Shown: one piece after another, positions 1-64,000 of the stretch
Layout: each line of letters opens with the position of its first letter
Position numbering within the stretch: the stretch's first letter is position 1
Assembly: GCF_964355755.1 (NCBI RefSeq)
Contig: NC_092670.1
Span: forward strand, 24,222,795 to 24,286,794
Source: Antedon mediterranea
Taxonomy: Eukaryota; Echinodermata; Crinoidea; Comatulida; Antedonidae
Direction: 5' to 3'
DNA: 64,000 nucleotides
The notes under the pieces: model-generated
Seen by the model: only the letters and a program-made list of their open reading frames with translations
Database searches by the model: none
What the model was told of the DNA's origin: nothing
Translations under genes and position numbers: made by a program

Positions 1-534
1 TAATATTATAGTACATAAGTTCGTATTAAAACCGTTCAGGCTATGAGGCAACCCCCGCTCCCTGTATATTAAATAGAAACATTTTTTATAATACTTATAC
101 TAGAATCATATACTAATTTATTTAGTTATTTTTTAAAATAAGAGAATTAAATTACGTAACATACTGTGGTATATAATTCTTGTAATGAAATCATATTCAT
201 GGTAAGCGTAATCTTAATTTGAGATATGGCAAGTTCGCACCCCTTCTCCTGACAAATAACAGATGACAGTTAACACGACTACCGGTAATTAATATCTCCC
301 GAGAGCCGCTGTTTTGAGGTTGACCTGACAATTGTGGCCTGAGTTATGGGACATTACCCTTGCTGGACATCTGGTAAAAATAAATACTGATTATGCTGCC
401 ACTTTAGTACACAAAACAATAAATAAAAAAAAATAAAAAAACACAACTTGTGGCATTTCCTTTACACTAGTCCCTGTTCAAAACCGCTAGTGTAGAAAAC
501 GGCAGCAAATGTCGTCGAAACTGTCAAATCCACC
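1..534. other. AT-rich sequence, no gene recognised
   Basis: I see no convincing exon, RNA gene or repeat terminus in this stretch. Short A-rich runs are present near 420-445. Confidence 0.5.
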
Positions 535-1530
535 CATGTAGTAAAACCTAGAACTAGCTAATGTAGAAACACCAACAGTTATTTATTAAATAAAAATCAA
601 CATTAGCTAATATACAACTTAACAGGTAATGAAGTAACGAAAATTGCCTCACAGCTGATGTAGTTAATATCGCCAGCTAATAAAATAATAATTATATATT
701 TTACAAACCTAAATGTCTAAATCATGTGCAAATGTATTTCTCTACTTAGTTTAGCTGTCAGTCTATCCACCTCTCGTAAGTGATCGGCTTTCAAAACGTA
801 ACACTCTGATCGTAAGCAACTACCCTTGTTAGCGACCACCTTTAATATTTAAAAGGAACTACCTCTGTTAAAGGACCGCTTCTCACAATGGACAACTTCC
901 TGAAGGGGTAACCTCCTCTCATAAGGGACTGCTTTTCATAAACTACCACCGCTCGTAGACGACCACTTCTTTTACCGACTACACCTCCCGTAAGTGACCA
1001 CCTCAATAGAGGTGGTAATTTGCGAAAGGTGGTCGTTACGGATGGTAGTCGATTATGAGAAGTGGTCCCAGTGGAGAGGTGGACGTTTTTTTTTATAGAG
1101 AGGTCGACACTTTAGGCGTGGTCGTTAAGAGAGGTAGTCCGTCATGAGGTTGATTATGAGAAGCCGAGGTGGTGGTCCTTTAAAATAGCTCGTCCTTGAC
1201 GAGTGGTGTGGTCGTTAAGAGATGGTGGGCGATTATCAGAGACGGTGGTCGTTCAATAGAGGTGGTTACTTACTAGAAGTGGTTGTTGGTTGGTCACTTA
1301 CGAGACGTGGATAGATGGATAGCTACCGGTAAGTAAAGAAATGCATTTTCACATGATGTAGACAGGTTTTTAAATTATACAATATTTTCAACATTAGCTG
1401 TGAGGCAATTTTCGTTACTACATTATCTGCTGACCGTTCTAAATTAGCTGGTGTTGATTTTAAAAATTGATACATAAGCTGTTGGTATTTCTGGTATTAG
1501 CTGGTGGTTTCTATGTTTATATGTCCATAT
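535..1530. mobile_element. Foldback element with ~0.5-kb inverted arms
   Basis: The left half (about 535-1010) and the reverse complement of the right half (about 1020-1530) match over nearly their full length. Shared blocks include 'acgaaaattgcctcacagct' near 635 and its inverse near 1395-1420, and 'gctaat' motifs at similar spacing. The inner parts of both arms (770-1010 and 1015-1315) are built from short degenerate subrepeats around 'gaccacctc' on the left and 'gaggtggtc' on the right. This is the organisation of foldback-type elements. I cannot define the exact ends or a target-site duplication, and no transposase frame is visible. Confidence 0.7.
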
Positions 1531-2139
1531 AAAACAAAAATACAACCGCGATTTTTTAAACTCAGCTGCATGTACAGACATTGTGGCAAAGACGTTTTAA
1601 ACGCTTCATTTCAATATAAGCCATTATTCTATGAATTTGATGTATAACGGTATTGGACTGTTTGTATTGGGAACGAAATACCCTAATATTCGAAAAAAAC
1701 AAAAAACCGAAATACCCTTGAGTGAACGAATAATTATGATGCGCAATTAAGGTGTTTATTTTGCCATATAAAATATAAAAAACAAATATTTTTTGGTAAT
1801 ATGCATCAACAATATTTTTCAAATGTATTTTAGATAAATAAATAAATAATGTAAAGTCTATAGAAACAAAGCAAATATTGTGACTAACCAATTCAATGTT
1901 TTATTAAATAAAAACAAAAATCAGGCATCTGTGAAAAAAATATAATGAAAAAGAACTGACTTTAACAATGACGAACTTACTTGTTTAAAGAACTTTTGTT
2001 ATCAGTTGATATTATTAAATTAGTAGCAGTATTATGAATATTACAAAATAATATTTTGAGAACTGAAAAATATTTTGAGGGAACGAATATATTTAGGGAG
2101 AACAAAATAAGATTTCAAGAACTGAATAATATAAAAAAC
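1531..2139. other. Non-coding AT-rich stretch
   Basis: A minus-strand open frame at 1562-1891 has low-complexity AT-driven composition and no recognisable domain, so I do not call it a gene. From about 2040 the sequence has loosely repeated 'gagaacgaaataa' phrases leading into the hairpin that follows. Confidence 0.4.
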
Positions 2140-2247
2140 GAATTACTACTTCGAGACAAGGAATGATGATGATGATGATGATGATGATCGAGAGAACGAA
2201 ATAATTTCGAGGGAAATTATTTCGTTCTCTCGCGAAGTAGTAATTCG
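2140..2247. repeat. Extended hairpin enclosing a GAT microsatellite
   Basis: Positions 2189-2208 and 2213-2232 form a perfect 20-bp inverted repeat (cgagagaacgaaataatttc and its complement) with a 4-nt loop. Outside it, 'cgaattactacttcg' at 2140-2154 pairs with 'cgaagtagtaattcg' at 2233-2247. A (GAT)n microsatellite (about 2163-2188) lies on the left side between the inner and outer stems. Confidence 0.85.
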
Positions 2248-3282
2248 AATTTCGAATGAAATAATATTTCGAGATAACGAAATAGGTAGGCCCTATGCCT
2301 ATATGATTTAGTGATATTCATTCCCTCGAAATAATAATACAGTAGGCTATATATTTTTCAAGTTGTCGATTTACTTCAAATTGACAACAGGTTGTATATA
2401 CTCAATCAAAAACAAACAATTTAATTTGATTAGACTATATGTCTCCAGATATAATAATAGTAATATTTATTTCAATCCACTTGATATTTTGCGATTCAAG
2501 TTGGTATTCTAAGGAATTATAATTACCCTAACGGGAGTTGGTGAACGTCCAGTGCCCTAGTTTTTACGGGGTTAATATGATGTCGATGTCTCGATGGTCC
2601 TACTTTTTTATCGATGAAAGCTGCCCGGGTGGTTGCGGCCATTTTCAACAGCTAGTATTACAATATTCAATGCTGAAAATTGTCCAGTGGACACTTTCAA
2701 ACACCGGACAGATTTAAATCTTACACCGGCGGACAATTTCACATTAGATGAATGAAGTTTACAGTAGTACAGTACTGGGACATGCAACAGTGACACATGC
2801 GTGATATGGATGGGCCTGTTATGGTCGCTTGACATGGAACAGCGCAGCAGTTTCTTGTTGTTAGACATGAACCGTACGAGAATCGGGTGGTCAATGGGCA
2901 TTTCGTGTGATGAAATTAGGTGGTATCTCTCTCATCTAACTGGTACCGATATTTTCCCCTTTCGGAGTCTCCCACGTCCATACGAGGGGAGGGGGGTGGG
3001 GTTACCCGGCAGACACCGATTTTAATTGACTTTAGGTAACCCTCTACATCATCATATAGTTAGATATTGGCACCTAGTTCATCTAACCAAATGTCTCTGG
3101 GCTGCCGATCTATAGACTCAGTATTGGAAGACTATGGTAGCTTACATATTCGTTGCCAACAAGTCCTTCTCAGGTATCAATTCGTTTGATGTCCTTGGAA
3201 CAATTTATAAGTAAAATAAAGTCATACCGATTTACTAATATAGATATTTAATTGTCATTGTTCATACCAATCTATTATTATA
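2248..3282. other. No gene recognised
   Basis: Open frames on both strands around 2600-3025 overlap each other and show no known domain. The G-rich run near 2985-3000 may be part of an old transposon terminus, but I cannot pair it with another end. Confidence 0.4.
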
Positions 3283-3639
3283 AATTTACGTATAAGGACA
3301 AAATTCGGTAAATCGCGCGTTACTTCTAGAATTTTTACTCGATGGTGTATATAGTTGATTCATACTTTCGGTACTGATTTTAACCACCCGATGTAACCCT
3401 GTTTACTAACTACATTGAATTATATAATTAGTAATTGACAATTAAAACGAATTTAGGTTCAACGATTTGCCCCAAATAGGGGTGTTTTCCGATCGTGGTA
3501 TACACTGTCTAATGGGTGTCCATCTTTAAAAATACCCGCACACAATAATACGAGGATGATTCACATTTACCTATCTCCTTCTACAATAATAATAATATTC
3601 TATAATAATAAGATAGTAATATAGTGATTCATTACAAAT

Positions 3640-4400
3640 AATTATTGATAACAAATGGTATGATGACAACCACCTCTCTATAAATACTGAAAAAACAAAG
3701 GTTATGTTACTAAGACACAATCATACAGCTGACAGTAATGATTTAAATATACAAATTGGAACCAGTAAATTAGAACAAGTTGATAGTATAAGGTATCTGG
3801 GAGTCGTAATCGATGAAATGTTAACTTGGAAACAAAATACTCAATGTATTAGTAAAAATATTGGATATAAAATAACAATGCTAGGTAAAATAAGTAGTTT
3901 AAGTAAACCGTTACTAGAAACTCTATATATAAGTAAAATTCAGCCTTGTAGTGATTATGCTATAACAGTCTGGGGAAATACGACAGAGTTAAACAAAAAT
4001 ATTTTAAAGCGACATCAAAAAAGAGCTGCTCGAATTGTAACTAACAACTTCGATTATATTAACGTAAGGGGTGACAACATCATCCAGAACCTACCGTGGC
4101 AAACTCTTGAAGAGAAACGAGATTTCTCCCTAGCATGTCTAATGTATAAATGTGTTTACGGCCTTGCACCAATTAGATTAGTAAATGAAATATTCACACC
4201 CACTTAACACGAGGAGGAAAATTTGAATGTAACAATACCTAAATACACCCTTAGTAAAATGAATTCGTCCTTTAAAGTTGCAGGCGCAAAAACATGGAAC
4301 AGTTTACCAATTAATATTAAATCGGCACCAACAATTACGTCCTAGGCTAGATACAAATCTCATTTCTTTCATAAAAACTGTATTATATTTAATTAAGTTT
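3640..4400 (+). mobile_element. Non-LTR retrotransposon, 3' part of reverse transcriptase (decayed)
   Basis: The frame at 3704-4207 encodes the C-terminal part of a CR1/Jockey-like reverse transcriptase ORF. It includes the 'IRYLGVVIDEMLTW' thumb-type motif, 'QPCSDYAITVWGN', 'LKRHQKRAARI' and 'FSLACLMYKCVYGLAPIRL'. The frame extends upstream (NTEKTKVM-type motif near 3690). After a frameshift at about 4205 it continues through a 'GAKTWNSLPINIKSAPTITS' block to a stop near 4343. Frameshift, internal stop and 5' truncation show it is dead. It is inserted within the Helitron-like repeat. Confidence 0.85.
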
Positions 4401-4930
4401 CTCTTTTGTATATTTTGATTAAGACAGGACCACAATGTAAAACAGATACACTGTTATCTGATTGTTTTATCCTGTATAAATATATTATTTATTTATTATT
4501 ACTATAATAATTGTTTTTAATAGATGAAAACCGGAAAAACACCTCGAGTACAGCATCATAATGTTGAAGACAAACCAAATTTCTTTAAAAAATACTATTT
4601 TAATTGAGTTAATATACAGTACGTTTATACGTACAAACGTATTGATTGGCAATGAATTGAACATTCCAATCTCCCAGTCTCCCAGTATAAATATTTGGCA
4701 TAATACAAATAGGTAAATTCATGGGCCCTTGGGGAAAAACCCAAAACCTTATTATAGGTAATAATGTGGGTATTGTTAGATATATAAACACACATACAAA
4801 ATAGAGGGTACTCCGAGCGTACAAACCTCCGCCTACTGTAAAATTCCCCTACATAAAATGTCCACGGAAAATATATATATTTTTTATTTGTTCTAAGTGT
4901 AAATAGGCTAACTGCACACTAAAAAGTTGT

Positions 4931-5285
4931 GGATGAGAGTTTGGTGTAATGGTTATATATCCAGCCTCTCACAGTTGAGATCACTGGTTCAAGTCCCGCT
5001 TTTTTTTTTATTATTATTATTATTTTTTTGTTTTGGTGGACCTTGATCTTTGATCCTGACCCTTCAAAATTTAATCACAATTATATGATGAGGCATTGAT
5101 CATTGTGGCTAAGTTTGGTGAGAATCGGATAAAAACTGTGGTCTCTAGGTTAGTTGTGACCTTGACCTATGACCCTTTCCCCTCAAATTCGAACTCGTCC
5201 GACTGTGGCCTCCAGGCTGTTCACAGACACACGCACACACAAACATACATGGGTGAAAATATAACCTCCTTGGCGGAGGTAATAA
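4931..5285 (+). mobile_element. tRNA-derived SINE with 'aacctccttggcggaggtaa' 3' end
   Basis: The 5' part has a tRNA-like promoter: box A-like 'tttggtgtaatggtta' and box B-like 'ggttcaagtcc' at about 4988. A T-rich linker and a body ending in the inverted 'acctcc ... ggaggt' motif near 5268-5283 follow. The surrounding Helitron-like repeat resumes immediately after 'ggcggaggtaataaa'. It is a SINE head rather than a tRNA gene because no acceptor stem closes around it. Confidence 0.7.
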
Positions 5286-5802
5286 ACTTATTATTGACAG
5301 TTGCTTCTCAATGTTTGTATTAATTAATAATTACACAATAAACGTCGTAGTGGTGTATAAATGTACTTTACTATTTCAATCGACTATGACAATGACAGTT
5401 TCAACAAAGTATTAAATCGCAAATGTTTGACTCTGTTTGCTGGTATATTATTTATAAAACATGAAAACAAATATTTCGTTACTGAGTGGATAAAAAATAT
5501 AAATTGTTCCCCTTTGCACCCATCCTCTTCCCCATTCCTCAACCCTAATGTTACATACAAAAAAACAATTTGGTTATGTACCCAAAAATGTTCATTCCTA
5601 GGTCATATATGGGCAAATCACATTTTTTTGTCACATAAAGATTGATAGTGTAGACAGAGCTTGATATATACAATATTTCACCGAACATTATTGCTACCGT
5701 TTGTCCTTTTCGTGACGTTATTCCGTGTAGGAAAAGGCTTATATTTTATAGGCTGTAGCCTAATGTAGGCCTGTAACCTTTTAGGATTGATTTCGATCTG
5801 TA

Positions 5803-6064
5803 TTATCGACCTCCTCTTAATCTTGGTAGGAGATAAATTGTACTCTGGTCTTTAATGTTGTAATAGCCCAACGTGTTGCCATCTTCTAGTTGTCTACTCT
5901 CAAATGTTAGTCTCTGTTGATCCACTGGAATACGCTCCCTTCCTGCGATTTCATGTTTCAGTTGTTTTACTGTGGTTGATTTGCGCATGTTTTGATAAAC
6001 GATAGATTTTCCATCATGGTTTTTAACAAAAATGTCAAATGTATCGGAGGTACGTGTTGCATAA
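5803..6064 (-). CDS. Ubiquitin-like terminal exon of cGLR copy 1 (open, but gene is broken)
   Basis: The acceptor AG is at 6066-6065 and one nucleotide completes the split codon. The exon then encodes a short linker followed by a full-length ubiquitin fold. Key blocks are 'FDIFVKN', '[19 protein letters not shown]' and the end 'RLRGG' plus one Arg before the stop. It is nearly identical to the copy 2 exon (12123-12384). The copy 2 polyadenylation signal AATAAA has drifted here. The reading frame is preserved even though the upstream catalytic exon is destroyed. Confidence 0.8.
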
Positions 6065-7417
6065 CTAAAGGAAAAAATATATATAATGTAGAAATATTAA
6101 TTATGTAAATATAATAATATAATTCGCAAAGAATAACAAAATGATAATCTCAAGTTTTTATGTAATTTGTCAGCGTTTACTTAGCAAAATAATAAGTTTG
6201 ACACCGCAAATCTCTCCGGAAACCAACCCGATAATTTATAAAGCGCTATCTGCAGTGCATTAAAGACCTCAAGCTAAAAATGGAATGTTTGATAGTCTAA
6301 ACCAGTAAACTGTGAACAGATAAACAAAATGATTATCATCGCACCAAACTTCGCGATACTGGATTATTAAACTATATTTCGAATAGGAAAAACAATCAAA
6401 TTAGCATATAATACAGGTACTATATATGCAAGCAATCCAACATTGTGCAATAAGCATCCAATGATGTTTCCATGGTATTTGGGGGAAAATAAATTCCACT
6501 TATTACTGGCTTACATTTTATTCAGTAGGAAACTGATAATTCATCATCACGCATAGCTCTTTTAAGCCATCCCAGAATGTTGTCCAGTGAGGCAGGCTTA
6601 TACCGATCAAGAAGATTCACTGATTCGCAGAAGAAGTTGGGCACGTTGCGTTTTTCAAGGAAAAGCATCAGAGTCTGAACCAAATCTTTGAATCTATCTG
6701 CTAAACTGTCTTGGTGCCACGATAGGTCAGGACCGTCCTTGTTTAAATGCAGCATACAGTCTTAAGGTGATATGACGACAGCATTCCTAGTTGTGAAGAT
6801 CCTGCCTTCTTCTGAACTGTCTTCAGAATTTTCAGGGTATCACTACGGCATTCATTTATTTTGTCAATGCTGTTGAATATACTTTTTTCTCTATCCGAGA
6901 AACTCTCCCTCCATAATTGATCGTATTCAGAAGTATTTAAATGACGAGGACCTTTAGCCACAAAGTGCCTACCATCAATAGTTAAGCTTGGAACTATATC
7001 AATAGACATTACTTCCACCGTTGGATATTAAATACATGGCTGGACCACCAGATTCCTTAGGGGTTATCGTCATGCCTAGGTCATTCTCATCGCCATGAAC
7101 TATTTTGTCTACGGTTGACTGCATGTTCTGACGAACTGTATCAGGGTTCAATCGCCCGGCTTTTATAAAATCAGCCAATGTAGATTCAATCGAATGTGAC
7201 GTTTTCTCAATCAAATAGTAGCCATCTAATCTTCCTTCTGTGATTCTCCAATTATTAGTAGACAGTTTCAAAGGAACCAGTAAATCAAATTCGTCTGCCT
7301 TAATCACCTTCAAACCTTCGTATGTACTTCCTTGATGAAAGATCTGCTTAAAGTTAAATGATGAAGAGTGATGGGAGATCTCGAACTTTTTTATATTTTT
7401 TCAACGGCTTCTTTTGC

Positions 7418-9056
7418 GAGGCGAGTCATATGGCCAAGCGGTTAAGGCAGGGGCGCCGTTTACCGTACCTAAAGAGCCAACAACAACATCGGCAAGGGTT
7501 CGAGGCCGACTCGCTCCTAGTTCTGGTGGTGGAACAAGTCTTCTCGGATAAGGACTATAAACCGTAGGTCCAGTGTACACAGTTATAAGTTACCAGTGGC
7601 GTATCCGGACCAGGATTTTGAAGTTGGGGGGGGGGGGGGGCCGGGAATTGCCAATTTGCCGACAAAATTGGTGTCATTATCTGTACATACACGACGTCTC
7701 TGATCAATATATGTTCTAGGATTACATAGTCATATTGCCTTATATGGGATGACGATGCAAAATTAAAACCAAACCAACATTATCTGTTAGTATGTTGTAT
7801 TTACAATAAAGAAAGAATTAGGAAAATCTGATTGGTAGTTTTCGAAATATAGGGTCTAAAACATCGCCGAAAATGATCGTTTTTAGCCACGAAAGAAGTA
7901 AAACAATTTGCGGCCTCAGTCGACAATTCTATTAACTACGCCATTTTTGGTTAAAATAATTACATATAATTACGTTTTTTAGTAATTTATTTTATATATC
8001 ACCATTGGAAATATCAATAAAACATGTTATTAAATGCTTATAAAATATATAAAGTTGTTTACTTAACGGAATTCGGACAAATTCATTGCTCTAACTTTGT
8101 GTAGTAACGATCAGAGAGATTCATGGTACACGCGCGAGAGAAAACATTCCGCTGCGGGCGATTCGCATCCACCAATCAAATCAGCTAGAATCCTAAATCA
8201 TTCAACCGTGAGCAATGCCAATCGCGAGAAAGCTCAGCTTTGATTGGCTTACGATGACATCACATCACAAAATGGTGGTTTTGTAGTTGAGCCTCACGGA
8301 ATATTCTGTTCCAAAAATGAAATACATGGATATTTTTTATGGTATATGTGCTTTTTCTTTAAAAATTTTGAATAATAAAGGCCTCATATCGAGAAAAAAA
8401 ACCGGGTTTTTGGCACTTATAATAAATATATCTTAGACAAAAAAGCACATGGCATGTGGAACTATATAGCCTAATCTCTTAGCGTAGGAAGACATACAAA
8501 TTAAATCCCAGGTCATGAGAGGCTCAACTGCATGCAAAAACAAGGTTTTAGGGTAAGGTCAAAGACTTTTGAGTAAACAATCTACCGCGTACGGCCGTAC
8601 GTACGTGCTACACATTTTTTACGTGTTTCGTTAGATGTAATGAAAATAAAAAATAGTTGATCTGAAGGGATCAATGATGATATGTAAATAAACAAACACT
8701 CAAAAGAATTATGTTTACAGTTCAATTATTGTCAGAATAAATAGTTTATTTTTTTCCCCGGCACCTTTGTTTGCCGACGGCCGCGATGATGTGCCGACGG
8801 AAACGAAATCAGGGGGGCCCGGGCCCCCCCGGCCCCCCTACTGGATACGCCACTGGTTATAACCTGTGTGTACTTTAAAGAACCCAGTTCATTATTCGAA
8901 AAAGAGTAGGGGGTTACCCCGGTGAACTGGTTCACACAATAGCCCCTGTATCAGGGGGATTACCACCTATCTGATAGGACAGTGATTAATTCACTATTGG
9001 TAATCCTTGGCCACATTGCCTAAAGACATAAAATAAAATAAAATAAAATAAATAAA
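7418..9056 (+). mobile_element. tRNA-derived SINE interrupting cGLR copy 1 (itself interrupted)
   Basis: The insertion is flanked by the direct repeat TTTTGC (7412-7417 and 9057-9062). The empty site is visible in cGLR copy 2 near 13690. The head has a box A-like 'tggccaagcggttaaggc' and box B-like 'ggttcgagg', as in a tRNA-Leu/Ser-derived SINE. The body contains 'ttctcggataaggactata' and 'gtagggggttaccccggtg', and the tail is (AAATA)n. The same SINE family recurs at 31246-31560. Without the nested DNA element it is about 375 bp. Confidence 0.9.
7593..8856. mobile_element. Non-autonomous DNA transposon nested in the SINE
   Basis: The termini 'ccagtggcgtatcc' at 7593 and 'ggatacgccactgg' ending at 8856 are inverted repeats, each followed inward by a long G/C homopolymer region. 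The SINE body is contiguous across the insertion (compare 31246-31560). CAGTGGCG-type ends are typical of hAT-like non-autonomous elements. I cannot read a clear target duplication, so the superfamily is uncertain. It has no transposase frame. Confidence 0.8.
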
Positions 9057-10315
9057 TTTTGCTTGTCTCTGTTCATGTTGAGGGATGTTGACCTCATCTA
9101 GAAGGTAACTCCTTAGAGCTCCTATCAAATTTGCTGCACACATACTGCACTCTAAAAATTGTAAAAGATGGTTATATGAATAGATACAACGATAGCATTT
9201 AATGATTTTATTTCTAAGAAATGCAATGTATATAATTAGTTATACTATACAAATTTAACCTATATTATTTATTTAACTGTTCGATCCAGAAGGTTCTGCG
9301 TATACGGGCAAAATGCCTCCTTAATTATATACTAGAAACATCAATTTCAATAATGAAATCATACATTTTGTTTAAAAACTCTTTATAATATCTTCCTAAG
9401 ATAGAAATATGGAACTATATCGTAATAGTGAAAACTAATGTTATCAAATTTACATTTCACGGTACATCTGAGATAGATCAGGTAGGTATCTAAGGCAGAG
9501 ATTTGTACCAAAGTTTTTTCATTGTGCTCGCCTATGTCAGAATTAACCATAATTTATATATAGATACATACCCTATAGGCCTACCGTAATTAAATCATAT
9601 ATTATATTTGGAAATATCCTATTTTTAACTTTCTTCGTGGTATCGGATTATTCATCAAATGATTAAAAGGTACATATATTTACACAGCATCCAAACTCAA
9701 CAAAAAAATGTGGTTTTTTTTTTTTGCCTCTCCTACCATTTTGTCTGTGTGCATGCGTCCGTGCGTGGTAGATTTATTTTATGAATGAATGTCTATTTGG
9801 AATTGGAACCATTCTGAAGGAAATCGAGAACGTGCGTATAGTACGATGCACATCGATTAATTTAAAAAAAAAGACAAAACAAAAATGGTATTATTAATAT
9901 AATTTGTCGTGTTTAACATAATGACTGGTAATTTGGAATAATAAATTTTGTAATATGATACGATCATACTGTTGTCCTTAAGTTATTTTTAGACTTAAAC
10001 TATTGTTGTATGTATGATATTATATGGCCTACAGTCTGCTGTGAGAGAAAATGCACCGATTGTTAATTAAATATCATATCTACTCTACGCAGCCATATAA
10101 CCGTCTTAATGAAAATTAATTAAAATAAATGACGAAAATTGACTAACCTTAGTTTGTTTGTGAAACAGTATTTTCACTAGACATTCCGGCTGGTTTTGAC
10201 TACGCAAATTTGTGACAAACTATGTTTTAAACATTAGACAAGAGGAAGTCCCGTTACTTCCTCGCCATCCAGGGTTAAACTTCATAAAATGCTATTTTTA
10301 TACACTAGTGATATT

Positions 10316-10325
10316 GGAAATTCCC
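10316..10325 (-). promoter_or_regulatory. NF-kB-type site upstream of cGLR copy 1
   Basis: GGAAATTCCC, read on the gene strand as GGGAATTTCC, fits the kB consensus GGGRNWYYCC. It lies about 1.17 kb upstream of the copy 1 start codon. The same 10-mer precedes the other three copies. Confidence 0.6.
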
Positions 10326-10365
10326 ACAGGTCGTTCTAAAATGTATTATGCGGGCATGAGAGTAA

Positions 10366-10373
10366 TGACGTCA
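10366..10373. promoter_or_regulatory. CRE/ATF site TGACGTCA near the kB site
   Basis: A perfect palindromic CRE lies 40 bp beyond the kB site. The equivalent pair occurs upstream of copy 2 (14906 and 14952). Confidence 0.5.
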
Positions 10374-12065
10374 TAATAAGATGCGAGTCATATTTTTACA
10401 TGATTGGCTACTTTTCAAAACGTTGACATGCTGAGATAAAACAATGAATACGAAAATATAACTATTTAATAATTAGTACCAATTACATACGCTTAGTTTT
10501 ATATTTGTCATCTATGTAATGCATTTTCTTCTTTTTTTTTTGATATAACAAAATTAAGAAAACAAGTTAAGAGAGTCTGAGCCGAGAATTATATTGTTAG
10601 GCAGGTTGTCCACTTGTCAAATTTAATAGGTCTTCCTCCAATTAAAGACCACTTTTGCGACCCATGTTTTAGTGGTCTTTAATAGCTTTGGTCTCTAATT
10701 AGAATCCCTTCAACTAAAGACAGTCACTTAGTTTTAAAATTACCTAGAGGATGTTTTTCGAAGAGTTTGGTATAAATGTAAACCAGCTTGTTGGTTTGTC
10801 TGCTGTACATTTGTGTATTTCAAAAACTGAATTAGTTTTTATGTTATTTTTTTGGCCTAGCGTACATAAGAGCCAAAGACTGAACCGTAATTCTGAATTC
10901 AAAGTACCATTAAATGTTTATTAAAATGCAAACAAACGAATTAAACAATTTAAAGAAATCAAATATGTACTTAAACTACTAATAAAAATACTATTGCAAG
11001 CTGCCATCACCTTGTATTAATTAATGTTATCAGTAATTGTAGGAATGATTTTAGAGTCTCATTACCGAAGTTTTACAAAAGGTTAGGTCTACGTAGATTG
11101 TTTCTTAATATTAATAAATACAAATAAAAATTAACACAACACAAATCAAGATTTAACAATAAAAGACACATTTTTACATATTTTTTTAACACTTCTTTTG
11201 CAAACGTGTCACAAAATTACCATTATCATGTATGTCATTAATTTAGCAAATAAGTTTCATAACCTTATTATTTAATAATTAGTTATAATTAGTTTATAAC
11301 CTTTGTCCAGTACAAGTTTTTAATTCTGAGAAAAACAAATATTTTAAATATTGAATCTGAGGTCTGTTGCAGAGATATATAACTATAATAAATAATATAT
11401 ATAATATAACAAATTGAATATGTTTATAGTGGAAAACAAGAAAACGAGAGCCACTGAAAACAAGTTTATGCTTACATAATGAATCAAAATTACAGTATCA
11501 TTCGGAAACATCTTAGTTAAAAACAATAAAAAGTTTAAAACATTTTATTTACATACATTTATTTGCACACACCCTATGTTTTGTCTAAAGTCATATTTGA
11601 GGTTAATTTTAAATTAAATGTATTAATGTACGAATTATGAATGTAAAACAATTGTACGTCCATCACTTAAAATAACGGAAGCCAATGGCAGTAAACAGTT
11701 AACAACAGGCTACAATACATAATGATGAAGTACAACATAATTATTATAAAAGTTTAAAACAACCTTTATAAATTAAATTATTTTTCTTAATCAATATCTC
11801 ATCCTAATCATTACCGGAATAACTGTAATCGAAAAACTCCACTCTCAATTACTAATAATTAGTGTGTGTGTTACTAATAAAAAAGTGTGGTTTGCCCAAA
11901 TATGGTAGTAATAATGACGTCATCATGTTCATTTATGGGCACATCACATTTTTTGTCACATAAAGTTTGATAGTGTAGACAGAGCTTGATATATAAAATA
12001 TTTCACCGAACATTATCGCTATCGTTTGTCCTTTTCGTGATGTTATTTCCGTGTTGGAAATAACT

Positions 12066-12071
12066 TTTATT
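12066..12071 (-). terminator. Polyadenylation signal AATAAA of cGLR copy 2
   Basis: A canonical AATAAA on the minus strand lies about 52 nt after the ubiquitin-exon stop codon. The aligned position in copy 1 has drifted to a non-canonical sequence. Confidence 0.6.
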
Positions 12072-12122
12072 TTATAGGCTGTATGTAGGCCTGTAACCTT
12101 TTAGGATTGATTTCGATCTGTA

Positions 12123-12384
12123 TTATCGACCTCCTCTTAATCTTGGTAGGAGATAAATTGTACTCTGGTCTTTAATGCTGTAATAGCCCAATGTGTTGCC
12201 ATCTTCTAGTTGTCTACTCTCAAATGTTAGTCTCTGTTGATCCACTGGAACACGCTCCCTTCCTGCGATTTCATGTTTCAGTTGTTTTACTGTGGTTGAT
12301 CTGCGCATGTTTTGATAAACGATAGATTTTCCATCAAGGTTTTTGACAAAAATGTCAAAGGTATCAGAGGTACGTGTTGCATAA
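12123..12384 (-). CDS. Ubiquitin-like terminal exon of cGLR copy 2
   Basis: The acceptor AG is at 12386-12385, after a modest tract. The exon is 262 nt: 1 nt completing a codon, 86 residues and a stop. After a seven-residue linker the domain matches ubiquitin without gaps. The Lys-6, Lys-11 and Lys-27 positions are kept. Lys-29, Lys-33, Lys-48 and Lys-63 are replaced (E, R, R, D), and Ile-44 of the hydrophobic patch is Thr. The C-terminus RLRGG is followed by a single Arg. It has no start codon at the right place to be an independent ubiquitin gene. Confidence 0.85.
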
Positions 12385-13775
12385 CTAAAGGAAAAATATA
12401 TATAATGTAGAAATATTAATTATGTAAATATAATAATACAATTCGCAAAGAATAACAAAATGATAATCTCAAGTTTCATGTCATTTGTCAGAGTTTTACT
12501 TAGCAAAATAAGAGATGTGTGACATCGGAAATCTCTCCGATGAATTACAAAGCGCTATCTGCAGTGCATTAAAGACCTCAAGCTAAAAATGGAACTTTTG
12601 ATAGTCAAAAACAGTAAACTGTGAACATCATTGCGCCAAACTTCGCGATACTGACCCTTAAACTATATTTCGAATAGGCAAAACAATAAAATGACACTAT
12701 ATGCAAGCAATCCAATATTTTGCAATAAGCATCCAATAATGTTTCCATAGTATTCGGAGAAAAATAAATTCCACTTATTACTGGTTTACCTTTTATTCAG
12801 TAGTACTCTGATAATATGCTCATCATCACGTGTAGCTCTTCTAAGCCATCCCAGAATGTTGTTCAGTGAGTCTGCATCATAGCGATCAAGCAGATTCACT
12901 GATCCACGGAAGAAGTTTGGCATGTTGCGAGTTTCAAGAAAGTGCATCAGAGTCTGAACCAAGTCTTTGAATCTATCTGCTAAACTTTCTTGGTGCCACG
13001 ATAGGTCAGGACGGTCGCTATTTAAATGTAGCATACACGTTTTAAGGTGATACGACGACAACATTCCGAGTTGTGACAACCCTGCCTTCTTCTGAACTGT
13101 CTTCAGAATTTTCAGGGTATCTCTACGGCATTCATTTATTCGGTCGATGTTGTTGAATATACTTTTTTCTCTATCCGAGAAACTCTCCCTCCATAATTGA
13201 TCGTATTCAGGAGTATGTAAATGACGAGGACTTTTAGCCACAAAGTGCCTACCACCAATGTTTAGGCTTGGAACTATATCAATAGACATACTTCTTCCGT
13301 TGTATCCAACATCCAACGTTATGGCTGGACCAGAATAACTAAGGTTTATCCTCATACCTAGGTCACCAATTCCATTAACAACTGTCTGCACAGTTGACTG
13401 CATGCTCCTTCGAACTCTATCAGGGTTCAATCGTCCGTCTTCTATAAGGTTACCCAATGTCGAGTCAGTGTAATGTGACGTTTTCTCAATCAAATAGTAG
13501 CCATCTAATCCTCCTCCTGTGATTCTCCAATTAGTAGATAGGTTCAAAGGAACCAGTAAATCAAACTCATCTGCCGCTATTACCTTCAAACCTTCATATG
13601 AACTTCCTTGATGAAAGATCTGCCTGAAGTTAAATGGTGAAGAGTGGTGGGATCTCACAAACACGTTTTTTATTTTTTGAATGGCATCTTTTGCTTGTGT
13701 CTGTTCATGTTGAGGGATGTTAACTTCATTTAGAAGGTAACTCCTTAGAGCTCCTATCAAATTTGCTGCACACAT
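12123..13775 (-). CDS. cGLR copy 2: cGAS-like nucleotidyltransferase fused to C-terminal ubiquitin-like domain
   Basis: The predicted CDS joins 13775-12790 and 12384-12123 (415 residues). The start Met at 13775 aligns with the starts of copies 3 and 4 and sits just after an acceptor-like gtgcag, so a 5' untranslated exon is likely. The N-terminal 329 residues are a cGAS/Mab-21-type nucleotidyltransferase: G57-S58 of the GS motif, E70 and D72 in 'DEFDLLVPL', D166 in 'SIDIVPS', and the family motif 'SSYHLKTCMLHL'. All catalytic acids are present, so it should make a (cyclic) oligonucleotide messenger when activated. No cGAS-type zinc thumb is visible, so the ligand is unknown. Exon 1 ends AAA-AG followed by GTAAAC (phase 2). 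Exon 2 begins with the one base needed and encodes a 76-residue ubiquitin fold ending RLRGG-R. The splice junction is inference from matching phase and sites, seen identically in copy 1. Confidence 0.85.
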
Positions 13776-14512
13776 ACTGCACTCTAAAAATTGTAAAAGA
13801 TGGTTATGTGAATAGATACAACGATAGCATTTTAATGATTTAATTTCTAAGAAATGCATTTTATTTTAATGTTTATCATTAATTAATGATACTATACAAA
13901 TTAAACCTATATTATGTATTTAACTGTTCTGCGTGTACGGGCAAGTATAGGCCTCCTTAACCATATACAAGAAAAATAAATTTCAATAATACATACCGTA
14001 CCGTAATTGAATCTTATATTATATTTTGAAATATCCTATTTCTAACTGTCTTCGTGGTATAAAAGCTTACTCATTATCTATCAACTGATTAAAAATGGTA
14101 CATATTTACACAGCATCTAAAATCAGATAGTGGGAATTTACGAGAGTGGGAATTCACCAACTGTGACGTACACATAAGCATTTACATAAATGCAACAGCA
14201 AACCTTGTACATGATGATGATTTTTTTTTATTTTTGTTTTTTTTTTACCTTCCCCGCCATTCGTTGCAAGAAGGATTTGGCCTATTTATTGAATCAAAGC
14301 TTTGGTCACGTGCGTGGTAAATTGTTATGAATGAATGTCTTAATTGGAACCTTTCTGAAGGAAATCGGACGTGCGTATAGAGGATGCACATCATCTTTCA
14401 AAATCAAATTGAAAAAATACTAAATGACGGTATTATGAATAATAATTTGTGACTGTTAATTTGGAATAATAAAGTTTGTAATATGATGCGATCATACTGT
14501 TGTCGGTCGGTA

Positions 14513-14563
14513 AACACTAATTTAAATTTGAGCACGCGACTACAGCCATGTATATGGCCTTGA
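14513..14563 (-). mobile_element. Fragment of GTCGCGTGC-family repeat
   Basis: 'ggtcggtaaacacta' through 'gcacgcgactacagccatgta' is the inverse of sequence at about 36595-36655 and 56208-56262. It is absent at the aligned site upstream of copy 1. Confidence 0.6.
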
Positions 14564-14905
14564 CTTAAAATAGTATTGTTAGGCTGTATGATATTATTAT
14601 GCCTACTGTCTGCAGTAAGGGAAAATGCACCGATTGTTAATTCAATCGTATGATATCTACTCTTCGAAGCCATATAACCAACTTAATGAAAGTTGAATAA
14701 CATAAATGATGACAATTGACTAACCTTAGTTTGTTTGTAAAGCAGTATTTTGACGAGACCTTCCGTTTCCGGCTGGTTTTGATCACGAAAATTTGTGACA
14801 AACTATGTTTTAAATTATTATTAACAAATAGGAAGTCCCGTTACTTCATCGCCATCAGTTGAACATTATAGCATATGCTAACATTTTATACACTATAGTG
14901 ATATT

Positions 14906-14915
14906 GGAAATTCCC
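14906..14915 (-). promoter_or_regulatory. NF-kB-type site upstream of cGLR copy 2
   Basis: GGAAATTCCC in a context conserved with copy 1 ('gtgatatt' before it), about 1.13 kb upstream of the start codon. Confidence 0.6.
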
Positions 14916-14951
14916 ACTCGTAGTTCTAGAACATTCTATGCATGAAAGTAA

Positions 14952-14959
14952 TGACGTCA
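14952..14959. promoter_or_regulatory. CRE/ATF site TGACGTCA near the kB site
   Basis: A perfect CRE about 37 bp beyond the kB site, conserved with copy 1. Flanking bases differ in several places while both motifs are unchanged. Confidence 0.5.
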
Positions 14960-16299
14960 TATTAAGGCGTGAGCCATATTTTTATGATTGGCTATACTAT
15001 TGAAAACAAACAGGCAAAGTTTTCCACTTTTTGGGTGCTGAGAATGTAATAAGGTGTTCCTCCAATTAAATACCACTTTTGCGACCCAGATTTTAGTGGT
15101 CTTTAATAGCTTTGGTGGTCTCTAATTAAAATCTCTTAAATCACCGTCACCACTTAGTGTTTAAAATACTCTATTTAGAGGGTGCTCTTCGTAGGGTAGG
15201 GTAAATGTAAACCAGCTGGTTGGTTTGTCTGCTGTCAATTTGTGTATTTCAAAAATTGAATTAGTTTTTGTTACTTTTCTTGGCCTAGCGTACATAACAG
15301 CCAAAGACTGAACCGTAATTCTGAATGCAAAGTACCATTAAATGTTTATTAAAATGCAACAAATGAATTAAACAACTTAAAGAAATAAAAGATTGACTTA
15401 AAATACTAATAAAAATACTATTGCAAGCTGCCATCACCTAGTTTGATTAATTAATTTTATCAGTAATTGTAGGAATGATTGTCGGGTGCCATCACCGATT
15501 AGTTTTTCAAAAGGTTACATAGATTGGTTTCTTAATATTAATAAATACAACAAATAAAAATGAACACAACAAAGATCAAGATAAAATACACATTTGACAT
15601 ATTTTGTAACATTTCTTTTGCAAAAGTGTCACAAAATTACATCATTCTCATGTCAATAATTTAGCAAATAAGTTTGGTAACCATTTTTGACACAATATAT
15701 ACACAATAGTCTGCTTTCATTTAAGTACTATAATTTAAATTAGTTTATAACATTGGTCCAGTACAAGTTTTTAGAAAAACAGACATTTAAGTATTGAATC
15801 TGAGGTCTATTGCACAGAGATATAAAGTGTTTAGAGTGGAAAACAAGAGGAGCTAGATACAAAAATATAAACATCTAACAACTTTTACAATTTCAGATCT
15901 AAAAACGGATAAAACTATCTGTCAAAAAATATATCAATATACTCTCATCTACTGGTTCAAAAGGTACATGATTTTGATTCCTAGAGTGAGTACGACCAGA
16001 AATGTTCAATTTGAACCAAGATATCAGATAGATCCTTAAAAGAAACAACACATCAAAAAATATGTTTATGCTTACAAAATGAATCAAATTACAGTATCAT
16101 TCGAAAACAATAAACCCCAAATTTAAAACATTTAAAATGTTAGCATACATTTATTTACACATCCCCTATCTGTAGGCCTATTTGCAAAACATCGTTTTTC
16201 TATTGTCTAGTTGTATCCTCTGCTGAATTTGATCATCCTTTCCTTGCATTTTCAGTAGGTATAACCATGGACCTATAAAGGGTATGGTGTAACTTCATT

Positions 16300-16580
16300 G
16301 TATGAAGGGCGTGGTGGTGCAGTGAGATCGTAGAGGATTCTAATCCAACCTAGTTGCATTGCTTGTATCCTTCGGCAGGACACTATGTTTGCCTCTCTCC
16401 ACCCAGCTGTACATATACAAATGGGTACCTGCTAAGTTCAAGGCATAAATTTGCGCTAGTAACTTATGGAAGTATGTTTCCATATGTGTTGATCCAAAAA
16501 TGACTGGGGTAATAATATGTCTGTTTCCCCAATGGAAAGCAGTGATATTTCTGATCTGGGCTTCCCTCTCTAAATAAGAC
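16300..16580 (+). repeat. Probable SINE-like dispersed repeat
   Basis: The stretch begins 'gggcgtggtggtgcagtgag' and contains 'tcggcaggacacta', 'gcctctctccacccag' and 'aaatgggtacctgctaa'. These phrases are typical of tRNA-like dispersed repeats of marine invertebrates. I do not see a second copy in this window, so the boundaries and family are uncertain. Confidence 0.45.
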
Positions 16581-16685
16581 TTGTCTAGTTGCTTACTTTT
16601 GAAAAGTTAATCTAATTAAAACCATCTTTCCCCTGTGTTTCAGTTGTTAATCTCTGCCCTTGCTGTCAGTATTGCATGTTGTATA

Positions 16686-17823
16686 TTATTCAACTTGGTC
16701 CTGAATACTTTGTGGTTTTCTGTCAAAAAAAAAAGACAAAATGTTTTATTTCAGTTAAAATATCTAAAAATTCTGTTGATTATAAACGTTAGACTGTTGC
16801 CGTAGATTCTTACTTTTTGTGAAGTAACACACTGATTATCTGCTCGTCATCGCGTCTAGCATTTTCCAGCCACTTCACAATATGATCCAGGGATTCTTTG
16901 TTGTACTTAATATTATTAATAATTAGATTCATTGACCTGCAGTGAAAGTGTGGTATGTTGGAGTCCCTAAGAAAATCTATCAATGTCTGAACTAAATCCT
17001 TGAACCTATCTGCCAATTTGTCTGGCTCCCACGATAATTCAGAACGATTGGCTAAATGAAGCATGCATGTTTTCAGGTGATAAGACGACAGTAGTTTTAG
17101 TTGGGATTCTCCTCTTTTTTCCCGAATTGTCTTTAGAATTTTTAGACAATCTCGACGGCATTCATTCATTTTGTCCATAGCTTTTATTCTTTTTTTTTCT
17201 TTCTTGGAAAAGCTCTCCCTCCATAGTTGACCGTATTCCTTGTGATCACGAAGATGCCGGGGACTTTTAGCAACAAAATGTCTGCCGTTTAGTATTAAGC
17301 CTGGAACAATATCAATAGACAACTTTTTGTCGTTGAACTTTAGTGTGATAGCTGGGCCAGAACTTCTCAGGTTTATTGTCATTCCTGTCATACCATTGAC
17401 AGCTTTCTGCACAGTCGACTGCATGCATTTACGCACTTTTTCCGGTATCAATCTCTCTTGCTCTATTAGGTCATCAAAGGTCTTGTCATTTTCATTTGAA
17501 TTCTGTGACTTCTCTGACTTTTCAATCCAAAAGTAGTTACCTAGGTCTTTTTCTTTTGGTTCTTTGATTTTCCAATCGCTAGATTTTAGGTTAAGAGGAA
17601 TCAAAAGGTCAAATTCATCAGCTGCTATGACCTTTAGACCTTCGTATGAACTTCCTTGATGGTAGATCTGCTTGAAGTTGAATGGCGAGGAGTGTTGGAA
17701 TTTATGAAAAGCTTCTCGAATCTTTTGAACGGCTTCTTTGGCCTGTGTTTGTTCAAGTTTAGTAAAAGTGACTTCAGTTTTAAGATAATTCCTTAGCTCC
17801 AGCAACAGGTTTGATTCAGACAT
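16686..17823 (-). CDS. cGLR copy 3: cGAS-like nucleotidyltransferase without ubiquitin domain
   Basis: The predicted CDS joins 17823-16814 and 16719-16686 (about 347 residues). The start ATG follows a good acceptor (tatcttttcag), so a 5' untranslated exon is expected. It has the GS motif at about 57-58, E70 and D72 in 'DEFDLLIPL', D171 in 'SIDIVPGL' and 'SSYHLKTCMLHL'; the catalytic triad is intact. Copy 3 has an acidic/Ser-rich insertion around residues 100-117 relative to copy 2. The exon ends AAA-AA followed by GTAAGA. The next acceptor (AG 16721-16720) leads to ten further residues and a stop. If the intron is retained, the TAA inside the donor stops translation after 337 residues. No intact ubiquitin exon lies downstream. 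Confidence 0.85.
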
Positions 17824-18504
17824 TGTCTGAAAAGATAAAATGATGCAGTAAGTAATTACCATGATCAATTTGCGTAATTATCTAGAAATTTCATTTCTAA
17901 ATAAAAAGACTTCCATTAAAAATAGGCCTATGCATTTTATTCAACAAAAGGCAAAATAAACGTTACTGAAAAGACAAAAATATTAATATCATACACTGCA
18001 CATTACCATTTTTATAGATCCATAAAACGCAGAAAAAAGTACTGTATATATACAGAGTACATATATATTGACGGTTTTAGAATGTCCTAGAGCAACCTAT
18101 TATGGCAGCTGGGTTCATCATTTATGGTTACCATTTGCCTAGATAACGGGATGTAATTCACCTTACTGGCAAAGGCTTTGGAACGATACCATGTGCAAAA
18201 TGTAACAACTGGAAAATAACTAACAATATCCTAAATTTGGCCGTTCCATACCCGGCGGCCGAAATGAACCGCACTCAGCCTGTAGTAGGCTACGTATTAT
18301 GATTATTTACTGTATATACACATTCATTCATAATACTAAATTTGAATAATAATATTCTACAGTGGTGTATTTCATTGCTTAGAATACTGTACTTACTCTC
18401 GACAGGGATAATTATGTTGTCACTAATTTCACCAAGGAGTTATTGTACTAGACTATAATATTAGCTTACTAGCTAGGCCCTTTCTGGTAGATAGACGATG
18501 GGCG

Positions 18505-18512
18505 TGACGTGA
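18505..18512. promoter_or_regulatory. CRE-like site TGACGTGA near the copy 3 kB site
   Basis: One mismatch from the palindromic CRE, about 40 bp from the kB motif on the gene-proximal side. Support is weaker than for copies 1 and 2. Confidence 0.3.
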
Positions 18513-18550
18513 CACCGAACGACTACGCAACAGAAAAACAAAACAAACCT

Positions 18551-18560
18551 GGAAATTCCC
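18551..18560 (-). promoter_or_regulatory. NF-kB-type site upstream of cGLR copy 3
   Basis: GGAAATTCCC followed by 'ag' and 'ttggtttgtcgccctc', a flank shared with copy 4 (25624) but not with copies 1 and 2. It is about 0.73 kb upstream of the start codon. Confidence 0.6.
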
Positions 18561-21179
18561 AGGCATGTTTGGTTTGTCGCCCTCTGTTGTCTGGAAATAC
18601 AGTACTGTAGTGTGGTTGGTATCATTGTCTTGTGTATAAGCCGAGTTGGTGAATTGTATTGTTGAAAGAAAATATAACATTGCAGGCTATACCTCACTGT
18701 ACACTCAAATGATTTTGAATACATAATTGTTAGATAAAACCAATTGCTTTGATGGCTTGAATTGAGAGGATTAACTATTATTGTCCGATGTTATTCAGCA
18801 CATTTTTATTCAAGTACTGTAATTATTAATTATTTATTAAATGTGTGTCCAAAGTAGGCTAAGAGTGTAATTGTTATTGACAAAACTGTTGTTGAATCCA
18901 AGCATATAATTATTCGCATTAATAACTGCTTTATCAGATTTAGTTTTATAATATCGGGGAATAAAGGATTATGGATTGCCTGTTGACTCCTTTAAAGTAC
19001 AAGTAAATATAATTACTGAGTGTTAAATATTCAATTCAAAACTTTTATCTATTTTCCAATTTATTAATAAAAATTCACCTGATATGCTTAAGCTTGCATC
19101 TGAGATTTAACATTTAAACGTTGTTGATTTGGTAACGTAAAAGATGAATAGAAACCTTTAATTACATACATTTATTCCTATACCTACCCCTTCTTCTTTT
19201 AATGTTTTTTTCATTTGTTAGAACAATCAATATATATTTCAGCCCATTTTTCCCCTCAATCTTTTTTCCTAGTACTCTTCTAATTTGTTTTAATGGCCAC
19301 TGTTTTACCAACGTAATTGTTTACTCCAAAATGTTTTATGCTGCTGGTCAAATTGTTTCAGTTGTAGAAAACCATAAAAGATACGATACGATAATATTCA
19401 TTGTCATTTTCACAACAAGGTACAAATAAAATTTGGTTGGTTGATTTTTCTTCAATAACTTCTTAACGTTTTCCGTCTTGCGACATTACGCTTTCCACAA
19501 TTTGTTTCCATGTTTGTCTGTTTATGGCAGAGGATGGTTTGTTATTGTGTTAGTGTCTACATATCCTTGTAAGTCTTTCTTTATTTGATTCATCCTGTTA
19601 AACATGAATAGAACTATGAACAAATGACTGTCGGCAACGTTTAGTGTTTTGATTGAGAGTGATCAGTCTCCCAGTTTGGCTAAGTTTACAGAATTTATTT
19701 AAAGGGTTATCGGGATCTTGACGAATTTTATTGACAGAAGAATACTTTCTCTATGGTAGAACTTTATATTTTGTTGTTGTTTAGTTAAAGGCCAACTCGA
19801 TTCCAATTAATTTGTTTCTTCATTTAACAATACATGTGACAATTATACTGTACATTATATTTTATTTAAATATTCGGAAAATTATATTATTATAAGTAGA
19901 ATCAATCAATTATCAAAAAATACTACTAAAACACTACTGCCAGTTGGCATCATACCTTTGCTTGATTCATTAATCTTATCAGTAATTGTGGAGTTAGTAA
20001 GAACATAAAACTAGATTAAATTGTTTATTTAATTTTGTATTTATTTAAAAACATATTCAGGATAAAAGACATATATTACGGAACAACTATTTTACATATG
20101 AATCTGCTTTACATCTATAACATCTATACAAAGCTAAAACTACATAACACTTAATAAATTTTAAAATAAAATAATAAATAAAACAGTTAAAAACAAGTGT
20201 ATATTTAACTTAAGTATAATTTTTTTGACATGACATTGGATTTAAAGTAAAAACCCCTATTAAGGGGACACTTATAATTCACCAAGTGGTTATTTTAATT
20301 TCTATTACGGGGAAACAATTATTTTCCCATCACAAAACAACACAAACAAGACCAAAATAAGTTATATTCATTTGGTTGGATCTTCATAATTATTTAGGAT
20401 ACTAATTTCTCTGGCATTGTCTAATGAATTACAGTTTTCATTGGTAATATGCTTACATGTTACTCCACTTTGTTTGTTTGTTTATTATATTTTTCACACA
20501 CATTTACTCATATAATACAGTTGTACATTCTAATAGATTAATATAAATTAGATTAAAAGAAACATGTGTGTGGATGGAGATCAAATGAATTAAAGAACTT
20601 TAAGTCTGACCCCTATTTTTACACACCAATATTGTCAACTTTATTTCCCCCTTAATTTGTACTGTCAATTCAAGGGACTTTAACTCAATAACCTACAACC
20701 TGTTTTTTTCCTAATATTACTACATTTCCGTCGATGTGCCTTAAAACGATTGCTGTGGAATGCGACCAATCAGTGTAGGATCCAGATTGTAAAATGATGT
20801 GCTAAACGTAACATACAATATGTTCGTAACCTTCTAGATCATTCCTTGGATTAAAGTTTCTATTAAAAGCATACTATTCCTGATTGTTCTTATATTAATT
20901 ATAGATAGTTTCTTAAATCTAAACACATTCTAGAATGTTCATGTAGATGTTACTGTACATGTTAGGGAATGGTAATTTATTACATCCACTGCCTTTCCCA
21001 TTTCACTCATGATAATCTTGTAGCTAAGGAGGGTGAGTGGAATGATTGGTTAGGCTTGATACCAAGGTCCATACGATGCAAGCGATGACGATGGCAAACA
21101 TAATGCATCTTCAATACCGATACGGCGTTAATCTGCCAAAAGGCGCGCAGCATTTTTGATTATGCATTATTAACAGGTA

Positions 21180-21610
21180 GTGGACAGGTTATAATACCTA
21201 ACTTGTGAATGTCGTTTAAACAATAGCATTCGTTCGATGTATATAATGACATTAAACATTTATGAAAAACTAATCTTCAAGACCCCTATCAAGGACAGTG
21301 CGCGTCTTATTGTTAAAGCATTCAACAGGTTATGGACATAGCATTTGTTCGATAATTCTTTAGAAAAAAAAACAAAAATCATTATAAATGACAAGGCGCG
21401 TCAATGTTTAAGCATTCAGTTTAAAACCAAGACAGAACAGCGTCGTCTTATAGAATTATGCATTAACAACCAGGTAGTAGATATAGAAGCTTTACTTCGA
21501 CGCCAAATGACAGCGTGCGTCAATGTTTAAGCATTCAGTTTACAATCAAGAGAGAATTGCATCGTCTTATAATTATGCGATAACAACTTCAACCGAGAGA
21601 GCTATTTTGC
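21180..21610 (+). repeat. Degenerate tandem repeat, ~100-120-bp units
   Basis: 'gcgtcaatgtttaagcattca' occurs at about 21397 and 21516, with a diverged unit near 21298 ('gcgcgtcttattgttaaagc') and traces further upstream. Each unit also carries 'cgtcttata' and 'aattatgc'. Small open frames across it are by-products. Confidence 0.65.
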
Positions 21611-22297
21611 AATCACAATGCATGTTCAAGACACCGGTCATACAATATGCAAGACAAATATTTAAAACACTCTTTTCATTGGACCACAACATGTATACAT
21701 TATCCTTTCTGTTAAATTGTCCATTGCAACCGCATATTGATATCTTTATCGTGGCTGACAAAGTTTTAATTCTTTTTTTTTCTTTTCTTTTATTCTAATT
21801 AGTCCCGATTTAATATTGTATCGCACATTTGTGTTTTTCCCGTGAAAATACACTGATTGTGTTTTATATCCATTGAATAACTATCCTTATTGCAAACACT
21901 TTCAAGTGGTCAATTCTACAATATATTTTAAATATTTACAAATAATGTGATTATTAGGCATATATTTAAAATAATTAATTAAAAATTAGGCCTAATTGTC
22001 TCTTAATTGTAATTGTTTTTACTCGAATTTGAAAGTTATTTATTTAAAACGTTTAAATTGTAAAACACAAGCACGCACTCAGACTGGTCTTTAAATATAA
22101 TTAAATTAATTAATTACAGTAACTATATTTACTTTTATTTCCTCAACCTCCGCATCCTTCTAAACTTACAAAATCCATTTTTTAGACCTATTGAAGAGTT
22201 TCTTTATTTTTATTACGCTTGATTAATCATTTTCCTCGTGTTTCAGTTGAAGGACTTAACTTCGAAGCTGGTAGTTTTCTTCCTTAAAGGTTTTATC

Positions 22298-22349
22298 ACA
22301 TTGCCTCGTTATATTTACTCCCAAATGTAAATCTCTGTTGATCAACTCT
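22298..22349 (-). pseudogene. Relic of a ubiquitin exon downstream of cGLR copy 4
   Basis: 'tactcccaaatgtaaat' then 'ctctgttgatcaactc' matches the ubiquitin exons of copies 1 and 2 ('tactctcaaatgttagt' then 'ctctgttgatccactg') over about 35 bp with only four or five differences. The orientation is the same. This is the segment coding for the [10 protein letters not shown] part of the domain. The rest of the exon is unrecognisable, so it cannot be translated as a domain. Confidence 0.7.
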
Positions 22350-22421
22350 TTAAAACTTTTCTTCATTTTCTGTTGTAGCATTTCAGTTCATTATGTTTTA
22401 TATTACTTGGTCTTGAATATT

Positions 22422-23722
22422 TCACGATTTTCTGAATAATAACAAATACATTTTTTTAATTAATATACAAATTCTATTGCTCATAAGGTTGATGGCAAAT
22501 AGTTTGATTTCGCGAGGCACGTCACTGCACAATGTATGATGGGAAGAGTTTTCGAGCAATAGCGCCAACGTATAATACAAACTTTATAATACTTGTGATG
22601 GCGCCATTGCTTCCAATTCTATCCCATCAGGCATCACTAATGCTATTTGCGATATAATATTAGACCATTGTTCTATTACCTTTCTTGAAGTAAAACACTG
22701 ATAATCTGCCCATCATCACGTGTAGCATTGTTCAGCCATCTCACAATGCAATCCAGTGATTTTGTGTCATACTTTTTCCTATCAATAATTAGATTCACTG
22801 ATGTGCAGTAGAAGTTTGGTATGTTGTGTTTACTAAGAAAATCTATCAGCAACTTAACTAAATCCTTGAACCTATCTGCCAATTTGTCTGGCTTCCACGA
22901 TAAGTCACGATTGGACAAATGTAGCATGCATGTTTTCAGGTGATAAGACGACAGTGATCCCAGCTGGGAGGATCCTCTTTTTCTCTGAATTGTCTTCAGA
23001 ATTTTTAAACAGTCTCTACGGCAATCATTCATTTTGTCCATAGTTTTTATTCTATCTTTTTCTTTCTCTGAGAAGCTCTCCCTCCATAGTTGATCGTATT
23101 CCTTGTTATCGCGGAAATGTCTGGGACTTTTTGCAACAAACTGTCTGCCGTTTAGTGTTAAGCCTGGAACGATATCAATAGACAACACTTTGTCGTCATA
23201 CTCAACATTTAGTTTTATAGCTGGACCAGAACCTGCCAGGTTTATTATCATTCCAAGGTCTTTCATACTATTCACAGCTTTCTGCACAGTCGACTGCATG
23301 CTCTGACGCACTTTAGCCGGTATCAATCTTTCTTGCTCTATCAGTCCTAGATTATCAAAAGTTTGGTATTTTTCATTTGAATTTTCTGACTTTTCTGACT
23401 TCTTTGACTTCTGTGACTTCTCAATCCAAAAGTAACTGTCTAAATCATTTTCTGTTGGTCTGGTAATTTTCCAATCGGTAGATTTTAGGTTAAGGGGAAT
23501 CAAAAGGTCAAATTCATCAGCTGCTATGACCTTTAGACCTTCGTAAGAACTACCTTGATGGTAGATCTGCTTGAAGTTAAATGGTGAGGAGTGTTCGAAT
23601 TTATGAAAGTATTCTCGAATCTTTTGAACGGCCTTTTTAGCCTGTGTTTGTTCAAGTTTAGTGAAAGTGACATCAGTTTTAAGATAACTTCTTAGCTCCT
23701 TCAACAGGTTAGATTCAGGCAT
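22422..23722 (-). CDS. cGLR copy 4: cGAS-like nucleotidyltransferase without ubiquitin domain
   Basis: The predicted CDS joins 23722-22680 and 22431-22422 (about 350 residues). The start ATG follows an acceptor (acctcttttag). It has the GS motif at 57-58, E70 and D72 in 'DEFDLLIPL', D183 in 'SIDIVPGL' and 'SSYHLKTCMLHL', so it should be catalytically competent. A short Lys/Ser/Glu-rich repeat around residues 101-116 (KS-x units) is longer than in copy 3, consistent with slippage in a surface loop. The exon ends GAA-AG followed by GTAATA. The next acceptor (AG 22433-22432) adds only two residues before TGA. It is closest to copy 3. The acidic and HLKT motifs put it in the cGAS-like receptor group; the ligand is unknown. 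Confidence 0.85.
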
Positions 23723-26700
23723 TTTCTAAAAGAGGTAAATAGTATGGTAAATACTATGATTGATTTGCATCTAGAAATTCAATTTTCTAACATAAAACAC
23801 ATAATTTTTCAACATAAAATGATAATTTAGAAGGACACCTTATCAGAATTATGATTTAAAGAGTAAGTATGTTCTAATCAATGAACTACGGAATACGGAA
23901 GTGCGGGATAGGATAACCATAAATAAAATAAATTAAATAGCCTAAAATACCTAATATTTTCGGAATATGGCTTGAAGTTTTTATAATGCAGAAAATTTAG
24001 AACCAGAATATACAGAAAAAGAGTTAGTTTTGCGTCGTGCTGATGAGGAAAAAAGACGAAATTCTTCTCTTTGTTGTCCTTGTTGTCGCTGCGGTACGTA
24101 CCGCTGCTACACTACTACTACTACTACAACTACTACTAGGCCTGGAACTCGTGTTGAACCATGGAGTAAAGTTACTCCATGGTTGAACGAAAATAAAGTA
24201 TGGCACTGCATCGTCAACCAACAGCCTCCGTTTGAAAGGTTTGCCAGTTAATTCCCCTACCAAATCCCGTTTGAATTATTTTAGCAATAAAAGTAACAAT
24301 AGATTAACAATAGATGAGAGATTTACGAATTGGCTTGCAGAAGAAAAGATCGATCATGCATGCATGACCGCATGTCGCGTTATTAGCCAATCATATTATT
24401 AGCGGATTCGCTTAGCCAATAGAAGCGCCGAATGCAACCGCGAATCTTAACATTTTCGTCGGCCGTATTTGACGTCACAAATAAGCTGCTGCCATGAGCA
24501 CAAGATAGCGATTTTCAAAAGTCTGGAAAACAACTTTAAAATCCTGTTTACTCGAAAACTACAAATCCGATTTAAACATAAATAGTTCTGAATATTAAGT
24601 TGGTAGGGTTACTTTTATAATAGTTAAGTAAAATATTAGAGTGTCCCCTTCATTTAATGTCGGTGATTCTAACATGATAAATGAAGTTTTGACGTACTCT
24701 GTTAAAACTGTTTGAGATTAGAGGTATGCTTCTTGTCTTGAGAGCTTGAGGTTGGATGAAATGTGACCTTCACTTGACCAGATGCATGATATGTAGGTTG
24801 TAGGTTGTATATAGACGAATAATTAGAAGGTCCAAGAGTATACTTCTTGCGTTGACTGTAATATAAATATATTTATACATAATAAGACAGAGTCAACAAT
24901 ATAAAGGAGTATATAGGCCTGTATTTCCAGTCGAGGTATCCGAGTGTCAGTGCTGCACATCATTTCTAACGTGGTGCCTTTATCATGTAAGGTTAGGTAA
25001 ATGTTAGATTATCATACATATACACGGGGGTGAAATGTGAAGCACATGATATCATGTATTAACAAATATTCCTGTAATACTTCTGTAGAAATCTAGACAC
25101 TTCGTCGTCTGACTGCATGTAGAATTCATCTTTCTATCCTCGGCAAGTCAAATTTCAAACGTGCTTAGGCCTTTGGTTTATATATTTAATATTAGTGGGC
25201 CTACTGTCTGTTTTTTTTATATAATTATTTTTTTACATTATTGAACGGTTAACCGTGCCGATTTATAAATAATAAATTAAACACACGGCTGACACAATAA
25301 TGACATTGTCTCCCGGTAGCCACATTTGAAATGAATCAGTTGGTAGTTAGTGTCACCTATAAAAACCCAACTGTTTACAACAGGCCTACTTTAATAATAT
25401 CACATGCTTACTGTAGGCTATTCCAACTCCATGTTACCTACGCGAGTTCAAACTATATCACTATTATATTCTATTATGATGGGTGTACTAAATTGCTTTA
25501 AATTATAATTATACTTACACAACAATAGCGTCAGTAACTTGAATTAGGATTACTGTGAACAAATACAGACGATCATATTATTCTGTACGTATAGCGGAAG
25601 CGGAAAAATTACAAATGGAAAACGGAAATTCCCAGTCTTGCTTGGTTTGTCGCCCTCATGAGTGTTCTTGATTATACATTACTAACGTGGATATGGTCCA
25701 CCGATTTTACTGAATTGTCACATACTGTATGATTTATAATGGTAAAACAGTAAAACTGAATTGCAACAGATTTTTACATGATAAACAACAATTAAAAAAC
25801 ACTAAAACACAATAGAATAAATGATAAAAAGGGAATCCATGTCTTCGTATAAACTATTTCTAATGCCTTTAATAGTCACTTGATTTTGTGTAGGATGATT
25901 GTATTATAACTCAATTAATTATAAATACCATGCTACCACCAAGTAGGCCTATAAGGTGCGACGTTTTTTTACAAATAAGTTTAGTAAAGACTAACACTGG
26001 AATATTTATTTTTCTTTTATAAGAAAGTCTTTGTAAGATAGAACTATTTTATTAAATCAAATTATTGTTTTTAATGACTGCAAATTTACTGCATTCATTT
26101 TTTTACATGTATTACAAATATACAAAATACGCATGAGTAACAGTAATAAACGATTTATTTAAATGTTTCTTTTTTTTCAACAGAAAAATAACGCATTTAC
26201 AATACAACTGTTTATCTTGAGTATTTTATAACAACAAATTTAATTTAAAAATCTTTATAATATACAGCACTACTTAACTATAACAATACAGTACACAACG
26301 TGTTTCAACCTTGTTTTTATGAAATTGTATGCCAGCGATAGATCCAAGATTGAGTAGGCCTACGTTACTAAACAGGCCTATACAGATTTAACATAAATAT
26401 TTATCAAAAGTGTTTCCGCTTGCTCCCATTTTTACCTTCTTTCCCTTTTCTAATTTATTTCCATTTGTTCATATCTTTTTTCCCATTTCTCCTTTCATCT
26501 TTTTTTTTTATCATTATTTTATATTTAGTACCCAAATTCATTAAAAATGCATACATAAATCTGGGTAATTAATTAAATAAATATTACTGAACAATTTAGA
26601 AAACTTATTTATTTTAATCTATTATTTCGTCTAATAATAGTATACGCTTCTAAAATCCACCAAACTTTATCGATGAATTACTGTAGTTATTCATTTATGA

Positions 26701-27461
26701 GAGAAATCATAACATAAATACAAATAAGGATATTTACTTGCAAACTTGAATATAAACAACAAATATGAATATAATTGATTTAAATACGGTGAAAAAATAC
26801 AGTGTTTGTGGAATGTAACGACAATATTGATTGATAAACTACGTTGTGACTAGACTCAAAGTCTAGGCCGGCATTTATTTTCAAATACACAGGCCAGCGA
26901 GATATATTAATAACTCATTGTGATTGTGATTTTTTACTATGAGATCGTCTTGATTTCATGTTTTACCACGATCGAACATGGTCCTAATTTCTCTCTTTAA
27001 AAAAATTACTACGTTGAAAAAAAATTTATACAACATCTCATGAGAAACTATTACAGTATGTCTACATATCTTTCCCAACAGTTGATTGCAAAATTAAACA
27101 TTCTTACAGGAGTTCTGTTTTTCTTTAAAGAAGTTTTCCATTATCAATCTTTTTAATTAAGTCAAGATTCTTTTTTATAAAATCAGTTCTTATTATTTTA
27201 TGGAATTGATTCCTGTCATCTAAATTATTTTTTAAAAGATAGTAATGCATTATTTATTGAATTCTTCATTTTACATTCTAAATTAGAAAACTAAAATATG
27301 TTTAATATTTTCAATAATATTAGGAATTAAAATCAATTAATAAAAGTGTGTATAACATATAGTGATAAGCTCTAGTAAAAGTTAGAGAAACAGATAAAAA
27401 TACTTCTGTTGACAAAAAGGTATTTGTGTACAATGATGATTTAATTAAAAACAGTTCTATA
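23723..27461. other. Intergenic region between the cGLR array and LGR locus 1
   Basis: It contains an (ACT)n microsatellite at about 24108-24138. An inverted repeat follows at 24160-24185 (accatggagtaa / ttactccatggt). TGACGTCA lies at 24470-24477 and the copy 4 kB site at 25624. The small frames at 24024-24263 lie across the microsatellite and are not genes. Poly-T-rich AT sequence fills 25.9-27.4 kb. Confidence 0.5.
25624..25633 (-). promoter_or_regulatory. NF-kB-type site upstream of cGLR copy 4
   Basis: GGAAATTCCC with the same 'ttggtttgtcgccctc' flank as copy 3, about 1.9 kb upstream of the start codon. Confidence 0.55.
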
Positions 27462-28497
27462 TCAAAATGTTGTCATCTTAATTTCTTGCTGAAAGTTTGT
27501 TTTGCGGGAATTGCAAGTACACATATGTACGATAGTGTACAGATATGGATTAATGCACGAGTTGATAGGAATTATGAATGTTGCCGCCCAGACATATATT
27601 TCCTCTGGAATTTCCCACATTTCCGTCTCTGAACAAATCCATATCAGTATGACAGGGAACCAACAGCAGAAATCGGTGAAAACTATTATACCTAATTTCC
27701 AAGCCCTTCTTGTTAGATCCTTTCGTCTTTTTATTTTGTTGACAGTAGCTCCTGATCTCTTAACAGAGAAGAAAATTGCGACATAACTCGTTGCGATCAC
27801 GATAAAACCTAAGCCATTGAATCCAATAAAAATGGCAATAGCATACTCCCAGCCTGGCCACCGACTTCTTGTTAGTGGCAGTGCAAGGCAAACGCTCTGT
27901 TTCCCATAGTATTTTTCTCCAAAATACGATAAATTAATAAAGTCTAATCTGTTTACAAGTGGAAGAAAACTGAGAACAACCCAAACTAACCAACTAATAC
28001 CAATAATAATTTTACATTTTGTACTGTTTAGCCGTTTTGTAGTGAAAGGGTTCACGATGTTAACTGCACGGTCGATGCTCAATATCATCAATGTAGTTAC
28101 AGAACATTGGCCGGAGAGAGTAGAAATAGCACCGGCAAAGCTACAAAAAAAACTGCTTTTCCAATATCTTGCAACTTTTGCATACCGTCCTCTATAATGT
28201 ATATCTGCACTCGCTATTATGATCAGATAAACTGCCATCAGCAAGTCAGACACAGCCAGATTAGTAATGAGCATGGTTTGCACCTTATTAAAATCATTTT
28301 CATTTTTGTCCTTGTAATTAAACCTTCTTGATAAAATAACAATTCCATTACCAATGACAGATGAAACACCAATAACTAATATCAATACTCTTAACACTTC
28401 TCGTTTTAGTAAGTCTGCACAGGAAGCAAACGCATCTGTTGGTTCGCAGACATCAATGTCACCCACAAGACAACATAGACTAAACAAATCTGAATAT
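27462..28497 (-). CDS. LGR locus 1: seven-transmembrane exon of a relaxin-receptor/GRL101-like GPCR
   Basis: One exon carries the hinge and the whole 7TM domain (about 344 residues). The acceptor AG at 28499-28498 is followed by one base completing a Leu codon, then 'YSDLFSLCCLV', the hinge motif that follows the LRRs in RXFP/GRL101-type receptors. Residues are numbered from the Met-equivalent TTG at 28487. The Cys-rich hinge is at 5-23 and TM1 at about 31-53. The ECL disulphide pair is C115 and C200. The TM3 end is 'SIDRAVNI' (DRA in place of DRY) at 138-145. TM5 is about 213-240, TM6 about 262-286, and TM7 has 'NPYLYT' (NPxxY-type) at 313-318. The tail is short and includes CTC, a possible palmitoylation site. 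Upstream exons on the same strand supply the LRR ectodomain. The ligand is unknown; relaxin-like peptides are a family-based guess. Confidence 0.9.
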
Positions 28498-28597
28498 CTA
28501 AGAGAATTAACGAAAACAAAACATAGTTGTAAAGTAATGTTATTTTGTACATCTTACCTGCCTCATATATGGGTATTAAAATCCTTTCAATACTTAC

Positions 28598-28669
28598 AGT
28601 TCTTGTAAGTTCTTCAGTTCTTCAAAGGTTTTATCTCTGTAATTCTGTAAGTTGTTGTCCTTTAAGTTT
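28598..28669 (-). CDS. LGR locus 1, last LRR exon (72 nt)
   Basis: Acceptor ttttgtag and donor GTAAGTA bracket exactly 72 nt in phase 2-2. It encodes one LRR starting 'NLKDNNLQNY', with Phe at position 15 and ending 'LKNLQEL'. It is more divergent than the array exons and conserved at 51856-51927 in locus 2. Confidence 0.85.
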
Positions 28670-31245
28670 CTACAAAATAATAATTGTATAAATAACCTAT
28701 TAAAGCACAATGGTATGTTAAAGTGAGTCGACGAGAGATTGTGAAATGAATATATTTAGTTATTGTTGGTTGGTAAGATATGCTTTTGCCTGTTTAGTCA
28801 CTGGTCCCGAATAGACGAAATTATTGTCTCTTACGATTACAAAGTCAATACATTTATCTCATTTTACTGTATTTATATAAAAGAACGGTTCCACCAAAAA
28901 AATGTATCAATATCCGTTTTGTATCCGTATTTGTATTTCAGTTAAGTTTTAAATGAGTTAAATAGTTATTTAATCTATTCCTTTTATTAATCATTTTGAT
29001 AGTTATGATTTTGCATTATATTTCCTGGAAGAACACAATTATATTGTGAATGCGTTTCCGTTATAAAATAAAAATACTAATAATAATAATAAAGGTTTAA
29101 CAATTAATTGAATATTTAGACCCATGTTTACAAAACAACTTAATGTTTAAATAAATTATATGATTGTTATGCAAACTAGTTCTGCCTTTTAGTCCATGGG
29201 CCAGGTCCAGTTTTTTGCGAAAGCAGTATCAAATTGGTGGCAAATGCTACCATACATTTTTGGAAAGCTTAATATGTCTACTTTTCAGAAATCCATGATA
29301 GCAATGCCAATTGTACAGCTTAATAGTAATTTTTTAGGATTATATAACACCGCCTACGGAAAATATGCACCACAAAATTTTGGGGTAGGGGGTAACACTT
29401 TTGCTAATAACTCGGGATTTAATGAACAGATTTGCATTGTCTTGGTATCAATATGTAGTGTATAGACTGTTTAAGTGTAATATATTTTTTTCTAAGTAAA
29501 TCCAACAATTATTGACGCCATTAGAGATCAGAAGGTCATTGAACTTTAGTAAAAAATGATTTTTTGTCTAATATTACCTTATAACTTTCAGTTTTTAACA
29601 AAAAAAATACAATAGATGTTATGCAAACTGATGTTTTCATGAACATATAGACCCAATAAACAAGAAAATTGAAGTTAAAGATTAACAAAATATGAATATG
29701 CTGTGTATTATGAATAAATTTGTTGTTTTTAGTAATTTGTAATCGTTTACAATTATGGGGTAGGGGGTAACATTTTTGCGAATAACTTACAATTTAGTTA
29801 ACAGATTTGCATTTTCTTGCTATCAGTATGTAGTGTATAGATTGCCTAATTGTAATATACTTTTTAAAAATGAATCCCGCATTTGTTGACATCTTTAGAG
29901 GTCAAAAGGTCACTGACCTTTAATAAAAAATGCAATTTCTTCTAAATTAGCTTATAAATTTCAATTTTAAACACAAAAATACAGGAAATCTTATGCAAAC
30001 TAATATTTTCTTAAACCTATAGACACAATAAATAAGAAAATTGAATTTAACATTTTTTCTGAATTGAATATGCTGTGCATTATAAAGAAACTTGTTCCTC
30101 ATTAGTTATCTTTGACAATAATGGGGTAGGGGGTAACGTTTTTGCAAATAACTTAAGATTTAGTGAACAGATTTACATTTTCTTGTTATCAGTATGTAGT
30201 GTATGGATTTCTTTATTGTAATATGCTTTTAAAAAATGAATCGAAAATCTATTGATGTCTTTTAGAGGTCAAAGGTCAATAACCTTAAATCAAAAATGCA
30301 ATTTCTTCTAAATTAGCTTATAAATTTCAATTTTAAACACAAAAATACAAGATATCTTATGCAAACTAATGTTTTCTTAAACCTATAGACACAATAAATA
30401 AGAAAATTGAATTTAACAATCAAATATTCTGTGAATTTATGAGGACATTCTGTCTGTTAATAGTATTATTATTAACAATTATAGGGTAAGGGGTTACATT
30501 TTTCCTAATAACTTTGTATTTAGTGATCACATTTGCATATTTTTGGTATTAATATGTACTGCGTAGGTTGCCTAATTGTTATATTCATGTTGAAAAAATA
30601 AAACGTAACATATATTGACATCATTGTAGGTCAAATGGTCATTGAACATTTAAAGAAATGCAATTTTGTCCAAATTTAACATTAATAAAGTTTCAATATT
30701 TAACGCAAAAATACACCAAATCTAACTTTTTTTTTAAACCTATAAAGACAATGGACAAGAAATTGAAGTTAAAGATTAAAAACAAATAAACATGTGTAAT
30801 AATATTAGGAATTGTGACCGTAATAGTAATTTGTAATTATTAAAAATTATGGGGTAAGGGGTAACATTTTTGGTAATAACTTTGAATTTAGTCTACATAT
30901 TTTGCATTTCTAGGAACCAATAATATAAACTGTTTAATTGCTATATATTAAAAAATTATCAAAATGTTATTACCAATAGATTTATGTGGTTTTTAACTTA
31001 TTAAACCTATAGAAAAAAATTCACCGTTTAGTATTTGTTTTGGGGTACGAAATAACAAAATGCATGACTTTTTGGAAGCTATACATTATTTGATTTATTA
31101 TTAATTAAAATAAATGAAATTTAAATATGAGGATAATAAATAAACATATCCAGCTTCTGTGTTGTAAATTGTTTTTTATAATTTACATTCTAAACATTCA
31201 ATTGTCTATAGTAATCATAGAAATTGTTTAGATTACCATGTAATC

Positions 31246-31560
31246 GTGGGTGAGTGGCCGAGCGGTTAAGACAGTGGAACCGTAATCACGTAGCCATAAC
31301 ATCGGCAGGGGTTCGAGGCTCACTCACTCCATGGTTCTGGTGGTAGAACGAGTCTTCTCGGATAAGGACTATAAACCGTAGGTCCAGTGTACACAACTTG
31401 AACCTAGTACATCTTTCGAGACGAGTAGGGGGTTACCCCGGTGTATTAGTACATCACAGCCACTGATCACCAACTGGGCCCTCTGGGAGACCAGTCTTTG
31501 ACTGAAGAGGTTACCCAGTATAAATATATATTTCAATTTCAATTTCAATTTCAATTTCAA
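31246..31560 (+). mobile_element. tRNA-derived SINE with (TTTCAA)n tail
   Basis: Box A-like 'tggccgagcggttaaga' and box B-like 'ggttcgagg' are followed by 'ttctcggataaggactata' and 'gtagggggttaccccggtg'. This is the same body as the SINE in cGLR copy 1. The 3' end is a TTTCAA repeat at about 31530-31560. It is inserted in the left arm of the foldback element. Confidence 0.85.
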
Positions 31561-32835
31561 TTATATCTTTTATTTGCAACTGATAAGATATTCTAAGGTT
31601 ATAATTGTTCATCTTGTTTGCAAATGCAAATGAGATAGTTTTCTAAACAAAACTGTTATGGTATTGTAATATTACAGGACAATTACATTTTACTTCATCT
31701 TGATTTAAAGAAAACAGTTAGTTTATTCAAACTCATTAATATGTCAATTTTTTAGATTTTCATATTAGCTGCAGTTCCACATCTTCCACATACGTTTGAA
31801 AGAACTGGGTATCTCTATGTTTTCATATCGCAGTTTAAAGTATGTTCCATGTATCTTGGCATGGTTGAAGGTGGTTGTAAGTTTTCCCCATTTTGATCAA
31901 GGTTACCATTAATATCTTTTAACCAATGTTTTAACCAAGAACACTGGTGCAGCATGTTACGGTCTTCAGTCTCTTTGTGTTTTCTGGACTCCTGGAAAGG
32001 ACCCAAAATATTGTGTCGAGAGAGACATTGACATGGAAATTAACAATTATATTGGAGGATAACTCTGACACAACCACCTAAAGTTAGGTGAGAAGGTCCA
32101 GTCAATACAATTTACACAGGAAGGAAAAATCTTATCTGGTACATCTTCAGAAGAGAGTCATGCATACTTCACATTTTCCTCATTGCTCACAGACGCCACT
32201 GAGCCAAATAGTGTTTCTATCCATTGTTGGATGCCCTTCACATCTCTAGAGAATACAGACTGAAGACTATAACGTGCTGTACCAGTGTACTTGGTTCTAG
32301 TATTTTCGTCAGCTTTTTCATAACATTTTAAAAGATATTAACGGTAACGTTGATCAAAATCGGGAAACTTGCAAAGTATCACATTCCAAAATGTCAAGGA
32401 ACATTGCACAAGATCATACTTCAGTTTGCGATAACAAAATCATGTCTTTTAAAGATTTCTATATATACCCAGTTGTTTTAAATGATGTAGGCTTTACTGG
32501 AATTTGACGATGTAATATAATAGAATTAATTTTCGAGAAAGTGTGAATTGCTAAACTGCAGCTGATATGCAGATCTGAAACATTTACATATTGTTACGGA
32601 GTTCATTTTTGTAAACCAAGATACAGGAAAATGTCAGATGAACATTTATAGAAAAGAATATCTTTTAAATACAAATTTAATTGGTAGGCCCTAGTGTCAT
32701 TTTTAAATTTACTATATAAGTCGATTAATTGATTTAAAGTACAATCTGTAAAATAATAACAATTTATACAGTATAGCCTAAAAAGAGTAGCCGTAGGATA
32801 TGTATTTAAAAAATAACCAAATACCCTATCTAAAG

Positions 32836-33000
32836 TAGTGGAGCTGTAGCTTGGTGGTTAACATGCTTGCCTTCCAATCCCAAGTTCCGGGGTTCAATCC
32901 TGACCTAGTGCCAGGCTTGTAACTCACGACTCTTTCAACTCCACTCCTTAAGCCTTAAGTGAGACTTAGTTTATAATCACGATAAATTATAAAATAGTTT
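32836..33000 (+). mobile_element. Second tRNA-derived SINE, in the right foldback arm
   Basis: 'tagcttggtggttaacatg' (box A-like) and 'ggggttcaatcc' (box B-like) lie about 35 bp apart in an insertion absent from the left arm. The tail 'ccttaagtgagac' resembles SINE bodies. The 3' boundary is approximate. Confidence 0.6.
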
Positions 33001-35476
33001 ATCCACCCTGTAATTTCATGATGAAATATATGTTTTTATAAAGCTCCTATCCTCATATTAAAACAAAATCATTAATTTTTTTTCCAATAATTTATACCCT
33101 CCAACAAGTCATGCATAATGTGTGCATTGTGTACCCCACAACAACACTAAATACTAAAATTTTGTCTACAGGCTTTAAATAAAACTACACAACCACTATT
33201 ATTTGAGATCAAAGTGTTGCATAATTTTTGGATATAACAATTTTTGATTAAACAGTTTATACAGTACCTTACTTATTGTTACCAAGAAATGCAAAATATG
33301 TTCAATAAATTCAAAGTTATTAGCGAAAATGTTACCCCTTACCCCATAATTTTTAAGGATTACAAATTACTAATACGGTCAAAATTCTTCATATTGTTAG
33401 GGCCTATACATGTTCATTTGTGTTTAATCTTTAACTTTAATTTGTATTTGTACATTGTCTTTATAGGTTTAAAAAAAAACACCAGTTTGTAATGGATTTG
33501 TTGTATTTTTGTGTTTAAAATTGAAACTTTATTAATGTTAAATTTGGACGAAATTGTATTTTTTGTTAATGTTCAATGATCCTTTGACCTACAATGATGT
33601 CAATTTGTTACGTTTTATTTTTTCAACATGAATATAACAATTAGGCAACCTACACAGTACATTATTAATACAAAAAAATGCAAATTTGATCACTAAATAC
33701 AAAGTTATTAGAAAAAATGTTGCCCCTTATCCTATAATTGTTAATAACAAATTATTAGTAACGGACAAAATTTCTTCATAAATTCATAGAATATTTGTTT
33801 GTTTAATTTCAATTTTCTTATTCATTGTGTCTATATGTTTAGGAAAACATCAACATAAGATCTTTTGTAAGTTTGTGTTTAAAATTGAAATGTATAAGTT
33901 AATTTAGAAGAAATTGCATTTTTGATTGAAGGTCATTGACCTTTTGACCTCTAAAGACGTCAATAGATGCTGGATTCATTTTAAAAAAGTATATTACAAT
34001 AATGAAATCCATACACTACATAATGATAACATGAAAATGTAAATCTGTTCACTAAATCTTAAGTTATTTGCAAAAACGTTACCCCCTACCCCATAATTGT
34101 CACAAATTACTAATGACGAACAAGTTTCTTTATAATGCACAGCATATTCAATTTAGAAAAAATGTTAAATTCAATTTTCTTATTTATTGTGTCTATAGGT
34201 TTAAGAAAACATTAGTTTGCATAAGATTTCCTGTTTTGTGTGTTTAAAATTGAAATTTATAAGCTAATTTAGAAGAAATTGCATTTTTTATTAAAGGTCA
34301 GTGACCTTTTGACCTCTAAAGATGTCAACAAATGCGGGATTCATTTTTAAAAAGTATATTACAATTAGGCAATCTATACACCACATATTGATAGCAAGAA
34401 AATGCAAATCTGTTAACTAAATTGTAAGTTATTCGCAAAAATGTTACCCCCTACCCCATAATTGTAAACGATTACAAATTACTAAAAACAACAAATTTCT
34501 TCATAATACACAGCATATTCATATTTTGTTAATCTTTAACTTCAATTTTCTTGTTTATTGGGTCTATATGTTCATGAAAACATCAGTTTGCATAACATCT
34601 ATTGTATTTTTTGTTGTTAAAAACTGAAAGTTATACGTTAATATTAGACAAAAAATCATTTTTTATTAAAGTTCAATGACCTTCTGACCTCTAATGGCGT
34701 CAATAATTGTTGGATTTACTTAGAAAAATATATTACACTTAAGCTGTCTATACACTACTTATTGATACCAAGAAAATGCAAATCTGTTCATTAAATCCCG
34801 AGTTATTAGCAAAAGTGTTACCCCCTACCCCAAAATTTTGTGGTGCATATTTTCCGTAGGCGGTGTTATATAATCCTCAAAAATGACTATTAAGCTGTAC
34901 AATTGGCATTGCTATCATGGATTTCTGAAAAGTAGACATATTAAGCTTTCCAAAAATGTATGGTAGTATTTGCCACCAATTTGATACCAAAAAAATGTCT
35001 GGCCCATGGACTATTTGACTAAAATACTTCTTCTTAGGAGATGTACTTTGAAGCAAACTTTGATTCATCTTAAATTGTTTATATATTGGAAATGCGTATA
35101 ATTGGTAAAACGTAAAATGTTCCAAAAAAAATTAAAGGAATAAGGCGAAATAGGAAAATGCAGCATAATCTATAGTAGTTATTATTTTTTTATTTAAACA
35201 ACTGAATGATTTTATATTAAAATGTTATAATGCCAATAACAATAGTGAAATTAAGATGATTAAATTTTAAATATTTATCAAGGTTACATAACAAATACTT
35301 TAATTGTAATTGTTTAGGATGCACAAAACGCTGTTAATACAGGTTTTCATCAAAATGCATTAGGCCTACTTAAATTGTCTTAATATGTATGTGTTTTAAC
35401 ACATGGGAAAATTGTCTATGTTGAACATTTTTCAATTAGCATTAACAACATATAAACATAATCATAATATACTTAC

Positions 35477-35548
35477 AATTTTTCTAGAGATATCAAACCA
35501 GAAAAAACATTGACTTGCAATGCACTAATTTTGTTCTGAGACAAATCC
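35477..35548 (-). CDS. LGR locus 1 LRR exon (EKL type, intact)
   Basis: 72 nt, phase 2-2, acceptor tattttgaag, donor GTAAGT. One LRR: 'DLSQNKIS' at the start, Phe at 16, 'LISLEKL' at the end. Confidence 0.85.
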
Positions 35549-35693
35549 CTTCAAAATAGATAAAATACCTAATAAACACTAAATTGACTATTTTAGTATC
35601 AAAGTATAAATGTAAATAAGTCAAAACGACTGATGGACAACAACATAAAAAAGACAATAGAAACTTGGAGAAGGTTTAGAAATAAAAATATTC

Positions 35694-35760
35694 AGTTCTT
35701 TCAGAGATGTCAAACCAGAAAAAGCCTGGTAATTTACTAATTTGGTTGAAAGACAAATCC
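35694..35760 (-). pseudogene. LGR locus 1 decayed LRR exon
   Basis: KEL-type exon with a 5-bp deletion (67 nt, frame lost) and a damaged donor (GAATAT instead of GTGAGT). The same lesions occur at 37290-37356, so they predate the block duplication. Confidence 0.85.
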
Positions 35761-35851
35761 CTTTGAAGTAAATACAGTAAACATGCGAAATAGTATATGT
35801 GATCATTTTTCAATGAGCATTAACAACAATTAAACATAGTCATATAATTAC

Positions 35852-35923
35852 AATTTTTCTAGAGATATCAAACCAGAAAAAACATTGACTTGCAATGCAC
35901 TAATTTTGTTCTCAGATAAATTC
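35852..35923 (-). CDS. LGR locus 1 LRR exon (EKL type, intact)
   Basis: 72 nt, phase 2-2, donor GTAATT. One LRR beginning 'NLSENKIS' and ending 'LISLEKL'. Confidence 0.8.
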
Positions 35924-36136
35924 CTTCAAAATAGATAAAATACCCATTAAACACTAAATTGACTATTTTAGTATCAAGAAAAAACACAATATTATTATCA
36001 TGCCACAGTTCATTGAATGCCACAATCTAACGTTGGCGTCTATTTTTAAATGTGAATAAGTTAAAACGACTAATGGACAACAACATAAAAAAGACAATAG
36101 AGACTTTAGGAAAGTTTAGAAAAAAAAAATACTCAC

Positions 36137-36208
36137 AGTTCTTTCAGAGATGTTAAACCAGAAAAAGCATAGCCTGGTAATGTACTAATTTTGTTGTAAG
36201 ACAAATAT
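36137..36208 (-). CDS. LGR locus 1 LRR exon (KEL type, intact)
   Basis: 72 nt, phase 2-2, donor GTGAGT. One LRR beginning 'YLSYNKIS', with 'LPGYAF' in the middle and 'LTSLKEL' at the end. Confidence 0.85.
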
Positions 36209-36310
36209 CTTTGAAGTAAACACAGTAAACATGCAAAATAGTATATGTTGAACATTTTTCAATGAGCATTAACAACAATTAAACGTAATCATATATAAAA
36301 AATAAACACT

Positions 36311-36373
36311 GGAGATGTCAAACCAGAAAAAAACATTGTCTTGCAATGCACTATTTTTGTTCCAAGACAAATT
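36311..36373 (-). pseudogene. LGR locus 1 decayed LRR exon lacking its donor
   Basis: EKL-type exon in which the 3' end of the exon and the donor have been deleted ('aaacactggagatgt' where intact copies read 'aaacacttacaattttt'). Confidence 0.8.
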
Positions 36374-36589
36374 CTATCAAAATAGATAAAATACCCAGAA
36401 AACATACTAAATTGACTATTTTAGTATCAAGAAAAAACACAATTATTATTATTATTATCAAGTCACAGTATATTGAATCCAACAATCTAACGTTAACGTC
36501 TATTTTTAAATGTGAATAAGTCATAACGACTAATGGACAACAACATAAAAATGACAATATAGACTTCGAGCAAGTTTAGAAATAACAAG

Positions 36590-36668
36590 GACATATACAT
36601 GGCTGCAGTCGCGTGCGAAAATTTGAGTTAGTGTTTACCGACCGACCAACCGACCGACGTAGTAAGCT
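36590..36668. mobile_element. Fragment of GTCGCGTGC-family repeat
   Basis: 'acatggctgcagtcgcgtgc' followed by GACC-rich 'ccgaccgaccaaccgaccg'. It is related to 56203-56296, 14513-14563 and the insertion at 57883-58683, and it lies at the junction of the two 1.6-kb blocks. Confidence 0.6.
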
Positions 36669-37072
36669 GTAGAGTTTATATATTGGAAATGCGTATAATT
36701 GGTAAAACGTAAAATGTTCCAAAAAGATTAAAGGAATAAGGCGAAATAGGAAAATGCAGCATAATCTATAGTAGTTATTATTTTTTTATTTAAACAACTG
36801 AATGATTTTATATTAAAATGTTATAATGCCAATAACAATAGTGAAATTAAGATGATTAAATTTTAAATATTTATCAAGGTTACATAACAAATACTTTAAT
36901 TGTACTTGTTTAGGATGCACAAAACGCTGTTAATACAGGTTTCTATCAAAATGCATTAGGCCTACTTAAATTGTCTTAATATGTATGTGTTTTAACACAT
37001 GGGAAAATTGTCTATGTTGAACATTTTTCAATTAGCATTAACAACATAAAAACATAATCATAATATACTTAC

Positions 37073-37144
37073 AATTTTTCTAGAGATATCAAACCAGAAA
37101 AAACATTGACTTGCAATGCACTAATTTTGTTCTGAGATAAATCT
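37073..37144 (-). CDS. LGR locus 1 LRR exon (EKL type, intact)
   Basis: 72 nt, phase 2-2, donor GTAAGT; 'DLSQNKIS' at the start, 'LISLEKL' at the end. It encodes the same repeat as 35477-35548. Confidence 0.85.
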
Positions 37145-37289
37145 CTTCAAAATAGATAAAATACCTAATAAACACTAAATTGACTATTTTAGTATCAAGG
37201 TATCAATGTAAATAAGTCAAAACGACTGATGGACAACAACATAAAAAAGACAATAGAAACTTGGAGCAGGTTTAGAAAAAAAAATACTC

Positions 37290-37356
37290 AGTTCTTTCAG
37301 AGATGTCAAACCAGAAAAAGCCTGGTAATTTACTAATTTGGTTGAAAGACAAATCC
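37290..37356 (-). pseudogene. LGR locus 1 decayed LRR exon
   Basis: Copy of 35694-35760: 67 nt, frame lost, donor reduced to a non-GT sequence. Confidence 0.85.
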
Positions 37357-37447
37357 CTTTGAAGTAAATACAGTAAACATGCGAAATAGTATATGTGATC
37401 ATTTTTCAATGAGCATTAACAACAATTAAACATAATCATATAATTAC

Positions 37448-37520
37448 AATTTTTCTAGAGATATCAAACCAGAAAAAAACATTGACTTGCAATGCACTAA
37501 TTTTGTTCTCAGATAAATCC
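37448..37520 (-). pseudogene. LGR locus 1 LRR exon with a 1-nt insertion
   Basis: 73 nt because an A-run has seven instead of six A. Splice sites look usable, so inclusion would shift the frame. A sequencing error in the homopolymer is an alternative; the sister exon 35852-35923 is intact. Confidence 0.65.
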
Positions 37521-37734
37521 CTTCAAAATAGATAAAATACCCATTAAACACTAAATTGACTATTTTAGTATCAAGAAAAAACACAATATTATTATCATGC
37601 CACAGTACATTGAATGCCACAATCTAACGTTGCCGTCTATTTTTAAATGTGAATAAGTTAAAACGACTAATGGACAACAACATAAAAAAGACAATAGAGA
37701 CTTTAGGAAAGTTTAGAAGAAAACAAATACTCAC

Positions 37735-37806
37735 AGTTCTTTCAGAGATGTTAAACCAGAAAAAGCATAGCCTGGTAATGTACTAATTTTGTTGTAAGAC
37801 AAATCT
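37735..37806 (-). CDS. LGR locus 1 LRR exon (KEL type, intact)
   Basis: 72 nt, phase 2-2, donor GTGAGT; 'DLSYNKIS' at the start, 'LPGYAF' in the middle, 'LTSLKEL' at the end. Confidence 0.85.
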
Positions 37807-37908
37807 CTTTGAAGTAAACACAGTAAACATGCGAAATAGTATATGTTGAACATTTTTCAATTAGCATTAACAACAATTAAACGTAATCATATATAAAAAA
37901 TAAACACT

Positions 37909-37972
37909 GGAGTTGTCAAACCAGAAAAAAAACTTTGTCTTGCAATGCACTATATTTGTTCCAAGACAAATT
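37909..37972 (-). pseudogene. LGR locus 1 decayed LRR exon lacking its donor
   Basis: Copy of 36311-36373 with the same deletion of the donor. Confidence 0.8.
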
Positions 37973-38295
37973 CTATCAAAATAGATAAAATACCCAGAAA
38001 ACATACTAAATTGACTATTTTAGTATCAAGAAAAAACACAATTATTATTATTATTATTATCAAGTCACAGTATATTGAATCCAACAATCTAACGTTAACG
38101 TCTATTTTTAAATGTGAATAAGTCAAAACGACTAATGGACAACAACATAAAAATGACAATATAGACTAAGAAGAAAGTTTAGAATAACAAGGAATCGCGT
38201 GCGAGAATTTGAGTTTGATGTCAAACCAGCAATGGTCTGACATCAACATAAAAAAGACAATAGAGACTTTGGGCAAGTTTAGAAAAAATACTCAC

Positions 38296-38367
38296 AGTTC
38301 TTTCAGAGATGTCAAACCAGAAAAGGTATCGGCTGGTAATGTACCAATTTGGTTGTAAGACAAATCT
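38296..38367 (-). CDS. LGR locus 1 LRR exon (KEL type, intact)
   Basis: 72 nt, phase 2-2, donor GTGAGT; 'DLSYNQIG' at the start, 'LPADTF' in the middle, 'LTSLKEL' at the end. It differs from its neighbours at the exposed positions. Confidence 0.85.
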
Positions 38368-38468
38368 CTTTAAAGTAAACACAATAAACATGCGAAATTG
38401 TCTATGTTGAACATTTTTCAATTAGCATTAACATAAATTAAAACGTAATCTTATGAAAGATAAACACT

Positions 38469-38538
38469 TGAGATGTCAAACCAGAAAAAATATTTGTCTT
38501 TGTCTTGCAATGCACTAATTTTGTTCCAAAATAAATCC
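38469..38538 (-). pseudogene. LGR locus 1 decayed LRR exon lacking its donor
   Basis: EKL-type relic; 'aaacacttgagatgt' shows the same class of donor deletion, plus a short internal duplication (tttgtc). Confidence 0.75.
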
Positions 38539-38754
38539 CTTCAAAATAGATAAAATATGCCTACCCAGTAAACATAATAAATTGACTATTTTAATATTAG
38601 GGAAAAAAACACAATATCATGTCACAGTACATTGGATGCAACAATCTAACGTTGGCGTCTATTTTTCAATGTAAATAAGTCAGAACGACTGATGGACAAC
38701 AACATAACAAAGACAATAGAAACTTGGAGCAAGTTTAGAAATAAAAATACTTAC

Positions 38755-38826
38755 AGTTCTTTCAGAGATGTCAAACCAGAAAAAGCATAGCCTGGTAATG
38801 TACTAATTTGGTTGAAAGACAAATCT
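38755..38826 (-). CDS. LGR locus 1 LRR exon (KEL type, intact)
   Basis: 72 nt, phase 2-2, donor GTAAGT; 'DLSFNQIS' at the start, 'LPGYAF' in the middle, 'LTSLKEL' at the end. Confidence 0.85.
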
Positions 38827-38919
38827 CTTTAAAATAAACACAATAAACATTCGAAATTGTCTATGTTGAAAATCTTATAATTATCTTTAACAACAATTAA
38901 ACATAATCACATAAAAAAT

Positions 38920-38949
38920 AATGCACTAATTTCGTTCTAAGACAAATCC
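38920..38949 (-). pseudogene. LGR locus 1 truncated LRR exon
   Basis: Only the first ~30 nt of an EKL-type exon remain ('atgcactaatttcgttctaa' on the plus strand). The same truncation is present at 57030-57057. Confidence 0.75.
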
Positions 38950-39181
38950 CTTCAAAATAGATAAAATACTATTAAACACTTTTCAGCAATAAGTAAATGT
39001 AACAAAGATTTAACTTTAATCAAGAAAAAAATATTTTTAAACATGTCAAACCAAAGAAATTGTCTCTTAACATGATTTTGCGATTGATCATAATATGCTA
39101 ACTTAAGTACTTATTACTTTTTTCAGAAAAGGCAGGTTACGTTAGTTAGTAAATAATAATTATATTTATTGTTAGGCCTAC

Positions 39182-39239
39182 AGTTCTTAGAGATATCAAA
39201 CCTGGATGGTAATTCATTAATTTGTATCCCAGAAAATTC
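39182..39239 (-). pseudogene. LGR locus 1 shortened LRR exon
   Basis: 58 nt between 'gtttaatttgaag' and GTAGGC. It matches the start and 'GLISL' end of an LRR exon with a 14-nt internal loss, so inclusion would break the frame. The same form is at 57290-57347. Confidence 0.65.
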
Positions 39240-39481
39240 CTTCAAATTAAACACAATATACGGTAGAAAAGGAAAGTGTGCCAAATCACCAAATAACAAG
39301 TTTACTTTAGTAATAATGTACGTAATTAAGAATATAAATAAATACCTTACATTTTTTTTCAGACATGTTAATCAAGAAAAAAACATATTTTTTTTTAAAC
39401 ATGAGGAATTGTCTATGTTTAACATTGTTTAATTAGCAATAACAACATTTAAACGTAATCATATAAAAAATAAACACTTAC

Positions 39482-39553
39482 AATTTTTCTAGAGATGTTA
39501 AACCAGAAAAAACATTGGCTTGCAATGCACTAATTGCGTTAAGAGACAAATCC
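39482..39553 (-). CDS. LGR locus 1 first LRR exon (EKL type, intact)
   Basis: 72 nt, phase 2-2, donor GTAAGT; 'DLSLNAIS' at the start, 'LTSLEKL' at the end. It is the intact LRR exon nearest the Cys-rich cap exon. Confidence 0.85.
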
Positions 39554-39605
39554 CTTCAAATAGATAAAAACCCAGTAAACATACTAAATTGACTTTTTTA
39601 GTATC

Positions 39606-39652
39606 AAGAAAAAATATCGGCTTGTGTACTAATTTTGTTGAAAGTCAAATCT
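39606..39652 (-). pseudogene. LGR locus 1 truncated LRR exon
   Basis: The 5' half of an LRR exon ('gtgtactaattttgttgaaa' on the plus strand) without a 3' half or donor. Repeated at 57716-57759. Confidence 0.7.
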
Positions 39653-40101
39653 CTTCAAAGTAAATAATAACTAAACATTTTGAAATTTTCTAAATTGAAC
39701 ACTTTTCAAAACTAATTCAATTTCAAAAATATGTTATGTAAATAATAAATATACCTCTTATGCTTTTCATTTTTTTTTTAAAGAATAAATATAATGCTAA
39801 TTTCATTATTCCTCAACATATCTAAACTACGGTGATATTATTTCTATTTCATTTGATAATTTATCTCTGTTTTGTATCCTTTATACATTATACATTATTA
39901 TATGAGGTTTATGCTATAATCTAATTTTCAGTTTTAACCACTCTCACAGTATTATTATACTGTTTAATTTTTGTTTAAAGAAAAATCAACCGCATTCAAA
40001 ACATTTTGTTAGGCCTATGTTTTTCCCCAACTTGTTTCGTCTTAGTCGTTGTCGTCATATTCTTTTAGAAATAATAATGATAGTTCAGTAAAGATACCTA
40101 C

Positions 40102-40231
40102 AATGATTTGATTGGACAATGCTGGTTGTAATTAGAAATGTCTGTCCAGTTATATCTTATTGGATTGTTACAATAATATTCGCATGTCACTGGTGAGAAC
40201 TGACAGGAGAAATTCACTGGGCAAACCGCTT
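40102..40231 (-). CDS. LGR locus 1 Cys-rich N-terminal cap exon
   Basis: 130 nt between acceptor gtttttatag and donor GTAGGT. Two bases complete a codon, 42 codons follow, and two bases (TT) remain. The final TT joins the A or G of any LRR exon to make Leu, giving 'CPIKS-L-DLS'. The peptide starts 'AVCPVNFSCQF' and has five cysteines, consistent with an LRR N-terminal cap. The exon is conserved at 59014-59143. The upstream signal-peptide exon was not found. Confidence 0.8.
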
Positions 40232-42793
40232 CTATAAAAACATAAGAAATAAATAAATAAATAAATACAAAACAATAACCGAAGCTAATTAACAGACAGT
40301 CGTCTTCAAGTAACGTTGTGACACATTAAGATCGTGGGCTCCATTCTGTACGACTGAGGAGAATGATTCACTCTAAGCCTGTGCGGTCACCTTCACCATA
40401 CCTAGGTGTATTTTGGTAAGACTCTAGGCCTACGTTATTATTTTATGTAGTCATAATTTTTTTGTAATCCTGATTCCTTGCCGTTGTTCATTGTGATATG
40501 GATGAGTTTCCTCGCTGACCCCTCCTTGTGTTATTTTACTATCAAAGATGTATTGTCCCCAAAACAATACAAATGAAGATTAATACAACTTCAAACTTTT
40601 CCCCCGAAAATAAAAAAAATCAATTCAAACAAACCAAGACAATCGCTGGATTGACTTTTGTTTTTCTTTAAATTCCAGTTTTATCTAAATCATTGTTTTG
40701 TTTGATTTAATTTTTGGAGATATGAATTGTTTAACAAAAATGGGAAACAAGCAAAACTGCAGAAAATCGATTATTGGAAGTTTACTCAATTTTATAAGTC
40801 TGATAATCAAGATCAAGCGACTACAATAGCAAACATATACATTACACTTTAAAAATATTATACATGTATAATGACAATAATAAAAGCAATCATACCAGAA
40901 ACATTGCAACAAACAGCAAGCGGTACAGTCAAGAATATGACGATTATGATTTTAAAGATGACAGCCATCATTCTTCTTTACTCAACTCAACTAAAAATAA
41001 ACGTTTACTCCATGAACTTGTTCGTTATGTTATAAACGTATCGTGCTAACTACTCATATATAATTGAATAATTCTGTTGCGTTGATTTTAGTGCGTATTA
41101 AACATTTAGACAAATTACTTCACCAGATATTACTAGTATAAACGTCTTAAATAACCAATATCGTAAAGTACAACATTAAAAGTGAAGTAGTCGTGTGGTC
41201 CTCTTAGCCTACTGTTGCAAAATATTTTTTAACGGTGACTAACCCAGAGTTTGAGTCGAAAGTTTGCTAGTTCAGGACTTAACCCCCGTCATTTTAGTAA
41301 TAAATATATATTGTGTTAATAATTTCAGTGCTATTATGCCTACAAAAATTGATTTCAATTGATGTGTCTAATAGAAGTGGTGCTGTTCATAATGTTAATT
41401 GTGGCACATGCAAGCGAAATCGGACATAAGTAGCATTTGTAGATTTGTAGAAACAGCCAAAAACAATAAAAGGCTGAAAAATTACATATTTTTATTTTTA
41501 CAGAAAATGATAACTGAAACAATACTTATTTACATTACCTTGGTATTTTCCTATTTTGAGACAAATAAATAGATACATTTTAACATTTTGTTTAGTATGT
41601 TGGTTAAAAGGATGGTGTAAATTATGTATGATTTTCATAAAACCTATCATGTTTTATGCTTAAATTGAAAGTGTTCCATTGGGTTGATTTTAATTAAATT
41701 CATCATTTCTGTCCTTAACCTGAACAAAAATAATGCAGCCTGGTGTCTAGTCATATGTTGTATGCTCCTACGTTTATTTTTATTTGTGAAAGTTATCTCC
41801 TTTTTAGTTTTTACCGAGTAAATCCTGTAAATGTTTTAATTGTTGCTATTTTTTGTTATATTCTTAAATCTGGCTTTTGTATAATTGTTTCTTTATCTTA
41901 ATTCTCGTCAAAGTATACCTACACTATGAGAAAAGCACAGATGGAATACGTGACTAGATTCTTCTTAACTTTGATTTAACATGCGTCTTGGAGTACCGGC
42001 TTTGTTATTATTAATTATAATTGATAAAGTTCGTCGTCGTATTTGATATTAATTTAGTGTTTAGTTAAATTTAACATCGCGTTCATGTTGTCTATACGCA
42101 TTTAGATTTTACAAATAATAATTCCTTCCTATGAGTTGTTTTTCTCTTGTAATGTAGAATTAAGCCTACCGTATTGTGTATGTTATTACACATTCAAATA
42201 TTATTGTTTAATATTGATTTGGAGTTTGCAGGGTTTTAACTTTATAACTTTAACCATGGAGAAATCTTTAACTAAATCATAAACTGACTGTATTACAGCA
42301 TTAGTTTCCTTATGGCCTATTTATTACATTAAACTATTGCGCATATATCAAAATATACCGATTTAATTGTACAGAAAAAGAAATATAATATTGTCTCCCA
42401 GCCCTCCTAAAAAATATTTTTAAATTGTTTGATTATTTATGCCGTTTTAATACGAAACACAATTGTTAATCATGTTTACCAAAATTGGATCGAAACACAA
42501 ATATTTAGCTGAACACCCTGTAATTTAAAGCAGTCTTAAGTGTCTTATAGATAATGATTTGTTTAAATTTAATTTGGTTGTCTAATTAAGTGAAATCATA
42601 ATTTAATAAACATGATAAAAACTAAAAAGTGACCTTACTTTAAGTCTGATTTTATTAATCTTCATTTACCATGTTTTAGGGCACATCTTTAAATTATTTT
42701 TAAAACAGCATTATGTTATACAGAATGAATGAATACATATTCATAACGGTTGATATGTAAGAAAGTTCTTGGCATACCTTATAAATCTAATAA
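40232..42793. other. 5' region of LGR locus 1, no exon identified
   Basis: It aligns with 59144-60728 and 62050-62841 in locus 2, interrupted there by a Helitron-like insertion and replaced at 41400-41690. A plus-strand 61-codon frame (40864-41049) is conserved at 59776-59961. It has no domain and is on the opposite strand to the receptor, so I do not call it a gene. A signal-peptide exon of the receptor should lie in or beyond this region. Confidence 0.5.
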
Positions 42794-43300
42794 CGACAGA
42801 TCACGAGGGCTGAACTTGGGCGTTTTCCATTATGGATTGATGTATACAAGAAATTGTTAGCTTTTTTGCTAAAGGTAATCGGAATGGCTCCAAATCGACT
42901 TCCTTATAAATGTTATGCGCTTTTGAAGCGATTTCAGGAAAACGAAGGTAAACCAAATTGGGTATCAAATATCAAATCAATCCTCAAGCGATACCGGTAT
43001 GGCTTCGGCTATGCATGGCTTAACCAGGGTGTTGGAAATAAGCGTTTATTTCTTATGTAATTTAAAAAAACGATGTATTCACAGGAGTGGCGGTCACAAT
43101 CTGACTCACGCAGCAGACTTTTTTATCTCAATATTAAACAGTCAATTAAGTTAGAAAAAAAAACAAACAACAAGTAAAAGTATTTATGCATAGAAGATAC
43201 ATTTTGTTGATAAGGACCTCATCACACAACTTAAATGTAAATATTAGAGTAAATGATAATTTCTTAAACCTATGTCAGATTTAAATGCTTATGTTAATCT
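42794..43300 (+). mobile_element. LINE ORF fragment (C-terminal region), decayed
   Basis: From 42794 a frame reads 'RAELGRFPLWIDVYKKLL', then 'MAPNRLPYKCYALLKR' and 'YGFGYAWLNQGVGNKRLFL'. This block is typical of the region downstream of the reverse transcriptase in some invertebrate LINE ORFs. A stop at about 43060 is followed in another frame by 'MYSQEWRSQSDSRSRLFYL', and later 'RTSSHNLNVNI' near 43215. The repeated frame changes show decay. A matching copy at 62842 shows that insertion preceded the segmental duplication. Confidence 0.75.
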
Positions 43301-43929
43301 GTCAAAGTATTTATTTGTATCGTTAAAAAGGAGAGAGTCAACCTTACAATAATATATTGTGAATCTATGCGCCCGTGGCCTAAAGATAAAATAAAGGCAG
43401 GCACCATTGCCTGGAATTAAAAAAAAACCTAGGCCTAACATCTCAATAAATGATATAGCATTTATCTTTGTTCTAAATTTACGAAACAATCCATTTTATT
43501 AATAAATTCCACTTTGTTCTTTTGCCCATTTATTACAAAATCCTGCTACATAGTACAGATCTGAAACGCGAAATATATTCGTCTATTTCTTTTTCAGGCT
43601 TGGGGAAACCGCAATGGTATCGTTATTGGAATAAATAAAGGAACTCATAGGTAATAGTATACCTAAAATTAGCTAACAAAGATGAGGATTAGGCACAGAA
43701 AACCACAAATACATAAATCATAACATACATTTATTCATCTCATAAACAAACAAACCAAGCAAAGAATAAAAAATATTTTTAATGATGAAAGGGACCTCCA
43801 ACAAGAAACCCCAGCCAGAACAACACAAAAAGAAGCAGATAGGTTAAATGAACCCATTATAGGCCAACATACTGTACATTACATTATACATAATCATGGC
43901 ATAATTATTACATTAGCTTAGTAAAAATT
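43301..43929. other. Duplicated non-coding flank
   Basis: Nearly identical to 63350-63967. It holds no exon I can support. Confidence 0.5.
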
Positions 43930-45690
43930 ATTATAAATCAATAAAAGAAAGTTTATATTTCATCTTCAAAATAGCCAACGATGAAGCTGTCAATGCTGTT
44001 CCATATTTCAAGAGCAACACAGCATTAAGACTAGTACATTTAAATTTTCTTTTCTTTGACTTAAGTCTAGTTTTACCTCTAGTGTTATAATTGTGCTTGT
44101 TCGATTCTTTTCCAAAGATAGACACCAACCTAGTATTTAGATCATGAGTGACAGAGTACATTACAGTACCAATTTGATAAGAAATAAAGTCTTGCATTTT
44201 AAGAAGTCCATGTCTACGGAAGACGGACGATACACTGTCTCTGAACTTTGTGAAGGTGATAACACGTAGTGTTTTCTTTGGAGACGCTTGATTTCATTCA
44301 TACAAATACGATTCGTACGTGCAACCCCATACAACAATGCCATACTTGAATATTGGTTCTATAAGGGATTTATATATCGAAAGTAAGGCTTTAAGTGGTA
44401 GAAAGTGTTTTACTCTATAGTATGCCAATATACTTAGATACTTTTTTTGATACGACGTCAATGTGTTCTTTGAAATTAACATGATCGTCTAAATAAACCC
44501 CACGAAATTTAGTTTTATTTGCTCTTTTGTAAATCTGTAAATAAAACTTTAATTTGATCTATGTCAACTTTTCTTTTTATACTTCGAAATATCATAAAAT
44601 TGGTTTTATTTACATTTAATGACAGTTTGTTACATTACAACCATTCATTAATTTTATCAATTTCGGTAGCGACCAGAGTATTTAATTTTTGTGAGATAAG
44701 AAAATATTAGTATCATCAACAAATAAAATAAGGGATAACAGTTTAGAGCAACTAAAGATATCATTGATGTAAAGTATAAATATGAGGGGTCCAAGTATAG
44801 ACACTTGGGGCACACCATATTCAATATTACGAATTGTAGATTTAACATTATCAAAGACTGTGTATTGGCGTCTTCGGGAGACATAGCTCTTAAACCAATT
44901 TAAAGCTGTACCCCTGATACGGTACTAATCAAGTTTCTTTTTGTAAAATGATGTGATCAATCGTATCGAATGCTTTGCTAATTTCCACAAATATACCGAT
45001 ACCATACTCTCCCTATATCAATGGCATCGAATACCTTATCGATACGTTTGAGAATAGCCATATATGTGGAGCTTTGTTTTTGAAGACCGAATTGAGAAAG
45101 GTGAATAATTTTAGTTTTCTGTACATAGTTATATAGCCTATTGTATACAATACGCTCTAGAATTTTAGATAGGGTGAGATGCACGGAGATAGGTCTGTAG
45201 TTTGAAAATAAATTTTCTCTCTTAATCACCGGCTTTATTTGTTGGAACAACCCTGGCTATCTTTGTCATATCAGGTACAATACCCGTTTCTAGCGAAAGG
45301 TTAAAAATGTAACAACGGAATTGAAAGAGGGTAAATAATATGTTTAATGATCCTGCTATTGTTATCATCCACACCTTCAGTGTTGGAGGTTTGCATGCTT
45401 CTAACAAGTTGTATAATTTCTTCTGGGTTGGTAGAATAAAAAAAAGAAGGAGTTAGTAAAACTACCTTTTAAGAATGTCTGATAGTTTATGTTGCTAGTC
45501 TGGATATTATTAGCCAGGGTTGCCCTAATATTTGTAAAATAATCAATGAAACCATCAGAAGTGAATTTAGCGTCATCGGTGTCAGGGGTAACAGCTTTCT
45601 TCCTATTTCCCCTGCTGAGAACCTCACCAAGAATATTCCAAGTCTGCTTTCACGTTACTTTTAGCCGCACCGAGAGCACTGGAGTAATAT
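43930..45690 (-). mobile_element. Decayed CR1/Jockey-like LINE reverse transcriptase
   Basis: Read on the minus strand, it has 'NYRPISVHLTLSKILERIVYN' style RT motif 1-2 and 'SQFGLQKQSSTYMAI' (about 45000-45200). These are followed by the thumb/C-terminal block 'LSIYKSLIEPIFKYGIVVWG' (about 44320-44390) and 'HNYNTRGKTRLK' (about 44080). At least five frame breaks separate the segments. The 3' end at 43930 is matched by sequence at the right edge of the window (63967-64000). Confidence 0.85.
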
Positions 45691-45774
45691 TGGCGTTTAC
45701 AAATTCTAATTAAATGAGTGAGTTTGTTTTTGTATTTAGTATATTTTTGTCTATTGTTATCACTTGGATTTTTG

Positions 45775-45775
<1 letters not shown>

Positions 45776-45868
<93 letters not shown>
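45776..45868. repeat. (TA)n microsatellite
   Basis: About 90 bp of TA dinucleotides with small interruptions (tgta, taata). The Tyr/Ile-rich frames on both strands here are artefacts of it. Confidence 0.95.
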
Positions 45869-45870
<2 letters not shown>

Positions 45871-48056
45871 GTACCCATTTACATACGATTTTACAGGAAA
45901 AGGGGTACAAATCTACATTAGAAATCGTTAAAATCTTCAATTTTTTTCACGCTGCTGCTCTAGCCCGCTACGTCACACGAGATGACTCATTAATTAGATG
46001 AAATCAAGCAGCAGTTATAGTACTACACTTTGACATTTTTGTTAAAATGGAAACTCCACTATAATGTATAGGTAGCAGCTACATTTCTGGTATTTATGAG
46101 TCCCATGATAATACTGTATTTCGCTGTCAGATAATCATTGAATTATTATCAAAACAGTCCATGAAAGTTTTTGTTTGTAATATGATACTTCACACTTAAG
46201 GCGTGATGAAGTGACCCCCAGACTTGACCTTAGCAATAAAATAAAATAAATTGAGTCTGTTTCATATCAAAGTTATTCACTTCTGTAACAAAATTCACAT
46301 TATAGAAAGAGAAAAGAAACGTTTAATTATAACTCAAAAACCACATTGTCTGACAGATTTTTGCTTTTAATTACATTTTTTAAGGTAAAATAACTATTAT
46401 ATGACAATAAAATGACACATTCAAAAACAAATTTGAAATAAAAAATATTTTTCAGAGGGACAATATATCTTTAAAACTGTTAAGTCATTAAGCGAGCAGC
46501 GTTTTTTGTAAGAAATATTTCTTGTTTAAAGTTGAACAGAGTTCAACTTCAACGTTACGATCGGTAAAACTGACTGACCAATCAAATAGTTCATAAATTA
46601 CGTCATCATTGTTTGTGACAATTCTTATTTTTTACAACGCGACGATGTTTTTTGTTCTCTTTTAAAGTCTGACATTTCAAAATAACATTTGTAAGTAAAA
46701 CTAAGTTTTAATATAAAAACAATTTAATTTAATGTTGTCTTTAGTGTAAAGACTAGATTAAGATATCAGCGAAAACATGTCCTAGGCCGGCTGGGTTGAA
46801 GCATCAAAACCCCTAACTTTTTCAATTTTGACACGGGCCCGGCTGCGCGTGACCGGCCTTGGCTTTTCAAAACTTCACGTCCATGTGTCCCAGCAACGTC
46901 GAAAGAACCAAGAAACCAACGATCACGTAAAAATTCGCGACGGAAAAAGAGGCTTTAGGCGCAAAAAAAACAGTTCCGTATATTAAATATGGTCTATACA
47001 AAACCCACTATATTCAAATAATTATATGACAAGAATCTACTGGCCTCAGATGCTATTTCCGGGCGTGTAGAAAAAAATTCCCGGGTGGCATGCCCCCGGA
47101 CCCCCCTCCCCCTAGACGATTATTTTTCCCATATCGTCCCCCTCTTTTTCAAAATCCTAGATCCGCCCCTGCTTTCTCTCTGCTTCTCTTCCACGCCCCT
47201 TATGACCAGGCAATTTCTTCTGCTGTATTGTTCAGCTTCGTTCTAATAGATCTGTACAGTTACATAGTCACACAAATAGGCCCATGTCATGTTTGAATTG
47301 AATATTGTAAGTTTCCAGTTCTTAGCTCGTAGCCGGTCAAACAATGTTAACTTTATCATGGGGAAACCCCTTATTTCTCCATGACTTTACCAAGTCACCA
47401 ACGAATCTGTGATAACGAATCTCATCATACCATTTTGATAAAGAAGAAAAAAAATGCCAATAGGCCTACTTTACAAATCGTTACATTATATCGCAACTAC
47501 AAAACAGGCTATCAAGCTTAATTCATTCATTCAAGAATATTTAATAATTTCGATAATGGTAAATAACAATACATATGATTAAAACAGTTTAAAGACTTAA
47601 TATCTCAAGAAAAACAAATTGTTTGTAACATGCAAGATCCCATAAAAAGATAACAAGTACATCAAAAACATTTCAGAAAAAATTACTTGCACCATAATTG
47701 TAAAATATAAATGTTATCAATAATTTGAAATTAAAACTTTTAAATACGGATTTAGCGTTTAAAAATTCGTCAGGCTATTCCATATCTGTAAACTTACTGC
47801 AATAATGATGAATGGATTAAATGGATTTTATGTAATTCTTTACATTAAACAATAATACATTGAAGAAAGTGCATAAATAGTAAATCTATAAAATGCTTTA
47901 CGTAATTAATATAACAAAATTAAAATTTAGTGTCGATTTACACAAAACATGATACATCTTCAATTGCTTTTCTCAATATTTGATTACACGTCATCATTTT
48001 AAATATGAAATCTTCTCACAGTGGGTTAATGAGAGTGCTGGATTTACGTACTAGCA
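45869..48056. other. Intergenic; one end of a hAT-like element near 47171
   Basis: The sequence ending at 47171, read inverted, starts CAGGGGCGGATCTAGGATTT, which is followed inward by G-rich tracts. This is typical of hAT-like non-autonomous elements. I did not find the opposite terminus, so the element is truncated or its other end has decayed. No gene is recognised; the Pro-rich frame at 47090-47296 is the C-rich tract. Confidence 0.5.
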
Positions 48057-48298
48057 TCTATATATAAATTTACGTAAGGGCAAAATTCGGTAAATCGCAA
48101 TTTATTTCTAGAATTTTTAATCGATGGTATATAAAGTTGGTTCGTACTTTCGGTACTGATTTTAACCACTAATTGATGTAACCCTGTTTACTAATTAAAT
48201 TGAGTTAGATAATTAGTTATTGACAATTAAAACGAATTTAGGTTCAACGATTTGCCCCAAATAGGGGTGTCTTCCGATCGTGGTATACACTGTCATAA

Positions 48299-48697
48299 AG
48301 CCCATTTACACTTGGACGATAACGATGGACGATAAATATATAAACATGCATTTTTTTTACATAAAACAAAATAAATTAGAAAGGTTTTCGTTCTAGAACT
48401 ATAGGATAATCATTTATGCTGTCTTTGATAAAAATAATATTTTAAAAATTCCAATCAAATGACGTCATGATAAATAAAAACAATAAAATCATTGTATTGT
48501 CACGATATTATTGCTCTTACTAATCGTGATGTCATTTGATTGGACGTGTGAAAATATCATTTTCAGCAAAGGAACCATAGAAGGTTATTCTATAGTTCTA
48601 GAATGAAAAGTTTTTTATATTTCTTTTGTTTTATGTATGAAAAATGCACATTTGTCTATTTATCGTCGATCGTTATCGTCCTAGTGTAAATGGGCCT
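48299..48697. mobile_element. Palindromic MITE with TAA target duplication
   Basis: The ends are 'agcccatttacac' and 'gtgtaaatgggcct', extending to inverted repeats of about 38 bp ('ggacgataacgat'), with weaker pairing to the centre ('ttctagaactatagg' and its inverse). TAA is duplicated at 48296-48298 and 48698-48700. Helitron-like copies 1 and 3 show the empty site. The 3-bp TAA target suggests a PIF/Harbinger-type MITE. Confidence 0.85.
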
Positions 48698-48989
48698 TAA
48701 TGCATGTCCATCTTGAAAAATACCCGCATACAATAACACGAGGATGCTTCGCCTTTTCCTATCTCCTCCAACGATAATTGTATTTAATGGCTGAAAACCG
48801 GTTGAACAGCTCAAGTACAGCATCATAATGTTGAAGACAGGTGTATCGTTACATGTATTTTTTCGACTATTCATTCAATCTTTTATTACGGAATCTCTGG
48901 TCCATAGAAAGTAAAAAGTACATATAAATGAAATGAAATAAACAAGACTACTACTACTCATCCTAGGATGGCATTCCACCTGGAGAGCA

Positions 48990-49615
48990 TCTTCGACTTA
49001 ACTAAGACATTGCTTATAATCGTTGAGACTAAAACATTTTCGCTTGCATTTAGTCTACCCATCAGGCCATATATTGATTTTCTTAACAATTCATAGAAAG
49101 AAGAATTCTAAATTCCGTAAACATAATAAGGCTGGCATTGCAATGTCGAGGCCTTTGTAGCAACATTCTTAAACCATTATTATTGTAACATACTTGGACA
49201 GATCGCAAGGTACCCTGATTATAATTGCACCATAATGTAGCACAATACATATTTACACAATATGTTCTAAATAAAACACATTTTACATTGATAGAACACA
49301 TACTAAATTTACTGACCAAGGAGTTGGCTCGGATACACAAAGATCTGTATTGCCGCTTTATATCGAAATCACATAAATCCAAGGAGATAACATGACCAAG
49401 ATATGTGGTGAGTCAACATATTCTAAGGTTTTACCATTAATGGTAATAATAGGTTTCAATTGAATCCACCGTGACTTAGGACTGATTATCATACAAGATG
49501 ATTTCTTAGCATTGTAAACAATATCATTTTTGGCCGCAAAGCATTCAGACATTTTAATTAAATGTTGCAAACCTCATGCAGAAGGTGATAAAAGCATCAT
49601 CTATATACGTTAGGT
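48990..49615 (-). mobile_element. LINE reverse transcriptase fragment, decayed
   Basis: Minus-strand segments read 'CFAAKNDIVYNAKKSSCMII' (about 49490-49550), 'DIKRQYRSLCIRANSLVSKF', then 'CVLFRTYCVNMYCATLWC' and 'GLRMLLQRPRHCNASLIM' (49100-49380). This is the RT thumb region of a common invertebrate LINE clade. A frameshift near 49370 separates the segments. Confidence 0.8.
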
Positions 49616-50495
49616 TGTTAAATTTATTTCAATAAACACTGTGACAGTGACAGTTTTAACAAAGTATTAAATCGCAATTGTTTTACTCTATTTAGTGGTA
49701 TATTAATTATAGGTCTTTAAAAAAATTGTCTTTACTGAGTGGGTAATAAAGAACTATAAAGTAAAGAATAATTTAATATAAAGAATATATGAAAAAAAAT
49801 GTTCCTCTTTTTACCTATCCTCATCCCCAACCCTTAACCCTAATGTTAGATACAAAACACAAATTGGGTTTGTTTAAATGAGTCCAAATCAAAAAATGTG
49901 GACTCATTTTGTTTCTCTTTCGGAAGTAATTCCCAGGGTGCTAATTTTGGTGTACTACATAAATCATTGTGTCTATTTATTTGTCGACAAAGTTGTATAG
50001 TCCTACATTTGAAATCGCCAGTTTTTTTACGCTAGAAATTACTATGTATTCAAAAACCATCTAGTGATTCATAATTTTTCCCAAAAAAATAAAAAAATCT
50101 AATCATCAACAATGTTTATAAACCAGTAGTTTATATTATTATGAAGCAGTTTTTATTATTATATCTATTATTACACAAATAGATTGAAATGATGATTAAA
50201 AAAAAAGAATGATATATAATATTAAATGATCTAAATAAATTATAAAATCTGTGCATAAGAGTATTGTATACAATATATTTACAGGTAGGCGCTAATTAGG
50301 AAAGGAACAACTACAGTAAAACAAGCACATTTACTGGGAAAGTACTGTGTGATGGATATTTACAACATAAATAAAACAATATAAAATATATCAACATTGA
50401 ATATCACACAAATTTAAATGTTGCGTAATTACATGTAAACATAATTTATATACAATTGTGTACACATATCTGTAAATTTACATAACATATACATA

Positions 50496-51531
50496 TCAAA
50501 TGTCAACTTTTGTCATCTTAATTTCTTGTTGAAAGTTTGGTTTGCGGGAATTGCAAGTAAACATATGCACGATAGTGTACAGATACGGATTAATGCACGA
50601 GTTGATAGGAATTATGAATGTTGCCGCCCAAACATATATTTCATCTGGAATGTCCCACCTTTCCGTCTCTGAACAAATCCCCATCAGTATGACAGGGAAC
50701 CAGCAACAGAAATCGGTGAAAACTATTAATCCTAGTTTTCTAGCCATTTTAACCTGTTCCTTTCTCCTCAGTCGTCTGTTAACTGTTGCACCTGAACGTT
50801 GAACAGAGAAGAAAATTGCAACATAACTCGTTGCGATCACGATAAAACCTAAACCATTGAATCCAAAAAAAATGACAATAGCATACTCCCAGCCTGGCCA
50901 TCGACTTTTTGTTAGCGGTAGTGCAAGGCAAACACTCTGTTTCCCATAGTAGTTTTCGCCAAAATACGATAAATTAATAAAGTCTAATCTGTTTACAAGT
51001 GGAAGAAAACTGAGAACAATCCAAACTAACCAACTAATACCGATAATAATTTTACACTTTGTACTGTTCAGCCGTTTTGTAGTGAAAGGGTTCACGATGT
51101 TAACTGCACGGTCAATGCTCAATATCATCAATGTAGTTACAGAACATTGACCGGAGAGAGTAGAAATAGCACCCGCAAAGCTACAAAGAAAACTGCTTTT
51201 CCAATATCTTGCAACTTTCGCGTAGCGTTCTCTGTAGTGTATATCTGTACTCGCTATTATGATCAGATATACTGCCATCAGCAAGTCAGACACAGCCAGA
51301 TTAGTAATGAGCATGGTTTGCACCTTATTAACATTACTGTCATTATTCTTGTTAAACCGTCGTGATACGATTACAACTACATTACCAATGACAGATGAAA
51401 CACCAATAACCAACATCAATACTCTTAACACTTCTCGTTTTAGTAAGTCTGCACAAGAAGCAAAGGCATCTGTTGGTTCGCAGACATCAATGTCACCCAC
51501 GAGACAACACAGGCTAAACAAATCTGAATAT
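50496..51531 (-). CDS. LGR locus 2: seven-transmembrane exon of a relaxin-receptor/GRL101-like GPCR
   Basis: This is the paralogue of 27462-28497, with the same hinge ('YSDLFSLCCLV'), the same disulphide cysteines, 'SIDRAVNI' after TM3 and 'NPYLYT' in TM7. The acceptor AG is at 51533-51532. The frame is open throughout. Differences from locus 1 cluster in the cytoplasmic face: loop 1 is two residues shorter, loop 3 is rewritten around 'NRRLRRKEQVKMARK', and the tail ends KVDI and has lost one Cys of the CTC motif. The transmembrane and extracellular parts are nearly the same. Conservation of a long frame after duplication argues for function. Confidence 0.9.
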
Positions 51532-51855
51532 CTGAGGAAATTAATGATAAATTAATTACTGTAAACTAATACTATGTTGTTTTTGTAACCTGTCTACATA
51601 ATATATTTCTTCTGTAGGCCTAAGCCCGGAAGTGAACAGTTGCATTTTTAACAACCTCTGTATGAAGTGAAATCAGCGTAGAAGATTGCATCGAAAAGTT
51701 TAGCATACATTTGGGACTGCTCAAAGGAAAATACAGTTCTTTAAAATAATATGAATTCGTGTCAAGTTTAAAAAACAATTATTGAATATAATAGGTGCTT
51801 AAACATATTTTTGTATTGTAAATGCATTGTTATTAAGGTCTTATTCAATACTTAC

Positions 51856-51927
51856 AATTCTTGTAAGTTGGTCAGTCCTTCAAATGTTCTATACCTGTAA
51901 TTCTGTAATTTGTTATCCATTAAGTTT
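51856..51927 (-). CDS. LGR locus 2, last LRR exon (72 nt)
   Basis: Counterpart of 28598-28669: phase 2-2, donor GTAAG. One LRR beginning 'NLMDNKLQNY' and ending 'LTNLQEL'. Confidence 0.85.
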
Positions 51928-52778
51928 CTACGAAAAAATAATCAATGACCAATTAAAAGCAAAAAATAGTAATAGAAAACGCGCAATGGATATGTAAAAT
52001 TAGTGTTTGTTGGTTGGTAAGGTATGTTTACCTAGTAAGACTTACGGTTACAAAGTAAACACATTTATATTTATATACAAGATTAGTTCCGCTATAAAAT
52101 GTACCGTTACTTTTAATTTATTCGTTGTACTTCAGTTAAGTTTTTAATTAGTTTGAATTGATATCTTTTAATCCAATAATGCTAAATAGTTATTGTAATC
52201 TATTCCTTCTTTTGATTTTGATAGTTGTGATTTTACATTATATTTCCTGGAAGATAACAATCATATTTTGAACGCGTTTCCGTTATAAACTAAAAATACT
52301 AATATTAGTAATAACGTATAACAATTAATTAAATATTTAGACCCATGTTTAAAAAAACAACTTAATGTTTAAATAAATTATATGATTGTTAGGTAAACTA
52401 GTTTTGCCTTTGACTAACATACATCTTCTTAGAAGCAAACTTTGATTCATCTTAAATTGTTTATATATTGGAAATGCGTATAATTGGTAAAAAGTAAAAT
52501 GTTCAAAACTTACAAAATTAAAAGAATGAGGCAAAATAGGAAAATGCAGCATAATCTATAGTAGTTATTATTATTATGGTTTCATTTAAACAACTGAATG
52601 ATTTTAAATTAACATTTTATAAAGCCAATAACAATAGTGAAATTAAGATGATTACATTTTAAATATTCATCAAGGTTACATAACAAATACTTTAATTGTA
52701 CTTTAAAGGATGCACAAAACGCTGTTAATACAGGTTTCCATACCATCAAAATGCATTAGGCTTACTTAAATTGTCTTA

Positions 52779-53706
52779 CGTTTGTATTCTTAAACCGGAC
52801 TTTAGTCATAGTTCGAAGTTCGACTTGAAAAAGTCGTAGTTCGAGCTATTACTTCAAATTCGATTAAAAAACGAAGTAGTCGAAGTTTGCAGTTCGACTT
52901 AATGAAGTCGAGCTTTTAGTCGAGGTGCACACGTCTGGGTAACAAAGGCTAAACATTGGCCAATGACAAGAGAGTATTTGAGGAGCAGACGAAATTTTGC
53001 GCATTAATATCACTTTCCATTTTTTTACAACACTTTTTACGCATCAGGACTATATACATGAAAAATAATTTTAATCGTTAATTATTAGAACAATATCAGT
53101 ATTAATTTAACAGTGAAGTATATTTGATTAACAACAAACAAAATCTTCAAAATATATTTAGGAACCATGGCGGTACGGTAACTTTTATATTTTCTAGGCC
53201 CCAACAAAGTATGATCGCGACGTACCACGCACTTCATAGCGTGACAAGAAAGCGCTAGGCCCCCTAAACATTTCATCGCGTGGTGAATTTCCGTATCTGC
53301 CATTGTCGCTATGGCGTCACGTAGTTCAAGTCGGACTTGCGCGAAGAAAATAATGTAATTTGTATACGGTTGTAAATAAAGATGATTTTCATTTTTATAA
53401 CTTATACCAATGTATATTTAATTAAGCTAATATAAAAATAGATATTTCATTCTTCAATATCTGGCCAATATAACAACTCAATGACTGTTACGTTTTTCAT
53501 GAACATCGTTTAAAAACCATTTAGTCGACCATTTAGCCTGCCCCCTCCAGGACTAAAAAAAATCGATCAAAATCCGTCTCGATTTAGTCGAGGTTGGCCT
53601 GAATTAGTCGGCGATTTAGTTGAAGTTCGGTTTATGAATTAAAATGACGTCATTTTTAAAGTTTTAGCTCGAACTACGACTAAAATCCGGTTTAAGAATA
53701 CGGGCG
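52779..53706. mobile_element. MITE with TTA target duplication in LGR locus 2
   Basis: The termini 'gtattcttaaaccgga' (from 52784) and 'tccggtttaagaatac' (ending 53701) are inverted. TTA is duplicated at 52776-52778 and 53707-53709. The empty site 'ttgtcttaatatg' is present twice in locus 1 (35375 and 36975). Inner parts have further 'gttcga' / 'tcgaac' inverted motifs. The 3-bp TTA target suggests PIF/Harbinger. It has no transposase. Confidence 0.9.
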
Positions 53707-53800
53707 TTAATATGTATGTGTTTTAAAAAATGGGAAAATTGTCTATGTTGAACATTTTTCAATTAGCATTAACAACAATTAAACATAATCATATACTTAC

Positions 53801-53874
53801 AATTTTTCTAGAGATATCAAACCAAAAAAAAAACATTGGCTTGCAATGCACTAATTTTGTTCTGAGATAAATCC
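53801..53874 (-). pseudogene. LGR locus 2 LRR exon, acceptor and frame lost
   Basis: EKL-type exon of 74 nt (two extra A in the A-run), with acceptor AG changed to TG. The donor GTAAGT is intact. Confidence 0.8.
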
Positions 53875-54088
53875 CATCAAAATAGATTTAAAAAAACCCA
53901 ATAAACACTAAATTGACTATTTTAGTATAATGAAAAAACATAATATTATTATCATGTTACAGTACATATAATGCAACAATCTAACGTTGGCGTCTATTTT
54001 TCAATGTAAATAAGTCAAAACGACTGATGTACAACAACATAAAAAGACAAAAGAAACTCTGAGCAGGTTTAGAAATAAAAATACTCAA

Positions 54089-54160
54089 AGTTCTTTCAGA
54101 GATGTCAAACCAGAAAAAGCATAGCCTGGTAATGTTCTAATTTGGTTCAAAGACAAATCC
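54089..54160 (-). pseudogene. LGR locus 2 LRR exon, open frame but dead donor
   Basis: 72 nt, frame open ('DLSLNQIR' to 'LTSLKEL'), acceptor intact, donor TTGAGT instead of GTGAGT. The same lesion is shared with 54537, 55296 and 55745. Confidence 0.8.
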
Positions 54161-54251
54161 CTTTGAAGTAAATACAGTAAACATGCGAAATAGTATATGT
54201 GAACATTTTTCAATTGGCATTAACAACAATTAAACATAATCATATACTTAC

Positions 54252-54323
54252 AATTTTTCTAGAGATATCAAACCAGAAAAAACATTAGCTTGCAATGCAC
54301 TGATTTTGTTCCGAGACAAATCC
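54252..54323 (-). CDS. LGR locus 2 LRR exon (EKL type, intact)
   Basis: 72 nt, phase 2-2, donor GTAAGT; 'DLSRNKIS' at the start, 'LISLEKL' at the end. Confidence 0.85.
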
Positions 54324-54536
54324 CTTCAAAATAGATTAAAAAAAACCCAATAAACACTAAATTGACTATTTTAGTATAATGAAAAAACATAATATTATTA
54401 TCATGTTACAGTACATTTAATGCAACAATCTAACGCTGGCGTCTATTTTTCAATGTAAATAAGTCAAAACGACTGATGTACAACAACATAAAAAGACAAA
54501 AGAAACTTGGAGCAGGTTTAGAAATAAAATACTCAA

Positions 54537-54608
54537 AGTTCTTTCAGAGATGTCAAACCAGAAAAAGCATAGCCTGGTAATGTTCTAATTTGGTTCAAAG
54601 ACAAATCC
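54537..54608 (-). pseudogene. LGR locus 2 LRR exon, open frame but dead donor
   Basis: Essentially the same as 54089-54160, one ~448-bp unit further; donor TTGAGT. Confidence 0.8.
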
Positions 54609-54699
54609 CTTTGAAGTAAATACAGTAAACATGCGAAATAGTATATGTGAACATTTTTCAATTGGCATTAACAACAATTAAACATAATCATATACTTAC

Positions 54700-54771
54700 A
54701 ATTTTTCTAGAGATATCAAACCAGAAAAAACATTGGCTTGCAATGCACTGATTTTGTTCCGAGACAAATAC
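54700..54771 (-). CDS. LGR locus 2 LRR exon (EKL type, intact)
   Basis: 72 nt, phase 2-2, donor GTAAGT; 'YLSRNKIS' at the start, 'LISLEKL' at the end. Confidence 0.85.
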
Positions 54772-54979
54772 CTTCAAAATAGATAAAATACCAATTAAAC
54801 ACTAAATTGACTATTTTAGTATCAAGAAAAAACACAATATTATTATCATGCCACAGTACATTGAATGCCACAATCTAACGTTGGCGTCTATTTTTAAATG
54901 TGAATAAGTTAAAACGACTGATGGACAACAACATAAAAAAGACAATAGAGACTTTGGGCAAGTTAAAAAAAATACTCAC

Positions 54980-55051
54980 AGTTCTTTCAGAGATGTTAAA
55001 CCAGAAAAAGCATAGCCTGGTAATGTACTCATTTTGTTGTAATACAAATAT
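54980..55051 (-). CDS. LGR locus 2 LRR exon (KEL type, intact)
   Basis: 72 nt, phase 2-2, donor GTGAGT; 'YLYYNKMS' at the start, 'LPGYAF' in the middle, 'LTSLKEL' at the end. Confidence 0.85.
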
Positions 55052-55152
55052 CTTTGAAGTAAACACAGTAAACATGCGAAATAGTATATGTTGAACATTT
55101 TTAAATTAGCATTAACAACAATTAAACGTAATCTTATATAAAAAATAAACAC

Positions 55153-55217
55153 TGGAGATGTCAAAACAGAAAAAAATATTGTCTTGCAATGCACTATTTT
55201 TGTTCCAAGACAAATTC
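55153..55217 (-). pseudogene. LGR locus 2 decayed LRR exon lacking its donor
   Basis: Same donor deletion as 36311-36373. The flank then jumps abruptly at about 55232 into the next unit, marking a recombination junction. Confidence 0.75.
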
Positions 55218-55295
55218 CTTCAAAAATAGATAGATGTACAACAACATAAAAAGACAAAAGAAACTTGGAGCAGGTTTAGAAATAAAAATACTCAA

Positions 55296-55367
55296 AGTTC
55301 TTTCAGAGATGTCAAACCAGAAAAAGCATAGCCTGGTAATTTTCTAATTTGGTTCAAAGACAAATCC
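55296..55367 (-). pseudogene. LGR locus 2 LRR exon, open frame but dead donor
   Basis: 72 nt, donor TTGAGT, frame open; third member of the shared-lesion group. Confidence 0.8.
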
Positions 55368-55458
55368 CTTTGAAGTAAATACAGTAAACATGTGGAATAG
55401 TATATGTGAACATTTTTCAATTGGCATTAACAACAATTAAACATAATCATATACTTAC

Positions 55459-55530
55459 AATTTTTCTAGAGATATCAAACCAGAAAAAACATTGGCTTGC
55501 AATGCACTAATTTTGTTCCAAGACAAATCC
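55459..55530 (-). CDS. LGR locus 2 LRR exon (EKL type, intact)
   Basis: 72 nt, phase 2-2, donor GTAAGT; 'DLSWNKIS' at the start, 'LISLEKL' at the end. Confidence 0.85.
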
Positions 55531-55744
55531 CTTCAAAATAGATTTAAAAAAAACCAATAAACACTAAATTGACTATTTTAGTATAATGAAAAAACATAAT
55601 ATTATTATCATGCCAAAGTACATTGAATGCCACAATCTAACGTTGGCGTCTATCTTTCAATGTAAATAAGTCAAAACGACTGATGTACAACAACATAAAA
55701 AGACAAAAGAAACTTAGAGCAGGTTTAGAAATAAAAATACTCAA

Positions 55745-55816
55745 AGTTCTTTCAGAGATGTTAAACCAGAAAAAGCATAGCCTGGTAATGTACTAATTTT
55801 GTTGTAATTCAAATAT
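55745..55816 (-). pseudogene. LGR locus 2 LRR exon, open frame but dead donor
   Basis: 72 nt, donor TTGAGT. The body resembles 54980-55051 ('YLNYNKIS' at the start), so this exon looks like a recombinant between the dead-donor flank and a different LRR. Confidence 0.8.
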
Positions 55817-55918
55817 CTTTGAAGTAAACACAGTAAACATGCGAAATAGTATATGTTGAACATTTTTAAATTAGCATTAACAACAATTAAACGTAATCTT
55901 ATATAAAAAATAAACACT

Positions 55919-55982
55919 GGAGATGTCAAAACAGAAAAAAATATTGTCTTGCAATGCACTATTTTTGTTCCAAGACAAATTC
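55919..55982 (-). pseudogene. LGR locus 2 decayed LRR exon lacking its donor
   Basis: Copy of 55153-55217. Confidence 0.75.
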
Positions 55983-56202
55983 CTTCAAAAATAGATAAAA
56001 TACCCAGAAAACATACTAAATTGACTATTCTTAGTATCAAGAAAAAACACAATTTTTATTATTATTATTATCAAGTCACAGTATAATATTGAATCCAACA
56101 ATCTAACGTTAACGTCTATTCTTAAATGTGAATTAGTCAAAACGACTAATGGACAACAACATAAAAATGACAATATAGACTTAGAGCAAGTTTAGAAATA
56201 AC

Positions 56203-56296
56203 AAGGACATATACATGGCTGCAGTCGCGTGCGAAAATGTGAGTAAGTGTTTACCGACCAACCAACCGACCGACGTAGTAAGCTGTAGAGTCGCGT
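56203..56296. mobile_element. Fragment of GTCGCGTGC-family repeat
   Basis: 'catggctgcagtcgcgtgcg' followed by a GACC-rich tract. It matches 36590-36668 and adjoins a 26-nt LRR exon fragment at 56321-56346. Confidence 0.6.
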
Positions 56297-56320
56297 TTGC
56301 ACTCGACTAAAAATATTGAC

Positions 56321-56346
56321 AGTTCTTTCAGAGATGTCAAACCAGC
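56321..56346 (-). pseudogene. LGR locus 2 LRR exon fragment
   Basis: Only the 3' end of a KEL-type exon ('agttctttcagagatgtc' on the plus strand) remains. A similar fragment is near 38216 at locus 1. Confidence 0.6.
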
Positions 56347-56409
56347 AATGATCTGACATCAACATAAAAAAGACAATAGAAACTTTAGGCAAGTTTAAAA
56401 AATACTCAC

Positions 56410-56481
56410 AGTTCTTTCAGAGATATCAAACCAGAAAAGGTATATGCTGGTAATGTACCAATTTGGTTGTAAGACAAATCT
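56410..56481 (-). CDS. LGR locus 2 LRR exon (KEL type, intact)
   Basis: 72 nt, phase 2-2, donor GTGAGT; 'DLSYNQIG' at the start, 'LPAYTF' in the middle, 'LISLKEL' at the end. Orthologous in position to 38296-38367. Confidence 0.85.
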
Positions 56482-56579
56482 CTTTAAAGTAAACACAATA
56501 AACATGCGAAATTGTCTATGTTGAACTTTTTTCAATTAGCATTAAGGAAAATAAACGTAATCATATGAAAGATAAACAC

Positions 56580-56643
56580 TTGAGATGTCAAACCAGAAAA
56601 ACATTTTTCTTGCAATGCACTAATTTTGTTCCAAGATAAATCC
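56580..56643 (-). pseudogene. LGR locus 2 decayed LRR exon lacking its donor
   Basis: Counterpart of 38469-38538, with the same donor loss. Confidence 0.75.
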
Positions 56644-56862
56644 CTTCAATATAGATAAAATAGGTCTTCCCAGTAAACATAATAAATTGACTATTTTAAT
56701 ATTAGGGAAAAACACAATATTTTTATCATGTCACAGTACATTGAATGCAACAATCTAACGTTGGCGTCTATTTTCAATGTAAATAAGTCAAAACGACTGA
56801 TGGACAACAACATAACAAAGACAATAGAAAATTGGAGCAAGTTTAGTAATAAAAATACTTAC

Positions 56863-56934
56863 AGTTCTTTCAAAGATGTCAAACCAGAAAACGCATAGCC
56901 TGGTAATGTACTAATTTGGTTGAAAGACAAATCT
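56863..56934 (-). CDS. LGR locus 2 LRR exon (KEL type, intact)
   Basis: 72 nt, phase 2-2, donor GTAAGT; 'DLSFNQIS' at the start, 'LPGYAF' in the middle, 'LTSLKEL' at the end. Same protein as 38755-38826. Confidence 0.85.
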
Positions 56935-57029
56935 CTTTAAAATAAACACAATAAACATTCGAAATTGTCTATGCTGAAAATCTTTAAATTATCTTTAACA
57001 ACAATTAAACATAATCACATAAAAAATAA

Positions 57030-57057
57030 TGCACTAATTTCGTTCTAAGACAAATCC
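57030..57057 (-). pseudogene. LGR locus 2 truncated LRR exon
   Basis: Counterpart of 38920-38949. Confidence 0.7.
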
Positions 57058-57289
57058 CTTCAAAATAGATAAAATACTATTAAACACTTTTCAGCAATAA
57101 GTAAATGTAACAAAGATTTAACTTTAATGAAGAAAAAAATATTTTTAAAGATGTCAAACCAAAGAAATTGTCTCTTAACATGATTTTGCGATTTATCTTA
57201 ATATGCTAACTTAAGTACTTATTACTTTTTTCAGAAAAGGCAGGTTACGTTAGTTAGTAAATAATAATTATATTTATTGTTAGGCCTAC

Positions 57290-57347
57290 AGTTCTAAGAG
57301 ATATCAAACCTGGATGGTAATTCATTAATTTGTATCCCAGAAAATTC
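57290..57347 (-). pseudogene. LGR locus 2 shortened LRR exon
   Basis: Counterpart of 39182-39239, 58 nt with the same internal loss. Confidence 0.6.
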
Positions 57348-57588
57348 CTTCAAATTAAACACAATATACGGTAGAAAAGGAAAGTGTGCCAAATCACCAA
57401 ATAACAAGTTTACTTTAGTAATAATGTACGTAATTAAGAATATAAATAAATACCTTACATTTTTTTTCAGAGATGTTAATCAAGAAAAAAACATATTTTT
57501 TTTTAACATGAGAAATTGTCTATGTTTAACATTGTTTAATTAGCAATAACAACATTTAAACGTAATCATATAAAAAATAAACACTTAC

Positions 57589-57660
57589 AATTTTTCTAGA
57601 GATGTTAAACCAGAAAAAACATTGGCTTGCAATGCACTAATTGCGTTAAGAGACAAATCC
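57589..57660 (-). CDS. LGR locus 2 first LRR exon (EKL type, intact)
   Basis: 72 nt, phase 2-2, donor GTAAGT; 'DLSLNAIS' at the start, 'LTSLEKL' at the end. It encodes the same repeat as 39482-39553. Confidence 0.85.
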
Positions 57661-57715
57661 CTTCAAATAGATAAAAACCCAGTAAACATACTAAATTGAC
57701 TTTTTTAGTATCAAG

Positions 57716-57759
57716 AAAAAATATCGGCTTGTGTACTAATTTTGTTGAAAGTCAAATCT
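57716..57759 (-). pseudogene. LGR locus 2 truncated LRR exon
   Basis: Counterpart of 39606-39652. Confidence 0.65.
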
Positions 57760-57882
57760 CTTCAAAGTAAATAATAACTAAACATTTTGAAATTGTCTAA
57801 ATTGAACACTTTTCAAAACTAATTCAATTTCAAAAATATGTTATGTAAATAATAAATATACCTCTTATGTTTTTCATTTTTA

Positions 57883-58683
57883 GTCGCGTGGAAGCGACTC
57901 TATAGTTCACTATGTCGGTCGGTCGGTCTGTCTGTCGGTCTGTCTGTCGGTCTGTCTGTCTGTCGGTCCGGTATCACTATGCGTTTTATCGCTTTCTGAC
58001 CTTATCTTGATATCAGTTTAATCTAGCTAGGTCAATTTTTCACAGTATATTCCTTATGGCCAGGAATCAATGTGGTTATGTTTTCACGGTGCGCAATAAA
58101 AAATTACGTGGTCTACGCACGATTTAACGAAATCACGTTTGTAATCATATCTTCACAACCATGAATCACAATTAAATAAAATTTGGTACTCATAAATTTC
58201 AGGGAATAAATCATCATATGGCAATACAATTACGTGCGTAGCGCATGTAACGCATGCGTACGCGCGCTTAACATTTTCAAAATTTATTTTCGATGAAATA
58301 AGAGTACATTTCAGGCAATTTTAGGCGTTTACAAAATTGCCATGAGTGCGCATATTTTTGTGCGTGCACTGCACGTTAAATGTTATTGCGCACTCTTTTT
58401 GCCCGATTTCTGTTTTCTTGACTTACTTTTCAACTCGAAATTACGTTATACGAGCACGTCGAAAGTGACAGGCTACGCACGTGTAAATTAAAAAAAAATA
58501 AATGTTTTTAAACATTTCAACATTTTTAAACATGTTCAGTAATTTCGGTCAGTATGGTTCACTATGTCGGTCGGTCGGTCTCTCTGTCTGTCTGTCTGTC
58601 GGTCTGTCTGTCGGTCTGTCGGTCTGTCTGTCGGTCTGGTATCACTATGCATTGTAGCACGCGACTTAATGGCTGTTGGCCTT
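57883..58683. mobile_element. GTCGCGTG-ended insertion with GTCG/GTCT microsatellites
   Basis: It is present in locus 2 and absent from the aligned poly-T site in locus 1 (39770). The ends are 'tagtcgcgtg' on the left and 'cacgcgactta' followed by 'ggctgttggccttg' on the right. Two copies of 'ttcactatgtcggtcggtcg' followed by (GTCT/GTCG)n and 'ggtatcactatgc' lie at 57907-57982 and 58557-58649. Related fragments are scattered in the window. The Thr/Asp-rich frame across it is a microsatellite artefact. Confidence 0.75.
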
Positions 58684-59013
58684 GTTTTTTTAAAGAATAA
58701 ATATAATGCTAATTTCATTATTCCTCAACATATCTAAACTACGGTGATATTATTTCTATTTCATTTGATAATTTATCTCTGTTTTGTATCCTTTATACAT
58801 TATACATTATTATATGATGTTTATGCTATAATCTAATTTTCAGTTTTAACCACTCTCACAGTATTATTATACTGTTTTTGTTTTTGTTTAAAGAAAAATC
58901 AACCGCATTCAAAACATTTTGTTAGGCCTATGTTTTTCCCCAACTTGTTTCGTCTTAGTCGTTGTCGTCATATTCTTTTAGAAATAATAATGATTAGTTC
59001 AATATATACCTAC

Positions 59014-59143
59014 AATGATTTGATTGGACAATGCCGGTTGTAATTAGAAATGACTGTCCAGTTATATCTTATTGGATTGTTACAATAATATTCGCATGCC
59101 ACTGATGAGAACTGACAAGAGAAATTCATTGGGCAAACCGCTT
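59014..59143 (-). CDS. LGR locus 2 Cys-rich N-terminal cap exon
   Basis: 130 nt, the same sites and phases as 40102-40231 (acceptor gtttttatag, donor GTAGGT). All five cysteines are kept. Substitutions include Val to Met after 'CP' and Pro-Val-Thr to Ser-Val-Ala. Confidence 0.8.
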
Positions 59144-60727
59144 CTATAAAAACATAAGAAATAAATAAATAAATACAAAACAATAACCGAAGCTAATTAA
59201 CAGACAATCTTCAAGTAACGTTGTGACACATTAAGATCGTGGGCTCCATTCTGTACGACTGAGGAGAATGATTCACTCTAAGCCTGTGCGGTCACCTTCA
59301 CCATACCTGAGTGTATTTTGGTAAGACTCTAGGCCTACGTTATTATTTTATGTAGTCATAATAAGTTTGTAATCCTGATTCCTTGCCGCTGTTCATTGTG
59401 ATATGGATGAGTTTCCTCGCTGACCCCTCCTCGTGTTATTTTACTATTAAAGATGTATTGTCCCCAAAACATTAAATATGAAGATTAATACAACTTTAAA
59501 TTTTTACCCCGAAAATAAATAAATTAATTCAAGCATATATTGATGTCAAGACAATCGCTGGGTTGACTTTTGTTTTTCTTTAAATTCCAGTTTTATCTAA
59601 ATCATTGTTTTGTTTGATCCAATTTTTGGAGATATGAATTGTTTAACAAACATGGGAAACCAGCAATACTGCAGAAGATCGATTATTTGAATTTTACTCA
59701 ATTTTATAAGTCTGATAATGATCAGATCAAGAGACGACAATAGCAAACATACATTACACATTAAAAATATTAGACATGTATAATGACAATAATAAAAGCA
59801 ATCATACCAGAAACATTGCAGCAGATAACAAGCGGTACAGTCAAGATTATGACGATTATGATTTTAAAGATGACAGCCATCATTCTTCTTTACTCAACTC
59901 AACTAAAAATAAACGTTTACTCCATGAACTTGTTCGTTATGTTATAAACGTATCGTGCTAACTACTCATATATAATTGAATAATTCTGTTGCGTTGATTT
60001 TAGTGCGTATTAAACATTTAGACAAATTACTTCACCAGATATTACTAGTATAAACGTCTTAAATAACCAATATCATAAAGTACAACATTAAAAGTGAAGT
60101 ATTCGTGTGGTCCTCTTAGCCTACTGTTGCAAAATATTTTTTAACAGTGACTAACCCAGAGTTTGAAGCGAAAGTTTGCTAGTTCAGGACTTAACCCCCG
60201 TCATTTTAATAATAAATATATATTGTGTTAATAATTTCAGTGCTATTATGCCTACAAAAATTGATTTCAATTGATGTGTCTTATAAAAATGGTGCTGTTC
60301 TTAATGTTAATTTGTTTATTGAATTTAGTATAATAAGACATTAGTAATACTACTCATATCAGGTGCGCCTCCTGTGTGTGCGCGGTCGCAATAATTATGT
60401 TGGCTCGTCGTGCATTATTCATCATTTCTGTCCTTAACCTGAACAAAAACAATGCAGCCTGGTGTCTAGTCATATGTTGTATGCTCTTACATTTATTTGT
60501 ATTTGTGAAAGTTATCTCCTTTTTAGTTATTACCGAGTAAATCCTGTAATGTTTTAATTGTTGCTATATTTTGTTATATTCTTAAATCTGGCTTTTGTAT
60601 AATTGTTTCTTTATCTTAATTCTCGTCAAAGTATACCTACACTATGAGAAAAGCACAGGTTGAATACGTGACTAGATTCTTCTTAACTTTGATTTAACAT
60701 GCGTCTTGGAGTATCTGCTTTGTTATT

Positions 60728-62050
60728 ATCTATATATAAATTTACGTAAGGGCAAAATTCGGTAAATCGCGCCTTACTTCTATAATTTTTACTCGATGGT
60801 ATATAAAGTTGGTTCGTACTTTCGGTACTGATTTTAACCACCTGATGTAACCCTGTTTACTAATTAAATTAAGTTAGATAATAAGTTATTGACGGTTAAA
60901 ACGAATTTAGGTTCCAAGATTTGCCCCAAATAGGGGTGTTTTCCGACCGTGGTATACACTGTATAATGGATGTCCGTCTTGAAAAATACCCGCCACAAAA
61001 ATGCGAGGAGGCTTCGCATTTTCCTATCTCCTCCTACGATAATTGTTTTTAATAGCTGAAAACCGGTTGAACAGCTAGAGTACACCATCATGATGTTGAA
61101 GACAGGCCGATTTTCTTTAAAAAATACTATTTTGATAGATTTAATATACGATTATACAAATCTATTGATTTGCGATGAATGGAACATCCCAATCTCTCAG
61201 TCTGCCAGAGTTTGGTTTAACACAAGTACTGTAGGTAAATTTATGAGCCCTTGGTTTAACACATACGGTAGGTAAATATATGGGCCCTTTGAGAATAAAC
61301 TTGCGAGATTGTGGATAGGCTCTACTGTTAGATATATAAACACATTATTATATACAAATAAACTTTATACTGACAGTTCTTTCTCAACGTTTGTATTAAT
61401 TAATAATTACCAAATATAAACGTCGTAGTGGTGTATCGTGACATGGTACTTTAATATTTCAATCGATTATGACAGTGACAGTTTTAACTAAACTAAATAA
61501 AGAATGTTCTCTAATATAATTAGGAATCTCTTGCCATACACGGGGAAAATTAGTGTACAATGAATATTTAAAAGAAATAAATAAATAAATAAAATAAAAA
61601 AAGTATTAAATCGGAAATGTTTTACTGTATTTAGAGGTATATTATTTATAGGCCTATAAAACATGAAAAAAATATTTCGTTACTGAGTGGATAAAGAATA
61701 TATTTAAAAATTGTTCCTCTTTGTACCTATCCGCTTTCCCATCCCTCAACCCTAATGTTACATACAAAACACAAATTGGGTTTCTTTAAATGAGTCCAAA
61801 TCAAAAACTTGGACTCATTTTGTGATAAGTTTCTCCTTCGGAAGTAATTCCCAGGGTGCTAATTTTAGTTGACTACATAAATCATCGTGTCTATTTATTT
61901 GTTTCTGTAAACGACAATGTATAGGCCTATAGTCCTGCGGTACGTACATTTGAAATCGCCAGTTTTGTTACGCTGAAATTACTGTGTATTCGAGAACCAT
62001 CTGTGGGAACGACCTAGATGGTACGCGAGCGAAGCGAGCGTACCATCTAT
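60728..62050 (+). mobile_element. Helitron-like repeat, copy 3, with 3' hairpin
   Basis: It is absent from the aligned site in locus 1 (near 42010). It starts 'tctatatataaatttacgtaa' after an A. Near the 3' end (about 62010-62046) lies a hairpin whose stem is 'gatggtacgc' and its complement around 'gagcgaagcga', like the subterminal hairpins of Helitrons. No Rep/helicase frame is present, so it is non-autonomous. The 3' boundary is approximate. Confidence 0.65.
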
Positions 62051-62841
62051 TATCATTGATAATATCATTATAATTGATAAGGTTCGTCGTCGTATTTGAT
62101 ATTAATTTAGTCATTAGTTAAATTTAACATCGCGTTCATGTTGTCTATACGCATTTAGATTTTACAAATAATAATTCCTTCCTATGAGTTGTTTTTCTCT
62201 CGTAATGTAGAATTAAGTCTACTGTATTGTGTATGTTATTACACATTCAAATATTATTGTTTAATATTGATTTGGAGTTTGCGGGGTTTTAACTTTATAA
62301 CTTTAACCATTGAGAAATCTTTAACTAAATCATAAACTGACTGTATTACAACATTAGTTTCCTTATGGCCTATTTATTACATTAAACCATTGCGCATCTA
62401 TCAAAATATACCGATTTAATTGTACAGAAAAAGAAATATAATATTGTCTCCCAGCCCTCCTAAAAAAATATTTTTAAATTGTTTGATTATTTATGCCGTT
62501 TTGATACGAAACACAATTGTTATTCATGTTTACCAAAATTGGATCGAAACACAAATATTTAGCTGAACACCCTGTAATTTAAAGTGTCTTATAGATTAAT
62601 GATTTTTTTTAATTTAATTTGGTTGTCTATTTAGGTGAAATCATAATTTAATAAACTTGATAAAAACTAAAAAGTGACCACCTTACTTTAAGTTTGATTT
62701 TATTAATCTTCATTTTCCATGTTTTAGGGCACATCTTTAAATTATTTTTAAAACAGCATTATGTTATACAGAATGAATGAATAAATATTCATAACGGTTG
62801 ATATGTAAGAAATTTCTTGGCATACCTTATAAATCTAATAA

Positions 62842-63350
62842 CGACAGATCACAAGGGCTGAACTTGGGCGTTTTCCATTATGGATTGATGTATACAAGAA
62901 ATTGTTAGCTTTTTTGCTAAAGGTAATCGGAATGGCTCCAAATCGACTTCCTTATAAATGTTATGCGCTTTTGAAGCGATTTCAGGAAAACGAAGGTAAA
63001 CCAAATTGGGTATCAAATATCAAATCAATCTTCAAGCGATACCGGTATGGCTTCGGCTATGCATGGCTTAACCAGGGTGTTGGAAATAAACGTTTATTTC
63101 TTATGTAATTTAAAAAAAACGATGTATTCACAGGAGTGGCGGTCACAATCTGACTCACGCAGCAGACTTTTTTATCTCAATATTAAACAGTCAATTAAGT
63201 TAGAAAAAAAACATACAACAAGTAAAAGTATTTAGGCATAGAAGATACATTTTGTTGATAAGGACCTCATCACACAACTTAAATGTAAATATTAGAGTAA
63301 ATGATAATTTCTTAAATCTATGTCAGATTTAAATGCTTATGTTAATCTGT
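62842..63350 (+). mobile_element. LINE ORF fragment, duplicate of 42794-43300
   Basis: It has the same motifs and the same frame breaks as the locus 1 copy, so both derive from one insertion that predates the segmental duplication. Confidence 0.75.
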
Positions 63351-64000
63351 CAAAGTATTTATTTGTCTCGTTAAAAAGGAGAGAGTCAACCTTACAGTAA
63401 TATATTGTGAATCTATGCACCCGTGGCCTAAAGATAAAATAAAGGCAGGCACCATTGCCTGGAATTTAAAAAAAAAACCTAGGCCTAACATCTCAATAAA
63501 TGATATAGCATTTATCTTTGTTCTAAATTTACGAAACAATCCATTTTATTAATAAATTCCACTTTGTTCTTTTGCCCATTTATTACAAAATCCTGCTACA
63601 TAGTACAGATCTGAAACGCGAAATATATTCGTCTATTTCTTTTTCAGGCTTGGGAAAACCGCAATGGTATCGTTATTGGAATAAATAAAGGAACTCATAG
63701 GTATACCTAAAATTAGCTAACAAAGACGAGGATTAGGCACAGAAAACCACAAATACATAAATCATAACATACATTTATTCATCTCATAAACAAACAAACC
63801 AAGCAAAGAATAAAAAATATTTTTAATGATGAAAGGGACCTCCAACAAGAAACCCCAGCCAGAACAACACAAAAAGAAGCAGAAAGGTTAAATGAACCCA
63901 TTATAGGCCAACATACTGTACATTACATTATACATAATCATGGCATAATTATTACATTAGCTTAGTAAAAATTATTATAAATCAATAAAAGAAAGTTTAT
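63351..64000. other. Duplicated flank running off the window
   Basis: It matches 43301-43960. The last ~34 bp correspond to the 3' end of the minus-strand LINE at 43930-45690, so that LINE probably continues beyond the window. Confidence 0.6.

Follow-up and report, generated by a model that had tools for sequence, protein, structure and literature searches.

A predicted fusion of a cGAS-like receptor to a ubiquitin-like tail in the crinoid Antedon mediterranea

The cGLR cluster in the window

The stretch of Antedon mediterranea DNA analysed here (64,000 nucleotides of contig NC_092670.1, positions 24,222,795 to 24,286,794, referred to as the window) carries four tandem copies of a cGAS-like receptor (cGLR) gene on its minus strand. 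Two similar genes for rhodopsin-type receptors are found on the same strand at 27462-28553 and 50496-51551, about 22 kb apart.

The catalytic exon of copy 2 (12790..13783, minus strand, with the acceptor before 13783 placed by eye) encodes a cGLR nucleotidyltransferase and its helical bundle. The reading frame opens with the ATG at 13773-13775 and runs intact to 12790, where it ends in phase 2. The exon matches the Pfam families Mab-21 (E value of 3e-17) and Mab-21_C (1.9e-17), and a Pfam scan of copy 2 carried to an E value of 0.1 returned these two and a MID51-like match only, with no OAS domain. The Pfam cut-offs for PF03281 and PF20266 are exceeded in copies 2, 3, and 4 as well as in L004, a related locus described below. 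In the PDB, the body of copy 2 matches MID51, cGAS-like receptor 1, and cGAS. The motif residues present in it are QGS at 56-58, EFDL at 70-73 (E70/D72), and a third acid, D166. The cGLR survey gives the active-site motif as h[QT]GS X8-20 [DE]h[DE]h X50-90 h[DE]h (PMC9980059); the residue preceding QGS in copy 2 is His, and the last spacing is 91 in copy 2, 96 in copy 3, and 108 in copy 4, against the stated range of 50 to 90.

Behind this exon, after a predicted intron of 405 bases (12385..12789, minus strand, placed from the sequence and from donor and acceptor scores), lies an exon for a ubiquitin-like domain (Ubl; 12123..12384, minus strand) with the coding part at 12384-12126, which gives 86 residues plus a stop and ends in RLRGG-R. 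The catalytic exon ends AAT AAA AG|GTAAAC, with the GT of a phase-2 donor at 12789, and the codon formed across the junction is AGT (Ser). The exons are phase-matched, and joining them reproduced a model of 415 residues, as the sequence-only reading of this locus had proposed. Scored with a consensus matrix, the donor stands at the 98.2nd percentile among 3640 GTs of the same strand, and the acceptor TTTAG before 12384 at a middling 88.6th percentile among 3057 AGs. The earlier reading had also described a gap-free ubiquitin fold of 76 residues with a terminal RLRGG-R. The ubiquitin-family assignment and the tail held up (Pfam ubiquitin PF00240, E value of 5.3e-22, a sequence match), but the domain is not gap-free, as it is identical to ubiquitin at 37 of 76 positions with one residue inserted. 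The open frame of the Ubl exon (12419 to 12123) has no Met upstream of the fold, and the Ubl should therefore be spliced to something upstream. An AATAAA poly(A) signal (12066..12071, minus strand) follows about 50 bases past the stop. Judging from exons, frames, and splice signals, we infer that the two exons are spliced together and that copy 2 is very probably one gene encoding a cGLR with a C-terminal Ubl. It is the sole intact fusion gene inside the window.

Copy 1 had been put forward as a repeat of the same arrangement. It does possess the donor and an intact Ubl exon (5803..6064, minus strand, coding 6064-5806) that ends in RLRGG-R and is 95% identical to that of copy 2. However, its catalytic part (6515..9143, minus strand) is a broken remnant: after codon 29 it is split by an insertion of approximately 1.6 kb (about 9056-7434), it has frameshifts, and it has lost 4 bases close to its end. 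This rules copy 1 out as a second working fusion. The Ubl exons of copies 1 and 2 differ by only 4 synonymous and 4 nonsynonymous changes, and we did not use their identity as evidence of selection. Moreover, the intron (97%) and the 3′ side (95%) of the two copies are equally similar, so gene conversion is possible. Within the insertion in copy 1 (9056-7434) lie ends resembling AGTGGCGTATCCAG and its near reverse complement, which by eye suggest a nested DNA transposon; a tRNA scan over 7000-9300 found none.

Copies 3 (16810..17823, minus strand, phase-2 donor at 16813) and 4 (22676..23722, minus strand, phase-2 donor at 22679) are intact cGLR genes that are 78.6% identical to each other, with a dN of 0.12 against a dS of 0.37, a ratio indicating constraint on the cGLR body. 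Neither has an intact Ubl, and their introns show no similarity to the intron of copy 2. A Ubl remnant, possibly more than one, is probable behind copy 4 (22235..22347, minus strand), where the words VDQQRFTFGS and then QLKHE can be read. Aligned to the Ubl exon as DNA, the copy 4 tail scored 50, while the best of 200 dinucleotide shuffles reached 39 (0/200 at or above the score) and 1 of 1000 mononucleotide shuffles equalled it. Among 256 strand-tiles of the window, this tail ranked best after the intact exons, followed by a tile at 18.5-20 kb (44) and then by a score of 38. The words GATCAACAGAGAYTWACATTTGRGAGTA, which was shaped after seeing copy 4, and CAACTGAAACA, which was picked post hoc, recur behind copy 4. 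Behind copy 3, shared words mark a possible remnant (16496..16656, minus strand) that is weak on its own; its DNA alignment alone was not significant, the score being reached by 14 of 200 and 65 of 1000 shuffles. Between copies 3 and 4, the tile scan and shared words point to an orphan candidate (19293..19364, minus strand), likewise possible, near which neither a catalytic remnant nor similarity to the tails of copies 3 and 4 was found. The tails of copies 3 and 4 contain 12 of the 80 10-mer matches that fall outside the intact exons (overlapping, about five words), against an average of 0.82 and at most 7 in 1000 codon-shuffled controls, whereas the total of 80 is ordinary (control mean 70.5). 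A frameshift-aware protein alignment was not significant for any of the three (copy 4 scored 41, copy 3 scored 36, and the candidate at 19.3 kb scored 38, while the best of 56 control tiles reached 44). Over 22094-22347, behind copy 4, the Ubl words are ordered C-half, N-half, C-half, which hints at a possible former pair of tandem Ubls, as in OASL.

Recurrence of the arrangement in the genome

A search of the 354-Mb assembly (18 contigs) with copy 2 as the query gave 17 matches (28 candidates scored) that grouped into 13 cGLR-like loci: copies 1 to 4, L004, L005, L006, L007, two loci on contig C7 (C7a and C7b), two on C6, and one Mab21-like gene on C5. Six of the 13 are followed by a Ubl, namely, copies 1 and 2, L004, L006, C7a, and C7b. 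In copy 2, L004, L006, and C7b, the catalytic and Ubl parts that were read form open frames, and each of these loci has a single Ubl; the body is broken in copy 1 and the Ubl frame in C7a. In the catalytic part, L004 is 48% and L006 35% identical to copy 2, and the Ubls of L004, L006, and C7b match PF00240 with E values of 8.6e-21, 8.6e-20, and 1.8e-14, respectively. No Ubl was found in the stretches around the cGLR-like loci on C6 and C5 (L015-L017), nor was one detected around L005 and L007 within 24119000-24134000. The intron between the cGLR and the broken Ubl of C7a contains a minisatellite of many near-identical units (L013, within about 7500-9000).

The search was also run in the opposite direction. 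A genome-wide search for the Ubl returned at least 29 matches, of which 18 were set aside as ubiquitin-type: five on C6 and eight on C11 in tandem repeats and one on C8, taken as ubiquitin from the matches alone; one on C10, which a comparison showed to be ubiquitin; and three on C4, which share 67-75% identity with it. Of the 11 that remain, six follow a cGLR, including the Ubl of C7a, which had an E value of 0.19 in this search and of 1.6e-11 when the L006 Ubl served as the query. Mab-21 yielded 48 matches genome-wide, and by coordinates no further Ubl match lies near any of those outside the 13 loci. Neither the cGLR alignment nor the Ubl detected relatives in scans of viral contigs. On C5, at 1.830-1.843 Mb (L038, L039), we observed three Ubl exons without an adjoining cGLR, two of them ending in LRLRGG and one in HGG; this unfused cluster possibly encodes ISG15-like modifiers.

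The presence of unfused Ubls with such ends lends some credit to the idea that the Ubl exon belongs to a gene of its own, which stands behind a cGLR by chance. Against it, the pair recurs behind six cGLR loci on two contigs, including paralogues that are only 35% identical, on the same strand and phase-matched where traced; the fold in copy 2 has no Met ahead of it, and the fused Ubls have an insertion in common. We rejected the neighbouring-gene explanation on account of the recurrence behind distant paralogues and consider it extremely improbable. Decay of the whole locus into pseudogenes from which no fusion is made would agree with the broken copy 1, the broken Ubl frame of C7a, and the decayed look of the Ubls behind copies 3 and 4. 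Nevertheless, four loci have uninterrupted frames wherever they were read and match the Ubl domain, and the dN and dS values of copies 3 and 4 indicate constraint on the body, and we regard such decay as very unlikely.

The donor at the end of the catalytic exon

We compared the ends of the catalytic exons in ten loci, those on C6 and C5 lying outside the comparison. In all ten, the G of a GT forms the final base of the last sense codon. All nine in-frame ends (copies 2, 3, and 4, L004, L005, L006, L007, C7a, and C7b) carry a phase-2 GT donor in which TRA makes a stop codon, and copy 1 carries the same GT donor. The donor percentiles range from 92.6 (L006) to 100 (L004). The overlapped stop is TGA in L004, where the donor is GTGAGT, instead of the TAA of the other eight in-frame loci, so the conserved feature would be the donor.

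The exons behind the donor differ between the loci. L004 joins a Ubl exon that ends exactly in RLRGG. L006 appears to have a pair of short exons before its Ubl, of which one encodes a hydrophobic stretch, and the Ubl ends in VKLH. In C7b, the exons between body and Ubl were partly traced, and a hydrophobic tail follows the Ubl. The exon bounds in L004, L006, and the C7 loci were placed by eye. L005 (G000:C1:24.129 Mb, plus strand) has the same phase-2 donor, and blocks downstream of it are conserved with L007; an open frame behind L005 (L010, about 1602-1763) ends in the strongly hydrophobic LISLLVVFIIIMLIGLFLI, and the counterpart frame in L007 has a stop. These features suggest that L005 may encode a tail-anchored cGLR.

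In copy 2, the GTAA of the donor holds an in-frame TAA, so that the unspliced catalytic exon stops at once. The unspliced form could be the main product and the Ubl form a minor one, the overlap of donor and stop acting as a switch that yields either a plain sensor or a tagged one. Such an overlap occurs in 9 of 9 in-frame ends, an AATAAA lies just before the donor of copy 2 (12797) and another about 60 bases past the stop of copy 3 (16750), and copies 3 and 4 keep the donor though the Ubl behind them looks decayed. However, a G|GTRA donor in phase 2 creates the stop automatically, so the overlap may be meaningless, and copies 3 and 4 have no AATAAA at the place of the one at 12797 in copy 2. 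We consider this reading rather unlikely.

All five fused Ubls compared (copies 1 and 2, L004, L006, and C7b) have one residue inserted relative to ubiquitin, whereas the three unfused Ubls on C5, like ubiquitin itself, are without that insertion. In the tree of catalytic parts, copies 2 to 4 grouped together (99/99), as did L006 with C7a and C7b (100/100), with L004 and L005/L007 outside; the branch of the Mab21L outgroup is long, which leaves the root unsure. The Ubl tree joined L006 with C7b (99/97), was otherwise weak, and is compatible with the catalytic tree. Collectively, from these comparisons, the cGLR-Ubl genes look like a real and old fusion family of small size and common origin in this genome.

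The ubiquitin-like tail and known systems

The STING ligand-binding domain gave 15 matches (exon pieces), all on the contig that carries the cGLR cluster, at G000:C1:19.07-19.11 Mb, which makes a cGLR-STING axis possible. The STING matches in this region are in tandem, and there are apparently several STING copies. According to the mechanism that we propose, the cGLR body would respond to a ligand, probably nucleic acid, by producing a cyclic dinucleotide for STING, and the spliced Ubl exon would supply a handle of the ubiquitin type. For the copies with RLRGG, the favoured use is that the tail would be charged by ubiquitin-type enzymes, which would then join the sensor to itself or to proteins close by; the tail of copy 2 would need one Arg trimmed after the GG and that of L004 none. 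For the copies without GG, the Ubl may serve as a non-covalent docking module.

The di-glycine end is found in copy 2 and copy 1 (RLRGG-R) and in L004 (RLRGG) and is absent from L006 and C7b. As the last two keep the Ubl fold without GG, conjugation cannot be what the Ubl serves in every member, and these two point to docking or membrane roles within some of the family. Read from the alignment, I44, K48, and K63 of ubiquitin are T, R, and D in copy 2, so the usual contacts and chains of ubiquitin are not retained and the domain is not simply ubiquitin.

Chicken OASL offers the closest precedent for conjugation. Its tandem Ubl ends in LRLRGG and is described as conjugated, mainly to itself, and residues after LRLRGG must be trimmed (PMC8764230). 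By analogy with it, conjugation via the di-glycine end is plausible, and we advance it tentatively, as less likely than not. On the same tentative footing, the cGLR enzyme may itself be a ubiquitin-like modifier, which on infection would both make a cyclic dinucleotide for STING and become covalently attached via its own RLRGG tail. The fusion may also be real with a Ubl that is never conjugated. Such a Ubl would only dock, with ubiquitin receptors, a ligase, or the proteasome as its partners, or would keep the sensor inactive; the model here is mammalian OASL, whose Ubl is without LRLRGG and is regarded as a mimic of poly-ubiquitin (PMC8764230). Docking alone would fit the GG-less folds of L006 and C7b, the latter with its hydrophobic tail, and the Arg that ends copy 2 after GG. 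It sits less easily with the retention of RLRGG in copies 1 and 2 and in L004, although the body of L004 is just 48% identical to copy 2, and with the exact stop of L004 after GG, which a pure docking module does not need. We hold docking alone to be a serious possibility, at somewhat less than an even chance.

The relation to vertebrate OASL was part of the earlier interpretation, which had proposed an independent animal case, and that independence is well supported: the arrangement recurs behind paralogues that are 35-48% identical, the nucleotidyltransferase is of the Mab-21/cGAS type, and there is no OAS domain. Like chicken OASL (PDB 7SBI), the predicted copy 2 protein combines a nucleotide second-messenger enzyme with a C-terminal Ubl and ends in RLRGG followed by an extra residue; if conjugation holds, it would also work in a similar way. 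Unlike OASL, which has an OAS-type body and tandem Ubls, it has a Mab-21/cGAS body and one Ubl, which argues for an independent fusion. Furthermore, a 2018 survey describes OAS proteins of lower metazoans as having no UBL (PMC6307210). In the PDB search, chicken OASL (7sbi) scored 78.8 bits and single ubiquitin chains about 65 bits; we rejected this higher score as a sign of closer kinship to chicken OASL because a whole-sequence score can sum two domains.

The genes resemble the animal cGLRs of the published survey in their Mab-21 nucleotidyltransferase core, helical bundle, QGS and acid residues, and lineage expansion, and in the presence of STING in the genome (PMC9980059). They differ from the fusions named in its text, which are TPR, ankyrin, death-domain, and multi-cGLR proteins, in having a Ubl as the added domain; 87% of the cGLRs in that survey are without extra domains. 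The word "ubiquitin" occurs nowhere in the text of the survey, Table S2 of fused domains aside; architectures below 0.5% are pooled there as "Other," with the detail in Table S2, so a cGLR-Ubl may be listed in that table. The accessible text of a survey of eukaryotic CD-NTases has no occurrence of "ubiquitin," "ubl," or "OASL" (PMC10732462), and a TRADD-N survey mentions oyster Mab-21 fused to other domains (PMC8195603). The terms "cGAS-like receptor" and "ubiquitin-like domain" co-occur in work on parkin flies and human OAS2. Among the top-ranked matches in the literature on cGLR, cGAS, or OAS and ubiquitin, supplementary domain tables being outside the scope, a cGLR-Ubl fusion is unreported.

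With ISG15 and ubiquitin, the proteins share a ubiquitin-family domain and an RLRGG tail. They are unlike both in that the modifier would be the tail of a sensor enzyme, in the identity of 37 of 76 residues with a one-residue insertion, and in the loss of I44, K48, and K63 in copy 2. A built-in Ubl tail would let a cGLR be attached to, or recognised by, the protein-tagging machinery, and this single genome offers a natural comparison set in paralogues that end in GG, that lack it, and that have apparently lost the Ubl.

In bacterial type II CBASS, the cGAS-like CD-NTase is itself conjugated through its C terminus by a dedicated E1-E2 partner, Cap2. If conjugation holds, the crinoid protein would be alike in that the synthase itself is conjugated through its C terminus. 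The type II CBASS conjugation is not known to involve a ubiquitin fold, however, whereas here the fold is present and the enzymes would presumably be the host's own. A cGLR with a ubiquitin fold would add a further independent case of a tagged synthase, now in the animal cGAS branch, and raises the question of whether the tagging of synthases recurs because the second-messenger output is boosted or limited by it. If conjugation holds, the crinoid cGLR-Ubl would be the counterpart in eukaryotes, arrived at by another route, of the conjugated CD-NTases in CBASS and of avian OASL.
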